DNA of 64,000 nucleotides from Balneolales bacterium ANBcel1 (GTDB taxonomy: Bacteria; Bacteroidota; Rhodothermia; Balneolales; Natronogracilivirgulaceae), in NCBI GenBank assembly GCA_029688905.1, contig JARULB010000002.1:62001-126000 (forward strand), in the 5' to 3' direction. The notes beneath the pieces are model-generated. The model saw only the letters and a list, made by a program, of their open reading frames with translations. It was not told where the DNA came from and searched no databases. This document shows positions 1 through 64,000 of the stretch, one piece after another. Numbering within the stretch: the stretch's first letter is position 1; each line of letters begins with the position of its first letter. Both the position numbers and the translations under genes were made by a program.

Positions 1-855
1 GGATATTCATGGATCAGAGACTTAATTCAAATGCGCTTATTATCTACTGGAAAAGGAAAAGTCATTATTTTTTTCCGTGGGTGGGATGAAAAGTTTGCTG
101 ATAAAATAGAAAAAAACAAATTATACAGACTTATATTTAACTTCGTATACAACAGCAAATCTAATGCTTTTATCGTACTCTCTAGATCATTTCAAGAAAA
201 ACTGCACAGTTGGGAAGTAAACAAACCCGTATACATTGACAGCACAATTGTAGACGATGAATTGACCGCTAAATATCATCACGAAATTCAAGTGAAATCT
301 TTCAATCAAAATACTAGATTACTATTTCTATCTAGATTGGAGAGGAATAAAGGTGTTTTTGAATTAATTTCAGCCTTTAAAATTGTAAGTGCTAAAAGAA
401 ATGAATATATGGCGATTGATATAGTTGGAAACGGTACGGCATACGCAGAATTATATAATTCTGTCACTGGAATTTCAAATATTAATTTTCACGGATATGT
501 GATTGGAGATGAGAAGTCCAGAGTTTTTATAACCTCAGACATCTTCGTTTTTCCCTCAACCCATGGTGAAGGTATGCCCAATGCACTATTGGAGGCCATG
601 GCTTTCGGATTGCCTGTTTTGACTACGCGTGTTGGAGGCATACCAGATTTTTTTGAAGATAGCAAAATGGGTTTGTTTCTGGAATCTACGGATCCAGAGC
701 ACATCGCCGAACGTATTGAATTTTTACTTGATCGACCGGATTTGATGGAGCAGATGTCTCGTTACAATTACACATATGCTAAAGAACATTTCTATGCCAG
801 TAAAGTGGCTAAGAGATTGGAGAATATTGTTGATGATGTATATGCACATTCCTGA
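1..855 (+). CDS. Glycosyltransferase family 4 (GT-B), 5' end outside the window
   Basis: The reading frame is open from base 1, so the first ATG at 31 is probably internal and the gene is cut by the window edge. The visible part is the C-terminal half of a GT4-type retaining glycosyltransferase. It has the nucleotide-sugar-domain opening FLSRLERNKGVFELI, then SDIFVFPSTHGEGMPNALLE (the EX7E-like donor-binding region with E in GEGMPNALLEAM) and the GLPVLTTRVGGIPDF strand. Such enzymes add a hexose to a lipid-linked polysaccharide intermediate at the cytoplasmic face. The gene is AT-rich like the next two and is followed closely by them on the same strand, which suggests one exopolysaccharide or O-antigen operon. 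Donor and acceptor cannot be told from the sequence. Confidence 0.88.
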   Translation, partial: GYSWIRDLIQMRLLSTGKGKVIIFFRGWDEKFADKIEKNKLYRLIFNFVYNSKSNAFIVLSRSFQEKLHSWEVNKPVYIDSTIVDDELTAKYHHEIQVKSFNQNTRLLFLSRLERNKGVFELISAFKIVSAKRNEYMAIDIVGNGTAYAELYNSVTGISNINFHGYVIGDEKSRVFITSDIFVFPSTHGEGMPNALLEAMAFGLPVLTTRVGGIPDFFEDSKMGLFLESTDPEHIAERIEFLLDRPDLMEQMSRYNYTYAKEHFYASKVAKRLENIVDDVYAHS

Positions 856-871
856 TTCAGGGTCTTTTTCT

Positions 872-2035
872 ATGTCGGCTTCTTACTCATCACTTGAGCA
901 ATTGTATTCCTATGTACAAAGTGAGCACTTTATTGGATACGATCCCTACGATACCTTAAATGCAAAATTTCCATTTAAGAAATTGGGCAAGTGGATTCCC
1001 ATTCTGGCAACACAATTTCAGAAACGTAATCCGGTTAATATCCGTCCTCTATTGGGTATCCAAAAGGAAATTAACCCTAAAGCTTATGGTTTGTTCATCA
1101 ATGCCTTCAGTAAACAATATATGATGACAGGAGATCAAAAGTATCTGAATCATTGCCGTGAAATGATATGCTGGCTTTCTCAACATACTGCGAAAGGTTA
1201 CACTCATGCTTGCTGGGGATACAACTTTGACTGGGCAAGCCCAATCAAAGTTGTGCCCGCTTTTACCCCCTCCGTTGTGTGCACTGCTTTTATTGTGAAA
1301 GGGTTATTCAGTTATTATAAGGCAACTGGAGACTTACAAGCGAAAGAACTCATCATCAGTGCGTCACAGTATGTTCTCGAGGATTTGCCTCGTTACCAAA
1401 ACGAGCATGGTATATGCATCAGCTATACGGATATCCAAATGGATATTTGCTATAATGCCAACCTGCTGGGTGCCGAAATTCTCGGATATGCCTATTCACT
1501 TACAGGGGTTGAAGAATATCGAACACTCGCACGACAGGCATTAGATTTTACCGTGCATTATCAGCATGAAGACGGGAGATGGAATTATAGTCTCAATTTG
1601 GAAACCGGAAAGGAAAGAGAGCAAATCGATTTTCATCAAGGATATGTGCTGGAATCCGCTTGGCTTATCATTTCATTGTGCAAATTTGGTGATACTTATA
1701 ATGACTATCTGAAAAAAGGACTGTCTTTTTACAAAGAAATGCAGTTTTATCCCGATGGCCGTTCACTATGGCGATTACCAAGAATTTGGCCCGTGGAAAT
1801 TCACAATCAGAGTCAGGGGATAATTACGTTCAGCAAGTTGCAAAACTTTTCTGCATCCTATAGACTCTTTGCCAAAACTATTGCAGAGTGGACCATAAAA
1901 AACATGCAGGATAAAAACGGCTACTTTCATTACCAAAAACATAAATGGTATACAATTAAAATACCATACATGCGCTGGTCACAGGCATGGATGTATCTGG
2001 CATTGACAGATTTAATATATAACAATAAATCATGA
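872..2035 (+). CDS. Six-hairpin (alpha/alpha barrel) polysaccharide-biosynthesis protein
   Basis: A protein of about 387 residues rich in aromatic and helical segments, with repeated helical-hairpin motifs such as YGLFINAFSKQYMMTGDQ and LGYAYSLTGVEEYRTLARQA. These are typical of alpha/alpha six-barrel glycosidase-like folds found inside exopolysaccharide clusters, where database entries are often misnamed as delta-aminolevulinic acid dehydratase. No catalytic residues can be assigned. ATG at 872 gives a 16-bp gap to the upstream gene. ATGs at 833, 836 and 842 are in frame and would overlap it. No clear Shine-Dalgarno sequence decides between them. It overlaps the downstream gene by ATGA, which implies translational coupling. 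Confidence 0.72.
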   Translation: MSASYSSLEQLYSYVQSEHFIGYDPYDTLNAKFPFKKLGKWIPILATQFQKRNPVNIRPLLGIQKEINPKAYGLFINAFSKQYMMTGDQKYLNHCREMICWLSQHTAKGYTHACWGYNFDWASPIKVVPAFTPSVVCTAFIVKGLFSYYKATGDLQAKELIISASQYVLEDLPRYQNEHGICISYTDIQMDICYNANLLGAEILGYAYSLTGVEEYRTLARQALDFTVHYQHEDGRWNYSLNLETGKEREQIDFHQGYVLESAWLIISLCKFGDTYNDYLKKGLSFYKEMQFYPDGRSLWRLPRIWPVEIHNQSQGIITFSKLQNFSASYRLFAKTIAEWTIKNMQDKNGYFHYQKHKWYTIKIPYMRWSQAWMYLALTDLIYNNKS

Positions 2036-3078
2036 AAATTCTATTTCATTTTGGTCACCCTGCACACTTTCATTTATTTAAAAATGTAATAAATAAACTG
2101 TTAAAAGCAGATCATGACCCACACATTTTGATAAAAGAAAAGGATGTATTGAAAAGACTTTTGGATGATGGTGGATTTCAATATGCAAACATTCTACCTG
2201 AGGGAAAAAGCCATGGAAAGACTGGACTTGTAATAGACTTGTTACGGCGTGGTCGTCGAATACTTCGTTATTGCAAAGAACATCGACCGGATCTTTTGAT
2301 AGGCACTTCAGCCGATATATCTTATGTGGGTAAAATGCTTGGTGTACCCGCAGTGAACGTGAACGAAGATGATGCTTCAGTAATACCCTTGCATGCCTGG
2401 ATAGCTTACCCCTGGGCCACGGCCATTATAAGTCCTGATAGCTGTAATAATGGCCGATGGCAAAAAAAAACAATTACGTATGCTGGATATCATGAATTGG
2501 CATATCTGCATCCGGAGCTTTTTAACCCGGATAAAAAAATTGTAGAGCAATATGTTTCTCTTCAGAGACCATATTTCGTGTTGAGGTTTGCCAATTTACA
2601 TGCACATCATGATGTTGGTATCAAGGGCATTACCGATGAGATTGCTTTGAAACTCATTGAGAAGCTTAAATTTCATGGGAATGTATTAATCACATCTGAG
2701 AGAGAATTATCCGAAGATTTGGAGCCTTTTAGATTGCCTGTAAACCCCTCGGATATGCATCATTTGCTGGCATTCGCAAAAATTGTGATCGGAGATAGTC
2801 AAACGATGGCAGCAGAGGCTGGAGTTCTGGGAACCCCTTTTATTCGTTTTAATGACTTTGTAGGAAGAATTGGATATTTAAAAGAATTGGAAGAGATATA
2901 TAAACTTGGATTTGGTATTCCATCCGATCAATCAGACCGTCTGCTTCAAAAAGCAGAAGAATTGGCATCTGACAAGAATGTTACTAATAAGTTTCAAGAG
3001 AGAAGGAATGTAATGTTGTCTGAAAAAATTAACGTTGCTGACTTCTTGTATAACTACATAAATAACATAAAATCATAA
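2032..3078 (+). CDS. DUF354 family predicted glycosyltransferase-like protein
   Basis: A protein of 348 residues opening MKILFHFGHPAHFHLFKNV, the characteristic start of DUF354 proteins, a GT-B-like family related to UDP-GlcNAc 2-epimerase and MurG folds. Further family marks are RPDLLIGTSADISYVGKMLG, VNVNEDDASVIPL and the C-terminal GDSQTMAAEAGVLGTPFIRF. Members sit in polysaccharide loci of archaea and bacteria, but their reaction is not established. The start overlaps the stop of the preceding gene (ATGA), so the two are probably translated together. This is the last intact gene of the AT-rich segment: 7 bp further on begins a broken wecB. Confidence 0.85.
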   Translation: MKILFHFGHPAHFHLFKNVINKLLKADHDPHILIKEKDVLKRLLDDGGFQYANILPEGKSHGKTGLVIDLLRRGRRILRYCKEHRPDLLIGTSADISYVGKMLGVPAVNVNEDDASVIPLHAWIAYPWATAIISPDSCNNGRWQKKTITYAGYHELAYLHPELFNPDKKIVEQYVSLQRPYFVLRFANLHAHHDVGIKGITDEIALKLIEKLKFHGNVLITSERELSEDLEPFRLPVNPSDMHHLLAFAKIVIGDSQTMAAEAGVLGTPFIRFNDFVGRIGYLKELEEIYKLGFGIPSDQSDRLLQKAEELASDKNVTNKFQERRNVMLSEKINVADFLYNYINNIKS

Positions 3079-3085
3079 AATATCT

Positions 3086-3217
3086 ATGAGAATTGATCTA
3101 ATTGCCGGAGCACGTCCCAACTTTATGAAGATTGCTCCGATAATTGATGCGATCAATGCGGAACAGGTGAATGGAAGGAATATTCGTCCTATACAAGTCC
3201 TAACTAACAAAAAGTGA
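3086..3217 (+). pseudogene. wecB: wecB remnant: first ~40 codons of UDP-GlcNAc 2-epimerase
   Basis: A 43-codon frame whose product begins MRIDLIAGARPNFMKIAPI. It matches the N-terminus of the intact wecB at 13868 (MLIDLIAGARPNFMKIAPV) almost residue for residue. The match runs to about VRFRLIHT in the intact copy, here IRPIQVLT, then ends in NKK and a stop at 3215. The HTGQHYD motif that should follow, and the whole catalytic domain, are missing. The fragment therefore cannot be an epimerase. It lies just before the UDP-HexNAc dehydrogenase, where an intact wecB is often found, so it is probably the stump of an old wecB-wecC pair broken by recombination at about 3197-3215. Confidence 0.85.
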
Positions 3218-3299
3218 GTTGTATACTTGCAATTTGACATTGCATCTTAAACGATTAATGAGTTTATATTTGAACAATTCGACAAATGAAATTAAAGAA

Positions 3300-4631
3300 A
3301 TGAAAATTGATAAATTGCTTGAGTGCATCGATAACAGAACTTACACCGTAGGTATCGTTGGCCTGGGCTATGTCGGCCTGCCATTAATGTGGACCTTCCA
3401 CCAGAAACAGATGCCCGTACTGGGATTTGATATCGATCAGAGCAAGATCGACCACATTGCCGCCGGTACCCCCTACATCAAACATCTTGGCGAGGAGATG
3501 ATGGGCAAACTGGCCGCTTCGGAGATCTGCGACGCAACGACCGACTTTTCCCGGCTTACGGAGGCCGATGCCATTCTCCTGTGCGTTCCGACGCCACTTG
3601 ACGGACACCGGGAACCGGATATGAGTTTTGTGGAAGGCACCGTACGAACCATCGGTCCGCACTTGCGCAAGGGCCATCTGGTGATCCTGGAATCGACAAC
3701 CTACCCCGGTACCACCGAGGAACTGATTATCCCGCTGCTGGAAGAGCTTTCCGGACTTTCCGCGGGCACCGATTTTTATGTGGCCTATAGCCCCGAACGC
3801 GAAGATCCCGGCAATGCCGACTTCAACACCGCCAAAATTCCCAAAGTGGTGGGCGGCCACGGCGCCGATGCCCTCAAGCTGGCCACCGCGCTCTACGACA
3901 CCGCCATCGTGCAAACCGTGCCGGTCAGCGATACACGAACCGCCGAAGCGGTGAAACTGACCGAGAACATCTTCCGGTCGGTCAACATCGCACTGGTCAA
4001 CGAACTGAAGGTGGTGTTTCATAAAATGGGAATTGATGTTCACGAGGTGCTTGATGCCGCGGCGACCAAACCGTTCGGATTCATGAAATTCACTCCGGGA
4101 CCCGGCCTGGGCGGTCACTGTATTCCCATCGATCCGTTTTATCTCACCTGGAAGGCGCGAGAATATGAGCAGAACACCCGTTTTATTGAACTGGCCGGCG
4201 AAATTAACACGGAAATGCCCCGTTACGTGGTGCGGCGAACTATTGAAGCGCTTAATGCTCACAAGAAAGCGGTCAATGGCAGCCGTATTTTGCTGCTCGG
4301 CCTGGCCTACAAGCCCAATGTGGACGATGATCGCGAATCGCCCACCTATAAGCTGATGGACAATTTCAAGGAGTTGGGCGCCGAGGTAGCCTATTATGAT
4401 CCCTACGTGCCGGTTATACGAAAAACGAGAGAACATGCGCACTGGGCCGGAACAAAATCAGTCGGATGGAATGAAAATTCGATAAGCGGTTTCGACTGCG
4501 TAGTGATAGCCACCGATCACGCTGATGTTGATTATGATACATTGGCACATTGGGCTGACTGCATAGTCGACACAAGAAACGCTATGAACGGTCGCGAAGG
4601 GGTTAAGGACGGCCAGGTTTGGAAAGCATAA
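3300..4631 (+). CDS. UDP-N-acetylhexosamine 6-dehydrogenase (WecC/WbpA type)
   Basis: Nucleotide-sugar dehydrogenase of about 443 residues. It oxidises C6 of UDP-GlcNAc or UDP-ManNAc with two NAD+ to the uronic acid in the cytoplasm. Visible motifs are the Rossmann loop GIVGLGYVGLPL, LLCVPTPLDG, ESTTYPGTTEE, the catalytic cysteine in GPGLGGHCIPIDPFY and the C-terminal UDP-binding domain starting LGLAYKPNVDDDRESP. The last two look closer to WbpA than to enterobacterial WecC. With wecB at 13868 the likely products are UDP-GlcNAcA or UDP-ManNAcA. ATG 3300 places the Rossmann fold at the usual distance from the N-terminus. ATG 3258 and an alternative start at 3219 are in frame but add an AT-rich leader unlike the enzyme. 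The gene is GC-rich, unlike its upstream neighbours. Confidence 0.92.
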   Translation: MKIDKLLECIDNRTYTVGIVGLGYVGLPLMWTFHQKQMPVLGFDIDQSKIDHIAAGTPYIKHLGEEMMGKLAASEICDATTDFSRLTEADAILLCVPTPLDGHREPDMSFVEGTVRTIGPHLRKGHLVILESTTYPGTTEELIIPLLEELSGLSAGTDFYVAYSPEREDPGNADFNTAKIPKVVGGHGADALKLATALYDTAIVQTVPVSDTRTAEAVKLTENIFRSVNIALVNELKVVFHKMGIDVHEVLDAAATKPFGFMKFTPGPGLGGHCIPIDPFYLTWKAREYEQNTRFIELAGEINTEMPRYVVRRTIEALNAHKKAVNGSRILLLGLAYKPNVDDDRESPTYKLMDNFKELGAEVAYYDPYVPVIRKTREHAHWAGTKSVGWNENSISGFDCVVIATDHADVDYDTLAHWADCIVDTRNAMNGREGVKDGQVWKA

Positions 4632-4690
4632 TGTGCCAAGTGTTAAGCCAAAAACTAATTGAAGATTACATTTCGTAGTAACTATTTCGT

Positions 4691-5743
4691 ATGAACATAC
4701 TGGTAACCGGCGCAGCTGGTTTTATTGGTTATTATACCGCAAATAAACTGCTCGGGGAAGGCCATCGAGTTCTGGGACTGGATGTTGTAAACGACTACTA
4801 TACGGTCGGTTTGAAGTATGATCGGCTCGCACAGTTAGGTATTCGCAAGGAGAACATCAGAGAGAAGCAGATCGTGACAAGCCAAACCCGCGAAAACTTC
4901 AGGTTTTTAAAAGCGGATATCGCCGATCGCAGTTTGGTTTCTACGGTATTTGAGGCAGAGTCGTTTGATGCCGTTATTCATCTTGCAGCACAGGCGGGAG
5001 TGCGATACAGCCTGGAGAATCCCCATGCCTATGCCGATAGCAATATCACCGGATTTCTGAATATACTGGAAGGCTGCAGGCACCATCCCGTGGAACATTT
5101 GATTTATGCTTCGTCCAGTTCGGTGTATGGGGCCAATACCAACTTGCCATTTTCGGTGAAGCATAATGTGGACCATCCGGTTTCCCTATATGCCGCCAGC
5201 AAGAAAGCAAATGAGCTCATGGCGCATACCTACTCGCATTTATATGGTGTTCCGGTCACCGGCCTGCGATTCTTCACGGTATATGGTCCCTGGGGTCGTC
5301 CGGATATGGCTTATTTTAAGTTTGCCGATCTGATGACCTCCGGCAAATCTATCGATGTTTACAACCACGGCGAGATGGAGCGTGATTTCACCTATGTCGA
5401 TGATATCATTGAAAGTATCGCCAGGCTGCTTCCGCTTCCCCCTGAGGGCAATTCGGAATGGAACGGCGACAGACCCGACCCGGCCACAAGTTTTGCCCCA
5501 TACCAGCTGTTTAACATCGGGAACAATAATCCCGTGCGACTAATGGATTTTATCACCGAGATCGAGCGCAACCTGGGTATTGAGGCGAAGAAGAATTTCA
5601 TGGAGATCCAGCCCGGTGATGTGCCGAAAACCTGGGCGGATGTGAGTGACTTGTTTGAATACACCGGCTATAAACCGCAAATAGGCATCCGCGAAGGGAT
5701 AGCCAACTTCGTAACCTGGTATCGCGAGTATTATCGCAAGTAA
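4691..5743 (+). CDS. UDP-glucuronate 4-epimerase (CapI/GAE family)
   Basis: Extended short-chain dehydrogenase/reductase of 350 residues that interconverts UDP-glucuronate and UDP-galacturonate through a 4-keto intermediate. It shows the NAD loop GAAGFIGYYTANKLL, the catalytic YAASKKANELMAHTY (YxxxK), SSSSVYG, and the RFFTVYGPWGRPDMAYFKF plus MERDFTYVDDI blocks typical of CapI/GAE rather than GalE. It starts 59 bp after the dehydrogenase, with which it probably forms an operon supplying acidic sugars for a surface polysaccharide. The next gene is convergent. Confidence 0.9.
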   Translation: MNILVTGAAGFIGYYTANKLLGEGHRVLGLDVVNDYYTVGLKYDRLAQLGIRKENIREKQIVTSQTRENFRFLKADIADRSLVSTVFEAESFDAVIHLAAQAGVRYSLENPHAYADSNITGFLNILEGCRHHPVEHLIYASSSSVYGANTNLPFSVKHNVDHPVSLYAASKKANELMAHTYSHLYGVPVTGLRFFTVYGPWGRPDMAYFKFADLMTSGKSIDVYNHGEMERDFTYVDDIIESIARLLPLPPEGNSEWNGDRPDPATSFAPYQLFNIGNNNPVRLMDFITEIERNLGIEAKKNFMEIQPGDVPKTWADVSDLFEYTGYKPQIGIREGIANFVTWYREYYRK

Positions 5744-5803
5744 GTATCTGCCTGCGAATGTTTTAAAAATCATTCGATCACCGGCAAACACAATCTTCAA
5801 GCA

Positions 5804-6895
5804 CTACGCGCTTCTTGCACGCTTGATGAAAATGTTGTAAAGCGCCTTCCAGAAATAGACAAAGTCGGTTTTCCATGGACTTTGTTCGTATTGCACGAGG
5901 TACCTGTGTTCGGATTCTTCCAGCCCCTCGAAGGAGTCCGGTAAATCCACATAGAACGGAGGAATCAACCCGGGTTTGTGGCGGTTCCGCATTTTTTGAA
6001 AATCAGGAGAGTAGAGACTGAGCTTGTGACTGCTCAACGGCCGCACACCAAACAGCTTCAGGTCTCCCTTGAAAAAGTTGAGAAACATGGGGAGCTCGTC
6101 TATCCAGAATTTTCTCATGATCTTGCCCCAGCTGGTAACCCTGTAGTCATCCCTGATCTTGTCCCCCTTGTCCAGGCCGTTTTTATTTACTATGTACTCC
6201 TGCAGGTATTCGGCATAGGGATGCATGGTGCGAAACTTGTACATCTTGATGATTTTGCCGTTCCTGCCGGTTCTTTTTAATCTGACCAATGGACCGTAGG
6301 TCGGATCCATATCGTACAGAGGGGTGCTTTTTTTGGTCACAGAGAACCAGGTGAGTCCGTTAATATGGCGGTATGAGTCTATCACAAATCCGCAGGAAAC
6401 CAGCCGTCCAAGTACTTCGGTAAGAGAGAGCATGCGCCCCCGGCCCCGGGTGATAAAAAAGTAAAGCCGCTTGGATACCGACCACTTTGGCAGTACCCGC
6501 TTGACCAGAAAGTGGAGGAACAGATAGGGCTGTACGATGAAGAACGGGTAGTTCTTTTTGATGCGGGAGCGAAACTGATGATTGGTCTCCACGCACCCGA
6601 TAAACTTATCGCCAATATTGAGTGACTCGTTTACGGTTTCGAAAAATTTATTGAGGTACCGTACATTGTTAATTTTCTGGTGGCATATCACACCAGGAGA
6701 GTCATTCACTGCCAAATGGGAAGCGGCATGGTTCGAAGACTCACGCAGCAGGAAAAAAACTTCCCCGCGCACCCACGTAGCTTCTTCGATGAACAGGTCG
6801 GCTTCCCTGCATCCGGTGTACGAAATCTCCTTTTTGCGCCCAATATCCAAGGGGGTATCCGTAACACGCCTATCTATTGTAATTGTGTTATCCAT
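5804..6895 (-). CDS. Bacterial sugar transferase (polyprenyl-phosphate phosphosugar transferase family)
   Basis: The C-terminal ~200 residues match the bacterial sugar transferase (WcaJ/PglC-like) fold, which moves a phosphosugar from a nucleotide donor to undecaprenyl phosphate to start a polysaccharide repeat unit. Motifs are PLVRLKRTGRNGKIIKMYKF, a KFRTMHPYAE box, WGKIMRKFWIDELPMFLNF and KLFGVRPLSSH, ending in the usual HKPGLIPPFY. The N-terminal ~150 residues lack the four-helix membrane region of WcaJ and contain only moderately hydrophobic stretches, for example YPFFIVQPYLFLHFLV. ATG 6895 is preferred; a TTG at 6901 is possible. It is convergent with the epimerase gene and divergent from the Wzi-like gene. 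Confidence 0.85.
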   Translation of the reverse strand: MDNTITIDRRVTDTPLDIGRKKEISYTGCREADLFIEEATWVRGEVFFLLRESSNHAASHLAVNDSPGVICHQKINNVRYLNKFFETVNESLNIGDKFIGCVETNHQFRSRIKKNYPFFIVQPYLFLHFLVKRVLPKWSVSKRLYFFITRGRGRMLSLTEVLGRLVSCGFVIDSYRHINGLTWFSVTKKSTPLYDMDPTYGPLVRLKRTGRNGKIIKMYKFRTMHPYAEYLQEYIVNKNGLDKGDKIRDDYRVTSWGKIMRKFWIDELPMFLNFFKGDLKLFGVRPLSSHKLSLYSPDFQKMRNRHKPGLIPPFYVDLPDSFEGLEESEHRYLVQYEQSPWKTDFVYFWKALYNIFIKRARSA

Positions 6896-7190
6896 GTGCA
6901 ACTCTGTTTCAGATATTTAAAGAACATCATTGGTTGCTGCCAAATCCTGTTTTGGCGTAGCCACTCTTCTTGCATTGTAGAATGTTTGGTGCTCATAAAT
7001 ATATTGTTTGTAATACGAATATCCAGATTAATTAAGAACATTTAACACAATGAGTTACAACCGCATAACCATGCGGTAATATTGAAGTAGCCCGGTAGTT
7101 TTTTTCCGGAAAAGCCCCTGAGTATGTACCGGAAAAGCGGTACCTTATTTACTTCTCGATTTACCGAAATTAAATACGCTATTTGTTTCT

Positions 7191-8723
7191 ATGCGCGCAT
7201 TCACACTTTTTATATTTCTTTTTTTTCATGGGGGGATGGCAACCGCCGCCACAAACAAGGCTCCTGACCTTCCCGCCGAACAGGAAAACCCGTATTTCCA
7301 GGGTGCCGGGATTACCGGCACAGAGGAGCCCGGCGCCTATTCTTATGGCTGGATGATACGTGCGGCAGCCTCAACCGCCGGCCCGCTCCCATTCTGGATT
7401 CATTCCAACAGGCTGGGCACCCTCGATCAGGAGAGCGCCAACCTGGCTACACACCTGTTTGGCAGTTGGTCGCATCGTTTTGATTCGGGAATTCACCTGA
7501 AAGCCGGAGGCAATCTGCTGCTTCGAGCAGCCGCTTCGTCGGATGCCTGCCTGCAGGAAGCGTATCTTGAAGCCGGGTACAGCCATTTTATTTTGTGGGC
7601 GGGACGTAAACGCGAGAATTTCGGAATGGTGCACCCGCATCTTTCCATGGGTACTACCGACCTGTCCCACAATGCCAGGCCCATCCCGAAAATCACTTTT
7701 GAGACCGATGGCTTCCAGCAAGTTCCAGGAACCAGGCGCGTACTTAATTATAAGGCCGGTATCTCTCACGGATGGATGAATGACACCAACCACCGCTTTG
7801 TCGACGATGTATGGCTTCATCAGAAATACCTCTATCTGCAGATATTCAGTGACGACGCGCCTGTCGTGGGCCGGGGCGGCCTGAAACATTTCGCCCAGTG
7901 GGGGGGAGACTCGCCGGTTTTCGGCCGGTCTCCGAAAAACCTGCGCGCCTTCCGGGATGTGTTTTTTTCACTGGCAGCCGACTCCAAAGAAATTTTCGAA
8001 GGCGGTGAACTGCTGAACAGCCAGCAGAACCACATGGGCTCCTACGATTTTAACCTGCGGCTAAACCTGGGGCAATACCGGGTATCGATAAGCCGGCAGT
8101 TTATTTTGGAGGACACCCCGAACGCCCGGTTTGGTACTCCGTGGGATGGCCTCTGGGGCGCTTATGTCGAGCTCAGGCCCGATAGCCGGACCCGGTGGCG
8201 GTCCAATCTCCCCAACGACAGAGTCGCCACGCCCCACCGCCCGCTGCTCAGAGCCGTCCATTACGAATACCTCGATACCAAAGAGGGGATTCCCCGCTTT
8301 CCACACCGGGACATGACCAGCTATTTTAATTATTATAACCACTCTTCGTACAGAGGCGGGTGGACCTACTACGGACGATCCCTCGGTAACCCTCTTTTTT
8401 TTGGGGATCCCGACTACCTGGGAGTCGTTAATAACATCATCATTGCACACCACGCCGGTGCCATGGGTCATGCCGGCCCCATTGACTGGCGCGTGTTTAC
8501 TACCTACAGCCGGAATTATGGAGCAGGACGTGTCACCCGGCTGGATGGAACCCGCGTGCAGCTGCCCAATGAGCGCCGCGACCAGTGGTCATTCATGCTG
8601 GAACTGGAAACCGGAGCCTTCCACCCATCTCTCGTCGCCGGCGCCGCACTCGCCCTCGATACCGGCGAAGTGTACAAGGATAATCTCGGCCTGATGATCT
8701 CGCTCAGATGGACCGCCAGATAG
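7191..8723 (+). CDS. Capsule-assembly Wzi-family outer-membrane beta-barrel
   Basis: A protein of 510 residues with a signal peptide (RAFTLFIFLFFHGGMATAA, cleavage near residue 20). It continues with alternating amphipathic strands rich in Tyr, Trp and Gly up to a C-terminal strand ending SLRWTAR, as expected of an outer-membrane barrel. The early segment SYGWMIRAAASTAGPLPFWI and the later GRKRENFGMVHPHLSMGTTD resemble the Wzi-like capsule assembly family of Bacteroidota, which binds polymer at the surface. Its place between the sugar transferase and the downstream Stealth/wecB genes supports a role in surface polysaccharide attachment. No Shine-Dalgarno is seen. Confidence 0.78.
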   Translation: MRAFTLFIFLFFHGGMATAATNKAPDLPAEQENPYFQGAGITGTEEPGAYSYGWMIRAAASTAGPLPFWIHSNRLGTLDQESANLATHLFGSWSHRFDSGIHLKAGGNLLLRAAASSDACLQEAYLEAGYSHFILWAGRKRENFGMVHPHLSMGTTDLSHNARPIPKITFETDGFQQVPGTRRVLNYKAGISHGWMNDTNHRFVDDVWLHQKYLYLQIFSDDAPVVGRGGLKHFAQWGGDSPVFGRSPKNLRAFRDVFFSLAADSKEIFEGGELLNSQQNHMGSYDFNLRLNLGQYRVSISRQFILEDTPNARFGTPWDGLWGAYVELRPDSRTRWRSNLPNDRVATPHRPLLRAVHYEYLDTKEGIPRFPHRDMTSYFNYYNHSSYRGGWTYYGRSLGNPLFFGDPDYLGVVNNIIIAHHAGAMGHAGPIDWRVFTTYSRNYGAGRVTRLDGTRVQLPNERRDQWSFMLELETGAFHPSLVAGAALALDTGEVYKDNLGLMISLRWTAR

Positions 8724-8966
8724 CCAATATTTACTTGTTAAGCAATCTTAATTAAAATTTATTAATAAACTTATTAACATTTCAGAGCCGTTGTAAATTA
8801 TTATATAGCAATCTTTTAAGAATATTTATTTAGAGATATAAACACAGTTTATTGGTGTTTGAGAGGCTGAAAAGCTTCAGTATTGCCTGAATTTGCTCGA
8901 TAAATGCGGTAGTGCATCCCCCCGTGCACGCCCTTTGTCACCTTGCAGATTCAAATCGCGGTTCCC

Positions 8967-11285
8967 ATGGCAATACTGCCCCACAGATGCTTACTGATTT
9001 TCAGCCTGCTGTACCTGGTGATTCTGATTGTGCCCCCCCGATCATCAGGCAACCCGGATCCCGTCAATCCGTCTTCAGAAAAAGAGACGGCCCATGGCGA
9101 ACTGGCACCCGCCGCCTTGTTCGGTTATGTCGAGGATGTTGAAACAGGAGAGCCCCTGACCGGCGCCGGGATTTACCTACCCGGCACTACCACCGGTGCC
9201 TCGTCAGATCCGATCGGATATTTCCAAATTGACCGCCTCTCTCCCGGGACGTATACTTTTCGCATTTCCTATCTCAATTATGAGTCTGTGGAACGGGAGA
9301 TTACCATCGTTCATGGACAAGAGAAACGGCTGGATATCAAATTGTATCCTTCCCGCTACGAAATGGATGAAGTGACCGTAACGTCATCCAGAAACCGTAT
9401 GGAGCAACGCAACCTGGGGCGTCGCCGGATCTCTGTTGAGGAATCTATCCAAACACCCTCCGTGCTTCAGGATGACCTGTTCCGGTCTATTCAGCTGCTG
9501 CCCGGCGTGGCGGCAGCCTCCGATTTTTCCAGTGGCCTGCATATACGGGGAGGCGGCACCGACCAGACCCTAATCCGGCTGGATCAGGCAACGGTATACA
9601 ACCCCAGCCATTTCTTTGGCTTTTTTTCCACGTTTAACAGCGACGCCATAAGTGATGTGGATCTCTACAAAGGCACCTACCCGGCCGAATATGGAGGAAG
9701 ACTTGGATCCGTGATCGACATCAGCAACAGAGACGGCAGCAGGGAAAGCCATGGCGGTGTGCTCAGCCTTGGCATGCTCTCCTCACGAATCATGGCGGAA
9801 GGTCCGTTGAACGGAAAAGGGTCTTACCTGGCAGCGTTCCGCCGGTCGACCATGGAGCCGATCCTGCACGTCATGCAGGGCGAAGTGGACGGAGTGCCCG
9901 ATCAGTTTTATTTCTATGACCTGAATGCCAGGGTCTCCTATGACCTCAACGGCCGGAATCGTGTGAACGCCTCGATCTATTCGGGTACCGATGATGTGCA
10001 ATTGCCGTTTGATGATCAGATGATTTTTAATTTCCGATATGGAAATCGCACGTTTAATACCACCTGGACCCATTTCTCAGGATCCAGCCTGCTCTCCAGG
10101 ATAAGCCTGACCGGCTCTCAGTATTTTAATTATCCCTTCACGGATATGGGAGGGACCCCGTTCGACCGAAACAACCGCCTGAGTGAAGGGAAGATGAATG
10201 CCGCCCTGGTCTGGTTTCCGAACACAAGATATGAACTGAGCGCAGGCGCAGAAGTCGGACGCATGTCCTACTCCCTTGTCGACAGCTTCAACGGCATCGC
10301 CACCCTGGATACGGAAATTCGCTCGTGGAATTCCGCATTCTATGTGCAGGGAGAGTGGCGGCCGGTGGATCGCGTGCGTATCAACTCCGGTGTTCGCGTC
10401 GAGCATTATGGGACCGGCGATTACTGGAAACTTGGCCCGAGAGTATCCACCGACGTTTTCCTGACTCCGGACCTCCGCCTCCAGGCAGGGTATGGCCGGT
10501 ATTATCAGTATCTGAGCCTGGTCAGCAACCCGACATTCTCCGGATTTGATGTCTGGGTGATGGCAGGTGAGAAGGTCGCGCCATCCTGCAGCGACCAGTT
10601 CGCGGTGGGTCTCAAGTACGAACCGCGAGCCGGTTGGGAAGTGGAAGTGGAAGGCTACTACAGAACCATGAACGATCTCTTTGAGTTTGACCCGCTCCTG
10701 GGGGATGTCGCCGGTTTCGAATATCATGAACTTTTCCGGACAGGGGACGGGTACGCCTACGGATTGGAAGCGATGGTGGAACGCACCAAAGGGCGCCTCA
10801 CCGGATATGTCGGCTATACCTTTGGACGAACCTGGCGGCGCTTTCCCGAATACAACCAGGGACGGTTTTTTCCGCCGCGCTTCGATCGCACTCATGACCT
10901 TACTACAGCACTGAACTACAGAGTCAGTTCGAGCTGGCGGTTTTCAACAACCTTCACCTACCAGACCGGTCAACCCTACACGCAGCCTGTTGGCCGTTCC
11001 ATGTTGTCAGGAAATCCGCTGCAAAATGGCCGGCTGAATCACATGGTAGTTGACCGTGTGAACGGTGCCCGGATGCCGGCCTATCACCGGCTGGATATTG
11101 CGGCAACACGTCGGGGCTCCTTCTTCGGCATTGCACAGGCAGAGCTGCAAATACAGGTCATCAATGTCTATTCCCGCCGCAATGTCTGGTTCTATACGTT
11201 CGACTACAATCAGAACCCTCCCCAGAAACAGGAAATGCCGCTGCTCCCCATTCTTCCATCGGTTACCTACACCATTGAGTTTTAG
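8967..11285 (+). CDS. TonB-dependent receptor with carboxypeptidase-regulatory N-terminal domain
   Basis: Protein of about 772 residues. It has a signal segment (LLIFSLLYLVILIV), then a carboxypeptidase-regulatory-like beta-sandwich from about residue 50 (LFGYVEDVETGEPLTGAGIY, later FRISYLNYESVE). A plug domain follows with IQLLPGVAAASDFSSGLHIRG and GGTDQTLIRLDQATVYNPSH, then a 22-strand barrel ending LPSVTYTIEF with a terminal Phe. Such receptors import large ligands across the outer membrane with TonB energy. The next gene, 11 bp downstream, is a DUF4249 lipoprotein. This receptor/DUF4249 pairing is common in Bacteroidota, with unknown substrate. ATG 8967 sits just before the signal peptide; a TTG at 8943 is less likely. 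Confidence 0.9.
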   Translation: MAILPHRCLLIFSLLYLVILIVPPRSSGNPDPVNPSSEKETAHGELAPAALFGYVEDVETGEPLTGAGIYLPGTTTGASSDPIGYFQIDRLSPGTYTFRISYLNYESVEREITIVHGQEKRLDIKLYPSRYEMDEVTVTSSRNRMEQRNLGRRRISVEESIQTPSVLQDDLFRSIQLLPGVAAASDFSSGLHIRGGGTDQTLIRLDQATVYNPSHFFGFFSTFNSDAISDVDLYKGTYPAEYGGRLGSVIDISNRDGSRESHGGVLSLGMLSSRIMAEGPLNGKGSYLAAFRRSTMEPILHVMQGEVDGVPDQFYFYDLNARVSYDLNGRNRVNASIYSGTDDVQLPFDDQMIFNFRYGNRTFNTTWTHFSGSSLLSRISLTGSQYFNYPFTDMGGTPFDRNNRLSEGKMNAALVWFPNTRYELSAGAEVGRMSYSLVDSFNGIATLDTEIRSWNSAFYVQGEWRPVDRVRINSGVRVEHYGTGDYWKLGPRVSTDVFLTPDLRLQAGYGRYYQYLSLVSNPTFSGFDVWVMAGEKVAPSCSDQFAVGLKYEPRAGWEVEVEGYYRTMNDLFEFDPLLGDVAGFEYHELFRTGDGYAYGLEAMVERTKGRLTGYVGYTFGRTWRRFPEYNQGRFFPPRFDRTHDLTTALNYRVSSSWRFSTTFTYQTGQPYTQPVGRSMLSGNPLQNGRLNHMVVDRVNGARMPAYHRLDIAATRRGSFFGIAQAELQIQVINVYSRRNVWFYTFDYNQNPPQKQEMPLLPILPSVTYTIEF

Positions 11286-11296
11286 TCAATCGGACC

Positions 11297-12196
11297 ATGT
11301 ACACATCCTCAATACCCCGGCTTTTACTGCTGATAACACTCGTTGCATTATTTTCTTCCTGTGATGTTTACAACATGGAGCCGTATGAAAATGAGTATTT
11401 TGTCGAAGGCTTCCTGGTGGCCGGCGAACCATTTAACAGAGTCCAGCTCTCCAAAACCGCAGCATTTGATGAAGAGTATACAAAGAGCGATTCTCGCGTC
11501 TGCGGGGCGGATGTAACGATCTTTCGCCTCGATTCCGATGGTAACAGGGCCGACTCCTACATCCTGAGTGAAAGCGGCACAGGGTATTATACTGTTGACG
11601 GCGAGTTGATACCGCAGCCACGCCAGACCTACGAACTGGAAGTGATTACTCCGGACCAGGTCACATTGCGCGCGTTTACAACCGTACCCGATACGTTCCG
11701 GATTGTGCGTTTTGAAGAAAACAGCGCCGTGTATCTGTCGGATGAGCAGATAGAGGTGACCTTGTCTCGCAGCTGGTTTCCCGGCCGGCAGAATATGTTC
11801 ATTTTCGAAACCAGAGCCCTCGCGCCGGATGACTATCCCATGACCCCGTACTATCACACGAACAATTCTTCAAACCGGTCAGCACGCCAGCGCCAAACGT
11901 CCAAAATCCTGTCGGAGGCCAATTTCGTACGAAATCACGATGAAACGGTAACCATACGCTACCCATGGTCGGAAATTTCGTGGTTCGGCCCAAGCCGGGT
12001 AACGATTCACGCGATCGATGACAATGTCTATGATTATTATCGCTCCCAGTATGTGCAGGCAGGCGGCTCAACTCTGATACCCGGACAGGTTGAACACACC
12101 ATCACCAATGTAAAGGGGGGCAGAGGGTTGTTCGGATCCCTCTCATCGGTCACTTTCGAAATTTATGTGGAGAATCCCGAACCGCTTGATGAGTAA
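11297..12196 (+). CDS. DUF4249 outer-membrane lipoprotein
   Basis: A 299-residue lipoprotein with signal peptide and lipobox LVALFSSC, so the mature protein starts at Cys22. The mature part has the DUF4249 pattern: an early YFVEGFLVAGEPFNRVQLSK strand, an immunoglobulin-like middle and a C-terminal YDYYRSQYV block followed by GLFGSLSSVTFEIYV. The family accompanies CarboxypepD-reg TonB receptors, as here (11-bp spacing, same operon), and is thought to be a surface partner of the receptor. Substrate is unknown. The stop lies 24 bp before a sigma-54-type promoter for the next small gene. Confidence 0.85.
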   Translation: MYTSSIPRLLLLITLVALFSSCDVYNMEPYENEYFVEGFLVAGEPFNRVQLSKTAAFDEEYTKSDSRVCGADVTIFRLDSDGNRADSYILSESGTGYYTVDGELIPQPRQTYELEVITPDQVTLRAFTTVPDTFRIVRFEENSAVYLSDEQIEVTLSRSWFPGRQNMFIFETRALAPDDYPMTPYYHTNNSSNRSARQRQTSKILSEANFVRNHDETVTIRYPWSEISWFGPSRVTIHAIDDNVYDYYRSQYVQAGGSTLIPGQVEHTITNVKGGRGLFGSLSSVTFEIYVENPEPLDE

Positions 12197-12219
12197 TATT
12201 AAACTTTCTTAAAAAAAAT

Positions 12220-12235
12220 TGGTACGGCGCTTGCA
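12220..12235 (+). promoter_or_regulatory. Sigma-54 (RpoN) -24/-12 promoter
   Basis: The sequence TGGTACGGCGCTTGCA matches the RpoN consensus TGGCACGNNNNTTGCW with a single mismatch. The invariant GG (-24) and GC (-12) are exactly 10 bp apart. Transcription would start near 12246, about 50 bp before the ATG of the 58-residue ORF. It was read from the sequence only. An enhancer-binding protein and its site were not identified; any enhancer would lie within the preceding lipoprotein gene. Confidence 0.65.
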
Positions 12236-12294
12236 CTTGTATATGGAAATGTGAATATTAAATTATATTAATTATTGAAGTAAAGGAGGTTCTC

Positions 12295-12471
12295 ATGTTT
12301 GATTTGTCCGCAAAGGAGATTGAGATCTACGAAAAGGAGTTCAGGAGACGTGAAAGTCTTCAGAACAAAAAAGAAAATATTTCCGCAGCTTCTCGGCATC
12401 AGGAAAATTATTCCGCTGATAAAGAATTGAGTCTCGCCGAAGTGGAATTGCTGTGCGTCGGCAGCGAATAA
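12295..12471 (+). CDS. 58-residue charged small protein, unknown function
   Basis: The frame MFDLSAKEIEIYEKEFRRRE... ends LSLAEVELLCVGSE. It has the best ribosome-binding site in the window (AAGGAGGT at 12283-12290, 4 bp from ATG) and a sigma-54-type promoter upstream, so I take it as a real, well-translated gene. The first ~30 residues are a predicted charged helix. There is no signal peptide or membrane segment, and a single Cys lies five residues from the end. The LSLAEVELLCVG segment loosely recalls double-glycine leader ends of peptide precursors, but no core would remain and no modification enzyme is nearby, so I make no functional claim. It sits upstream of the Stealth gene. It is more AT-rich than its flanks. 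Confidence 0.65.
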   Translation: MFDLSAKEIEIYEKEFRRRESLQNKKENISAASRHQENYSADKELSLAEVELLCVGSE

Positions 12472-12511
12472 TTTTTTTCTGATCGCTCAATTAGCCGCGA
12501 GCTGTTTTTTT

Positions 12512-12688
12512 TTAAAGCGGTGCTTTCCCGTTGACATCCAACGGATCAGGTGTTCTGCCACTGGTTCCTGGTACGCTTTCCCCAAACTGCCTGGTTCCGT
12601 TTTCAGGTGTTCTGCCACCTGGCCTGGACACCACGCTTGTTAACGTCTTGATTGCTACCGTGGATCCTCGCATTTTCTCATCTGCCAT
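12512..12688 (-). CDS. Possible 58-residue small ORF with internal GRTP repeats
   Basis: An ATG-started frame beginning MADEKMRGSTVAIK and ending DPLDVNGKAPL on the minus strand, in the gap before the Stealth gene. It carries two copies of a GRTP(E/D) motif 19 residues apart, produced by a 16-bp direct repeat in the DNA. Frequent G, P, T and S suggest a flexible or processed peptide. There is no convincing Shine-Dalgarno, and the same frame continues upstream as antisense of the Stealth gene, so it may be fortuitous. It is the best candidate in this gap, offered with low confidence. Confidence 0.28.
   Translation of the reverse strand: MADEKMRGSTVAIKTLTSVVSRPGGRTPENGTRQFGESVPGTSGRTPDPLDVNGKAPL
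12546..12618. repeat. 16-bp direct repeat, 57 bp apart
   Basis: The string TCAGGTGTTCTGCCAC occurs at 12546-12561 and again at 12603-12618. CTGGTTCC-like segments between the copies are also partly repeated. The spacing is a multiple of three, so each copy encodes the same residues in the minus-strand small ORF. It could equally be a binding-site pair for a regulator of the Stealth gene. Confidence 0.8.
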
Positions 12689-12715
12689 ATCACATCCCGC
12701 AGATAGAGATATTCC

Positions 12716-13747
12716 TTGAAAACACCCTCTCCCAATATCGACGCCGTCATCACCTGGGTGGACGGCAACGACGAGCAGCATCGGCGCAGCATGCAGGAAG
12801 TCATCGCCCGAACCGGAGCGCTGCAAACCCATGAAGTGCGGACCTCGCGCGACCCCACCCGGTTTCTGGATAACGGCGAATTGTTCTATTGTATCCGGTC
12901 CATCCGCAAATTCGCCCCCTGGATCCGCACCATCTTCCTGGTCACCGCCGATCAGACCCCGCCGTTCCTGACGCATGAGGAACGGCAGCGGCTTGGCGTC
13001 ACCATGGTCGGCCACCGCGAGATCTTCGCCCCGTACGAGCATCATCTGCCGACGTTCAACAGCCGGTCGATCGAAACCGCCCTTTGGCGCATCCCCGGCC
13101 TGGCCCCGCGGTTTCTCTATTTTAATGACGATTTTGTGCTCACAGCCCCCGTTTCGCCCGGTGACTTTTTCACCGACGACGGGGTCGTCATCCACGGGAA
13201 ATGGAACGCGATGACGCGCTACGGCCCAATCCGCCTGAAACTGAACGGCATCGCCACCCGGCTTTCCAAACGGCTGCTCGGCATCACCCGCTCGATGAAC
13301 CTGCTGCTGCAGATCCGCTCGGCCCGGCTCGCCGGCCATACCGGCCGCTATTTCCGGACCACCCACATCCCGCATGCGGTCCGCACAGAGACGCTCCGCG
13401 CCTGGTTCGACACCCGCCCCGATGTGCTGGAGGAGAATATCGCCTACCAATTCCGCAGCGAAAAGCAGTTCAGCGGCATCTTCCTGGCGCACCATCTGGA
13501 GATTGCCGCCGGCAAGGCCGAACTGCGCGATACCGGTGGATATGTGATGATCAACGGCGAGAACGATTTCGGGTTTATCCTGCGCCGCAAACTGAGCCGC
13601 ATAGCTGCAGGCCGTACCCGCTTCGCCTGCCTTCACGCCCTCGAACGTTTCAGCGCTTCGCGCCTGGACGCCATCCGCCGCACATTCGACCGGCTGGTGT
13701 CACGGGAAAGCACCGGATCCGGCGAATCCGGGTTGCCACTAAAGTGA
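12716..13747 (+). CDS. Stealth-family capsular hexose-1-phosphate transferase
   Basis: A 343-residue protein with the Stealth conserved regions. CR1 is IDAVITWVDGNDEQH at residues 8-22. CR2 is RFLDNGELFYCIRSIRKFAP followed by IFLVTADQTPPFL. CR3-like FLYFNDDFVLTAP contains the DD pair typical of the transferase, and CR4-like HLEIAAGK lies near the end. Stealth enzymes join sugars by phosphodiester links in capsules and related polymers. The reading frame is stopped at 12704, so the TTG at 12716 is effectively the only start that keeps CR1 intact. GC content is among the highest in the window. wecB follows after 120 bp. Confidence 0.85.
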   Translation: MKTPSPNIDAVITWVDGNDEQHRRSMQEVIARTGALQTHEVRTSRDPTRFLDNGELFYCIRSIRKFAPWIRTIFLVTADQTPPFLTHEERQRLGVTMVGHREIFAPYEHHLPTFNSRSIETALWRIPGLAPRFLYFNDDFVLTAPVSPGDFFTDDGVVIHGKWNAMTRYGPIRLKLNGIATRLSKRLLGITRSMNLLLQIRSARLAGHTGRYFRTTHIPHAVRTETLRAWFDTRPDVLEENIAYQFRSEKQFSGIFLAHHLEIAAGKAELRDTGGYVMINGENDFGFILRRKLSRIAAGRTRFACLHALERFSASRLDAIRRTFDRLVSRESTGSGESGLPLK

Positions 13748-13867
13748 TAAATCGCTACTATTTACCGCGGTGATAACCCGCTTCCGCAGAAACAGTTATC
13801 CACCAGGGAAACACCCGGAAACTCCATCTGACAGAGCTCATCCCACATCACAGTTAATCACAGTTAC

Positions 13868-15037
13868 ATGCTAATTGACCTGATTGCCGGCGCACGTCCC
13901 AACTTCATGAAAATTGCGCCCGTCACCCATGCTATTCAGAAAGTTCAGCAGCGCCGCGACGAAGAAGGGCGCGAGCCGGTCCGCTTTCGCCTGATCCACA
14001 CCGGTCAACACTACGACAAGAACATGAGCGACGATTTTTTTCGTCAGCTCGACATCCCCGATCCGGATGCCAATCTGGGAGCCGGCGGCGGGTCACAGGC
14101 CGAACAGACGGCGGCGATCATGACCGGCTATGAAAAGCTTCTGACGGAGAAGGGGACCCCGGACATCTGCATCGTCGTCGGTGATGTAACATCCACCATG
14201 GCCTGCTCCATCACGGCCAAAAAGCTGGGCGTGCGGGTGGCGCATATTGAGGGGGGGATCCGCTCCCGCGACTGGACCATGCCCGAAGAGATCAACCGCA
14301 TCGTAACAGACAGTATCACCGATTTCTTTTTTACGACCTCCGAGGCGGCCAACCGCAATCTGCGCGCGGAAGGCGTGGCCGATGACGCGATTTTCTTTGT
14401 CGGCAACACCATGATCGATACGCTCTACGCCCAGCTCGACCGGCTGCAGAAACCCGCCGTCTGGGAGGAGAAAAGGCTGCAGGAGGGAGGCTATTTTGTG
14501 ATGACGTTGCACCGCCCGGCCAATGTCGATCAGGAAGAAAAATTGCGCGAACTGATCGCGTCAATCGTTGACGGCGCCGCCGGTGAGCCCGTCATCTTCC
14601 CCACCCATCCGCGCACGCGGAATATTCTGAACCGCCTGGGACTCTCCTGGCCGAACCTGCATTATGTGGATCCGCTCGGCTACCTTGAGTTTATTTATCT
14701 GGTGAAGCGGGCACGGGCCGTGATCACCGATTCGGGCGGCATCACCGAGGAAGCGACCGTGCTCGGCATACCGTGCCTGACCCTGCGCGACAATACCGAA
14801 CGACCGGAAACCGTGATCCAGGGGACCAACGAGCTGGTGGGCACCGATCCCGGCGCGGTTACACCGGTGCTGGAACGGCTGATGAGCGGAAACTGGAAGC
14901 AGGGATCCATCCCCGAGAAATGGGACGGCCGAACCGCCGAACGCATCGTGGACATCCTGCTGGAGCTGAAATCTTCCGGCAGGCTGGATCCGCCGGTGCC
15001 CTACAAGGATGAGACGCTGCTGACACGGATCGGCTGA
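13868..15037 (+). CDS. wecB: UDP-N-acetylglucosamine 2-epimerase (non-hydrolysing)
   Basis: A 389-residue cytoplasmic enzyme converting UDP-GlcNAc to UDP-ManNAc. Family motifs are present: GARPNFMKIAPV, LIHTGQHYDKNMSD, VGDVTSTMACSITAKK, HIEGGIRSRDWTMPEEINR, FVGNTMIDTL, MTLHRPANVD, ITDSGGITEEATVLGIPCLT and LRDNTERPET. Length is normal. The product would feed the dehydrogenase at 3300 to make UDP-ManNAcA. A truncated second copy of its first 40 codons lies at 3086, so this appears to be the only functional epimerase in view. The start is ATG without a Shine-Dalgarno. Confidence 0.95.
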   Translation: MLIDLIAGARPNFMKIAPVTHAIQKVQQRRDEEGREPVRFRLIHTGQHYDKNMSDDFFRQLDIPDPDANLGAGGGSQAEQTAAIMTGYEKLLTEKGTPDICIVVGDVTSTMACSITAKKLGVRVAHIEGGIRSRDWTMPEEINRIVTDSITDFFFTTSEAANRNLRAEGVADDAIFFVGNTMIDTLYAQLDRLQKPAVWEEKRLQEGGYFVMTLHRPANVDQEEKLRELIASIVDGAAGEPVIFPTHPRTRNILNRLGLSWPNLHYVDPLGYLEFIYLVKRARAVITDSGGITEEATVLGIPCLTLRDNTERPETVIQGTNELVGTDPGAVTPVLERLMSGNWKQGSIPEKWDGRTAERIVDILLELKSSGRLDPPVPYKDETLLTRIG

Positions 15038-15138
15038 TTTTTATTCGTCGCCATTCGAAACACCCGGAGTTGACATCCGTTGCGTGGCTATGCTATTGTT
15101 ATGTCTTCACTATTCAAATTCATTGCATGATTACCGGG

Positions 15139-15156
15139 AATGCATTAATTTGCATT
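15139..15156. promoter_or_regulatory. Palindrome upstream of higB, likely HigA operator
   Basis: AATGCA-TTAATT-TGCATT is a perfect 6-bp inverted repeat with a 6-bp AT spacer, ending one base before the higB ATG. HigA antitoxins repress their own promoter by binding such palindromes. A further TTGCATGA half-site lies at 15123-15130. The operator assignment is inference from position and symmetry. Confidence 0.55.
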
Positions 15157-15157
15157 C

Positions 15158-15451
15158 ATGGTCAAATCATTCAATGACAAGGCTACATCAGACTTATTTC
15201 ATGGCATATCCAGCCGAAAAGTTCGAAGTCTTCCGAATCAGATCCTGGATACTGCTTACCTCAAGCTTGATATTCTCAATGCAGCATCTTCACTTGATGA
15301 TTTGCGTTCGCCACCTGGTAATCGACTTGAAGTTTTGCATGGCAATTTCCAGGGCTTTCACAGCATCAGAATTAATTCTCAGTGGCGAATTGTTTTCCGA
15401 TGGCATGAATCCAATGCCTTTGACGTTCAGATAATAGATTATCACAAATAA
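15158..15451 (+). CDS. higB: HigB toxin, RelE/ParE-superfamily mRNA interferase
   Basis: A 97-residue protein with the HigB pattern: GISSRKVRSLPNQI, AYLKLDILNAASSLDDLRSP, PPGNRLEVLHGNFQGFHSIR and INSQWRIVFRW. HigB cleaves mRNA at the ribosome when not bound by HigA. Order toxin-then-antitoxin (the reverse of most type II systems) and the 16-bp spacing to higA are typical of higBA. The basic residues and terminal DYH implicated in RelE-fold catalysis are retained, so the toxin looks intact. The palindrome directly before the ATG suggests autoregulation. Confidence 0.9.
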   Translation: MVKSFNDKATSDLFHGISSRKVRSLPNQILDTAYLKLDILNAASSLDDLRSPPGNRLEVLHGNFQGFHSIRINSQWRIVFRWHESNAFDVQIIDYHK

Positions 15452-15467
15452 TTGTCTTTGAATTCCC

Positions 15468-15761
15468 ATGATCCCCAAAAACAGAATAGCAACCCATCCC
15501 GGTACCATTTTGCTCAAGGAATATCTTGAGCCTATGGGGTTGAGCCAAAAACAACTTGCCAACCATCTGGGCATACCTGTTCAACGAGTCAATGAAATTG
15601 TAAAAGGCAAACGGGGTATTTCTCCTGACACAGCATGGCTCTTTTCTGAAGCTTTTAATACTTCCCCGCAATTTTGGCTCAACCTTCAAGTCGCTTATGA
15701 TTTGTCGGCTCATAGGCCTAAAAAGCATGTTTCAGCTTTGAAAACTGCCGTTCAGACATAA
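15468..15761 (+). CDS. higA: HigA antitoxin, XRE-type helix-turn-helix
   Basis: A 97-residue antitoxin. It opens RIATHPGTILLKEYLEPMGL and has the XRE helix-turn-helix SQKQLANHLGIPVQRVNEIV, then the HigA signature KGKRGISPDTAWLFSEAF and SPQFWLNLQVAYDL. It binds and neutralises HigB and represses the operon. It is cotranscribed with higB. A strong terminator lies about 150 bp downstream. Confidence 0.92.
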   Translation: MIPKNRIATHPGTILLKEYLEPMGLSQKQLANHLGIPVQRVNEIVKGKRGISPDTAWLFSEAFNTSPQFWLNLQVAYDLSAHRPKKHVSALKTAVQT

Positions 15762-15917
15762 CAAGCGTTATCTTGGCGAAGAGTCAAGAATCCGGTAAAA
15801 TATCTTATAACCAGACGTACCTCTGCCAAAGCTCTACCGGCTTGATACCGGATTGGTGTCGTTGACCCGCCGTATGTCCGTTATCAAATAATTTCATTTT
15901 GCGACTTGCAGATTCGC

Positions 15918-15958
15918 CCCGTTGATAAACGGTTAACTGACATCAACGGGTTTTTTTT
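15918..15958 (+). terminator. Rho-independent terminator downstream of higBA
   Basis: A 9-bp perfect stem, CCCGTTGAT (15918-15926) with ATCAACGGG (15942-15950), is followed immediately by eight T residues. It ends the higBA transcript and separates it from the secreted-protein gene at 16044. Confidence 0.85.
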
Positions 15959-16043
15959 GTTAAAATATATTAATACCATATCGGTACAACGTATTTCCTG
16001 ACTCGCCTATCCAGAGGTATTTCATATTATACAGGAGGTTGCC

Positions 16044-18584
16044 ATGAAATTATTTGTACTGTTTTTTCTGATAACCACAACTTCAGCCGATCCCGCCTAT
16101 TTCGAACAGGTTCAAACAAGGGCTGAATTGGGTGCCGATATCCAGGATGTCGCCTACGGTAACGGTGTTTTTGTAGCTGTTGAACGCGAGGGGAGCGGAG
16201 ACCCTCCCGGTATTTACGTTTCGGAGGATGGCAGGAACTGGAGCTTGACGCATGAACTCGAGGATGCCACCATTCAGGGCGTCACATTCCTGGAAGGCAC
16301 GTTTTACGTGTTTGGCAAATGGAGGGATGTGGAGGATATGTGGATGCCTGAGTACAGCACCATCTGGACTTCGGCCAATGGTATCGGATGGTCGGAGGCG
16401 TTCTCCGAAATAGTGGATGGGAATACGCAGTTTGGCGTCATGGATATCACCTATGGGGATGGCGCGTTTGTTGCCGCCATCAACGAACACCTTTACATCT
16501 CTACCGGGGGGATTGGTTCGTTTGCCAAAGTCACCGACTCCGATCAGTTCGGCTTGCAGAAAGTAGCTTACGGCAACGGCATTTTTGTAGCCTTGAATAC
16601 CATATCCAGATCCTGGGCCATTACCATGGCTTATTCCACCGACGGAATGGTATGGACCACTCTTCCGGATCAGCCCACTTCCGACGACCTCCAGTTTCTC
16701 AATGACCATTTTGTTACTCTGAGCAGTTCCGGAATGAGCATCTCTTATGACGGGGTGGCCTGGCAGGATATTTCGCAGGGAAGGGGAACCGGCATTGCCT
16801 ATGGCAACGGAATGTACATGATACCCGACCGGGGGGATTATACGTCACCTACCCGCGCGAGGTATTCCACGGATCTGGAACGGAATATTTCCAATATCTA
16901 CCGCATCGCTTCCGCTGACCCCGATATTTCGCGTGGCAATATCAGAGGGGTTGCCGCCGGAGAGGAAGGTTTTGTCCTGGCCGGTGATGTCGGGATTTTT
17001 TACGCGCCCTACGAACATGCCGGCGGATACCCCGCCATAACCGGGCCGGATATCGTCGATCTTGTGATAAACCAGCCTTTTGAACATACCGTACATACAA
17101 TCGGATTCAACCCCGACCGGCTCAGAACAAATCTGGAAGTTGGTGTTGACCTCCCGCCGGGGGTTACCAGAAATACGACCAGCTGGGGGGTACCGCTTAC
17201 GGAGGAAGCACCGCACATCTCCGGAGTTCCTGCTGAAACGGGAGATTGGCCTGTAATTCTCTATGCCTATGAAGACGGGCTTGGGGAAATGGGGCTCTAT
17301 GCCAAAAGAAAGGTTGTTTTCCGGGTCGTGGAACCTGCCGATGACGACGAGGATGAGGATGAGCAGTTGGTCCTTCAGTCACCCGATTTGCTGCAGCCGG
17401 AGCATGAATCCATCGACCAGGGTACAAACGTAACCTTTACATGGTCGCCTGTGCTGCATGCCGCAGATTATGAACTTCAGATTTCGACCAGTGCCTCTTT
17501 TGAATCCCTGATCGGTCTGGATCCGGCCGGTGCGGAAGTGATCGCCTCCGATTCTCCGAAGCAAGCCGGAGGGCTGCCGGAATCCGCCGGATGGATGGTT
17601 GCCAAAACCGTCGAAATACCCGATTATGATACCCGATATTACTGGCAGGTCAGAGCGGCAGCCGGAGATGTTTTCAGCGATTGGAGTGAAACCCGCAGTT
17701 TTACTACGGCCGGACCGCCCATTACAGCTACGGTGACTCCCGCAGCTCCGGCCAATGAAATGGTTGATGCCCCACTGCCTGCCGTGATCGAATGGAATGC
17801 ATTTGACCGGGCCGGCACCTATGACCTGCATGTATCGGAAGCATCGTCTTTTGAATACGCCTATGCCGTTTACGAATTTGATGGTACCCGTTATGAACTC
17901 CCGGATCTTAAAGACGCCACCGCTTACTTCTGGAGAGTTCGTGCCAGGGTGGATGATCATGTGACCGGCTGGTCTCCTGTATGGAGCTTTACGACCGAAT
18001 TGCGCGTTCCCGAAACACCTTACTGGGAGCCATGCAACGGCGAGGATAACGTGTCACTTACACCGTTGCTGGTATGGAGCGCTTCGGATCGCGCGGAAAC
18101 GTACCATTTGCAGCTTTCGGATGATGTGAATTTCAACCATCAGGTGCTGGATATGGAATCCATCGAGGGTCTGGAACATCAGGTGACCGGGGAACTGGCG
18201 GAAGGCACCACCTATTATTGGCGCATCCGGGCCGCAAACCGCAGTGGCTACAGCAACTGGTCTGATGTTCGCCATTTTACAACATTTATGCCGGTCGCCT
18301 CGGACCCGGAGCCTGCACCAATGGACTTCAAACTCTATCAGAATTATCCGAACCCCTTCAACCCGATTACCCGGATTCAGTACTCGATCCCTGAACAGGT
18401 TCGTGTTAAACTGTATGTTTACAATACGCTGGGCCGTCGGGTAGCCACCCTGGTGGATGACATCAAACCGCCTGGTATTTACTCGGAAATGTTTGATGCA
18501 GGCAACCGTCCCAGCGGCATCTACCTCCTGCACCTGCAAGCAGGGCCACACCATGAAACCCTGCAAATGACATTGTTGAAGTAG
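16044..18584 (+). CDS. Secreted propeller/FN3-repeat protein with T9SS C-terminal sorting domain
   Basis: An 846-residue exported protein with a signal peptide at residues 1-16. Residues ~25-330 hold repeated strands of the form AYGNGVFVAV / YSTDGMVWTTL, like BNR or sialidase-type propeller blades. A putative Ig-like domain follows to ~430, with an acidic linker (DDDEDEDEQ), then three FN3-like modules (~450-750) each ending YYWQVRAAA, YFWRVRARV or YYWRIRAAN plus an SFTT/HFTT strand. The last ~85 residues are a T9SS type A sorting domain (LYQNYPNPFNPITRIQYSI ... GIYLLHLQA), predicting export through the Por system and surface anchoring. ATG has a strong AGGAGGT at 16033-16039. Ligand unknown. 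Confidence 0.85.
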   Translation: MKLFVLFFLITTTSADPAYFEQVQTRAELGADIQDVAYGNGVFVAVEREGSGDPPGIYVSEDGRNWSLTHELEDATIQGVTFLEGTFYVFGKWRDVEDMWMPEYSTIWTSANGIGWSEAFSEIVDGNTQFGVMDITYGDGAFVAAINEHLYISTGGIGSFAKVTDSDQFGLQKVAYGNGIFVALNTISRSWAITMAYSTDGMVWTTLPDQPTSDDLQFLNDHFVTLSSSGMSISYDGVAWQDISQGRGTGIAYGNGMYMIPDRGDYTSPTRARYSTDLERNISNIYRIASADPDISRGNIRGVAAGEEGFVLAGDVGIFYAPYEHAGGYPAITGPDIVDLVINQPFEHTVHTIGFNPDRLRTNLEVGVDLPPGVTRNTTSWGVPLTEEAPHISGVPAETGDWPVILYAYEDGLGEMGLYAKRKVVFRVVEPADDDEDEDEQLVLQSPDLLQPEHESIDQGTNVTFTWSPVLHAADYELQISTSASFESLIGLDPAGAEVIASDSPKQAGGLPESAGWMVAKTVEIPDYDTRYYWQVRAAAGDVFSDWSETRSFTTAGPPITATVTPAAPANEMVDAPLPAVIEWNAFDRAGTYDLHVSEASSFEYAYAVYEFDGTRYELPDLKDATAYFWRVRARVDDHVTGWSPVWSFTTELRVPETPYWEPCNGEDNVSLTPLLVWSASDRAETYHLQLSDDVNFNHQVLDMESIEGLEHQVTGELAEGTTYYWRIRAANRSGYSNWSDVRHFTTFMPVASDPEPAPMDFKLYQNYPNPFNPITRIQYSIPEQVRVKLYVYNTLGRRVATLVDDIKPPGIYSEMFDAGNRPSGIYLLHLQAGPHHETLQMTLLK

Positions 18585-18751
18585 GTGAGCCACGCGTCTT
18601 CGGAGACCTCGGTGAGCATACAACCGCCGGTCTCATCTTCGGCTTCGGCGATGCGCTCCTGGGTCAGGACATGGCGTACCCGTACCCGGGACCACCATTG
18701 CCCGGTGTCGTAGGTGGTTTCGGCGCACAGACGCATTGTGAGGTCTCGCAT
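18585..18751 (-). other. Unassigned ORF fragment, perhaps a decayed mobile-element gene
   Basis: In this gap the minus strand has an open frame MRDLTMRLCAETTYDTGQ... continuing RVRVRHVLTQERIAEAEDET and then GGCMLTEVSEDAW, which reads like protein rather than random sequence. It runs into the 3' end of the gene at 16044 without a stop, so it cannot be a whole gene. The style loosely recalls the region before the second catalytic strand of IS4/IS1634-like transposases, but I cannot confirm that, and no terminal repeats were found. Confidence 0.22.
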
Positions 18752-18814
18752 TTGACCGTTTCACGAAAGCGGTGTAAATTTGAAGGCTGTAGCAACACTC
18801 ATCACCCCCTCACC

Positions 18815-19690
18815 ATGATTCCCCTTCCCAAGGCTCTTTTTTTTACTTCGGCCGCTCTGTTATTATTTGCCTCTGTGAGCGCCGGACAATACGCCGAACA
18901 TGCGCTTTTTGAAGCGGAACGGCAGGATACGCTGAATGTCCTCCACGAGGATGCGGAAGTTGATCCCGCCAATGATGGCGAGTTCGGTAATACCGCGGCA
19001 AGCGGTAACGACGCGACACCGGAGCCGCCCGATGGGGGCGACACGCTGACAGCGGCGGAAGCCGACGATGCGCATGGCCCGGAGGCGCCGAACCCATCCG
19101 CCGACACCATTCATGAAACCGCACTTCGGGCCGCGTCCCCGCTGCAGAGAACCGGACGCAACGCCGTGTTTGCCGAGGTGCTGGGCAGCGCGATCAACCT
19201 CTACGCCATTTATTATGAACGCGCCCTGCGAGAGAACCTCCACGCCAGAATCGGCGCGTCCTGGATCGGCTACTCGGACCAGGTCCGGTATGAGGATCGC
19301 GGCGAAGACCTGTTTTTCGATCTGTATACCATTCCGGCCGGACTCAGCCTCACCCTCTTCGAAGGAATCAACCAGCTGGAACTCGGGGTCGGCCTCACGT
19401 TTTTCTCGATGAAGTTCGAGGGCGGACCGTTCGACCTCGGTTATAATGATGTGGAACTGGGGAACCGCTACAAGGGAGTGGCCGTGACCACAGTCATCGG
19501 CTACCGCGTGTCGGTCCACAACTACCTGTTTCGAATCGGACTCTCTCCGCATTACATGATCACCATCAACAGCGAACTTTCCGGCTTTTTTGATGAACTG
19601 AAAGATCGCGGCGCCCTCGACCTGCATGATTACCTCGATTTTAAAGGGTTTCGCATGATTCCCGGCCTCAGCTTTGGAAGGACCTTTTGA
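18815..19690 (+). CDS. Small outer-membrane beta-barrel protein, unknown function
   Basis: A 291-residue protein with a signal peptide (residues 3-23, ALFFTSAALLLFASVSAGQ). An acidic, low-complexity linker of about 85 residues follows, rich in D, E, A and P. The C-terminal ~170 residues look like an eight-strand-type barrel: VFAEVLGSAINLYAIYYERA, ARIGASWIGYSD, YTIPAGLSLTLFEGINQLEL and a final MIPGLSFGRTF. The family resembles unnamed Bacteroidota porin-like proteins beginning with a LGS...YSVNYE-like strand. An in-frame upstream start at 18671 is rejected because it puts 48 residues before the signal peptide. The stop overlaps the next start (TGATG), so expression with the CotH gene is likely. 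Confidence 0.75.
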   Translation: MIPLPKALFFTSAALLLFASVSAGQYAEHALFEAERQDTLNVLHEDAEVDPANDGEFGNTAASGNDATPEPPDGGDTLTAAEADDAHGPEAPNPSADTIHETALRAASPLQRTGRNAVFAEVLGSAINLYAIYYERALRENLHARIGASWIGYSDQVRYEDRGEDLFFDLYTIPAGLSLTLFEGINQLELGVGLTFFSMKFEGGPFDLGYNDVELGNRYKGVAVTTVIGYRVSVHNYLFRIGLSPHYMITINSELSGFFDELKDRGALDLHDYLDFKGFRMIPGLSFGRTF

Positions 19691-22600
19691 TGTCTCATTG
19701 TACTGAAATTCAAAGCTCCCGGCACCGCCTGCCGCCACCTGATCGCGGAATAGCCCCGCTATCGGCAACAATGGCCATCACCGCAAATGCAGCGGCACTG
19801 TTTGCGTTTCTTTTTCTTGCCTTTACGGCAGGTACCGGCACCGCCATCGGAAACGAAGGCGGAGGCGAAATGACCGGTGTCGTTATTAACGAGGTGCTTT
19901 CCTCCAACGGAAGCGGTATCGAGGACGAGGACGGCGATACTGTCCCCTGGATCGAACTTTATAACGCCGGCGACCAGCCGGTCTCCCTGCACTATTACGG
20001 ACTGTCTGACGATTACTCGCGGCCCTGGCGCTGGGTGATGCCGGATGTCACCCTCCAGCCCGGTGAGTTTCTGTTGATCTTCGCCTCCGGAAAGAACCGG
20101 TCGGATCCGGCCGCGCCCCTGCACACCAACTTCCGCGTCAGCCAGTCGGGGGAGGAGGTGGTGCTTACCGATGTCAACGGCCGGCGGATCGACCACATCC
20201 CGCCCACATTTATCCCCACCGACGTATCGTACGGCCGCTATCCCGACGGCTCGGATCACCTGGAGTTTTTCGACCGGCCGACTCCCGGCGAACCCAATGT
20301 CTCATCCGGATTCGACGAACTGCTTGAACCGCCTTCGTTTTCCCATACCGGAGGTTTCTACACGGAGGACTTCGATCTGGAGCTTTCAACCCCATCCACC
20401 GGAGCGGTGATCCGCTACACGCTGGACGGCTCCGAACCCGACAGTACCAGTCCGGTGCTGGATGGACCCATCCGCATCACCGACCGCACCCCGCTGCCCA
20501 ACAACCTCTCCATGATCGTAACGGCGCCCCTGGACGGTGTGCATATTCTGGGATTTTATCCCGAGTGGCCCGACGGGCAGGTGTTCAAGGGCAATGTGGT
20601 GCGAGCCCGAGTGTTCCGCCCCGGAAGCCGGCCTTCCCGCACCGCCACGCACTCCTTTTTTGTGGACAGGCGCGGCGGCGACCGCTACCATATGCCGGTG
20701 GTCTCTATCGTCACCGATTCGCTCCACCTGTTTGGTTACGAAACCGGCATCTATGTTCCGGGTATCGTTCACGACTACCGCGACCGGCTTGACGAACTCC
20801 CGTTTGAGGTGTATGAGAAGCTCTATGATGCCGATGAGCACCTGGTGGGCAATTACAGTCAGCGTGGACATGACTGGGAGCGGCCCGCCTCGTTTGAGTT
20901 TTTTGACGAGCAGGGCGGACGCGTCCACTCCCAGGATATCGGTATCCGGATTCACGGCGGCGGCTCCAGGGCGCTGACCCAGAAGTCGCTGCGCCTCTAT
21001 GCCCGCAACGAATATGGAGAGAACCGGTTCCGTTTTCAGGTGTTCCCGGATCTCCCGCACCGGGAGTACAACCGGCTTATTCTTCGTAATTCCGGCCAGG
21101 ATTTCTTCGTGCGCTCCACCATGTTCCGCGACGCCTTCATGCAGAAGCTCATTGGGGGACTCAATTTCGACACCCAGGCCTACCGGCCTTCCGTCGTGTT
21201 TATCAACGGCGAATACTGGGGGATCCACAACATTCGGGAGCGGTACGACGAAGATTACCTGGCGCGAACCTACGGCGTGGATCCCGGCCGTGTGCAGATG
21301 CTGAACGATAGTGCGGAGGTGGATATCGGCAGCAACGAACACTATCTGGCGATGATGGACTTTGTCGCGGAGCGTGATCCCGCCGACCCGGCGAATTATG
21401 AACACATCCGCACCATGATGGATGTCGACAACTACCTGGATTATCTGGTGGCGCAAGCGTTTATCCGCAATGTGGACTGGCCCGGCAACAATATCGAGTA
21501 CTGGCGGCTCGATACGGAGTACGATCCCGACACGCCGCCCGGCCACGACGGCCGATGGCGGTGGCTCATGATCGACACCGACGCCGGGTTCGGCCTGCTG
21601 AACCCCTGGAGGGTGGAAAGCTTCGATATGATCAACCACATGACCAGCGACCGGTACGACGACTGGCCCAACCCCGAATGGTCCACCCGGCTGATCCGCC
21701 GCATGATGAGGTACGAGGAGTTTCGCAACGAGTTTATCAACCGGTCGGCCGATTACATGAACACCCTGTTTCACCCCGACCACGTGATTCCGCTGATTGA
21801 CCGGTTCGAGGAGAACCTGGAGCCGGTGATCGAGGAACATATCCGCCGCTGGGGGCAGATCGCGTCCAAAGAGCGCTGGCATTTCAATGTCGAGCGCATG
21901 CGCGAATTTGCCCGAAAACGGCCCGGCTATAACAGGGAGCACATCCGCAGGCATTTCGGGTTGCGGGGGATGGCCGACCTGACTGTCGACGTGTCCGGGC
22001 TGCACAAGGGCAGGGTGCAGGTGAACCGCCTTGTGATCGATGGCGAGACTGAAGGGCCCGCAGCGCGCCGCGAAAGTCCCTACCCGTGGAAAGGCCGTTA
22101 CTTTGCCGATGTCCCGGTCCGGGTCACCGTCCTGCCGTACGACGGGTACCGGTTTTCACACTGGGAGGGGACCGGCATCAAAAATGCCTCCATTGTGTCG
22201 GGCTACAGCGGATCCTCCGCCATCGATTCCGATACCCTCACGCTGATTTTCGCCCCCGACCGGCATGTCGAACTCAAAGCGGTGTTTGTCCCTGATGAAA
22301 CATCCCTGCCGGGCCTTCCCGCCGCACACCCGCTGGTCGAAGGAGATTACCGGATGGATCGCTGGGATCCGGATGCCGATCCGGGTTCATGGCCCGACAA
22401 TATGGTCTTCCAGTATATGGCCGATCCCGAACCCGGACTGGACTCCCCCGCCGCAGGAGTGGCCGGCGGAGCCTATAATCTTTCTTCCAGAACACGTATT
22501 AACGGAATGGGGGAAAAGGGGTTCTCATTTATAAACACATCCAGCCTGGAGGGCAATCCGGGCTTCCCCGGCCTGCGGCTCGGAGCGGCGGTTCTGGCTC

Positions 22601-23232
22601 TGGATACCCGCGAAATGAAGGAGGTGAGCGTGAGCTGGACCGGAGGCACCGTGGAGCCGAACTCCAGAGTATATCACCTGCGTCTGCAGCATCGGATAGG
22701 CAGTGACGGCGAGTTCCGGGATGTCGTCGATGAGTCGGGCGAGCCGGTTGAGTACGAACGCCACCATGAAGCGGGGCACAGCCGGCGTTTCCGCGATATC
22801 CGGCTGCCGGACGCCACGGCCAACAAACCCAGGGTGGAGTTGCGCTGGAAATATTACTACACCGGAATCCGCAAGGACGATGAGAGCGGGGCGCGTTCAC
22901 GCCTGCGGGTAGGGGAGATTCATGTGACCGGACGGTACGCCCGGGAATACGACGGGCAGCCTGTCGAGAAGAACCGGGTGCTGGCCAATTATCCGAACCC
23001 GTTCAACCAGAACACGTTCATTCAGTTTCAGCTCGAGGAGGAGACAACGGTCGCCGTTTCACTGTTTGACGTGAGCGGCCGGAAGGTGATGAGGGTCCGG
23101 GAACGGATGCGGCTTTCTGCGGGACACCATGCCATCCGTGTGGATGCCTCGGGACTCTCCAGCGGCATGTACCTGTATCGCGTGGAAACACCGGATTGGA
23201 TCGGGCACGGGAAAATGACACTCATCCGGTGA
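19690..23232 (+). CDS. Secreted CotH-kinase protein with lamin-tail, chitobiase-C and T9SS domains
   Basis: A protein of about 1180 residues. A signal-like hydrophobic stretch (AALFAFLFLAFTAGTGTAIG) lies at residues ~34-53; a second possible ATG at 19771 would shorten the leader. A lamin-tail domain follows (VVINEVLSSNGSGIEDEDGD, WIELYNAG). Next is a chitobiase/beta-hexosaminidase C-terminal-like module (IRYTLDGSEPDSTSP). The CotH kinase domain has IGIRIHGGGSRALTQKSLRL, NGEYWGIHNIRERYD and the metal-binding WLMIDTDAGFGLL. The end is a T9SS sorting domain (NYPNPFNQNTFIQF ... GMYLYRVE). CotH proteins are atypical kinases that phosphorylate secreted proteins. Here the kinase would sit on the cell surface; substrate unknown. 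Its start overlaps the stop of the barrel gene. Confidence 0.87.
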   Translation: MSHCTEIQSSRHRLPPPDRGIAPLSATMAITANAAALFAFLFLAFTAGTGTAIGNEGGGEMTGVVINEVLSSNGSGIEDEDGDTVPWIELYNAGDQPVSLHYYGLSDDYSRPWRWVMPDVTLQPGEFLLIFASGKNRSDPAAPLHTNFRVSQSGEEVVLTDVNGRRIDHIPPTFIPTDVSYGRYPDGSDHLEFFDRPTPGEPNVSSGFDELLEPPSFSHTGGFYTEDFDLELSTPSTGAVIRYTLDGSEPDSTSPVLDGPIRITDRTPLPNNLSMIVTAPLDGVHILGFYPEWPDGQVFKGNVVRARVFRPGSRPSRTATHSFFVDRRGGDRYHMPVVSIVTDSLHLFGYETGIYVPGIVHDYRDRLDELPFEVYEKLYDADEHLVGNYSQRGHDWERPASFEFFDEQGGRVHSQDIGIRIHGGGSRALTQKSLRLYARNEYGENRFRFQVFPDLPHREYNRLILRNSGQDFFVRSTMFRDAFMQKLIGGLNFDTQAYRPSVVFINGEYWGIHNIRERYDEDYLARTYGVDPGRVQMLNDSAEVDIGSNEHYLAMMDFVAERDPADPANYEHIRTMMDVDNYLDYLVAQAFIRNVDWPGNNIEYWRLDTEYDPDTPPGHDGRWRWLMIDTDAGFGLLNPWRVESFDMINHMTSDRYDDWPNPEWSTRLIRRMMRYEEFRNEFINRSADYMNTLFHPDHVIPLIDRFEENLEPVIEEHIRRWGQIASKERWHFNVERMREFARKRPGYNREHIRRHFGLRGMADLTVDVSGLHKGRVQVNRLVIDGETEGPAARRESPYPWKGRYFADVPVRVTVLPYDGYRFSHWEGTGIKNASIVSGYSGSSAIDSDTLTLIFAPDRHVELKAVFVPDETSLPGLPAAHPLVEGDYRMDRWDPDADPGSWPDNMVFQYMADPEPGLDSPAAGVAGGAYNLSSRTRINGMGEKGFSFINTSSLEGNPGFPGLRLGAAVLALDTREMKEVSVSWTGGTVEPNSRVYHLRLQHRIGSDGEFRDVVDESGEPVEYERHHEAGHSRRFRDIRLPDATANKPRVELRWKYYYTGIRKDDESGARSRLRVGEIHVTGRYAREYDGQPVEKNRVLANYPNPFNQNTFIQFQLEEETTVAVSLFDVSGRKVMRVRERMRLSAGHHAIRVDASGLSSGMYLYRVETPDWIGHGKMTLIR

Positions 23233-23291
23233 TTGTTTGACATGCGGGCAAACACGACCAGGTATGCCTGACGGCCCGCCCCTCCCGGCCA

Positions 23292-23528
23292 TCACTCGAT
23301 GGTTTCTTTATGCTTGGCCGCGGTTTTGTCACCCGGCCGGTGGTGCTGTCCGGAGCCGTTCTTGAAAATCCCGGATTTGCGTACCAGATACTTCCTGCCG
23401 CAGCACTCCATGTGAACCACAGGTACAATAAGACTAAGCGCCCTGTGCCACCGTTTTCTCTTGATGCGCATCATGGGCATGCCGCACTCGCTGCATATGT
23501 TGCTGTTCTTGATCACAATGATACCCAC
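23292..23528 (-). CDS. Small zinc-ribbon protein, unknown function
   Basis: A 78-residue basic protein starting at GTG 23528 (no ATG in frame). Two cysteine pairs form a ribbon: CSECGMPMMRIKRKRWHR and, after a short hydrophobic stretch, HMECCGRKYLVRK. The CxxC...CC pattern and the rich Arg/Lys content suggest zinc binding, perhaps to nucleic acid. The C-terminal 25 residues are hydrophilic and probably disordered. It is divergent from the phosphatase lipoprotein gene. Confidence 0.65.
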   Translation of the reverse strand: MGIIVIKNSNICSECGMPMMRIKRKRWHRALSLIVPVVHMECCGRKYLVRKSGIFKNGSGQHHRPGDKTAAKHKETIE

Positions 23529-23768
23529 AATAGTAATGAGTGATGAATATGTATAAAAAACAGATAGATAAAGAATTAATATATCTGGTTGACTATTAAA
23601 CTATATTACAAAAAACGCAGCGCGTTGCATAGTTCTTCTGCAAATTAAAATGGCCCATTTTGTTGCTTATCCGGCACCTTTGTGATTTATTAAAAAAAAA
23701 TAATGCACGGAATGCCCAACCGAAGTGTTTTCACAGGCACAATTTCATGTAAACAATAGGACAAACCT

Positions 23769-25046
23769 ATGGTATTCATTGTTTTAGTACTTCTGGTTTT
23801 TGTAGGCGGGTGCACCTTTTCCTCCAGTGTGACGCCCGAGCCTCCGGGGTCGTTTCTGCTTTCCTGGCAGCAGGATCCGGCGACGACCATGACCATCGAC
23901 TGGCATCCCGAAGCGGATGCCCACAGCTGGCTGGAATATCGCAAGCGGGGGGAGGATGAGTGGATCTTCGCGGAGGGCGCGTCCCTGACGATCCCCGGAT
24001 CACCGCGCCGGTTGATGCGTGAAGAGCTCACAGGCCTGGAACCGCAGTCCTATTATGAATTTCGATTCTCCGGCGCCGATCCGGTATACTCGTTCCGGAC
24101 CATGCCACGGCAAGCCGATCGCCCCATCCGCTTTATCGCAGGCGGAGATGTCATGCACCACCGCCAGTGGATGCAGCGTACCGCGGAAGCGGCAATGCAG
24201 GTGACCGGAGAGGAGGCCGATTTTGCCGTTCTCGGCGGTGACCTGGCCTATGCCGACGGCCTGGCGCGCAAGGCGTTTCGCTGGTTCGACTATTTCGAGG
24301 TATGGTCCGAGACCATGATTACCCCCACCGGAAGAGTGATCCCCCACATTGCGGCGATCGGCAATCACGAAGTGGTCGAACAGTTCGTGTACCGATACCC
24401 GGCGGCGGAATACGAACGGCCGGACTTTGCCCTGCGCGAGGCGCCCTATTTCTCCCGCTTTATCCCGTTTCCAGGGGCGCAGGGGTATGGGGTGCTGGAT
24501 TTCGGTGAATATCTCAGCCTGTTTATTCTGGATTCCGGACACCTGAATTTTATCGAAGGCCGGCAGACGGAGTGGCTGGAGTACGAACTGTCCCGGCGCC
24601 CGGACACCCGGCACATCATTCCGGTCTATCATGTGCCCGCCTGGCCCTCTTTCCGTGATAAGGACTCCTTCCTGTCACGCACCGTCCGGGAGCAGTGGGT
24701 GCCGCGTTTTGAGGATCATGGCGTGCGGCTGGCCCTGGAGCACCACGACCATACCTTCAAACGGACCCATCCGATCAGAAATAATCAAATAGACGAAACC
24801 GGGATCTATTATGTCGGCGACGGGGCCTGGGGAGTCCGGCTCCGGCAGCCGCGTACCGATGAGGAGGGAAACCTGCCCTGGTACATTGCCAAAGCCGATT
24901 CGGTATTCAATTTTGCCGTGGTGGAGATCGACGGCGATGATCTGCGGGTGGAGATGTTTGACGAAGGCGCACGGCTGCTCGACCGGTTCGAGATCACCGG
25001 GGCCGGAAGAACAGAACCCGTCATACGCGCGGAGCGTGCGAAATAA
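23769..25046 (+). CDS. Purple-acid-phosphatase-like metallophosphoesterase lipoprotein
   Basis: A 425-residue exported lipoprotein (signal peptide with VLLVFVGGC, mature Cys15). An FN3-like purple acid phosphatase N-terminal domain (~30-115, ending LEPQSYYEFRFSG) precedes a calcineurin-like domain. Metal motifs: FIAGGDVMHHRQW, LGGDLAYADG, AIGNHEV, IIPVYHVPAWPSF and LALEHHDHTFKR (the GHxH-type block, here with EHHDH). The first block has D but lacks the usual DxG spacing, so the active site is slightly unusual. It probably hydrolyses phosphate esters in the periplasm or at the surface. It is convergent with the channel gene 33 bp away. Confidence 0.85.
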   Translation: MVFIVLVLLVFVGGCTFSSSVTPEPPGSFLLSWQQDPATTMTIDWHPEADAHSWLEYRKRGEDEWIFAEGASLTIPGSPRRLMREELTGLEPQSYYEFRFSGADPVYSFRTMPRQADRPIRFIAGGDVMHHRQWMQRTAEAAMQVTGEEADFAVLGGDLAYADGLARKAFRWFDYFEVWSETMITPTGRVIPHIAAIGNHEVVEQFVYRYPAAEYERPDFALREAPYFSRFIPFPGAQGYGVLDFGEYLSLFILDSGHLNFIEGRQTEWLEYELSRRPDTRHIIPVYHVPAWPSFRDKDSFLSRTVREQWVPRFEDHGVRLALEHHDHTFKRTHPIRNNQIDETGIYYVGDGAWGVRLRQPRTDEEGNLPWYIAKADSVFNFAVVEIDGDDLRVEMFDEGARLLDRFEITGAGRTEPVIRAERAK

Positions 25047-25079
25047 AAACAGGCCTTTCGCGCCGACAGGAGGTAGCTG

Positions 25080-26249
25080 TCAGTTGCCCAGATAGCGACG
25101 GTTCAGCGCCTCCCACTCATCACTGCCGATGTACTCCAGCATCACCCGGTTGATGTCGTTGCGCCAGGGGGAATCCAGCGGAAGAGCGATGCCGTAGTAC
25201 TGCTCGTTGAACGTCCGGGGCAGCACACGTACCTTGTTGGGAAACTCGTTGGTCGCGTAATAGCGGATGATCGGAGCGTCATGGACGAACGCGTCGATGG
25301 CATCCTCGGAAACGGCGCGCAGGCCGTCGGATATGGTTTCAAACGTCTGGTAGCGGATACGGTTCTCATCCAGGTAATCAAGGGTGGCGGAATGCTGAAG
25401 GGCGCCGACACGCACATGGGGAAGATCCTGCGGACCCGATATGCGGCTGTCCAGCCGGGTGACGGTCAGACTGGAAGCGATCGATGCGGTGAAAAACGAA
25501 ACCAGAATAATGCCCGCAAACATCCAGATGAAACCGACGGTGCGGCCCGCGAACGTGACCGGCGCTTTGTCGCCGTAACCGACGGTGGTCATGGTCACCG
25601 CCGCCCACCAGAAACCGCTGCCGATACCCTCAGCCGGCGTTCCCCCGAAGTGGTCGGGATTGTGCCGTCGCTCAAACCACCAGGCCAGCACGCCCCAGAA
25701 GAGCAACAGCAGAATCAGCAGCGCGACGATCCAGAGAAACTCCGGGGAAAATATTGCCATGAAAGCCTGCCACAGTCCGGATGGAGTATAGGTGGCGGCA
25801 ATGCCCAGGCCGGTGACCAGAAAAGGGTGGGTGAAATCCAGCATCTCCTCCCGCTCGGCGGTGATGGTCAGGGCCGAGGCTGCGGCAAACAGCTCCGGGG
25901 CGTGCCGGAGGGTGTCCTCCACAATCCGCACCCCGTCAAGCAGTCCCTGGATATCACGCTCTTCCAGTTGGTAGGCAATGCCGAGCTGATCGGCGATATG
26001 CTCCCACAGGGCGATCGTCAGACCGCTGTACGAGCCGTCCGGCTCGGCGATCACAAACGGCGGGACGACCCGCACCCCAACCGTCACTTGCTCAGTCCCG
26101 GCCGAAGCGCCGCTCTCCGGGCCAATAGCGTCGATTTCCGCGGCCCATGCCCGCCCGGTTCCTCCGGCCGCCAAAGCATAAATCAGGATCGTTGTTACAA
26201 GGGTCGTTGATTTGCAACACTTTATCATAAGTAATTTGGATTCATGCAT
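25080..26249 (-). CDS. GluR0-like prokaryotic ligand-gated potassium channel
   Basis: A 389-residue protein combining a split periplasmic amino-acid-binding domain with a potassium pore. After a signal peptide (~1-36), lobe S1 has VTVGVRVVPPFVIAEPDG and SALTITAEREEMLDFTHPF, with the Thr and Arg that contact ligand carboxylate in this fold. TM1 is FLWIVALLILLLLFWGVLAW. The pore loop AAVTMTTVGYGDKAPVT carries an intact TVGYGD selectivity filter. TM2 contains SFFTASIASSLT, resembling the glutamate-receptor SYTANLAAF gate. Lobe S2 (VRVGALQHSATLDYL ... DAFVHDAPIIRYYA) completes the clamshell. This is the architecture of Synechocystis GluR0: ligand binding outside opens a K+ channel. ATG 26249 is used; ATG 26228 is also possible. 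Ligand unknown. Confidence 0.9.
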   Translation of the reverse strand: MHESKLLMIKCCKSTTLVTTILIYALAAGGTGRAWAAEIDAIGPESGASAGTEQVTVGVRVVPPFVIAEPDGSYSGLTIALWEHIADQLGIAYQLEERDIQGLLDGVRIVEDTLRHAPELFAAASALTITAEREEMLDFTHPFLVTGLGIAATYTPSGLWQAFMAIFSPEFLWIVALLILLLLFWGVLAWWFERRHNPDHFGGTPAEGIGSGFWWAAVTMTTVGYGDKAPVTFAGRTVGFIWMFAGIILVSFFTASIASSLTVTRLDSRISGPQDLPHVRVGALQHSATLDYLDENRIRYQTFETISDGLRAVSEDAIDAFVHDAPIIRYYATNEFPNKVRVLPRTFNEQYYGIALPLDSPWRNDINRVMLEYIGSDEWEALNRRYLGN

Positions 26250-26479
26250 ATATGCTTGAAGAACATTTCCGGTTGTAACGCAATTCTCGTCTGTCGCACT
26301 CTATGTGTAAAAGAAACATAAAATACTGCGTGAAATTCACTTGGCTAGTGATTAAATTATTTTAATGATGCGCCGATAAGTGAAGTCGGCGGATACGCTC
26401 CACAAGGAGCGAGCTGCACTGGATGTCTGCATAAAGTGCCGGTTTACTCTTGGCAAACCGGTTCATACAAAAATGCTGT

Positions 26480-29400
26480 ATGAGGGTTACATTGATCAAG
26501 GCTGTTTCAATTGCCGGGTTCGTTCTGATTGCGGGGACCTGTACTGTCGATGTTGCGGCACAGCCGGATCCGATTCCGATGGAATTCAAACATCTGGGCA
26601 GGCAGGACGGCCTTTCGCAGAGTGCCGTAAATGCATTTCTCCAGGATCACCAGGGCTACATGTGGATTGGCACATGGAATGGCCTGAACCGCTACAACGG
26701 TGAGGAGATTGATATTTTTCGACGCGATCCACTCGACTCCACATCCATAGGCGGAAACAATATTTCCGTTATTTACGAAGACAGCGAACAGACGCTCTGG
26801 ATTGGAACAGCGGGCGGCGGCATCAGCCGCTTTGACCGTAACCTGGAAACATTCACCCGCTTTCAGACCGATTATGTGGATCACGCCTCCAGTATCAGCG
26901 ATAATACCGTCACCTCCATTCTGGAAGACCGCAACGGTGAAATATGGATCGGAACAACCGCCGGGCTCAACGTGTTTGATCCGGAAACGGAGGAGTTTAT
27001 CCATTTTTTTGAAACCGAAGAGTGGGAGGGAAGTCCCTCAAGCAGCCATATTACCGCCTTGATGGATGATCGCGATGGCTTCTTGTGGGTCGGCACGGTG
27101 GATGGCCTCAACTATTGGGATCACATAAACGGGGTGTTCCGACATTTCAAGCACGATCCGCATGATCCGAACAGTCTCAGCCACAATCATGTAACCGTGC
27201 TCTATGAAGATTGCTTCGGGAAATTCTGGGTTGGAACCGAAGGCGGCGGACTCAATCGTTTTTATCCGGAGGAAGGCCGTTTTGAGCATTACAAGGCGGA
27301 TGAGCAGGTTGCCGGCAGCATCAGCGGAAATCACATAACCGCCATTTTCAGGGATTCCGCCGGCAGACTGTGGACAGGTACCAGTGGCAGCGGACTGAAC
27401 ATGCTGCTTCCAGGGACACAGAACTTTCAGACACTGACCGCCGACAGCGACAACCCCGCAAGTCTCACCAGTAATGTCATCTATGCGGTCTTTGAGAGCG
27501 ATAACCGACTTTTGTGGGTCGGAACCGAAACCGGAGGCGTCAATCTGCTTGAGCTGAAATCTTCCGGGTTCGAGCACTACATGCGCCGCCCCTATATGGA
27601 TAATACCCTCAGCGACAATTCTGTGACCTCTTTCCTGGAGGATCGCGATGGCAGGTTCTTTGTCGGTACCGGCCTGGGAATCAACGTATTTGATCGTCAG
27701 GCCCGGCGGTTTGGGTCCGAACACTATCATGAACGCGGAGAAAAGGATCCATCGGAAGGCGATGCCGTACTGGCGCTGATGGAGGACAGCCGCGGCAATA
27801 AATGGGCGGGCTACTACAACGGCGGAGTGATTCGCCTTGATGCCGAAACCGGCCGGTTCACACGCTATCGGCATGACCCCGACGACCCGCATACCCCGGC
27901 AAGCGACCATGTATTCAGCATTATGGAGCATAGCAGCGGAGACATTTATATCGGCACCAATGGCGGCGGAGTCAACCGCTATGATGCCGAAAACGACCGC
28001 TTCGTACGTCTCAGGGAGTTTTCCAACGGCAATGACGCCACCAGAGCCCTGCTTGAAGACTCCCGCGGGACGTTCTGGGTGGGCTCGTACGGAGGCGGAC
28101 TGCGTGCCATCGATCCGCATCGCGAGGAAATCCTGAAGTACTACTATTATGGCGACCAGGGACTCACCAGTCATGTCGTTATAGTGCTTCACGAAGACCG
28201 CCGGGACAACCTCTGGGTCGGTACGGTGGGAGGCGGGCTTCTGCTTTTGGACCGCGACTCCGGGTACATGCATTCCTATTCGTTTGCCGACGGACTCCCC
28301 TCGCTTGACATTTTCGGAATCCTGGATGACGACAGGGGGAATATCTGGCTGAGCACCGGTCAGGGGATCGTTCGATTTGACCCGGACCGGGAAGTATTCA
28401 CCTCATTCAGCATGGTGCACGGCCTGCAGGGACTCGAGTTTAATCGTGGCGCCTCCTACCGCGACAGTGACGGCTATCTCTATTTCGGAGGCACAAACGG
28501 CTTCAATCGGTTTCATCCGGACAGCCTGAGTATTGACGACCGGATCGCACCGGTGCGGTTTTCCGACTTTCGGATCAACAATCAGTCCGTTGCCCCAGGG
28601 CCCGGATCGGTTCTGGACAGGCACATCAGCCAGACGGATGCCATCGAGCTCCCTCATAACCGTGCCATCCTGGCATTCGACTTTGCAGCACTGGACTTCA
28701 ACCTCAATTCACCTAACGAGTATGCCTACAAGCTGGAAGGGTTTGATACCGACTGGCACTATGTCGGTGGAAACCGGACGGCAACCTATACCAACCTGGG
28801 TCCGGGTAATTACCGCCTCAAAGTGCGCACGGCAAATCTGGCCGGCGTCTGGGGGGATCAGGTCGCAACCATGGACCTGAAGATCGTCCCGCCATTCTGG
28901 CAAAGCCCCTGGTTCTACGTCATGGTTTTCCTGCTGGTGGCAGGGGTCATCGGGCTGGGCTACCAGCAGAGAATGCAATCCGTCACCCGCATCAACCGCC
29001 GCCTTGAAAAAGAGGTGGCGATGCGGACGTCTGACCTCAGTCAGAGTAACAGGGAACTTAAGGAAGCGCTTGAAGAACTTGGTGAAACCAGGAGCCAACT
29101 GGTCGAGAAGGCGCACAAGGCGGGTATGGCGGATCTGGCAACCGATGTTCTGCACGATCTGGGCAATATTCTGAATACCATGAACACCTCGGTGAGCATG
29201 ACCGGAGAGACGCTCATGAATTCGCAGCTCCATAATTTCAAAAAGGCGAATAAACTGCTGAAGGATAACATCAACAACCTGGAACATTTCATCCTGGAGG
29301 ACGAGAAAGGCCGGCTGCTGATGGAATACTATCTGGGTCTGGAAAAGTCATTTGAGACGGAAGTGGAACAGCTTGTCGAATACAATGCGCGGCTGGTGGA

Positions 29401-29977
29401 AAAAGTCAGGCTGATCAACGATGTGGTCTACGCCCAGCAACAGTTCGCCAGAGTTGGGAGAGTCAAAGAAAAGTTGTCGCTGATCATTTTTGTGGAAGAC
29501 ACCCTCAAGCTGCAGGCCGGGAATCTGGAAAAGGACGGAGTAAGGGTGGAGACCCGCTTTGATCAGGTTGACAAAATCGAAGTGGAGCGTTCCAAACTGG
29601 TGCACGTGCTGGTCAACCTCATTCAGAACGCCGCCGAAGCGATGCAGCACCTTCCTCCGGATGAGAAACTCATAACCGTTTCCCTCCGGCAGGATGAGCA
29701 GCATATCTATCTGGAAGTATCGGATCGTGGAATCGGGGTGGAGAAAGAGAACCTGACAAGAGTCTTCTCTCACGGGTATACCACCAAAAAGTCCGGGTAC
29801 GGTTTTGGATTGCATAGCGCCTCAAATTATATGAAGGAGCTGGGAGGGGAGATTTGTGTGAAGAGCGGGGGCCATAACCGCGGATCCACGTTTTCCATGG
29901 TGTTCCCGCGACCGGAAAACCGACAAGTTTCCGGCGACTCGCCGGGTGCGCGGGATCGCCCGGATAAGCCGCATTAG
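26480..29977 (+). CDS. Two-component-propeller sensor histidine kinase without output domain
   Basis: A protein of about 1165 residues. After the signal sequence come about 14 Reg_prop blades (for example WIGTWNGLNRYNG, WVGTEGGGLNRFYPE, YIGTNGGGVNRYDAE), enough for two seven-bladed periplasmic propellers. A Y_Y_Y domain (YKLEGFDTDWHYVG) follows, with one TM helix (WFYVMVFLLVAGVIGLGY), a coiled coil, and a kinase module whose phospho-acceptor is in VLHDLGNILNTMN, the HxxGN type rather than HisKA HExRTP. The ATPase has LVNLIQNAAEAM, SDRGIGV and GYGFGLHSASNYM. There is no receiver or AraC domain, unlike the hybrid propeller regulators of Bacteroides, so it needs a separate response regulator, not present nearby. 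ATG 26480 is used; a TTG at 26450 is in frame. Confidence 0.88.
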   Translation: MRVTLIKAVSIAGFVLIAGTCTVDVAAQPDPIPMEFKHLGRQDGLSQSAVNAFLQDHQGYMWIGTWNGLNRYNGEEIDIFRRDPLDSTSIGGNNISVIYEDSEQTLWIGTAGGGISRFDRNLETFTRFQTDYVDHASSISDNTVTSILEDRNGEIWIGTTAGLNVFDPETEEFIHFFETEEWEGSPSSSHITALMDDRDGFLWVGTVDGLNYWDHINGVFRHFKHDPHDPNSLSHNHVTVLYEDCFGKFWVGTEGGGLNRFYPEEGRFEHYKADEQVAGSISGNHITAIFRDSAGRLWTGTSGSGLNMLLPGTQNFQTLTADSDNPASLTSNVIYAVFESDNRLLWVGTETGGVNLLELKSSGFEHYMRRPYMDNTLSDNSVTSFLEDRDGRFFVGTGLGINVFDRQARRFGSEHYHERGEKDPSEGDAVLALMEDSRGNKWAGYYNGGVIRLDAETGRFTRYRHDPDDPHTPASDHVFSIMEHSSGDIYIGTNGGGVNRYDAENDRFVRLREFSNGNDATRALLEDSRGTFWVGSYGGGLRAIDPHREEILKYYYYGDQGLTSHVVIVLHEDRRDNLWVGTVGGGLLLLDRDSGYMHSYSFADGLPSLDIFGILDDDRGNIWLSTGQGIVRFDPDREVFTSFSMVHGLQGLEFNRGASYRDSDGYLYFGGTNGFNRFHPDSLSIDDRIAPVRFSDFRINNQSVAPGPGSVLDRHISQTDAIELPHNRAILAFDFAALDFNLNSPNEYAYKLEGFDTDWHYVGGNRTATYTNLGPGNYRLKVRTANLAGVWGDQVATMDLKIVPPFWQSPWFYVMVFLLVAGVIGLGYQQRMQSVTRINRRLEKEVAMRTSDLSQSNRELKEALEELGETRSQLVEKAHKAGMADLATDVLHDLGNILNTMNTSVSMTGETLMNSQLHNFKKANKLLKDNINNLEHFILEDEKGRLLMEYYLGLEKSFETEVEQLVEYNARLVEKVRLINDVVYAQQQFARVGRVKEKLSLIIFVEDTLKLQAGNLEKDGVRVETRFDQVDKIEVERSKLVHVLVNLIQNAAEAMQHLPPDEKLITVSLRQDEQHIYLEVSDRGIGVEKENLTRVFSHGYTTKKSGYGFGLHSASNYMKELGGEICVKSGGHNRGSTFSMVFPRPENRQVSGDSPGARDRPDKPH

Positions 29978-30009
29978 GCCGGTATCCGGGCGGAGTGGCT
30001 GGATGCGGG

Positions 30010-30117
30010 TCCGATCAGCCCTTCTGTGCTCCCTGCTGCTTGAGCCATGCAGTCCTGCTCACCGGCCTTGTCATAGGGTAATCCGATCAGCCCTTCTGTG
30101 ATCCCTGCCGCTTGAGC
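30010..30117. repeat. Duplicated 3' end of the acyl-CoA ligase gene
   Basis: A 36-bp segment at 30082-30117, covering the last codons and stop of the acyl-CoA ligase, reappears at 30010-30045 with 34 of 36 bases identical. The offset is 72 bp, exactly 24 codons. Reading on past the ligase stop stays open until a second, equivalent ending (LKQQGAQKG compared with LKRQGSQKG). This is a tandem duplication of the gene end or the trace of an older, longer C-terminus. Confidence 0.85.
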
Positions 30118-32156
30118 AGCTCTTCCATGACCTTGCGGTTGCGGCTGTTCCGGATCTTCTTCGCCTCGGGAAGGTACAGGTACTGGATCAGTTCCTCGTA
30201 GTGGTCGTTGATCTTGCCGCGCACGATTTTCATGGTGCTGTTCATCATCTTGTTCGCTTCGGTGAACCCCTCGGGCAGAATACCGACCGCCGTAGGCAGC
30301 CAGCGGTCGGGGAAATGGTCGCCGAATTCTCCGCCGTCCCGGAACCGGCCGATTTCCCGCTCAATGATATCCAGGGCAAGGTCGACGTCGGCGGCAAGCT
30401 CATCATCCGATGAACGGCCGGGCCCGGCAGCCTGCTCCTTGCCCGGGGTACCGCCATACTCGCCTGGTTTCTCCTTTTTCGCGGCTTTGCCGGCCTTCGC
30501 GGCAGAGGCGGCCTTCTCCTTGTCAACGGCTCGCCTGAGCGCTTCGGGTGAGGGATAAAGCAGGGCGATGGTGTAGGGGTCCTGGTTGTTGTGGAGCATG
30601 ATCTGTTCGATGCAGGGGGATTTCTCGGTGAGGGTCTCCTCAATCGACTCCGGACTGTATTTCTCGCCGTCGTGGCCGATCAGCAGACTCTTGAACCGCC
30701 CCAGCACATAGAGAAAGCCGTCCTCATCCATATACCCCATGTCGCCGGTGTGGAGCCAGCCGTTTCGGATGGTTTCACGGGTAGCCTGGGGATTCTTCCA
30801 GTACCCTTTCATGACATTTTCACCCTTTACGATGATCTCTCCCTTCTCCCCTGGAGGAAGCTCCCGGCCTTCGTCATCGATGATCCTGAGTTCAAGGGGC
30901 CTGACCAGGTGGCCGGAGGATCCCAGCTTGTGCCGGTCCAGTGAGTTCGACGATATGATGGGAGTGGCTTCCGAAAGTCCGTACCCCTGCATCATCGGCA
31001 TCCCCAGAGCATAAAAGAAGCGCTGCAGTTCAATATCCAGCAAAGCGCCGCCACCGATGAAGAAGCGCAGCTCGCCCCCGAAATTCTCCCGGATCTTGCT
31101 GAACAGGATCTTGTCGTAGAGAAACAGCTTGGAGCGGCTGAGCAGATCCCGCTTGTTTTTATTGTACCCCTCCCGGTTGTAGCGGTAGGCCGTGCGGAGG
31201 GCGTCGTCAAACAGCCGCTGGATCAACGGACCCTTTGTGCGGATGGCCGCCTCGATGTTCTTCCGGAAACTTTTGGCCAGAGCGGGGACGCTCAGCAGCA
31301 GATTGGGTTTAAATTCCCTGATATTCTTCGGGATGTTGCGCAGGGTCTCCATGGCGGTCTTGCCCGCCTGGACCATGCCGATGCTGGCCCCTTTCGCCAT
31401 GAAGGAGTAAATGCCGGCGGTATGGGCGAACGAGTGATCCAGCGGCAGGATGAGCAGGGTGCGGTAGGTGGGAGGGATGTCCATGAGCGTGAGCGCCTGC
31501 TCGACATTGGCGGTATAGTTGCGGTGGGTGAGGATGATGCCCTTGGGATCGGCGGTGGTTCCGGAGGTGTAGGAGATGTTGGCGGGATCGTCCGGCTGCA
31601 CGGCATCCTTGCGCTTCAGAAACGCCTCCCGGTTCTTCTTCAGAAACTTGCGGCCCATCTGAACCACCTGGTTTTTGCTGATCTCGTCTTCGGCGTATTG
31701 TTCTTTGGAATCCAGCAGGATAATGCGCTGCAGCTGAGGAAGATTCTCGCGAATGGAGGTGATTTTCTGAGCCTGATTTTCGGAGACGATCAGTACGGTG
31801 GCGTCGGAGTGGAACAGGCGGAACTGAAGCTCAACGGGCGAGAGCTTGACCGAGAGCGGCACATTGACTGCGCCGTTGAAGAGGATCGCCAGTTCACTGA
31901 CCACCCAGTCGTTACGCCCCTCCGAGAGCAGGGCGACCCGCTCGCCGGGCTCGATGCCAAGGGACATCAGTCCGGCCCCGAAATCATATACCTGTTCCAG
32001 GGTCTCACGATACGTGGTGGGACGGTAGGTGTCGTCTGTCTTCGAATCGGAATCCTGCCCGGTATCGGTGGCACGTATGCGCGGTTTTTCCCACATATAG
32101 GGACGATCGGCGTGTTCTTCAACAAGCGCTTCTACAAAACGTACGAGGGTCTGCAT
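30087..32156 (-). CDS. Long-chain acyl-CoA synthetase / AMP-binding ligase
   Basis: A 689-residue ANL-superfamily ligase that activates a fatty acid with ATP and joins it to CoA. Motifs: P-loop ISYTSGTTADPKGIILTHRN, MQGYGLSEATPIIS (adenine binding), HTGDMGYMDEDGFLYVLGR and the hinge/C-terminal SLLIGHDGEKYSPESIEETL. About 100 residues from the end lies an unusual Ala/Lys/Gly-rich insertion (KEKAASAAKAGKAAKKEKP through AAGPGRSSDDE), likely a disordered linker within the C-terminal lid domain. No signal peptide; cytoplasmic. It is convergent with the kinase gene and carries the 3'-end duplication described separately. Confidence 0.9.
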   Translation of the reverse strand: MQTLVRFVEALVEEHADRPYMWEKPRIRATDTGQDSDSKTDDTYRPTTYRETLEQVYDFGAGLMSLGIEPGERVALLSEGRNDWVVSELAILFNGAVNVPLSVKLSPVELQFRLFHSDATVLIVSENQAQKITSIRENLPQLQRIILLDSKEQYAEDEISKNQVVQMGRKFLKKNREAFLKRKDAVQPDDPANISYTSGTTADPKGIILTHRNYTANVEQALTLMDIPPTYRTLLILPLDHSFAHTAGIYSFMAKGASIGMVQAGKTAMETLRNIPKNIREFKPNLLLSVPALAKSFRKNIEAAIRTKGPLIQRLFDDALRTAYRYNREGYNKNKRDLLSRSKLFLYDKILFSKIRENFGGELRFFIGGGALLDIELQRFFYALGMPMMQGYGLSEATPIISSNSLDRHKLGSSGHLVRPLELRIIDDEGRELPPGEKGEIIVKGENVMKGYWKNPQATRETIRNGWLHTGDMGYMDEDGFLYVLGRFKSLLIGHDGEKYSPESIEETLTEKSPCIEQIMLHNNQDPYTIALLYPSPEALRRAVDKEKAASAAKAGKAAKKEKPGEYGGTPGKEQAAGPGRSSDDELAADVDLALDIIEREIGRFRDGGEFGDHFPDRWLPTAVGILPEGFTEANKMMNSTMKIVRGKINDHYEELIQYLYLPEAKKIRNSRNRKVMEELLKRQGSQKG

Positions 32157-32470
32157 GGCAACAGGAGTTAATAATGGATAATAGTGGCTCTGCCGGATGA
32201 TTCCGGTTCTGCGAAATACTTTTTGTTCTGTCGGATAATATCAGAGAAAACCAAAAGCATCTCAAATTCAAAAATGATCTCCGAATAGCACTTGCCGGCA
32301 CCGTTTCCGCTGTAAGAACCGGAGGCTGCGCTGCTCTGTATGTTGTCGTCAATCTCACTTGATGATGTGTGTTTCTTGATGAACAGGGTGGCAGTCTGTG
32401 ACAGGGCTGTTATCCTATCAATACATTTCGGGAAGTGTCGGGAGCAGAGAGACAGGTGCCATGCTTTTGC
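32157..32470. other. Intergenic gap without recognisable gene
   Basis: This stretch of 314 bp lies between two minus-strand genes. Short frames are present but none has a start region or protein-like composition. It should hold the promoter of the acyl-CoA ligase; I see no clear operator or terminator in it. Confidence 0.5.
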
Positions 32471-33433
32471 CTATCGGCCGTGAATGACATCAATCACCTT
32501 CATATTGGCAACCGCGTCTTCAAGCGGGATGGGTACCGCTGTGTCATGAATGATGGATTTTGCGAAGCGGTCTGCCATAATCGTGTAATGATTTGCCGGA
32601 GGGAAGGATTCGGTGCGGGTTTGGTCACTGGTGACCAGGGTGAGCTCCGACTCTTTTTCGAGGTCGGGGGTGAACGGCCACTCCAGATGGATATGTCCTT
32701 TTGTGCCGAATATTTTCATGTACTGGTACGCCGGGCTGCGCATGGTGCAGCTGAACACCGCTGTGCCGGTTCCGAAATCGAGCAGGCCGGAGGCCAGCCG
32801 GTCCACACCAAAGCCCGGTTCGGTTTCCGTCACGCCGGAGACGTTGCCCGGTTCACATCCGAACAGGTACCGGGCACTGTTGATGCAATAGCAGCCGATG
32901 TCCATGAGTCCGCCGCCGCCCATGCCGGGCTGGTTGCGGATATCCTCCGGATTGTCGTTGTAGTAGGAAAAAAAAGAATGGATGGTTTTGAGATCGCCGA
33001 TGCTGCCGTCAAGTACCAGCTGCCGGACACGGTCCCAGCGGGGCTGGAACCGGTACATGAAGGCCTCCATCACCTTCAGCGCGGGGTAGTCGCGGGTGGC
33101 ATCCAGCAGCATTTGGCCCTCGCGGGCATCCATCGACAGGGGCTTTTCGCAGAGAACATGGATACCGGCTTCCATGGCACTGATACTGAGCGGGACATGG
33201 AGGTGGTTGGGCAGCGGGTTGTAAATCGCGTCAATATCCGGGTCTTCCAGAAGCGCCTCATAGGAGTCATAGTGCTTGGGGATCCCCAGGCGCCGGGCGG
33301 CGGATTCCGCTTTTTCCCCGTCGCGTGAGGCAATGGCGGTGACTCTGCATCGACTCGATCTTTTCATGGCGGGAATCACCATGTTCGTTCCGATTTGCGC
33401 AGTGCTTAGAATTCCGATGCGGATGAAGTCCAT
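32471..33433 (-). CDS. Gfo/Idh/MocA-family NAD(P)-dependent sugar oxidoreductase
   Basis: A 320-residue dehydrogenase. It has an N-terminal Rossmann fold (IRIGILSTAQIGTNMVIPAM), the nucleotide-binding AIYNPLPNHLHVPLSISAME and the family signature HVLCEKPLSM with the catalytic Lys. The C-terminal alpha/beta domain has MEAFMYRFQPRWD and GGGGLMDIGCYCINSARYLF, in which D and the following residues line the sugar site. The latter block is typical of the glucose-fructose oxidoreductase / D-xylose dehydrogenase subgroup. Substrate is probably a free or nucleotide-linked sugar. It is divergent from the ROK regulator gene, 310 bp away, which may control it. Confidence 0.88.
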   Translation of the reverse strand: MDFIRIGILSTAQIGTNMVIPAMKRSSRCRVTAIASRDGEKAESAARRLGIPKHYDSYEALLEDPDIDAIYNPLPNHLHVPLSISAMEAGIHVLCEKPLSMDAREGQMLLDATRDYPALKVMEAFMYRFQPRWDRVRQLVLDGSIGDLKTIHSFFSYYNDNPEDIRNQPGMGGGGLMDIGCYCINSARYLFGCEPGNVSGVTETEPGFGVDRLASGLLDFGTGTAVFSCTMRSPAYQYMKIFGTKGHIHLEWPFTPDLEKESELTLVTSDQTRTESFPPANHYTIMADRFAKSIIHDTAVPIPLEDAVANMKVIDVIHGR

Positions 33434-33743
33434 AGCTCAGATGGTTGGGGTGGGAAGGGGTTGCCGGTGATTGTGATTTCTGACGGATGGCCACTGATAT
33501 GCATGTCTACTTGCCGGGCCTGTATGGCAATATATTCGAAATCTTTCGCCGATTGAAATGGAAAAGGGAGGGGGCAGAACCGGTAGAACCGGCTGAATTG
33601 GCAAGCTTGGCAGAACCTGCAAAACAGGCAGGAATAATTGCACAGTTTTGCAGGCACATGCGGGGGAAAGCGAATGCCGTTCTGGTATAAATTGACTATA
33701 TTGCGCCGAATATGCCGCACGTAAACGGCCGGAGATACAGCCT
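33434..33743. other. Divergent intergenic region with a 9-bp-period repeat
   Basis: The gap separates the oxidoreductase (minus) and ROK regulator (plus) genes. At 33574-33630 there are six degenerate 9-bp units of the type GCAGAACCG / GTAGAACCG / GCAGAACCT. They lie in a 67-codon plus-strand frame (33487-33690) whose product would contain EPVEPAELASLAEPAKQ. That frame has no good start signal, so I treat it as low-complexity spacer rather than a gene. Confidence 0.5.
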
Positions 33744-34955
33744 ATGCTTATTGGAACCAACCTGCAGTATGCCAATTCCTACAACAACCGAATCATACTG
33801 GAAACGATTCGATTGTACGGACCCCTTTCGCGGGTCGGCATAGCAAAGCGAACCCAGCTGACGGCCCAGACCGTTACCAATATCACCAAGAAGCTGATGA
33901 AGGCGGGATTGGTGATCGAGGACTCCAGAGAGTCGGTCGGACCCGGAGCCCCTTCCATTTTGCTGAAAGTCAATGAAAAGGCGGGCTACTCTGTTGGTAT
34001 CGATTTTGACAAGGATCACCTGACCGTCATACTGGTCGACTTTAACGGGAGAATCTGCCAGAAGAAGACCGCCGCCCTCAGACTTCCCGAACCGATGGAA
34101 TCCATCGAGTTGATGAGCGCTTTTGTCCGGGATATTATCAGTGAAGAGGGCATTGACCGGGACTTGATTCTGGGTGTCGGCCTCGGATTTCCGGGCCCGC
34201 TTTCGGTGAGCGAACAGGAGGACTCCACCCGCGTGATGAATCCCGAAGCGTTTCCCGGCTGGGAGAATGTCCCGATCATCAGAGAGCTGGAAAAACGTCT
34301 CCATATGCCGATTCTGCTTGAAAACAACGCGTCGGCCGCCGCAATCGGCGAGCACTGGTACGGCGACGGCAAACACATCGACTCCTTTTTTTACATCTAT
34401 TTCGGCGCCGGACTTGGCGGGGGGATTGTGATCAACGGCCAGCTCTATTCCGGTTACAGCACTAACGCCGGCGAGCTGGGCTATTTCCCGACATCGGCGT
34501 TTCTGGAATCCGGTAAGGAGTATGAATACGATCACCTGGGCGGTTTTTTCGATATGCCGCGCCTCCAGAAGAAAATGCGCAAAAAAGGGTACGATGTGCA
34601 CAGCATGTCGGAACTGGGGACCTTATACGAACGGGAGCCGCAGGTGCTGGATGAATGGATCACCTCGGGCGCACGGTCGCTGGTTCCTCTCATCCTTGGT
34701 ATCGACTATCTGCTTGATCCCGAAGCCATATTCCTGGGCGGAAGGATGCCCGATTCCATCCTGCGATCGCTGCTGGACAAGCTCCAGGAACTTCTGCCGC
34801 CATCCCGGATCGAACGTACGCTGGAGCAGCCCCGCTTCCGGATCGCCTCGGCCGGGATCGATGCCGCCGCCCTTGGTGTGGCATCCCTGCCGCTTTACTC
34901 CTCGTTCGCACCCCAACACCGCCTGCTGATGCAGGAAATGCGCCAGGCACGATAG
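33744..34955 (+). CDS. ROK-family transcriptional regulator lacking the zinc motif
   Basis: A 403-residue regulator. The N-terminal winged helix (residues ~14-60) has GPLSRVGIAKRTQLTAQTVT and NITKKLMKAGLVIED. The sugar-kinase-like C-terminal domain has VGIDFDKDHLTVILVDF, GVGLGFPGPLS, ENNASAAAIGEHWYG and YIYFGAGLGGGIVINGQLYS. At the usual zinc site the sequence runs AGELGYFPTSAFLESGKEYE: the conserved His after GELG is Tyr and the CxCGxxGC cysteines are absent. Sugar-responsive ROK proteins such as Mlc and NagC need that site for structure, so this one is atypical. It probably controls the neighbouring mannosyl-glucose phosphorylase and perhaps the divergent oxidoreductase. Confidence 0.88.
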   Translation: MLIGTNLQYANSYNNRIILETIRLYGPLSRVGIAKRTQLTAQTVTNITKKLMKAGLVIEDSRESVGPGAPSILLKVNEKAGYSVGIDFDKDHLTVILVDFNGRICQKKTAALRLPEPMESIELMSAFVRDIISEEGIDRDLILGVGLGFPGPLSVSEQEDSTRVMNPEAFPGWENVPIIRELEKRLHMPILLENNASAAAIGEHWYGDGKHIDSFFYIYFGAGLGGGIVINGQLYSGYSTNAGELGYFPTSAFLESGKEYEYDHLGGFFDMPRLQKKMRKKGYDVHSMSELGTLYEREPQVLDEWITSGARSLVPLILGIDYLLDPEAIFLGGRMPDSILRSLLDKLQELLPPSRIERTLEQPRFRIASAGIDAAALGVASLPLYSSFAPQHRLLMQEMRQAR

Positions 34956-35009
34956 CCTTACAACAAATCGTCCGGTAATTCGCCCGGCCACCGGACCCGG
35001 CACGTGCCG

Positions 35010-35034
35010 CCCTGGCAGGTGTAGCCCTGGCAGG
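35010..35034. repeat. 15-bp tandem duplication containing CCCTGGCAGG
   Basis: CCCTGGCAGG occurs at 35010-35019 and 35025-35034 in the gap between the ROK regulator and the phosphorylase gene. The two copies are offset by 15 bp. No function is assigned. Confidence 0.6.
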
Positions 35035-35121
35035 CGCTGCCCGATTGAATCACCACGCTCTCGATTCGCCTGTTTCTGCCGCATTCAGGGCTTGAAATAG
35101 AAATTCAAGGTTGTAATTAAC

Positions 35122-35141
35122 CAATCAAATTGATTAATTAG
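35122..35141. promoter_or_regulatory. Shared 20-bp operator-like element upstream of the phosphorylase
   Basis: CAATCAAATTGATTAATTAG contains the palindrome AATCA-AAT-TGATT and occurs identically at 42557-42576 upstream of the TonB receptor. Here it ends 33 bp before the phosphorylase ATG. An exact 20-bp match in two promoters 7.4 kb apart suggests one regulator, possibly the adjacent ROK protein. Confidence 0.6.
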
Positions 35142-35174
35142 GTCCAAACCTTCACCCGTCATCAGAAAGCAACG

Positions 35175-36374
35175 ATGTCACTTTCATTTGGATCAAAAAA
35201 CAGTTTCAGGGAAAAGCTGGCGGAACTTGAGCGCCGGCACGATCAGCTCATTACCAGGAAGAACGAACCGGAAGACAGTTATAACGGGATTTACCGGCGC
35301 TATCGCCATCCCGTACTAACGGCCGATCACACGCCGCTTTTCTGGCGCTATGACCTCAACCCCGAGAGTAATCCCAACCTCATGGAGCGCATGGGGATTA
35401 ACGCCGTGTGCAACGCCGGGGCCATCAAATGGAACGGAAAATACCTTATGGCCGGCAGGGTGGAGGGCAACGACCGCAAATCCATCTTCGGGATGGCCGA
35501 GAGTCCGAACGGCATCGACAACTTTCGGTTCTGGGACTATCCGCTGGTGATACCGGAGACCGATAACCCCGATACCAATACCTACGACATGAGGCTGGTG
35601 CATCATGAGGATGGCTGGATCTACGGTTTGTTCTGCACCGAGCGCAAGGATCCGGACGCGCCGATGCACGACATGTCGGCCGCTGTGGCCCAGGCCGGCA
35701 TCGCACGGACAAAAGACCTGGTCACCTGGGAGCGCCTGCCCGATCTGAAAACCAACTCCAAACAGCAGCGCAACGTGGTGCTGCATCCCGAATTTGTGGA
35801 TGGCAAATATGCGTTTTACACTCGTCCACAGGACGGTTTCATCGACACCGGTTCCGGCAGCGGTATCGGGTGGGCACTGTGCGACGACATCGAAAACCCG
35901 GTGGTCGGCGAGGAGAAGATTATCAACCACCGCGCTTATCACACCATCAAAGAGGTAAAAAACGGTCAGGGTCCGGCCCCCATCAAATCAAAGGAAGGGT
36001 GGATCCATATGGCCCACGGCGTGCGGGGTACCGCGGCCGGCCTGCGTTACGTTCTCTATGTATTTGTCACCGACCTGCAGGACCCCTCCAAAGTGATCTA
36101 TGAGCCGGGCGGCTATTTTCTGGCACCCAGCGGTGACGAGTATGTCGGCGATGTGCTGAATGTGACTTTCACCAACGGCTGGATCAAGGACGATGACGGG
36201 ACGGTGTTCCTCTATTACGCGTCGTCCGATACCCGGATGCATGTGGCGACCACGCACGTGGACCTGCTCCTCGATTATGCCAAAAACACGCCACCCGACG
36301 CCATGCGCTCCCACGCATGCACCCTCCAGCGCATCGATTTTATTCGCAGGAATCTGGAATATACCGGCAAATAG
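35175..36374 (+). CDS. 4-O-beta-D-mannosyl-D-glucose phosphorylase (GH130 subfamily 1)
   Basis: A 399-residue cytoplasmic enzyme. It phosphorolyses beta-1,4-mannosyl-glucose to alpha-mannose 1-phosphate and glucose, the last step of beta-mannan use after epimerisation of mannobiose. It follows the Bacteroides MGP pattern closely: [116 protein letters not shown] and [18 protein letters not shown]. Length is normal. No signal peptide is present. It lies between the ROK regulator and a convergent secreted glycosidase, and shares an operator-like element with the TonB receptor at 42773. The mannobiose 2-epimerase partner is not in the window. Confidence 0.92.
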
Positions 36375-36447
36375 CCGAATTGCGGCCTCCTTCGTCCTGC
36401 ACGGAGGGAACCTCGGCAAACCGCCGCGGCCCGACGCATGGGGCGCG

Positions 36448-39400
36448 TTATTTCACGAGCAGCATCGCACGGCTTTTGTCCGCATATCCCGGCGCGCGCA
36501 GCCGGAAGATATACAAACCGCTGGGCAGGCCCGTGCCGTCGAAGGTAACAGAATAGGTGTCGGCTTCCTGATAGCCGTCGACGAGGCGGCGCACTTCCCG
36601 GCCGAGCGCGTCATAGACGTTCAGGATGACCTGACCCGCCTCCGGTAGCGCGTATTGGATGACTGTTGACGCGTTGAACGGATTGGGGTAGTTGCCATGG
36701 AGCTCCACGCGGCCGGGGTGCGCTTCATCGAGATGCTCCGGCCCTGCGCTGGTGGCGGTACGATAGACCAGTTCCGCCGGCTCCAGTCCGTCGGCTTCGA
36801 CGGTGATGACGACCGTACCTCCCGCGCCGGGATCCGGCTCATAGGTGATCACCGCATAGCCGTCCGTGGTGACGACACGGGTGGCGCTCAGGGATCCGGC
36901 GCCATCCAGAGTAACATCCACCTGATAGCCGTTTTCTTCGCCGGGAACCAGGCGGCCTTCCGCGTCGCTGACATAGAGCAGGATGTCTGTCGCACCGTTG
37001 TCGCTGACGCCATCCGCTTTGCGGAAAAACAGGTTCAGCCTGGAGGCGTCGGTGCCGTTTTCGATGCGCCGGGTCTTGAAGGCGATATCAGGCTGTGGGT
37101 CGGGGAGCGAGGTGGTCAGCAGCGGGTGCGTGTTATCGACGGAAGCTCCAATGACGGTACGGACCACGTCGCCGGTCCGGGTGTCGTACCACGCGGTCTC
37201 AAACGAACCGTTCTGCAGACCGTTTTGCCGGGCCTGCATTCCGGAGATGTCGCTGCCGGTGGTCCATAGCCACCCGATCGCGACCGTATCGGCCGACAGG
37301 CCGAAGGCCTTGGTGCTTTCGCCGGACAGCCCGGAGTCGGTAAACGGGGTCAGCGCGTAGTTGATATCCCGGACATACCGCTCCAGGTTCCGGTAGATCT
37401 CCATCCGCTCATTGGTAAAAATGGCGTTCTGGGTATAGTCCCACCAGAAGGGGGTGGTTGCCATGCCCATGGCGGCTCCCGCCCAGAAGGCGTTGTGAAA
37501 CTCCCGGGTGTATTCATCGCTGCCGGCTTCGGCGAACATGGTGTAATAGCCCGCCTCACCGAGCACTGCGGGCCGTTCGCCAACGTCGATCATCTGGCGG
37601 TAGGCGTTGGTGATGTTGTAGAGGCCGTCGCGCACGGCATCGCCATAAGGCCGCGAGTAACCGCCCTGGGCTTCGTAATAGTGGCGGTTGACGATGTCGG
37701 GCTGGATATCGCGCCGGTTATAGATGTCGATGCTGCCGTAGGAGGCGGTGGTGGGCCGATTGTAATGGTCATATTCGCGGAAGTACCGGTGCATCCGGTT
37801 TGTCCACTCCACGGCGGCCGGCTCGTTGTGCACAAAGCCGGTGGTACCGTGGATTTCGTTGATCAGCTCCCAGATGCCCATGGCGCGGCTGTGGCCCCAG
37901 CGGGCAATGATGTAGCGATAGAGCTTCTCCTGAATTTCCCAGGCCTCTTCGGAGGTGTAAAACTCTTCCGGGGTGAAGAGTTCGCTGAAGGGATTTTCAT
38001 CCAGCCACCGCGAGTGCTCCACGTTCCAGGGAGTGCCTCTAATGCGGAGCCAGTCGTGCGGCCAGATGGCGAGCATGACGTACATGTCGCGCGCCTCGGA
38101 CCACTCCAGCACCTCATCGATCCGCGCGGCTTTCCGCTCGTCGATATAGCCGAGGCCGGAGTCGTTCGACATCAGCAGGTACCGGCCTCCCTGGTTGCCA
38201 CCCCCGTCGTAGGTGCTGTTCCAGTAGCCGAAGATGTTGCCGCCGTACTCACGAAAACGATCCAACCCTGTTTGGGAGACCGACCACGGGTAGTAGACCG
38301 CCAGGCCATAGAAACTCGTGCTGTCGTGGTGCATCAGAAAGGAGGGATTATCCGGGGAAATGGTGAGCATGCCGGGGTGCTCGGACGCGACAGCCGTGAA
38401 CTGCCGTGTTTCGCTCTGGTCGCTGCCGCTCATATCGCTCACATGCAGCCGGTACTCCCAGTTGCCGGTCTCCATCGGGGAAAACCGGATCATCCAGGTG
38501 TTCCATTCCGGTGCCCCGTTATAAAACCCGAATACCTGGAAGGTGTCGCCGGATGGGGCGTAAAAGGTGGCGCGCAGGTCGATTTCGTCGGGGTCGTACG
38601 GATTTTCATAGACGGCATCCCGGATGGTTGCGCTGATGGTGATGGGCTCATAGCGCCGGATGTCACCCGCAGGAAAGCTCCCGCTGACAGAGACGCCCGG
38701 AGTAACCGCCGGATCGAACGCGGGGAAACGGATTTCCCGTTCACCGGGATGGATACCGCCGAGGGTGTCGACCGGATTGACCCGGTAATGATAAAAGGTG
38801 TTGATCTCCAGGTTCTCATCCAGATATTCGCCGGTTTCACTGGTGCCGACCAGGTTTGCTTCGGATGCCTCGAAATGGCGATCGGTGGAGCGGTGGATAT
38901 GGTACCGCGATAGCGCGTCGGGGTTATCGGAGCCCCATTGCAGGCGGATGGCTCCAGCCCCGCTGTTTTGAGCCTCCAGACCGGTGATCCGGATGCCGGG
39001 CCCGGCGACCCGAAAATCGCGAAACTCCACGGTTCCGTCGTTGGGGGCGGTCGTGCCGCGATCCAGGTAAAACAGCATCTGGTCGAGCGTCTGGCTGAGG
39101 GCATGGTCACCGAGCCTCACCATGCGGGTGTGCCAAACACCGTCTCCGGGAATGTCAATAACATGGTCGTCGATACTGATACGCGAGTACCGGGCGCGGA
39201 TGGTCATTTCGGTATCGATATCCGAACGGACGGTCAGGTACACTCGCGGGGTTTCCGAGGCATCGATCGGCCGGGGAGGGGTGAAGGTGAACCCGTCATT
39301 CGCACCACTTTGACCGGTGCGTGTGTATTCGATCACCAGCGCGCCGTCGCCGGTGGCAAGCTGATAGGTTTGCGGCGCGGATGTCTGCCACAGCGGATGA

Positions 39401-39579
39401 ACCTCCCCGTTCCACACCGTGTCGGGCGAGGGCCTGTCGAACGTGTCGAAAAATCCGGAAAGAGGGCTGTCGGCCAGGGCGGGAACGGCCGTGGCAAGCA
39501 GCAGGCTCAGCCATGAGGCTGTGATTATCGATAACATACCGGCAGGCCGATAGATCGTTTCTGAAGATATGCGATTCAT
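36448..39579 (-). CDS. Secreted multidomain glycoside hydrolase (DUF5060 + TIM barrel) with T9SS domain
   Basis: A 1043-residue protein. After a signal peptide (SIITASWLSLLLATAVPALA) comes a carbohydrate-binding-like sandwich (~40-190), then an FN3 module (~195-285) and a DUF5060 Ig-like domain (~295-395: WNTWMIRFSPMETGNWEYRL). A TIM barrel follows (~410-740), with acid/base Glu in WELINEIHG and probable nucleophile Glu in RPAVLGEAGYYT, the clan GH-A arrangement of GH5-like mannanases and cellulases. The T9SS domain closes it (NYPNPFNASTVIQYALPEAG ... GLYIFRLRAPG). It is likely exported to the surface to cut polysaccharide; specificity is not visible, though the neighbouring mannosyl-glucose phosphorylase hints at mannan. 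It is preceded by an unusual operator array. Confidence 0.85.
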   Translation of the reverse strand: MNRISSETIYRPAGMLSIITASWLSLLLATAVPALADSPLSGFFDTFDRPSPDTVWNGEVHPLWQTSAPQTYQLATGDGALVIEYTRTGQSGANDGFTFTPPRPIDASETPRVYLTVRSDIDTEMTIRARYSRISIDDHVIDIPGDGVWHTRMVRLGDHALSQTLDQMLFYLDRGTTAPNDGTVEFRDFRVAGPGIRITGLEAQNSGAGAIRLQWGSDNPDALSRYHIHRSTDRHFEASEANLVGTSETGEYLDENLEINTFYHYRVNPVDTLGGIHPGEREIRFPAFDPAVTPGVSVSGSFPAGDIRRYEPITISATIRDAVYENPYDPDEIDLRATFYAPSGDTFQVFGFYNGAPEWNTWMIRFSPMETGNWEYRLHVSDMSGSDQSETRQFTAVASEHPGMLTISPDNPSFLMHHDSTSFYGLAVYYPWSVSQTGLDRFREYGGNIFGYWNSTYDGGGNQGGRYLLMSNDSGLGYIDERKAARIDEVLEWSEARDMYVMLAIWPHDWLRIRGTPWNVEHSRWLDENPFSELFTPEEFYTSEEAWEIQEKLYRYIIARWGHSRAMGIWELINEIHGTTGFVHNEPAAVEWTNRMHRYFREYDHYNRPTTASYGSIDIYNRRDIQPDIVNRHYYEAQGGYSRPYGDAVRDGLYNITNAYRQMIDVGERPAVLGEAGYYTMFAEAGSDEYTREFHNAFWAGAAMGMATTPFWWDYTQNAIFTNERMEIYRNLERYVRDINYALTPFTDSGLSGESTKAFGLSADTVAIGWLWTTGSDISGMQARQNGLQNGSFETAWYDTRTGDVVRTVIGASVDNTHPLLTTSLPDPQPDIAFKTRRIENGTDASRLNLFFRKADGVSDNGATDILLYVSDAEGRLVPGEENGYQVDVTLDGAGSLSATRVVTTDGYAVITYEPDPGAGGTVVITVEADGLEPAELVYRTATSAGPEHLDEAHPGRVELHGNYPNPFNASTVIQYALPEAGQVILNVYDALGREVRRLVDGYQEADTYSVTFDGTGLPSGLYIFRLRAPGYADKSRAMLLVK

Positions 39580-39617
39580 GAGGGATACGGATTTGGAGGA
39601 AAAGAGAGCTAAAAAAG

Positions 39618-39655
39618 TTTACCATCCCGACCCGGTAAAATCAAATGAATTTACC
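39618..39655. promoter_or_regulatory. Operator array: TTTACC / GGTAAA / TTTACC at exact 16-bp spacing
   Basis: TTTACC starts at 39618, its complement GGTAAA at 39634 and TTTACC again at 39650, each pair separated by exactly 10 bp. The middle half-site can therefore pair with either neighbour to form a 22-bp palindrome. It lies 40-75 bp upstream of the ATG at 39579, as expected for a repressor or activator site of the secreted glycosidase. Confidence 0.6.
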
Positions 39656-39880
39656 AATTAGATCCCGGAAAAGACTTACATGATGAACGGCAACGACATA
39701 CAGCAGTACACCCGCTGCTTCAGGAGACACGACCTGAATGAAACGGCCTCCGCAAATAATTTATAAAATCATTTGAATTTATTATTCAAGTTTGCTTACT
39801 TGCAAAGGTAGGCGGGTGGATGTGTGAGAAGCGAAGGAAGACATAATGTATCCAAAGCAAACACGGGGGATTAAAAGAGG

Positions 39881-39888
39881 AAGCGCTT
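39881..39888. promoter_or_regulatory. LacI-type AAGCGCTT operator upstream of the GH3 gene
   Basis: AAGCGCTT, a perfect 8-bp palindrome with the central CG of LacI/GalR operators, in context GAGGAAGCGCTTTTAG. Matching intergenic copies precede the TonB receptor (42705) and galM (48599). It lies 197 bp before the GH3 ATG, rather far for a promoter operator. Confidence 0.45.
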
Positions 39889-40084
39889 TTAGTTATCGCC
39901 CCGAAACGTTCTGCAGAATGCACAGAGGCAGGTAATTTTGTCCGGACCCGCAAGATGATGCTCATTAGATAGGCAGATCAGCCTCAATCAGTACCCGTTA
40001 CAAAAAGAACCCTGCGCTCTGTCTGCGGATCGCCGGGTGCTTATTATCTCAAAAGATCTTTTCAAATCATATACACCGCATAGC

Positions 40085-42436
40085 ATGAGAAATACCTTGA
40101 TTTACATTTTGATTTTTTTTGCAGGATTGATGATATCCGGCTGCCAGACAGACACCGCCCAAAGAACCAGTGATATTGACAGAAAGATCGACTCTGTAAT
40201 GGCCGGTATGACCATAGCCGAAAAGGCCGGACAGATGACCCAGGTCAACCTGAACCTGATCCTGGATGGTGATTACTATAATGTCGACGGCTCCATTGAT
40301 CCCGAGCGGCTCCGACATGCTGTCAATGAATATCACGTTGGATCCATTCTGAACAACATCAACATCCCCTATGACGTAGAAACCTGGCATGAAATAATCA
40401 CGGCTATCCAGGATGCCGCTATGGAAAACCCGAGTCAGATTCCCGTAATCTACGGTATTGATGCCATCCACGGAACCAACTATACCGCCGACGCGACGCT
40501 TTTTCCCCACAATATCGGCATGGCCGCATCCCGCAATCCGGAACTGATGTACGAATCGTCGGTGATCACTGCCCGGGAAACCCGCGCTTCGGGTATCCGT
40601 TGGAATTTTGATCCGGTACTGGACATCGGACGCAATCCGCTGTGGCCCCGGTTTGAGGAGACGTTTGGCGAGGATCCCCATATTGTGACCGAAATGAACC
40701 TGCGCACCATCGACGGGTACCAGGGCAGCGACCTCTCCAAACCTCCGGCCGTTGCCGCCACACTGAAGCATTTTCTGGGATACTCGAATCCGCGCACCGG
40801 CCGAGACCGGACCCCGGCCTGGATCCCGGAAATCGAATACCGCGAATACGAACTGCCGGCCTACCAGAAGGCGATCGATGCCGGCGCCGCTACCGTGATG
40901 ATCAACTCGGGTGACGTCAACGGCGTGCCGGTCCATGGCGATCCCTATCTGCTGACCGAAGTGCTGCGCAACGAACTTGGTTTCGAAGGGGTGATTGTCT
41001 CCGACTGGGAGGATGTCAACCGGCTGCATGAGCGTCACAACGTGGCCCCGACGCTGAAAGAGGCGGTACGGCAAGCCGTAATGGCCGGAATCGACATCAG
41101 CATGACGCCCCAGGACTTCTATTTTGCCGACTACGTGATCGAACTCTATGACGAAGACCCGGAAGTGGCCGCCAGTGTGGATGCCTCTGTACGGCGTATT
41201 CTGCGCCTGAAATTCGAACTGGGCTTGTTTGACAACCCCTACCCGGAGCCGGAAGCGGCTGAAATGTTCGGCCTTGAGGAGTACGCGGAGGTGGCCCTGG
41301 ACGCGGCCAGGCAGACCATGACGCTTCTGCAGAACAACGGAGGAGTCCTGCCGCTGGACGGCACGGAAACCATTCTGCTGGCCGGGCCCGGCGCCGACAA
41401 CCTGCCGGCTCTGCACGGAAGCTGGTCGTTCTCGTGGCAGGGACAAGTCCCGGAGCTGTATCCGGAAACCACACGCACCGTACTCGAAGCGCTCACCGCA
41501 CGTATCGGCAGTGACAATGTCACCAATATCTCGGATCCCGACTACTACGCCGATGCCAATTACGACACCGCACGGTTGCGGCAGGCTGCGGCCAGGGCCG
41601 ATCACATCGTGCTGGTACTCGGTGAGTTTTCCTATGCCGAGTCACCGGGCTCCATACGCGATCTGGCCATCGATCCGAGGCAGTCGGCACTGGCACTGGC
41701 CGCCGCCGAAACCGGCACCCCTGTAACGGTGGTACTTGCGCAGGGCCGACCCCGGATTATCCGTGAGTTCGCCGACGAGGTAGACGCCATCCTGATGGCA
41801 TACAGGCCCGCCAGCGAGGGCGCCAACGCCATCGTCGATGTTTTGTACGGTGACTGGAATCCGGGAGGGAAGCTTCCGTTTACCTACCCGCGCAATCCTC
41901 ACGATTTGGTACTGTATGACCACAAATGGACCGAATTGAACTATGAGGATGACGCCGGACAGCCCGAAGTGGGGGGATACGACCCGCAATTCCCCTTCGG
42001 ACACGGCCTCTCCTACACCACCTTTGGATACAGCGGATTTGAAATTGACCGGGATACGCTTCGGGGAGATGATTCCATCCGGGCATCGGTGATCGTGACC
42101 AATACCGGCGACCGTGCCGGTCATGAAGCCGTTGAACTCTATTCACGTCACATGTACCCCTCGATCGTTCCGCCATTGCGGCGGCTGCGCGCATTCCGGC
42201 AGATTCATCTCGAGCCGGGGGAAGAGAAACGGGTGGAGTTTGAGATTTCGACAGACGACCTCGCGTATGTCCGCTATGGTGAAGAAAGAGGAACCTACAT
42301 CAGAGGTATAGAAGAAGGGGAAATTCGGTTCATGATCGGAGGCTTCGGATTTGAGTTTGAGCCGCCGGAAGATCCGGACGAAGCACATGTCTCACGTCCC
42401 TACAAACACTCGTTGCCCTTTTATTATATCCCGTGA
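40085..42436 (+). CDS. GH3 beta-glucosidase-type lipoprotein
   Basis: A protein of about 783 residues with signal peptide and lipobox (IFFAGLMISGC), so membrane-anchored and probably periplasmic. It has the GH3 N-terminal domain (MTIAEKAGQMTQVNLNL, PVIYGIDAIHGTNY, NFDPVLDIGRNPLWPRFEET, ATLKHFLGYS) with nucleophile Asp in GVIVSDWEDVNRL. The C-terminal sandwich (TMTLLQNNGGVLPLDG ... LVLGEFSYAESPG) and terminal FN3-like domain (FPFGHGLSYTTFGYSGFEI) complete it. Retaining exo-enzymes of this type release terminal beta-glucose, xylose or arabinose; which one is not visible. ATG 40085 begins the signal peptide; a TTG at 40037 is in frame but unlikely. Confidence 0.92.
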   Translation: MRNTLIYILIFFAGLMISGCQTDTAQRTSDIDRKIDSVMAGMTIAEKAGQMTQVNLNLILDGDYYNVDGSIDPERLRHAVNEYHVGSILNNINIPYDVETWHEIITAIQDAAMENPSQIPVIYGIDAIHGTNYTADATLFPHNIGMAASRNPELMYESSVITARETRASGIRWNFDPVLDIGRNPLWPRFEETFGEDPHIVTEMNLRTIDGYQGSDLSKPPAVAATLKHFLGYSNPRTGRDRTPAWIPEIEYREYELPAYQKAIDAGAATVMINSGDVNGVPVHGDPYLLTEVLRNELGFEGVIVSDWEDVNRLHERHNVAPTLKEAVRQAVMAGIDISMTPQDFYFADYVIELYDEDPEVAASVDASVRRILRLKFELGLFDNPYPEPEAAEMFGLEEYAEVALDAARQTMTLLQNNGGVLPLDGTETILLAGPGADNLPALHGSWSFSWQGQVPELYPETTRTVLEALTARIGSDNVTNISDPDYYADANYDTARLRQAAARADHIVLVLGEFSYAESPGSIRDLAIDPRQSALALAAAETGTPVTVVLAQGRPRIIREFADEVDAILMAYRPASEGANAIVDVLYGDWNPGGKLPFTYPRNPHDLVLYDHKWTELNYEDDAGQPEVGGYDPQFPFGHGLSYTTFGYSGFEIDRDTLRGDDSIRASVIVTNTGDRAGHEAVELYSRHMYPSIVPPLRRLRAFRQIHLEPGEEKRVEFEISTDDLAYVRYGEERGTYIRGIEEGEIRFMIGGFGFEFEPPEDPDEAHVSRPYKHSLPFYYIP

Positions 42437-42446
42437 TTTTTTTTCC

Positions 42447-42480
42447 GCCCGCAGACAGACAACCATTTCTGTTTGCGGGC
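42447..42480. other. Long hairpin without T-tract between GH3 and TonB receptor genes
   Basis: GCCCGCAGACAGA pairs with TCTGTTTGCGGGC (13-bp stem with one wobble, 8-nt loop), beginning 11 bp after the GH3 stop. No run of T follows on either strand, so it is not a classical terminator. It may be an RNA stabiliser or attenuator limiting read-through into the receptor gene. Confidence 0.6.
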
Positions 42481-42556
42481 TCAATCTTATGAATAATCAA
42501 TCCCGACTGCGATTTTCACAATTTTTTAAAAAAGAGCTTTTTTGTTTGACAATCAT

Positions 42557-42576
42557 CAATCAAATTGATTAATTAG
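42557..42576. promoter_or_regulatory. Shared 20-bp operator-like element upstream of the TonB receptor
   Basis: Identical over 20 bp to the element at 35122-35141 (CAATCAAATTGATTAATTAG). It is about 200 bp before the receptor ATG, close after a TTTGAC hexamer at 42544-42549 that could be part of a promoter. The surrounding gap 42437-42772 contains no gene. Confidence 0.6.
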
Positions 42577-42704
42577 AATATATCTTTTTATATCACTATT
42601 GGAGAAAGTGGATAAGCAGGGGGTATATTAAAAATACCTGGCAAGGGTTTCTCAGTTGATAATACTCGTTAAATGATTAGGACGTGGTCCGATATTACGA
42701 GGAA

Positions 42705-42712
42705 AAGCGCTT
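42705..42712. promoter_or_regulatory. LacI-type AAGCGCTT operator upstream of the TonB receptor
   Basis: The octamer is in context GGAAAAGCGCTTACAGC, 61 bp before the ATG. It is a better extended match to LacI/GalR-family operators than the copy at 39881, and shares the AAAAGCGCTTNCA context with the copy at 48599. Confidence 0.5.
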
Positions 42713-42772
42713 ACAGCATAATACTGCTGATGCTGTGTGTTTAATCAAATTTCAAAACTAATCACGTGCAAT

Positions 42773-45766
42773 ATGAACATGTATACAAAATTCTCCTCTT
42801 TTCTATTGGTAGCCTTATTGCTGGTCGGATTCAGCAATCTTATGGCACAAGGCACAGGTATCATCAGAGGTACGGTTGTAGATGCGACGAATGGCGAAGA
42901 AATGATAGGTGTGCATATCGTGCTTCAAGGTACATCCCGTGGATCGGCAACCAATCTGGATGGTGAGTTTGTGATTCGCAATGTTCCGGCCGGAACCCAG
43001 ACACTGGTAGCTACATATATAGGATATGAGCCGGTACGTCAGGATGTCGAAGTTATTGGAGGTGAAACCAATATCGTAAACTTTGAAATGCAGTGGATGG
43101 GCCTGACCGGGGAAGGGGTGACTATCTCTGCCCAGGCGCAGGGACAGGTAAGTGCGATCAACGAACAGCTCCGCTCCAATACGATTACCAATATCGTATC
43201 CGCCGACAGAATACAGGAGCTGCCGGATGTCAATGCAGCGGAATCAATTGGCCGTCTGCCCGGCGTTTCAATTCAGAGATCCGGCGGTGAAGCCAACCGG
43301 GTTGCCGTTCGCGGTCTGTCTCCCAAATTCAGCACGGTTTCCGTCAACGGAGTCCGTGTACCCTCTACCGGCGATTGGGACCGCAGTATTGACCTTTCTC
43401 TGATTTCCTCCAATATGCTGGATGGAATTGAAGTGATGAAAGCAATCACGGCGGATCAGGATGCAGATGCTGTTGCAGGGGCCATCAACCTTCGGCTTCG
43501 GGAAGCTCCGGAACAACTTCAGGTCGACGTTTCCGCCCAGGGAGGCTATACCCGCTTACAAGACCATTATGGAAACTACAAGTTTGTGGGCAGTATGAGC
43601 AACCGATTCCTGGACAATCGGATTGGAGTCATTGCAAATTTCAATATCGAACAGTATGACCGAAGTGCCGATAAGTTCAATGCCGGATATGGCCAGCGCG
43701 ATAATCCGCAAACCGGAGCATCCGAGCTCGTCATTACATCAATGAATGCGATTGAAGATAATGTCGATCGAGGCAGACTAGGTGCGAGTGTTGTCCTGGA
43801 TGCAAATATTCCCAACGGAAAAATCAATGCAAATGCATTTTTTAACCGTCTGAATAATGAAGGCCGGAGTCGTACCAACCAGATATTTAGCTATGATGAC
43901 AACCGCCGCCATTATAGTATGAACGAATTCGATAACCAGACTTCCATTATGACAGCGGCACTGGGTATCATGCAGGATTTTGACTGGGTGCAATATGATG
44001 CAACGGTTTCAGTGACAGGTTCCAGAGCGGAGAACCCGAAGAATTATGGGTGGGCTTTCAGCCATTATGGCGCAGTGAACCCCTTTACCCGAGAGCAGGG
44101 GATGGATCCCAGAGAGGTACTTCCATTTATGATCGCGGATTCAAGCCTGACGGCTTTGAACTCGATAAATATAAGTGGTGTGGAAAGATCCGAAAATCAA
44201 TATAGTGCCCAGCTCAATCTGCAGTTTCCCGTATCCTACGGCATATTTGACGGTTATTTTAAAACGGGTGGTAAAGTCAATTTTCTGGATAGACACAATG
44301 ACCAGTACAGCCGTGGTACGGAAGGTATGCATTACGGATTCGCTGCCGCCAGTGAGAACGGAAGGGCGGTCAGAGAGGCCATGGAAATGCTCTCTCCGGA
44401 TGATTTTAACGGATATGATCTCTATGAGCAAGGCCTGGAGTATGGCTGGGTACCTATTTATGTTTTTGATGATGGATATTCACGTCCGGATTTCATGGAG
44501 GGGGATTATCCGCTGGGGTACACGGCTGATCCGAATATGCTCAAGAAACTGACCCATGCACTGGATGACCTGGATTGGGATTTCTTTACCAGAAATGCCG
44601 TCGATTCCAGGGGACGGGATTATGAAGGGACCGAACACACCTATGCGGCCTATGTTATGGCCGATTTTAACATCGGAAACTATGTCAGGTTCATCCCTGG
44701 ATTTCGATGGGAGCGTGATTGGTCCAAATATACCGGTCAGCAGTTTCGTGAAGTAGTCATTAATAACCAGCAAGCCGAACCGGTGGATCTGGCAGAATTG
44801 GAAGTTGAGAGAACAAATAATTACTACCTCCCCATGGTTCATCTTCAGTTCTCACCTGTCGACTGGGCCGACCTTCGACTGGCCAGAACAGAGACCTTGC
44901 AGCGTCCCGACTTTATGCAGTATGTGCCCATTACCTCAATTGACTCGCAGATGAATTATGCCAGCGCGGGCAATGCCGGTCTCAAACCTGCACATTCGGT
45001 CAATTATGATGCGGCGTTATCGTTTTATACCAATGAACTCGGCCTGTTTTCAGTGGCCGGATTCCACAAAACGATCGCCGATCATATCATATGGACCCGG
45101 CAGTTTGTGAACCAGGGAGAACTTCCAGATCCTGATCTTCATCTGCCGGATAACTGGCTTTCACAAAATCCGAGACTGGACACCTATATCAACAACCCCC
45201 ACGACGCAACATACTACGGTGTGGAGCTCGATTGGCAAACCAACTTGTGGTATTTGCCGGGTGTTTTGCAGGGAATAGTCTTGAATCTCAACTATACCCG
45301 GATCTTCTCCGATACCAAGTACACCTATTTTCGTCGTGACCAGGTTTGCAACAATTGTGATGATGACGGCAACCTGCTCCCCGGTGAGCGATTTAGAACG
45401 TACGACAATATCCAGGTAGCACAAACCCGGGAAGGGAGAATGGTCGATCAGCCGGCTCACCTTGCAAACGTAACCGTGGGTTATGACTACAAGGGGTTCT
45501 CAACACGTGTATCCTATCTGTACCAGTCCGACCGTGCAAACTCGGTGGATGCAACTACTCCTGTATTTGATACCTTTACCGGCGAATATTCGCGTATCGA
45601 TATGTCGGTCAGGCAAAAGCTCCAAATGGGACTTGAGTTCTATGTGCATCTTAACAACCTGCTGAATACCGCCGATCGGAACTTCCAGGGGTCTGTTGGC
45701 GGTGATCCGACCTACATAGAGTATTATGGTACTACCGTGGATATTGGTATGCGATATCGTTTCTAA
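42773..45766 (+). CDS. TonB-dependent receptor of the glycan-uptake (SusC-like) kind
   Basis: A protein of about 997 residues. It has a signal peptide (FSSFLLVALLLVGFSNLMAQ) and a carboxypeptidase-regulatory domain (~25-110: GIIRGTVVDATNGEEMIGVH ... ATYIGYEPVRQDVEV). The plug has RIQELPDVNAAESIGRLPGV followed by SIQRSGGEANRVAVRGLSP, and a large barrel ends GTTVDIGMRYRF with terminal Phe. The plug style matches the TonB-dependent receptor family that often works without SusD. Position between GH3 and a secreted beta-helix protein, and two regulatory elements upstream, point to uptake of a plant oligosaccharide. GTG 42737 is in frame, but ATG 42773 starts the signal peptide. Confidence 0.92.
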   Translation: MNMYTKFSSFLLVALLLVGFSNLMAQGTGIIRGTVVDATNGEEMIGVHIVLQGTSRGSATNLDGEFVIRNVPAGTQTLVATYIGYEPVRQDVEVIGGETNIVNFEMQWMGLTGEGVTISAQAQGQVSAINEQLRSNTITNIVSADRIQELPDVNAAESIGRLPGVSIQRSGGEANRVAVRGLSPKFSTVSVNGVRVPSTGDWDRSIDLSLISSNMLDGIEVMKAITADQDADAVAGAINLRLREAPEQLQVDVSAQGGYTRLQDHYGNYKFVGSMSNRFLDNRIGVIANFNIEQYDRSADKFNAGYGQRDNPQTGASELVITSMNAIEDNVDRGRLGASVVLDANIPNGKINANAFFNRLNNEGRSRTNQIFSYDDNRRHYSMNEFDNQTSIMTAALGIMQDFDWVQYDATVSVTGSRAENPKNYGWAFSHYGAVNPFTREQGMDPREVLPFMIADSSLTALNSINISGVERSENQYSAQLNLQFPVSYGIFDGYFKTGGKVNFLDRHNDQYSRGTEGMHYGFAAASENGRAVREAMEMLSPDDFNGYDLYEQGLEYGWVPIYVFDDGYSRPDFMEGDYPLGYTADPNMLKKLTHALDDLDWDFFTRNAVDSRGRDYEGTEHTYAAYVMADFNIGNYVRFIPGFRWERDWSKYTGQQFREVVINNQQAEPVDLAELEVERTNNYYLPMVHLQFSPVDWADLRLARTETLQRPDFMQYVPITSIDSQMNYASAGNAGLKPAHSVNYDAALSFYTNELGLFSVAGFHKTIADHIIWTRQFVNQGELPDPDLHLPDNWLSQNPRLDTYINNPHDATYYGVELDWQTNLWYLPGVLQGIVLNLNYTRIFSDTKYTYFRRDQVCNNCDDDGNLLPGERFRTYDNIQVAQTREGRMVDQPAHLANVTVGYDYKGFSTRVSYLYQSDRANSVDATTPVFDTFTGEYSRIDMSVRQKLQMGLEFYVHLNNLLNTADRNFQGSVGGDPTYIEYYGTTVDIGMRYRF

Positions 45767-45866
45767 TCTTAAACTTAAACCGTGACCAATGATGTGCTTT
45801 TTCTGACAAACAAACACTAAATGCTTGAAAGTACAAACAACAACCAATAATAATAACAATAACAAT

Positions 45867-48479
45867 ATGGAATTCAATATGTTACGAATAACAAAATTGA
45901 CCGTCCTGATGTGTCTGGTTGGATCTTTATGGGCCGGCAAGGCATTGGCTCAGGATGATCCACAATACACGGTCTGTCCGACCGACGAGGACATTTGTGA
46001 AGTCGAATGGATTCACGATGGTGATATCATCCGTGATGCCCTTCGAAATACCATCGCCAACGATGAAGATCGTCCGGAAGGCCGAATCTACATGCTTGAG
46101 CGGGGAGGGATTTACATCAACCTCAACTCCATTGAAAATGATGGTTATCACCTTCGTATCATTGGCTCCATGGAAGGCGCTGGTGAGGCTGGTGATTTTG
46201 GGCCACCGGTTATTCAAATGGGTGCCCGGGATGATGGTTCCATCGAAGCCCGTATGATCAATATCCAGGATGATATTACTTTTAAGAATGTTTGGTTCTC
46301 TACGGCAGATGAAGAAGGTGGAACGAGTGCCTATGCACCTATGAGTGTGCAGGCGTCGGATATTCGCATGATTATTGACAATGTGATTTTCGAGCGTAAT
46401 AATTTTGCGCCCATCATTGTCTCCGGTACCGGCACCAAAGCATATATTACCAACAGTGTCTACCGTAACTACATCAATACCTCGCAACAGTGGGAAGGCC
46501 GTGGTATTATGTATGAGCAGGGAGCCGATACGCTGGTAATGGAGAACAATACCTTCTTTAATATCGGTCACACTGTCGTGCAATCCGAAGCACGCCCTAT
46601 CAACTATGTCCTCTTCAATCAGAATACAACGGTTAATGTCGGGCGTACCCTGAACTCAGGTGGTATCTGGCAGGAAGCATATTTCACAAACAACCTGCAT
46701 ATTAATCCGGCCTGGCATGGAGAAGGAAGTGCCGATTATGATGCTCCCGGTCGTGATACCGATTATACCGGCTGGTTTACTATTGGCGAATTGCCGCCAC
46801 AGTTTGGTGCCGATCTCGGACGTCGAATCGTCTATGCAAACTCCGGACACTGGAGAGACCCGCAGTTCCATGAATTCTATGGAGATACTGTTCGGGCACA
46901 GCCGCTCTTTGCCGATACGACAGCGTACTGGTTCAGAGAATGGGATGCCATGGTTGAAGATGCCAACCACTGGCAGAATGATCCCGATCTGGTTTCCTAC
47001 AGAACCCCTCCGGAGGTGGATCCCAACTATAGGACCCTTGAGGACCTGGTTCCCGAGCAGTGGAAAGTGATCAACCGGCTTCGTGCCAATAACGAATCCT
47101 CAACCTGGGATGATGCATGGGTATGGGATCCCGGACGTGATTTCCAGGATTGGAGTCCTGCCGGATTTGTTTATCCGCTTCCCGAGGATTTCTCATATGC
47201 TACTGAGCATGACTATTACACCGCAGGTACCCACGGTCAGCCGTTAGGTGATCTGAACTGGTTCCCGGACGCAAAAGCGAATTATGAAGCCAATCGCGAT
47301 GCCTGGGTGAGTGATATTGAGGCCAAGGCCGGTGGAGAAGTTGATCTCGAGATCGTTGCTACCCTGGAAGCTGCCGATGCTTCAGTCAGCGGTTCCGCTT
47401 CTCTGGAAGAGTTTGACGGATTTGGGTGGTACTTCTTTGGGCATGGTGGTATCGAATGGGAATTTGAAGTACCCGATGCCGGTCAGTATGACCTGGAACT
47501 TCTTATTCACATGGAAAATGGCGGTATGAGAGCTGTTAACATGTTTGTTAATGATACAGAAATCCATGATCTGAAAGGATGGGGCGAGTATGTCTTTGAT
47601 ACTGACGACGGCGTGCATGCAGGGATCCCGACCAACTCCTGGACATGGGCTTCCATTGTGCAGGATGAAATCGTGGAAGATGGTGCCCTTACACTTCATG
47701 AAGGTACCAATACGGTAACCGTCAATGCAGGATGGGGTGAAATCAGCGTTGCTTCACTCCGGGTACTGCCTGCCGGTTCCAGTGAGCCTGTCGCAGAAAT
47801 GATAGCACAGGAAGCCGCTGTTGAGAGTGGAACCACCTACCGCGGCGCTGCTGAAATGGGTGGAGAAAGACTTGATTTTATTCCAAGAAACTGGCAGATG
47901 ATCCCGGTTGAAGACGGAAGTGTTTCCTGGAATGTGGATCTTGCCAGCGACGGCCAGTACTTTGTCCGTTTGTTCTATCAATCCGAAAGCGGAGCACAGG
48001 AGGCTACACTGACAATAAATGGAGATGACGTGATAACCACTGCTTTGCCTGCTGATAATGCGGAACGCCAAATCTTTGATTCCGATATTTATGCGATGAA
48101 TCAAGGTTCCAATACGGTTGCCTTTACTTCCAATAGTGGTGATCTGACTATTGAATATGCACAAATATTCAGCTTCAGCACGGCTACTTCCAGCGATAGC
48201 GGACCTGAAGTGGTTGATGGCTTCAGACTGAACCAGAACTACCCGAACCCCTTCAACCCTGCGACACAGATTTCATTCGAACTGCCGAATGCAGCGGATG
48301 TGCGTCTGGATGTCTACAACCTGATCGGGCAGCGGGTAACTACACTGGTGAATGAATATCGCACGGAAGGCACGCACCAGGTTACATTTGACGGAGCCAA
48401 CCTGGCTTCGGGCGTATATATCTATCGTCTTCAAATGGGTAACCATGTAGCTGTACGCAAAATGACCCTGATTAAATAA
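45867..48479 (+). CDS. Secreted parallel beta-helix protein with T9SS sorting domain
   Basis: A protein of about 870 residues with a signal peptide (LTVLMCLVGSLWAGKALAQ). Residues ~50-300 form right-handed beta-helix coils like those of pectate lyases and surface glycan-binding proteins: IRMIIDNVIFERNNFAPIIV, KAYITNSVYRNYINTS, LVMENNTFFNIGHTVVQ. A Trp-rich middle (~300-480) and two carbohydrate-binding-like sandwiches (~500-770: WEFEVPDAGQYDLELLIHM, SWNVDLASDGQYFVRLFY) follow, then the T9SS domain (NQNYPNPFNPATQISFEL ... GVYIYRLQMG). It lies directly after the TonB receptor, where SusD would be expected, and may bind or cleave the substrate. No lyase catalytic residues can be assigned. ATG 45867 or 45879; the leader is A-rich with no Shine-Dalgarno. 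Confidence 0.8.
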   Translation: MEFNMLRITKLTVLMCLVGSLWAGKALAQDDPQYTVCPTDEDICEVEWIHDGDIIRDALRNTIANDEDRPEGRIYMLERGGIYINLNSIENDGYHLRIIGSMEGAGEAGDFGPPVIQMGARDDGSIEARMINIQDDITFKNVWFSTADEEGGTSAYAPMSVQASDIRMIIDNVIFERNNFAPIIVSGTGTKAYITNSVYRNYINTSQQWEGRGIMYEQGADTLVMENNTFFNIGHTVVQSEARPINYVLFNQNTTVNVGRTLNSGGIWQEAYFTNNLHINPAWHGEGSADYDAPGRDTDYTGWFTIGELPPQFGADLGRRIVYANSGHWRDPQFHEFYGDTVRAQPLFADTTAYWFREWDAMVEDANHWQNDPDLVSYRTPPEVDPNYRTLEDLVPEQWKVINRLRANNESSTWDDAWVWDPGRDFQDWSPAGFVYPLPEDFSYATEHDYYTAGTHGQPLGDLNWFPDAKANYEANRDAWVSDIEAKAGGEVDLEIVATLEAADASVSGSASLEEFDGFGWYFFGHGGIEWEFEVPDAGQYDLELLIHMENGGMRAVNMFVNDTEIHDLKGWGEYVFDTDDGVHAGIPTNSWTWASIVQDEIVEDGALTLHEGTNTVTVNAGWGEISVASLRVLPAGSSEPVAEMIAQEAAVESGTTYRGAAEMGGERLDFIPRNWQMIPVEDGSVSWNVDLASDGQYFVRLFYQSESGAQEATLTINGDDVITTALPADNAERQIFDSDIYAMNQGSNTVAFTSNSGDLTIEYAQIFSFSTATSSDSGPEVVDGFRLNQNYPNPFNPATQISFELPNAADVRLDVYNLIGQRVTTLVNEYRTEGTHQVTFDGANLASGVYIYRLQMGNHVAVRKMTLIK

Positions 48480-48558
48480 GGGAGGGTCTTTCAGGAGAAG
48501 CCTCCAAAACGCGTATGATAGGTATCCCGGCATGCGCGCCTGGAGACAATAGAAGTAG

Positions 48559-48594
48559 AAGGCCGAAGCGGTGGCAACCGTTTCGGCCTTTTTA
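48559..48594 (+). terminator. Rho-independent terminator after the beta-helix gene
   Basis: AAGGCCGAAGCGGT pairs with ACCGTTTCGGCCTT (one G-T wobble, short loop), followed by TTTA. The stem is long and GC-rich. It closes the TonB receptor/beta-helix operon. Confidence 0.9.
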
Positions 48595-48598
48595 TTAA

Positions 48599-48606
48599 AA
48601 GCGCTT
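48599..48606. promoter_or_regulatory. LacI-type AAGCGCTT operator upstream of galM
   Basis: In context TTAAAAGCGCTTGCAAA, 111 bp before the galM ATG and just after the terminator at 48559-48594, so it lies in the galM promoter region. The third intergenic copy of the octamer in this glycan region. Confidence 0.5.
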
Positions 48607-48716
48607 GCAAATGGGCTTCAGGTTCTGTTATTTAGCAAGTGTCCAAATAACACCTATACAGTATTGCTGACCGAAGGACCGCCCCATTATTCCGACACCC
48701 ATCAACCCAACCTGTC

Positions 48717-49835
48717 ATGAAAAACCTGAAAAGAACAAGAATATCAGCCTCTGTACTTCTGCTGTTACTGCTTGCAGCCGGAGCATGCACCCCCGACGAA
48801 CAGCCCGGAGCGGAAGTCCGGGAATTCGGCTCCCTGGATGACGGGACAACCGCCGATCTGATCACCCTCGTGAATGCCGGCGGCATGGAACTGACCGTTA
48901 CCAACTACGGTGGTATTATTACACGGATTATGGCGCCCGATCGTGACGGACAGCTCGAGAATGTCGTTCTGGGCTTTGACAACCTGGACGATTACCTCGG
49001 AGAACACCCCTTTTTCGGAGCCATTATCGGCCGGTATGCCAACCGTATCGCCGAGGGACGCTTTGAGCTGGATGGCGAAGTGTACGAACTGGCCACCAAC
49101 GACGGACCAAATCACCTGCATGGCGGTGTGGACGGCTTCGACCGCGTGCTATGGGAGTATGAATTGCTGGATGAACAGGCCGTGGCTCTTCGCTACCTGA
49201 GTGAAGACGGCGAGGAGGGATACCCGGGCAACCTCCATGTTGAGGTGATCTACCGGCTTACCGATGATAATGAGCTGGAAATCCATTATGAGGCTACCAC
49301 CGATCAGGCAACGCCGGTGAACCTGACCAACCACGCCTACTTCAACCTCACCGGTGACCAAACCGAGGGAATCCTGGACCACCTGCTGACGATTGATGCA
49401 GACCGGTATACGCCTGTCGATGAGAACCTGATTCCCACCGGAGAACTGGCACCGGTTGCCGGCACACCGTTCGATTTCACATCCGCCGAAGTGATCGGTG
49501 CCCGTATTGATCAGGTACCCGGCGGTTACGACCATAATTGGGTATTGAACCCGGAATCCGGAGAAGTAAGCCGCGTCGCGCGCCTGCACGACCCGTCATC
49601 CGGACGCATTATGGATGTCTATACCGACAAACCCGGCCTGCAGTTCTATTCGGGAAATTTTCTCGACGGAACCCTCTTTGACCCGGAGAACCGGCCGATT
49701 GACCGGTACGCTGCCCTGTGCCTTGAAACTCAGTTTTTCCCGGACTCGCCCAACCATGACCATTTTCCATCCACTATCCTGAGACCGGGGGAAACCTACC
49801 GCTCAACAACCGTCTACCGGTTCGGAACGGAATAG
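48717..49835 (+). CDS. galM: Aldose 1-epimerase (mutarotase), exported lipoprotein
   Basis: A 372-residue GalM-family enzyme interconverting alpha and beta anomers of free aldoses. The signal peptide has a lipobox (LLLLLLAAGAC), so it acts outside the cytoplasm. Motifs: VTNYGGIITRIMAPDRDGQ, GAIIGRYANRIAEGRFELDG, ATNDGPNHLHGGVDGFDRVL with catalytic His, LTNHAYFNLTG (second His), PGGYDHNWVLN, and catalytic Glu in LCLETQFFPDSPNH. It stands before the arabinofuranosidase genes and would equilibrate arabinose released in the periplasm before transport. Confidence 0.93.
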   Translation: MKNLKRTRISASVLLLLLLAAGACTPDEQPGAEVREFGSLDDGTTADLITLVNAGGMELTVTNYGGIITRIMAPDRDGQLENVVLGFDNLDDYLGEHPFFGAIIGRYANRIAEGRFELDGEVYELATNDGPNHLHGGVDGFDRVLWEYELLDEQAVALRYLSEDGEEGYPGNLHVEVIYRLTDDNELEIHYEATTDQATPVNLTNHAYFNLTGDQTEGILDHLLTIDADRYTPVDENLIPTGELAPVAGTPFDFTSAEVIGARIDQVPGGYDHNWVLNPESGEVSRVARLHDPSSGRIMDVYTDKPGLQFYSGNFLDGTLFDPENRPIDRYAALCLETQFFPDSPNHDHFPSTILRPGETYRSTTVYRFGTE

Positions 49836-50013
49836 TTCGATGTGAAAAAAATCACCTGACGCGGGATGTCTCCACCAGAAAACAAGTCAGGCAGCAGCTC
49901 GCCTCTCTCCGAGCAACGGGCCAGCTGGTTCATCCTGCCGGACCTGAAGGATTTGAGCTGGCCTCCCGCGAATCCATTTGCATGAAAGCTTCACACTTAA
50001 CAATACATGAACC

Positions 50014-51558
50014 ATGAAGAACCATTTCACTTTACTGTTAACGGTAATGTTACTTATATCCACCTCGGCTATCGCTCAAAACCGGATAACCGTAAGCGCC
50101 GATGAAGAGCTGAGCAAGATCGACCGGCATATCTACGGACACTTTGCCGAACACCTGGGAACAGGTATCTACGGAGGGGTCTGGGTCGGGGAAGACTCCG
50201 ACATTCCGAATACCGATGGGATCCGGACCGATGTGCTGGAAGCACTGAAGAAACTCGAGATTCCCAACATCCGCTGGCCGGGAGGCTGCTTTGCTGACGA
50301 ATACTACTGGAAAGACGGAATTGGTCCGCGCGAAGACCGCCCGAAACGCATCAACACCCACTGGGGAATGGTCATTGAAGACAACAGTTTCGGAACTCAC
50401 GAGTTCCTGCGCTTCACCGAGCTTCTGGGAGCGGAACCGGTAATCGCCATGAATGTGGGCAGCGGCACACCCAGGGAAATGCAGCAATGGCTCGAGTACA
50501 TGAACTATGACGGTGACAGCGAAATGGCCAACCTGCGTCGCAAGAACGGCAGGGAAGACCCCTGGGGAGTGAAGTATATCGGTGTCGGTAACGAAAGCTG
50601 GGGATGCGGCGGTAACATGCGCCCGGAATATTATGCCGATCTATATCGCCGGTTTGCAACGTATACGAGAGAATACAGCGGGCATGAGCTGTTCCGTGTA
50701 GCCAGCGGATTTGATCTTGACAAATACTGGTGGACCGATACCCTGATGGAGCGGGCAGGTGATATGATGGAAGGACTCTCCCTTCATTACTATACCGTTG
50801 CCGGTCCCGAGTGGGAGGATAAGGGTCCTTCCATGGATTTTGATGAAGACAGATACTTTATCGGTGTACAGAAAGCACTTTGGCTGGATCGATTTATTGA
50901 GGGACACTCTAACCGAATGGATCGTCACGACCCGGAAAAGCGGGTGGCACTCGTCGTTGATGAGTGGGGAATATGGACCGACCCGCTGCCGGACACCAAT
51001 CCCGGTTTCCTCCAACAGCAGAACTCCCTGAGAGATGCCTTGATTGCATCGGTATCTCTTGATATCTTGAACAAGCATAGCGACCGCGTTCGAATGGCGA
51101 ATATCGCGCAGATGGTCAATGTTTTGCAGGCAGTCATACTCACGGACGGAGAGGAGATGTTACTGACTCCGACCTATCATATCTTTGATATGTACAGAGT
51201 TCATTTTGATGCTACGCTGCTGCATACCCATGGCGAAATATCCGATTATGAGTACAATGATGAGCAGATTCCCACAATCAGTCATACCATTTCCAAGAGT
51301 GATGACGGGAGGATAAATATTACCATAACCAATCTGCATGCACGGGAAGCGCAGATCGCTGATATTGATATTCGCGGACAGGATGTTCGAAGAGTGACCA
51401 ACGGACGCTTGCTGACCGCAGATGAAGTTGATTCCATAAATACATTTGATAATCCCGATAACGTCGCTATTCGGGATTTTACTGATTATAATCTGAGAAA
51501 TAACAGACTGTCGATGACATTGCCGGCGAAATCTGTCGTTGTTGTTACCATGGAATAA
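50014..51558 (+). CDS. GH51 alpha-L-arabinofuranosidase, exported
   Basis: A 514-residue enzyme with signal peptide (FTLLLTVMLLISTSAIAQ, cleaved near residue 22). It removes terminal alpha-L-arabinofuranose from arabinan, arabinoxylan or their oligosaccharides. Motifs: IYGHFAEHLGTGIYGGVWV, NIRWPGGCFADEYYWKDGIG, acid/base Glu in YIGVGNESWGCGGNMRPE, nucleophile Glu in ALVVDEWGIWTD and the C-terminal sandwich ending LPAKSVVVVTME. Size and layout are standard for GH51. It is followed by a terminator and then araR on the same strand. Confidence 0.95.
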   Translation: MKNHFTLLLTVMLLISTSAIAQNRITVSADEELSKIDRHIYGHFAEHLGTGIYGGVWVGEDSDIPNTDGIRTDVLEALKKLEIPNIRWPGGCFADEYYWKDGIGPREDRPKRINTHWGMVIEDNSFGTHEFLRFTELLGAEPVIAMNVGSGTPREMQQWLEYMNYDGDSEMANLRRKNGREDPWGVKYIGVGNESWGCGGNMRPEYYADLYRRFATYTREYSGHELFRVASGFDLDKYWWTDTLMERAGDMMEGLSLHYYTVAGPEWEDKGPSMDFDEDRYFIGVQKALWLDRFIEGHSNRMDRHDPEKRVALVVDEWGIWTDPLPDTNPGFLQQQNSLRDALIASVSLDILNKHSDRVRMANIAQMVNVLQAVILTDGEEMLLTPTYHIFDMYRVHFDATLLHTHGEISDYEYNDEQIPTISHTISKSDDGRINITITNLHAREAQIADIDIRGQDVRRVTNGRLLTADEVDSINTFDNPDNVAIRDFTDYNLRNNRLSMTLPAKSVVVVTME

Positions 51559-51565
51559 TTGCCAG

Positions 51566-51594
51566 GGAGGCTGCCTTGCGGCGGCCTCCTTTTG
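51566..51594 (+). terminator. Rho-independent terminator between GH51 gene and araR
   Basis: GGAGGCTGCC pairs with GGCGGCCTCC around a short TTGC loop and is followed by TTTTGTT. It starts 8 bp after the GH51 stop and gives araR its own transcript. Confidence 0.85.
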
Positions 51595-51649
51595 TTATGG
51601 TACTACAGATCAGCACCAGCGGAGGCGTCGGAGATGGCTTTAGCACAAC

Positions 51650-52366
51650 ATGACCATTCGAAAACAATACGACAACATTGACCGCTTTCCGGTAGCACTG
51701 GACGGAATCATATTCGGCTTCAACCGGGAACAACTGAAACTGCTGCTGATTAAGAGAGATTTTGAGCCGGAAAAAGGGAAATGGTCACTAATGGGTGGAT
51801 TTCTGAAACAGGACGAGAGCCTGGATGAAGCCGCATCCCGCATTTTGACCCGGTTGACCGGCCTGACCGATATCTACCTCGAGCAACTGCACGGTTTTGG
51901 TGATATCAACCGGGATCCGGTGGAACGGACGATATCCATCGCCTACTATTCGCTGATCAATATTCATAACCACGACAAGAACCTGGTCAAAAAATACAGC
52001 GCCAAGTGGTTTCCGGCCGATGATCTGCCGGAACTGATTTTTGACCACCAGAAAATGGTCGACGCCGCCAAGTCCCGCCTTCGGTACAAGGCCGCCCGGC
52101 AACCGGTAGGATTTGAACTCCTTCCGGAAAAGTTTACGCTGCCTGAACTGCAGCAACTGTACGAAGCCATCTATGAAACCAGTCTCGATAAAAGAAACTT
52201 TCGCAGGAGGATTCTTTCCATGGGGGTACTGGTCAAAACCAATGAAAAACAGAAGGGATTTTCAAAAAAAGGGGCCTTTCTCTACCGATTCGACAAGGAA
52301 AAATATCAGAAACATGGCGCACCCGGTAACGGTTCACAACTAATATTCAAACCACCCAATGACTGA
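51650..52366 (+). CDS. araR: AraR, Nudix-type (NrtR-family) L-arabinose regulator
   Basis: A 238-residue regulator with a degenerate Nudix domain (ALDGIIFGFNREQLKLLLIK, then GKWSLMGGFLKQDESLDEAA) and a C-terminal winged helix (LLPEKFTLPELQQLYEAIYE, NFRRRILSMGVLVKT). The Nudix box lacks the full GX5EX7REUXEEXGU catalytic set (ESLDEAASRILTRLTG), so it is a sensor, not a hydrolase. This matches the AraR described in Bacteroides thetaiotaomicron, which represses arabinose genes until L-arabinose binds. It directly precedes araBDA and a palindrome suited to be its operator. Confidence 0.9.
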   Translation: MTIRKQYDNIDRFPVALDGIIFGFNREQLKLLLIKRDFEPEKGKWSLMGGFLKQDESLDEAASRILTRLTGLTDIYLEQLHGFGDINRDPVERTISIAYYSLINIHNHDKNLVKKYSAKWFPADDLPELIFDHQKMVDAAKSRLRYKAARQPVGFELLPEKFTLPELQQLYEAIYETSLDKRNFRRRILSMGVLVKTNEKQKGFSKKGAFLYRFDKEKYQKHGAPGNGSQLIFKPPND

Positions 52367-52424
52367 CCCGCTTTGGTGCTGAAACAGACCGGCTTTGTGA
52401 ATCCGTCCTTGAATTGCATAATCT

Positions 52425-52445
52425 AAAGTGTTAAAATTACACTTT
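52425..52445. promoter_or_regulatory. 21-bp palindrome upstream of araB, likely AraR operator
   Basis: AAAGTGT-TAAAATT-ACACTTT: a perfect 7-bp inverted repeat around an AT-rich 7-bp spacer, about 93 bp before the araB ATG and 59 bp after araR. NrtR-family regulators use palindromes of about this length. I found no second full copy in the window. Confidence 0.6.
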
Positions 52446-52486
52446 ATGTAAAAAAGCGGTTTTCCGAAAGTCGACATATTGCTATG

Positions 52487-52509
52487 TTCACGTAAATCCG
52501 CTTCGTGAA
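52487..52509. other. Inverted repeat in the araB leader
   Basis: TTCACG and CGTGAA separated by 11 bp, ending 28 bp before the araB ATG. It could fold in the leader RNA or bind a second regulator; a degenerate LacI-like AAGCGGTT lies at 52454-52461. Confidence 0.4.
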
Positions 52510-52537
52510 TTTTTACTCCCGGAAATTATTTAAAAAT

Positions 52538-54226
52538 ATGGCAGACTCAAACGCACACTATGTTATTGGAATCGATTTTGGATCAGATTCGGTACGTTCC
52601 GTTCTCATTAGCACCGGGGGCGAACTGATCAGCGATTCGGTACACTATTACGCCCGCTGGGCTGAAGGCGCCTATTGCGACAGCTCCGAAAACCGGTTTC
52701 GCCAGCACCCGCTTGACTACCTCGAAGGTCTCGAAAACACGATCAAGGGCGTGCTCGAAAAGGCCCCGGCCGGGGTGAGGGAAAAGGTGAAGGCCATTTC
52801 GGTCGACACCACCGGATCTACCCCCGTGGCTGTCGATAAATCCGGAACTCCCCTGGCATTGACCGAAGGATTCGAGGAAAACCCCAACGCCATGTTCATT
52901 CTCTGGAAAGACCATACGGCGATCCGGGAAGCGGAGGAGATCAATGTCCTGGCCCGGAAGTGGGATATCGACTACACGAAATACGTGGGCGGAATCTATT
53001 CTTCGGAATGGTTCTGGGCCAAGATTCTGCATACCCTCCGCGAGGATGAAAGCGTACGCAAGGCGGCATGGTCGTGGGTGGAGCACTGCGACTGGATACC
53101 GTTTGAATTGACCGGCGGTACCGATGTGACGAACATGATCCGAAGCCGCTGTGCCGCTGGACACAAGGCCATGTGGCACGAAGAGTTCGGCGGACTGCCC
53201 GACCAGAAGTTTCTGACCGCGCTCGACCCGCTGCTCGACGGAATCCGTGACAGGCTGTATCAGGATACCTTTACCGCCGACAAACCCGCCGGTACACTCT
53301 CTCCAAAATGGGCGGAAAAACTGGGACTGAGCGAGGATGTGGTAATCGGCGCAGGCGCATTTGACGCGCACATGGGTGCCGTTGGCGGCGAAATCGAGCC
53401 GTACCACCTGAGTCGTGTTATGGGAACCTCCACCTGCGATATGCTTATCGCCCCCTACGAAGACATCGGTGACAAAGCCGTGAAGGGTATATGCGGACAG
53501 GTTGACGGATCCGTCATCCCCGGCATGGTCGGACTGGAAGCCGGACAGTCGGCCTTCGGTGACACCTACGCCTGGTTCAGAAACGTACTGATGTGGCCCG
53601 TCAAGAATGCGCTCTCCGAAAGCAAGGTGATCGACCGGGAAACCGCCTCCAGATTGGCGGAAGAACTTGGCAAAAATCTTATCCGCCAGGTGGAAGATGC
53701 CGCCGCCGAAACCGAGCTCAAAGAAGATGCTTCAGGCCTGGTGGCCGTAGACTGGCTCAACGGACGCCGAACCCCGGATGCCAACCAGAAGCTGAAAGCC
53801 GCCATTGAAGGCCTTAACCTCGGCGTAGACGCCCCCGATATCTATCGTTCGCTGGTTGAAGCTACCTGTTTCGGCGCCAAAGCGATCGTTGACCGATTTA
53901 TCGAAGAGGGTATTCCTATCAAAGGCATTATCGGGATGGGCGGGGTTGCCAAAAAGTCACCTTTTGTGATGCAGACGCTGACCAACGTGCTCAATATGCC
54001 GATTCGGATTGTTCGCTCGGAGCAGACCTGCGCCCTGGGAGCAGGAATGTTTGCCGCTACCGCTGCAGGCCTGTTCGATACGGTTGAAGAGGCCAGAAAC
54101 GCCATGGGCGCCGGTTTTGACAAAACCTACGAGCCGCAACCCGAACAGGTCGCCATCTATAAGAAACTGTATAACAGGTACCGGTCCCTTGCCGCCACGG
54201 TGGAAGACCGCACAGCATCGGCTTAA
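52538..54226 (+). CDS. araB: Ribulokinase (FGGY family)
   Basis: A cytoplasmic kinase of about 562 residues that phosphorylates L-ribulose to L-ribulose 5-phosphate. It shows the FGGY/ASKHA fold: YVIGIDFGSDSVRSVLISTG, KAISVDTTGSTPVAVDKSG, WKDHTAIREAEEIN, VIGAGAFDAHMGAVGG, VMGTSTCDMLI, GLEAGQSAFGDTYAWF and MGGVAKKSPFVMQTL. The length and AF.D catalytic region match AraB rather than xylulokinase. ATG 52538 follows an A-rich leader; GTG 52505 is in frame but less likely. araD follows after 16 bp. Confidence 0.95.
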   Translation: MADSNAHYVIGIDFGSDSVRSVLISTGGELISDSVHYYARWAEGAYCDSSENRFRQHPLDYLEGLENTIKGVLEKAPAGVREKVKAISVDTTGSTPVAVDKSGTPLALTEGFEENPNAMFILWKDHTAIREAEEINVLARKWDIDYTKYVGGIYSSEWFWAKILHTLREDESVRKAAWSWVEHCDWIPFELTGGTDVTNMIRSRCAAGHKAMWHEEFGGLPDQKFLTALDPLLDGIRDRLYQDTFTADKPAGTLSPKWAEKLGLSEDVVIGAGAFDAHMGAVGGEIEPYHLSRVMGTSTCDMLIAPYEDIGDKAVKGICGQVDGSVIPGMVGLEAGQSAFGDTYAWFRNVLMWPVKNALSESKVIDRETASRLAEELGKNLIRQVEDAAAETELKEDASGLVAVDWLNGRRTPDANQKLKAAIEGLNLGVDAPDIYRSLVEATCFGAKAIVDRFIEEGIPIKGIIGMGGVAKKSPFVMQTLTNVLNMPIRIVRSEQTCALGAGMFAATAAGLFDTVEEARNAMGAGFDKTYEPQPEQVAIYKKLYNRYRSLAATVEDRTASA

Positions 54227-54242
54227 ATCACGGAGGCGATCT

Positions 54243-54944
54243 ATGAGCTCTTTCAAGAATCTAAAGCAGGAGGCCTACGAAACCAACATGGAGATCGACA
54301 GGCTTGGCCTGGTGCTGTTCACCTTCGGGAATGTCAGTGCCGCCGACCGAAGCCGGGGCGTGTTTGCCATCAAACCGAGTGGCGTTCCTTACGACAGCCT
54401 TAAACCCGATGACATGGTGGTGCTCGATTTCGACGCCAACGTCATAGAAGGGGATAAGCGGCCGTCATCCGACACCAAAACACACGCCGTTCTCTATAAG
54501 CACTGGGAGGAAGTGGGAGGCATCGTTCACACCCATTCCACTTATGCCACCGCCTGGGCGCAGACCCAGACCGATATCCCGATACTGGGAACCACGCATG
54601 CCGACCATCTCACTGTGGATGTGCCCTGCGCGCCGCCCATGGCCGATGAAATGATCCGGGGTAACTATGAATATCAGACCGGCTTTCAGATTCTCAATCT
54701 GTTTAAAGAACGAAAGCTGTCATATAGGGAAGTGGAAATGGTACTGGTGGGCAACCACGCCCCGTTTGCCTGGGGTAAAACGGCTGACAAAGCGGTGTAT
54801 AACAGCGCCGTTCTGGAACAGCTCGCAAAAATGGCTTTTATAAGCAAGCAGATACGGCCCGACACTCCTCGCATGAAACAATCCCTGATCGACAAGCATT
54901 ACGAGCGGAAACATGGCAAGGATGCGTATTACGGGCAGCAGTAA
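54243..54944 (+). CDS. araD: L-ribulose-5-phosphate 4-epimerase
   Basis: A 233-residue class II aldolase-fold enzyme turning L-ribulose 5-phosphate into D-xylulose 5-phosphate, which enters the pentose phosphate pathway. Zinc-binding His are in VGGIVHTHSTYATAWAQ and NHAPFAWGKTADKAV; also TFGNVSAADRSRGVFAIKPS with the phosphate site and LGTTHADHL. A GGAGG at 54231-54235 supports ATG 54243. A longer frame open from 54009 overlaps araB and is rejected. It lies 16 bp after araB, in the same operon. Confidence 0.95.
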   Translation: MSSFKNLKQEAYETNMEIDRLGLVLFTFGNVSAADRSRGVFAIKPSGVPYDSLKPDDMVVLDFDANVIEGDKRPSSDTKTHAVLYKHWEEVGGIVHTHSTYATAWAQTQTDIPILGTTHADHLTVDVPCAPPMADEMIRGNYEYQTGFQILNLFKERKLSYREVEMVLVGNHAPFAWGKTADKAVYNSAVLEQLAKMAFISKQIRPDTPRMKQSLIDKHYERKHGKDAYYGQQ

Positions 54945-55111
54945 TGGGAAACAAATCCATCCGAAATAATGTGTTTTTGACACCATGCAAACGGCACTAA
55001 TGTGGGAGGATGGCTAATACCTGTGATTTCAAACGGTATGACGCGCCGTGACTCGTTCGATCCGTACTTTTTTGACTGTGAAAAAAGCATTAATCATATA
55101 ATAATAATCAG

Positions 55112-56521
55112 ATGACAAAAAAATCATTGAAAAGAAAACCGTCCATTGGAATTCTGGGGATCATGCAGGAGCTGTACGACAAGGATCTGCCCGGAATCAC
55201 CGAGCGGCAGGAAGGCTATGCGCGGCAGGTTATGGATCAGCTTGCCGATGTCGCCGATTTCACCTTCCCGCGCGCGGCACGCAACCGGGATGATATCGAA
55301 GAGATCCTGGGCGGGTTCAACCATCAGGGTCTGGACGGGGTCATGATCATCATGCTCACCTACGGGCCGGGCATGCGAACCGTCAAGGCGTTGCAAAAAA
55401 ACAGGCTTCCCGTACTTTTGGCCAACATCCAGCCGGTTCCGGAAGTTACCACCGACTGGGATATGGCCGACCTGACCTACAACCAGGGCATCCACGGTGC
55501 GCAGGATACCGCAAACGCGCTGCTCAGAACATGCGGAGAGAACTTTGAAGTGATTTCCGCCGACTGGAAAAGCGATGAGTTCCGCGAGTATGTAGACCAC
55601 TGGGCTCGCGCAGCGCATGCAGCAACGGAACTGTCGCGGATGAAAGTGGCCGCCATCGGGAAAATGCACGGGATGGGAGACACCCTTTCGGATGAAGCCG
55701 CTTTCACCAGAGTGATTGGTCCGGAGGTGAACCGCGAGTATATCGGCGAGGTCTATCGCTGCATGGAAGCGGTGACCGACGAGGCCATCGAAAAGCAGAT
55801 GGAGGTCGAGCGGGCACGATTCAAGGTGGACGAAAACATGCCCGACAAGAATTTTCGCTATGCCGTACGTATGTACCTTGGTTTCAAGGCCTTCCTGGAG
55901 CAGGGCAACTATGCCGCATTTTCTGCCCATTTTGATGTGTTTAAAGGCGACGGGCGCTTCCAGCAGATTCCGATGCTGGCCGCATCCAACCTGATGGCCG
56001 AAGGCTACGGATACGCCGCCGAAGGGGATACCAACACCGCCAGCATGGTGGCCGCAGGCCATCTTATCGCCGATGACGCCCATTTCACCGAGATGTACGC
56101 CATGGACTTCAAGCGCCAGTCGATGCTTATGAGCCATATGGGTGAGGGGAACTGGAAGATCGCCCGCAAGGACAAGCCGGTACGGCTGGCCGACCGGGTA
56201 CTCGGAATCGGTGACCTGGACAACCCGCCAACGACTGTATTCATGGCCGAACCGGGTCCGGCTACCATGGTTTCCCTGGTTCACCTTGTTGGGGAGCACT
56301 TCCGTCTGGTGGTAGCACAGGGAGAAATTCTGGATACAGAGGAGTATCCGACCATAGAAATGCCTTATTTTCACTTCAAGCCGGACAGCGGTCTGCGCAT
56401 CTGCAATGACGGCTGGCTGAAGGCGGGAGGAACGCATCACCAGGTGCTGCATCTGGGTGATCAGCGGGAAAAATGGCAAATGCTTTGTAACATCCTCAAC
56501 ATCGAATATGTTGAGGTCTAA
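55112..56521 (+). CDS. araA: L-arabinose isomerase (Bacteroidota-type AraA)
   Basis: A 469-residue cytoplasmic isomerase converting L-arabinose to L-ribulose, first step of the pathway. Fucose/arabinose isomerase fold: GILGIMQELYDKDLPGITER, MIIMLTYGPGMRTVKAL, AAIGKMHGMGDTLSDEAAF, the metal-site region EGYGYAAEGDTNTASM, LMSHMGEGNW and KAGGTHHQVLHLG. It is shorter than and diverged from E. coli AraA (about 500 residues) and resembles the arabinose isomerases of Bacteroidetes. It lies 167 bp after araD and 30 bp before the symporter gene. Confidence 0.92.
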   Translation: MTKKSLKRKPSIGILGIMQELYDKDLPGITERQEGYARQVMDQLADVADFTFPRAARNRDDIEEILGGFNHQGLDGVMIIMLTYGPGMRTVKALQKNRLPVLLANIQPVPEVTTDWDMADLTYNQGIHGAQDTANALLRTCGENFEVISADWKSDEFREYVDHWARAAHAATELSRMKVAAIGKMHGMGDTLSDEAAFTRVIGPEVNREYIGEVYRCMEAVTDEAIEKQMEVERARFKVDENMPDKNFRYAVRMYLGFKAFLEQGNYAAFSAHFDVFKGDGRFQQIPMLAASNLMAEGYGYAAEGDTNTASMVAAGHLIADDAHFTEMYAMDFKRQSMLMSHMGEGNWKIARKDKPVRLADRVLGIGDLDNPPTTVFMAEPGPATMVSLVHLVGEHFRLVVAQGEILDTEEYPTIEMPYFHFKPDSGLRICNDGWLKAGGTHHQVLHLGDQREKWQMLCNILNIEYVEV

Positions 56522-56551
56522 CTACTTATATAAAATGATCGGGTGAGTAAT

Positions 56552-58309
56552 ATGGGTGTATTATCGGTAATTGACTGGGCAGTCATCGGTCTCTATTTCT
56601 TGTTGATCATAGGAATCGCCTGGTGGGTAATCAAACAGAAGACGGAAACGCCGCAGGACTTCTTTCTGGCCAGCCGTCACCTGGGATGGTTTATCGTAGG
56701 AACCTCCATTTTTGCATCAAATATCGGGTCGGAGCACCTGGTGGGCCTTTCCGGATCCGGAGCCACCGACGGTGTGGCCATGGCACATTATGAACTCCAC
56801 GCCTGGTGTCTGCTGGTACTGGGTTGGGTCATGATTCCCTTTTACATCCGTGCCAAGGTGTTCACCATGCCGGAGTTTCTGGAACGACGCTTCTCCCCGC
56901 TGGCACGAACGCTGTTGTCGACGGTATCTCTTATCGCTTATGTGCTTACAAAAATTGCAGTAGGGATTTTTGCAGGCGGCGTGGTGCTGAGCGTGCTTAT
57001 GCCGGAGTTGGCATTCATGGGGCTGAACAGCTTCTGGATAGGTTCGATTCTGGTTATCCTGTTCACCGGTATCTATACGGCCCTGGGCGGACTCCGGGCG
57101 GTTGCCTATACCGAGGCGGTCCAGGCACTGGTCCTTATCTTCGGCTCCCTGTTCGTACTCTATTACGGCCTTCGGGCTCTGGGTGGATGGGGCCCGCTGT
57201 TCGAGATCACCGGACCCGAAATGTGGAATCTCTGGAAGCCCCTGGTTCCCGAGGGAATGAACGCCACCTGGGCACCGATCAAGACCGACACCCATATGGC
57301 CTGGTATTTCAACGACCAGTACCCATGGCTTGGCATGCTGTTCGCTGCTCCGATCGTCGGCCTCTGGTACTGGACCACCGACCAGTATATCGTCCAGCGC
57401 GCCCTGGGAGCATCCAATGAGATGCAGGCCCGCCGCGGTACCATTTTTGCCGCTTTCCTGAAGCTGTTCCCGGTCTTTATTTTCATCATCCCTGGAATCA
57501 TTGCTTACGCCCTTGCCGAATCCGGACAGATGGCCGCCATGACAGAACACATGATCGGCCCGGATGGCGAAGTTATCCGCGAAAACGCCCAGGCTGCCTT
57601 TCCCATGATGGTGGCTTACGTGCTGCCCATAGGGGTCCGCGGACTGGTAGTCGCCTCCCTGATGGCGGCACTGATGAGTTCGCTGGCCGGGGTATTTCAC
57701 GCCTCGTCCACACTGTTTACCATGGACCTTTACCAGAAATTCAAGCCCAAAGCCACCGACAAGGAACTGGTGTGGATGGGCCGGTTCGCCGTTGTGATCA
57801 TGATCGTGATCGGCCTGCTGTGGATTCCTGTAATCCAGGGAAGCCGCGGTCTGTATGACTATCTCCAGGGGGTTCAGGCGTATCTGGCGCCCCCCATCTT
57901 TGTGGTCTTCTTCCTGGGGATTTTCAACAGCCGGCTTAACAAGTACGGAGCGCTTGCAGCCCTGTTTGTAGGGATATTCCTTGGCCTGTTCCGCCTGGCG
58001 GTCGATACTCCCGCCATGCTTATCGAGGGATTTGAATATGCCGAAGGCTCTTTCCTCTGGATTGTGAACAATACCTTCTTCCAGTATTACAGCCTGTTCA
58101 TGTTCCTCACCTGTATTGCAGTGATGATAGGAGTGAGCTATGCTACCGAGTTGCCCGACAGGCATCGCATTTCAGGCCTGACCTACGCCACGGTGACCGA
58201 CGAACACCGAACGCTGTCACGTTCCAGCTGGACCTGGACCGATGTGTTTACTTCGTCCCTGCTGATGGCCATCATTATTGTCATTTATGTGATGCTGCGG
58301 GGCGGCTGA
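56552..58309 (+). CDS. Sodium:solute symporter (SSS family), probable L-arabinose importer
   Basis: An inner-membrane protein of about 585 residues with some 14 hydrophobic helices. N-terminal VIDWAVIGLYFLLIIGIAWW, the SSS signature around DFFLASRHLGWFIVGTSIFA and SNIGSEHLVGLSGSGA with sodium-site Ser, later LWYWTTDQYIVQRALGA and FHASSTLFTMDLYQKF. It is related to SGLT-like sugar transporters. The place between araA and GH127 makes L-arabinose the likely cargo, as for the arabinose symporter in the Bacteroides ara cluster. ATG 56552 has a GGGTGAG 5 bp upstream; GTG 56543 is an alternative. Confidence 0.92.
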   Translation: MGVLSVIDWAVIGLYFLLIIGIAWWVIKQKTETPQDFFLASRHLGWFIVGTSIFASNIGSEHLVGLSGSGATDGVAMAHYELHAWCLLVLGWVMIPFYIRAKVFTMPEFLERRFSPLARTLLSTVSLIAYVLTKIAVGIFAGGVVLSVLMPELAFMGLNSFWIGSILVILFTGIYTALGGLRAVAYTEAVQALVLIFGSLFVLYYGLRALGGWGPLFEITGPEMWNLWKPLVPEGMNATWAPIKTDTHMAWYFNDQYPWLGMLFAAPIVGLWYWTTDQYIVQRALGASNEMQARRGTIFAAFLKLFPVFIFIIPGIIAYALAESGQMAAMTEHMIGPDGEVIRENAQAAFPMMVAYVLPIGVRGLVVASLMAALMSSLAGVFHASSTLFTMDLYQKFKPKATDKELVWMGRFAVVIMIVIGLLWIPVIQGSRGLYDYLQGVQAYLAPPIFVVFFLGIFNSRLNKYGALAALFVGIFLGLFRLAVDTPAMLIEGFEYAEGSFLWIVNNTFFQYYSLFMFLTCIAVMIGVSYATELPDRHRISGLTYATVTDEHRTLSRSSWTWTDVFTSSLLMAIIIVIYVMLRGG

Positions 58310-58353
58310 TTTCGGGTTTAACTGCTGAATCTGACCTCTAAAATGAGATAAAC

Positions 58354-60801
58354 ATGTTGCAGCCTTTTCGATGGGTGGTGCCGGTCCTGTTGACGGCCGG
58401 CGCCCTCATCTTTTCCGCCTGTGAACGATCGGAGCGGGACGCTGTGTCCGAACGCTCACCGTTTCAACTTTCATCCGTCCGTATTACCGACGGCCCGTTC
58501 CTGCACGCGCAAAAGCTGAATGACGCCTATGTTCTGGCGCATGAGCCGGACCGCCTGTTGGCTCCGTTCCTGGCTGAAGCGGGACTGGAACCACGGGCCG
58601 AGCGGTATGGCAACTGGGAAAATTCCGGGCTTGACGGCCACACTGCCGGCCACTATCTCTCCACACTGGCCATGATGGTTGCGGCCTCGGGAAATGATGA
58701 AGCTCGCGAACGCCTGGAATATATGGTCGACGAACTGGCACGCGCCCAGGCCGAACACGGCGACGGCTATGTGGGCGGTATTCCGGGAAGCAGAGAGCTG
58801 TGGGCGGAAATAAAAGCCGGTAACATTGATGCCGCGGGTTTTTCGCTGAACGGTAGATGGGTTCCCTGGTACAACATCCACAAGCTCTATGCAGGACTGC
58901 GCGACGCATGGTTGTTTACCGGCAACGAGCAGGCTCTGGAGGTACTTGTCGGGCTGAGTGACTGGTCCGTGGACCTGGTAGCCGATCTTTCGGACGACCA
59001 GATCCAGGAGATGCTGATATCGGAGCACGGAGGTATGAACGAAGTGTTTGCCGATGTCTATGAGATTACCGGCGATGTGCGGTACCTTGAACTTGCGCGG
59101 CAGTTCTCCCATCGGGAAATTCTGGATCCGCTGCTGCGGGGAGAAGACCGGCTGACCGGCCTGCATGCCAATACCCAGATCCCCAAGGTGATAGGCTTCC
59201 AGCGGGTTGCGGAAGTGGTCATGGAGGCCGCGCAAAGGGGAGACCAAGAGGCGCTTTCGGTTATTTCGGAGGAAAAAGCGGCGGCATGGTCACAGGCTGC
59301 GGCGTTTTTCTGGGAGACGGTGGTAACGCACCGCTCGGTGGCGATCGGAGGAAACTCGGTTATGGAACATTTCCATCCGAAAGACGACTTCTCTTCCATG
59401 CTCGAATCGCGTGAAGGTCCGGAGACCTGCAACACCTACAACATGATGCGGCTCGCCAAACAGCTTTACTTCACCACGAATGAGTTGAAATATCTCGACT
59501 ATTACGAGCGGGCACTGTACAATCATATTTTATCGTCCCAGCATCCGGAACACGGCGGACTGGTTTATTTTTCTCCCATGCGGCCGGGGCATTACCGCGT
59601 CTATTCCAACCCGGAGCATACCTTCTGGTGTTGTGTCGGTTCCGGCATCGAGAATCATACCAAATACGGAGAACTGATCTACGCCCGCGACGGACAGAAC
59701 CTGTATGTCAATCTCTTTATCACATCGCAGCTCGACTGGAATGAAAAAGGGGTGAGGGTGATTCAGAACACCGAATATCCCGAATCCGAACTCACCGAAT
59801 TGCGCCTGGAAATGGACCGCAGCCGAAGTTTCGATCTGCAAATCCGCCATCCTGACTGGCTCGCGGCCGGAGAGATGGCCGTGGAAGTAAACGGGGAGGC
59901 CGTGAGCGGCGAAAGCGGTCCCGGTTCCTATTTCCGTGTCGAAAGAGACTGGCGGGATGGAGATCGAGTGACGGTGCACCTGCCCATGGAAACCTACGGC
60001 GAATATCTGCCGGACGGCAGTCCCTACATGGCGGTAATGCACGGCCCGGTGGTACTGGCCGCTGAAGTCACAGACGCCGATACCGACGGACTGGTTTCTG
60101 ATGACAGCCGGATGGGACACATCGCCCATGGTCCGCTGTATGCCCGCGAAAATATGCCGATGCTGGTTATCGATGACGACGACTGGGCGCAAAGAATTAC
60201 GCCGTTTGAAGGAGAACCGCTCGGGTTCGATATTTCAGAGCTGATTTATCCGCAGGAAGAGCAGGGTATGTCGCTGATACCGTTTTACCGGCTGCACGAC
60301 GCCCGTTACATTGTGTACTGGCAGACCGGCAGCTCGGATGAAGCCGCGCAGCTGAGACAGGAGCTGGCGGAAAGTGAGCGGACTTACCTTGAGCTTGAGG
60401 CTCAAACCATCGACCGGGTAGCACCTGGTCAGCAGCAGCCCGAATCGGATCACAATTTCCAGGGAGAGGGAACCGAAGCCGGTATCCACCAGAACCGCCA
60501 CTGGCGACACGCCGAAGGGTGGTTCTCCTACGACCTGAACGACCCTGATCTGGAGGCGCATGTATTGAGGCTGACCTACTACGGCGGTGATTCCGGACGT
60601 CATTTCGACATCTACTTCAACGGACACCATATTGCCGAAGTGCGACTCGACGGCACGGATGGAGATCGCTTCTTCGACAGAGGGTACGCCATTCCCGGAT
60701 GGATTGTCTCCGGCCATGACAGCGGTGTGCATACCGTCCGTTTTGAGGCACGGGAGGGATCGCTCACAGCCGGGATATATGATGTACGGCTCATGCGGTA
60801 A
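58354..60801 (+). CDS. GH127 beta-L-arabinofuranosidase (DUF1680), exported lipoprotein
   Basis: An 815-residue protein with lipobox (LTAGALIFSAC), so periplasmic or membrane-anchored. An (alpha/alpha)6 barrel has WENSGLDGHTAGHYLSTLAM, WVPWYNIHKLYAGLRDAW, GGMNEVFADVYEIT, SREGPETCNTYNMMRL and EHTFWCCVGSGIENHTK. By analogy with HypBA1, the Glu and Cys of ETCN and the Cys pair of WCC hold zinc, one Cys being the nucleophile. Beta-sandwich domains follow, with a C-terminal region including HNFQGEGTEAGIHQNRHWRH, as in long family members. It removes beta-L-arabinofuranose, as found in plant hydroxyproline-rich glycoproteins and some pectins. Last gene of the ara cluster, 44 bp after the symporter. 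Confidence 0.92.
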   Translation: MLQPFRWVVPVLLTAGALIFSACERSERDAVSERSPFQLSSVRITDGPFLHAQKLNDAYVLAHEPDRLLAPFLAEAGLEPRAERYGNWENSGLDGHTAGHYLSTLAMMVAASGNDEARERLEYMVDELARAQAEHGDGYVGGIPGSRELWAEIKAGNIDAAGFSLNGRWVPWYNIHKLYAGLRDAWLFTGNEQALEVLVGLSDWSVDLVADLSDDQIQEMLISEHGGMNEVFADVYEITGDVRYLELARQFSHREILDPLLRGEDRLTGLHANTQIPKVIGFQRVAEVVMEAAQRGDQEALSVISEEKAAAWSQAAAFFWETVVTHRSVAIGGNSVMEHFHPKDDFSSMLESREGPETCNTYNMMRLAKQLYFTTNELKYLDYYERALYNHILSSQHPEHGGLVYFSPMRPGHYRVYSNPEHTFWCCVGSGIENHTKYGELIYARDGQNLYVNLFITSQLDWNEKGVRVIQNTEYPESELTELRLEMDRSRSFDLQIRHPDWLAAGEMAVEVNGEAVSGESGPGSYFRVERDWRDGDRVTVHLPMETYGEYLPDGSPYMAVMHGPVVLAAEVTDADTDGLVSDDSRMGHIAHGPLYARENMPMLVIDDDDWAQRITPFEGEPLGFDISELIYPQEEQGMSLIPFYRLHDARYIVYWQTGSSDEAAQLRQELAESERTYLELEAQTIDRVAPGQQQPESDHNFQGEGTEAGIHQNRHWRHAEGWFSYDLNDPDLEAHVLRLTYYGGDSGRHFDIYFNGHHIAEVRLDGTDGDRFFDRGYAIPGWIVSGHDSGVHTVRFEAREGSLTAGIYDVRLMR

Positions 60802-60831
60802 CCTGTCATCGGCTTAAGTTTTCAACATCTT

Positions 60832-60861
60832 GTTCACATTTCGCCTTTCTTGTATGTGAAC
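60832..60861. other. Inverted repeat after the ara cluster
   Basis: GTTCACAT and ATGTGAAC form a perfect 8-bp stem with a 14-nt loop, 30 bp after the GH127 stop. The bases that follow (GGGCTGTTT) are only weakly T-rich, so it may be a poor terminator or an operator in the promoter region of nrdJ. Confidence 0.4.
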
Positions 60862-61090
60862 GGGCTGTTTATGAAATATGCTTCCTGCCCTGTTGAAAAG
60901 TTGTGGGAAAGTTGGCCTTTTTTCGAGGTTTTCAGGGTTTATATTTTGACTAATCCAAAATGCGGCGCCAGTCACGGAAGATGTTGTTTATGTTGATCAT
61001 AAGCTCATTTATAAATAAAAATGACTGCAAAGACCGGGGGTGACCGGCCGCACCGAATTAGATAAGAACAAACCTGAGGCTTCGTCCATC

Positions 61091-64000
61091 ATGAAGATCC
61101 ATGCCCACTTCACAAAAAAACTGCAGAATGATCCCTACGGGGATATCCACTTTGAATCCAGGAAATCAGAAATCCGGAATCCGGATGGCTCGATCGTTTT
61201 TTTGCTGGAAAATGTGCAGGTGCCGTCGGGTTGGTCACAGGTATCCACAGATATCATAGCGCAGAAATATTTTCGCAAGGCCGGGGTGCCGGTCAGGTTG
61301 AAGAAAGTAAAAGAAAAGGGTGTCCCGGTTTGGCTGCAGCGTTCGGAAGAGGACAGCGCTGCCATGAAGGAGTTAAAGCCGGAGGAGCGGTACGGACCGG
61401 AGACCGACAGCCGACAGGTATTTGACCGACTGTCGGGAGCATGGACCTACTGGGGATGGAAACACGGCTATTTTGATGAAGAGACCGATGCCCGGACTTT
61501 TTACAATGAAATGAGGTACATGCTGGCGCATCAGATGGCTGCGCCTAACAGTCCACAGTGGTTCAACACCGGCCTCCACTGGGCGTATGGAATCAATGGG
61601 CCTGCCCAGGGACATTATTATGTCGATGCCGGCACGGGCAAGGTACATAAATCCAAAGACGCCTATTCCCGTCCACAGCCTCATGCCTGTTTTATCCAGA
61701 GTGTGAACGACGATCTCGTCAACGAAGGGGGCATCATGGATCTATGGACCCGTGAGGCGCGTCTCTTTAAATACGGGTCGGGAACCGGGACCAACTTCTC
61801 CGACATCCGGGGCGACAGCGAGTCACTCAGCGGTGGCGGCAAGTCATCCGGCCTCATGAGTTTTCTGAAAATCGGCGACCGGGCCGCCGGCGCCATCAAA
61901 TCCGGGGGGACCACCCGCCGGGCCGCCAAGATGGTGACGCTCGATATGGATCATCCGGACATCGAGGAATACATCAACTGGAAGGTCAGGGAAGAGCAAA
62001 AGGTCGCTTCCATCGTTGCCGGTTCGAAGATCTGCGAAAAGCATCTCCGCAATGTGATCCGGCTCTGCCATGAGCCGGTCGTAATCGAAGGCCGTGAATA
62101 CAACGGAAAGGTGAGCCGGGATCCGCAAAAGAACAAGAGGCTCCGCAAGGAGATTCTGGAGGCCAGACGCAATAATGTATCTGTCAATTATATCGAACGG
62201 GTCATTCAGCTTGCGGCGCAGGGGTACAAGGATATCGTCTTTGAATCGTACGACACGGACTGGAATTCCGAGGCCTACAATACGGTAAGCGGACAAAATT
62301 CCAACAATTCCATCCGTGTTCCAAACGACTTCATGAAAGCGTTGAAAAACAACGAGGACTGGCATCTGTATGGCCGGGTGGAACGCAAAAAGGCAGCTGC
62401 CGAGGGACGCAAGCCGGAACCGATGAAAACCCTCAGCGCCCGCGAGCTCTGGGATCAGGTTTCGTATGCGGCGTGGTCCTGTGCGGATCCGGGGACGCAG
62501 TACCATGACACCATCAACGAATGGCATACCTGCCCGGAAGACGGTCCGATCAAAGCCAGCAATCCGTGTTCCGAGTACATGTTTCTGGATGACACGGCCT
62601 GCAACCTGGCCTCTCTCAACCTCATGAAGTTTTATGATGAGAAGCGTCAGCAGTTCCTGGTGGATGATTTCCGCTTTGCTTCGCGGTTGTGGACGGTGGT
62701 GCTGGAAATATCCGTTCTGATGGCGCAGTTTCCGTCGGAGCGTATTGCCGAGTTGTCTTACAAGTTTCGTACCCTTGGTCTGGGATACGCCAATATCGGT
62801 TCATTGCTGATGGTAAACGGCATTCCGTATGACAGCAGGGAAGCCAATGCGATCTGTGGCGCAATCACTGCGATCATGCACATGAGCTCCTATGCTACCA
62901 GTGGCGAAATGGCGGCAGAGCTTGGGGCGTTTCCCGGTTACGAAAAGAACCGGGAGCACATGCTTCGTGTGCTTCGCAACCACCGCAGAGCCGCCTACAA
63001 TGCCGATGAATCGGAGTATGAGGAGCTCACCATCAAGCCGACGGGAATAGATGAGCGCTACTGTCCCGAGTATTTGCTTAAAGCCGCCCGGCAGGATGCC
63101 GACAGAGCGGTGGCCCTTGGCGAAAAACACGGATATCGGAATGCGCAGGTCACCGTTATCGCGCCGACAGGGACCATCGGCCTGGTGATGGATTGCGACA
63201 CGACCGGCATCGAGCCCGATTTTGCATTGGTCAAGTTCAAGAAGCTGGCCGGTGGAGGATATTTCAAGATCATCAACCAGTGTGTTCCGCAGGCACTCCG
63301 CAAGCTGGGATACGATAATAAGAGCATCGAAGAGATTGTCCGGTATGCCAAAGGGCGCGGCTCTCTCAAGGGATGTCCCACGGTCACGCACGAGCGGCTT
63401 GCGGAGGCGGGTTTCACCGACGACAAGATCGAGGCGGTGGAAAAGGCGCTTCCCTCCAGTTTTGATATCAAATTCGCGTTCAATCACTGGACACTTGGTG
63501 AGTCTTTCTGCAAAAACGTGCTGGGCATCGGCGACAATGAACTTGCCGACCCGGGGTTTGATATGCTCCGGCATCTCGGATTCACCCGCAGGGAAATTGA
63601 GCAGGCGAACGATTATGTGTGTGGTACGATGACAGTGGAAGGTGCTCCTCACCTGAAGGAGGAACACTTGCCGGTATTTGACTGCGCCAATAAATGCGGC
63701 CGGACCGGAACCCGGTATATTACGGCCGAAGGCCATATTAATATGATGGCAGCGGCACAGCCGTTCATATCCGGGGCCATATCAAAGACGATTAACCTGC
63801 CCAACGAGGCGACGGTTGATGATATTCAGAGAGTTTATGAGCAGTCGTGGGAAAAAATGCTCAAGGCCAACGCACTCTACCGCGACGGATCAAAACTCAG
63901 CCAGCCGCTGAATGCCATGGCCGATATCATGGATGAGCTGGAAGAAGAGGATGAACAGGAGACATTGCAGCCGGAGTTGCTGCAGCAGCAGGATCAGGTG
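61091..64000 (+). CDS. nrdJ: Class II (adenosylcobalamin-dependent) ribonucleotide reductase, 3' end cut
   Basis: The frame opens at ATG 61091 ([20 protein letters not shown]) and is open to the last base, giving 970 residues without a stop. It reduces ribonucleotides to deoxyribonucleotides using B12. Motifs: [26 protein letters not shown] (active-site Cys), [36 protein letters not shown] with [24 protein letters not shown] and [16 protein letters not shown] followed by [16 protein letters not shown]. No ATP-cone domain is evident at the N-terminus. The C-terminal CxxC reducing tail lies outside the window. No B12-riboswitch box was seen in the 289-bp leader. Not obviously linked to the sugar genes. 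Confidence 0.93.

Follow-up and report, generated by a model that had tools for sequence, protein, structure and literature searches.

A predicted GluR0-type, K+-selective receptor channel subunit with an altered ligand site in Balneolales

One gene on the minus strand of the window (the whole stretch of 64,000 nucleotides analysed, from Balneolales bacterium ANBcel1) raises two questions: whether it encodes a GluR0-like receptor channel, as an initial annotation proposed, and which ligand such a channel would sense. The open reading frame at 25080-26249 is intact, with 389 residues in one unbroken frame. The gene, its parts and its neighbours are as follows.

25080..26249, minus strand: receptor channel gene; complete, 389 amino acids plus stop, ATG start
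26142..26249, minus strand: N-terminus, residues 1-36; probable signal peptide (model helix 13-28 and the N-termini of relatives)
25785..26096, minus strand: S1, first half of the clamshell, residues 52-155 (SBP_bac_3, Lig_chan-Glu_bd; model residues 50-388 aligned to 1ii5)
25881..25934, minus strand: lengthened turn in S1, residues 106-123, 18 residues (comparison of homologues)
25851..25853, minus strand: Arg133, equivalent to GluA2 Arg485, which contacts the ligand alpha-carboxylate (99/99 homologues; PMC2950845 and PMC12226733)
25662..25745, minus strand: TM1 (M1), residues 169-196 (model and hydropathy)
25569..25589, minus strand: selectivity filter TTVGYGD, residues 221-227, directly after the pore helix at 205-219 (sequence, model, Ion_trans_2)
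25452..25553, minus strand: TM2 (M3 equivalent), residues 233-266 (model and hydropathy)
25467..25499, minus strand: gate-like segment SFFTASIASSL, residues 251-261 (alignment to GluN2B ASYTANLAAFM)
25083..25451, minus strand: S2, second half of the clamshell, residues 267-389, to the protein end without M4 (Pfam, model)
25386..25388, minus strand: Ala288, at the position of GluA2 Thr655 (side-chain contact), in the clade signature xSA ... HD (19/19, 29/29)
25278..25280, minus strand: Asp324, equivalent to GluA2 residue 705, which contacts the ligand alpha-amino group (99/99 homologues)
23769..25046, plus strand: purple-acid-phosphatase-like metallophosphatase, convergent neighbour (Pfam)
26450..29977, plus strand: two-component-propeller histidine kinase, divergent neighbour (Pfam)

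Pfam matches above the curated cut-offs were obtained to Lig_chan (4.8e-15, residues 172-276), Ion_trans_2 (3.4e-14, residues 179-262), SBP_bac_3 (1.5e-12, residues 56-388, split by the pore) and Lig_chan-Glu_bd (3e-8). The Ion_trans_2 match, with TTVGYGD at residues 221-227, bears out the TVGYGD K+ pore of the initial annotation. Its amino-acid-type clamshell divided into S1 and S2 is likewise recovered, in the split SBP_bac_3 match and in the structural likeness of the LBD to glutamate-bound GluR0 (Z 26.5). The domain order is S1-TM1-pore-TM2-S2, with neither M4 nor an N-terminal domain; S1 and S2 flank two TM helices and a P-loop, the arrangement that defines Group 1 prokaryotic iGluRs. ABC-transporter binding proteins are pore-less, and stand alone or are permease-linked, whereas a pore is present here. 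Among PDB sequences the best match was the Nostoc punctiforme receptor LBD (NpGluR0, 2pyy; 2.4e-25), followed by GluN2B chains, with which the alignment runs through S1, pore and S2. The source genome of 3.32 Mb holds one full-length copy, and a search of that genome found no full-receptor paralogue; C12 gave a pore-only, K+-channel-like match and C6 a marginal one.

For residue-level comparison, 119 homologues were gathered with patterns or a regular expression that favoured the filter; 20 with a repeated C-terminal core were dropped, leaving 99 non-redundant sequences. The turn in S1 at residues 106-123 is 10 residues long in 91 of these 99 and 18 in the window protein, and measures 15, 16, 16, 18, 20, 20, 30 and 89 residues in eight members of the window family (window protein included); the 89-residue turn is an acidic, proline-rich run or repeat (L011:832-2328). 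A local frameshift at residues 105-120, where the odd stretch DGVRIVEDTLRHAPELFAAAS lies, was considered and rejected, because the other frames hold stops and the nearest relatives share a longer turn.

An AlphaFold2 monomer model, built from an 18-row alignment of orthologues (mean pLDDT 79.1, pTM 0.62), comprises an N-terminal helix (13-28), a two-lobed LBD, TM1 (169-196), a pore helix (205-219) and TM2 (233-266). The pLDDT is mostly 85-96 in the LBD and lower in the pore region, with block means of about 57-83. The initial annotation had held that loss of the pore helices in a structural model would count against a channel; both TM helices and the pore helix are retained. The top Foldseek matches were AMPA-receptor LBD-TMD chains (about 365-390 columns, E about 1e-21, TM about 0.5-0.6). 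In VIA-align, the GluR0 LBD with L-glutamate (1ii5) came first (Z 26.5, rmsd 2.2 A, 218 aligned), an engineered glutamine-binding protein tied with it at Z 26.5, and 2pyy was close (Z 26.1, 33% identity). Because of this tie, a receptor and a glutamine-binding protein cannot be told apart by the LBD fold alone; the distinction comes from the pore and from the phylogeny.

The filter TTVGYGD is kept in 99/99 homologues, partly by construction, as the searches favoured it. In TM2, phmmer aligns GluN2B ASYTANLAAFM with SFFTASIASSL (251-261), and the resemblance to the animal SYTANLAAF gate remarked on earlier therefore stands; Thr254 occurs in 98 and Ala255 in 95 of the 99 homologues. The segment departs from SYTANLAAF in having Ser259 at the presumed 'lurcher' Ala position. 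Lys and Arg residues on the predicted cytoplasmic loops of the window protein number four, against two outside, and the inside exceeds the outside in 96/99 homologues, with equality in three. This inside-positive charge fits an inverted orientation, given the GluR0 topology established by PhoA fusions (PMC13099474). At the N-terminus of the window protein no 19-residue Kyte-Doolittle window above 1.6 was found; most relatives have hydrophobic N-termini, and these, with model helix 13-28, indicate a probable signal peptide at residues 1-36.

A phylogeny with GluR0 had been suggested as a check, a grouping with plain binding proteins being the adverse outcome. In a tree of pore-free LBDs, one branch with 97% SH-aLRT separates 50 receptor LBDs, including GluR0, NpGluR0 and the window protein, from a small contrast set of 13 channel-less domains. 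The latter are AncQR (E. coli GlnH itself is absent), two GlnPQ domains and ten rows from relatives' genomes, mostly binding domains within frames of 476-557 residues; five more candidates were set aside for an overlong matched span. The same split, at 97%, appeared in a previous tree of 105 rows that had three outgroup domains. Both trees are quick IQ-TREE searches, and GluN2B is a very long branch in the 105-row tree, where its placement carries no meaning. As judged from these aligned domains, the trees show that the LBD descends with GluR0 and NpGluR0, apart from channel-less binding domains.

Pfam, PDB sequence, predicted structure and the pore-free LBD tree thus agree on a GluR0-like receptor channel. 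The original observation is confirmed, and its reading as a GluR0-type channel is supported. The gene product is very probably one subunit of a GluR0-type channel that is ligand-gated and K+-selective and has an inverted pore. The mechanism envisaged is modelled on accounts of GluR0 (PMC13099474) and of a KcvATCV-1/GluA1 chimera (PMC6385376). The protein would be exported, and four subunits would assemble; an amino acid would shut the periplasmic clamshell, and this closure would pull on TM2 at the gate segment and open the pore, through which, inverted and KcsA-like, K+ would run down its gradient.

The ligand site combines invariant and divergent positions. Arg133 (GluA2 485) and Asp324 (705) are present in 99/99 homologues, and Thr128 (GluA2 480) is replaced by Ser in five homologues, the other 94 having Thr. 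These three positions contact the backbone of amino-acid ligands (PMC12226733, PMC2950845), and the Asp is kept across Group 1 and Group 2 (PMC2950845). Position 655 is Ala in 19/19 orthologues of the window's order and in 29/29 rows of a supported wider clade that also has His before the Asp; GluR0 and NpGluR0 have Thr at 655, and Phe-Asp instead of His-Asp. Over the 99 homologues, position 655 is Ala in 47, Thr in 37, Ser in 10 and another residue in five, with at least six Thr/Ser-Ala changes along the tree. Because the clade has Ala where Thr contacts the glutamate side chain, the predicted ligand is an alpha-amino acid that need not be glutamate.

In animal LBDs, the code for glutamate is Gly/Ser/Thr at 653, Thr at 655 and Tyr at 732 (PMC12226733). 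The window protein has His286, Ala288 and Tyr352, two of the three being unmatched in the NpGluR0 register; against eukaryotic receptors this register may be off by one residue, since the GluN2B alignment places Thr289 at 655. By the animal code, Ala288 would weaken glutamate specificity, yet Tyr352 (732) is glutamate-like, and the answer from sequence is mixed. It is possible, if somewhat doubtful, that L-glutamate is the natural agonist here, as it is of GluR0, with Ala288 tolerated and Tyr352, Arg60 and His323 binding the side-chain carboxylate. The nearest solved LBD, NpGluR0, was crystallized with L-glutamate (title of 2pyy), the glutamate-type Tyr352 is kept in 16/19 orthologues of the order, and position 60 is Arg or Lys in 93/99 homologues. 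Against this stands the replacement, throughout the clade, of the Thr of GluR0 and NpGluR0 by Ala. A hydrophobic residue at 655, with Ser653 and Phe732, goes with glycine or D-serine in the animal code (PMC12226733), but those two companions are absent here. GlnH also has a His-Asp pair, and its turn equivalent to 655 carries a small residue. Glutamine as ligand is nonetheless unsupported, as the other amide-binding residues of GlnH are absent from the window protein.

It is improbable that the protein forms a K+ leak that is constitutive or tension-sensitive rather than ligand-gated, with the LBD as an assembly scaffold. Such a leak would be consistent with the KcsA-like tension response discussed for GluR0, with the requirement for GluR0 LBD dimer contacts in K+ uptake in E. 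coli (both PMC13099474) and with the position of the gene beside MscS genes in other lineages; however, both main ligand contacts are invariant (99/99), and a mere scaffold needs no invariant ligand contacts. It is scarcely credible that a channel has been read into what is only a periplasmic binding protein or an ABC-type sensor: the LBD fold ties with glutamine-binding protein and the best NCBIfam match is GlnH (63.7 bits, far below the cut-off of 303), but a full TM1-pore-TM2 with K+ filter lies inside the fold and is kept in homologues, the LBD tree sets the protein apart from channel-less domains, and at E 1e-10 its SBP_bac_3 match is the only full one in the genome.

A matching gene is present in 20 of the 59 nearest genomes, so the reading frame is no chance product; the threshold is reached in 21, of which one has a pore-only match, and of the copies in G013 and G019 one is cut by a contig end and one is broken. 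The 17 aligned copies are 56-71% identical to the window protein. Relatives were found in 21/198 genomes drawn from the phylum and in 32/195 genomes of the distant order to which L105 (a Thiocapsa marina record) belongs; two of the 32 matches are incomplete, and one of these contains a stop. A contig scan gave at least 589 pattern-matched stretches, at least 553 of which encode some relative; the best 80 span nearly the full receptor, and their record names cover at least 15 phyla, with Balneolota, Gemmatimonadota, Pseudomonadota, Planctomycetota, Verrucomicrobiota, Nitrospirota and others in the titles. The view that these channels are rare in described bacteria therefore finds no support in the genomes sampled.

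The closest named records are Balneolales/Balneolaceae MAGs, and 'CSSed' bin names, which we take to denote soda-lake sediment, are common among near records. Receptors from MAGs named as Gemmatimonadota or Delongbacteria (L036, L039, L041, L048, L049, L052) nest inside the Balneolales receptor clade; this could reflect either transfer among co-resident bacteria or mis-binned contigs. A literature search, with most subscription journals outside it, found no paper joining Balneola and ionotropic glutamate receptors.

The channel gene stands alone between the metallophosphatase and the histidine kinase. The metallophosphatase adjoins it also in four close relatives (L030, L031, L032, L037) and is common to these only; no conserved operon partner was found within the window's clade. 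Farther out lie genes for a CotH-domain protein, a UDP-GlcNAc epimerase, a GH3 enzyme and a TonB receptor, and the gene run at 36448-64000 of the window opens with a DUF5060 protein, a GH3 enzyme and a TonB receptor. The source genome has just two SBP_bac_3 matches at E 1e-10, one being the receptor and the other a partial match within a frame of 525 residues; it thus showed no ordinary amino-acid binding protein of family 3.

By analogy, the most likely role of the channel would be to adjust K+, turgor and membrane potential quickly as extracellular amino acids or ions change. Synechocystis GluR0 has a K+ uptake and KCl-upshock phenotype (PMC13099474). Within the window's clade no conserved neighbour gene backs an osmotic role, and no MscS gene was found in the loci of its 29 rows. 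Outside the clade, 9/80 loci (the best 80 of at least 553 relatives) have an MscS gene no more than about 5 kb away, where about 1.2 would be expected from 273 PF00924 matches in 187.5 Mb (1.456 per Mb) in the genomes of 44 of the 80 loci, a hand-picked set that includes all nine positive loci. Three weak matches (L066, L068, L073) were left uncounted; Pfam confirmed nine MscS proteins in eight of the nine loci, L063 resting on a home-made profile. Eight of 28 fresh loci from the order of L105's genome also have MscS (about 0.5 expected), but a Poisson comparison overstates this excess because the eight represent about four lineages, one of them L105's own. These 28 loci derive from the 32 matching genomes, with the L061 and L105 genomes excluded as already counted and two short matches omitted. 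A further 18 loci (15 from other families of the phylum, three from Balneolales) gave one strong and one weak MscS match, no clear excess.

Sixteen channel-MscS pairs were measured, the fragmentary L192 pair being left out; 13 are on the same strand, and eight of those are overlapping or separated by no more than 160 bases. The MscS proteins are mostly 25-55% alike across lineages and are encoded on either side of the channel gene. Loci with MscS are L102, L105, L109, L076, L191, L194, L196, L201, L061, L063, L065, L088, L095, L186, L190, L192 and L193. This adjacency is a lead on this kind of channel, not on the window gene. We would suggest only tentatively that GluR0-type receptors are part of osmotic or turgor modules with MscS genes, which in several lineages are of mutually unrelated kinds and probably share one transcript with the channel gene, that their ligand sites have switched repeatedly, and that the Balneolales clade senses an amino acid other than glutamate.

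Tandem receptor genes occur in 3 of the 28 loci taken from one order (L203:4016-6443, L204:5983-8323, L205:5986-8427); one subunit has TTVGYGDK and the other VSGGFEEH or ISGGFEEH at the same place. Given these differing filters, K+-type and non-K+-type bacterial iGluR subunits may form a heteromer.

The gene adds a predicted prokaryotic K+-selective iGluR in Balneolota and their neighbours, where the literature search found none described. Comparison across the family makes two long-standing questions testable. One is which ligands bacterial iGluRs sense, as a clade with an Ala/His-Asp pocket stands beside clades with Thr/Tyr-Asp. The other is the purpose of such channels, for which the recurrent MscS neighbours, like the 2026 Synechocystis work, point to osmotic and ionic stress; if MscS and receptor do form one module, the amino-acid-gated K+ channel would work jointly with a tension-gated one.

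Among known systems, GlnH shares the clamshell fold (native and engineered glutamine-binding chains gave Z 24.8-26.5) but, unlike the window protein, has no pore. AMPA and NMDA receptors gave full-length Foldseek matches to their LBD-TMD chains, and the gate segment aligns with SYTANLAAF; in contrast to them, the window protein has a K+ filter, lacks NTD, M4 and CTD, and is about 20% identical. GluR0 of Synechocystis PCC 6803 (Slr1257; 1ii5/1iit) has the same S1-TM1-P-TM2-S2 order, K+ filter and Arg and Asp contacts, and likewise lacks an N-terminal domain and M4. Its LBD has 21% structure-aligned identity to the window protein, with Thr rather than Ala at 655 and a shorter S1 turn. NpGluR0 (2pyy), the nearest solved sequence, has the pocket GST ... 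FD where the window protein has HSA ... HD. Twelve proteins carrying a K+ filter make up the 'Group 1' prokaryotic iGluRs (Ger et al., 2010; PMC2950845). The window protein fits the Group 1 definition in topology and filter, GluR0 fragments being the only ones of the listed accessions aligned; the Group 1 members belong to another phylum, whereas its nearest-relative records are named Balneolota. The predicted channel is thus of a kind already known, and it belongs to a clade in which the ligand site, as read from the alignments, is altered to Ala at 655 with His-Asp.
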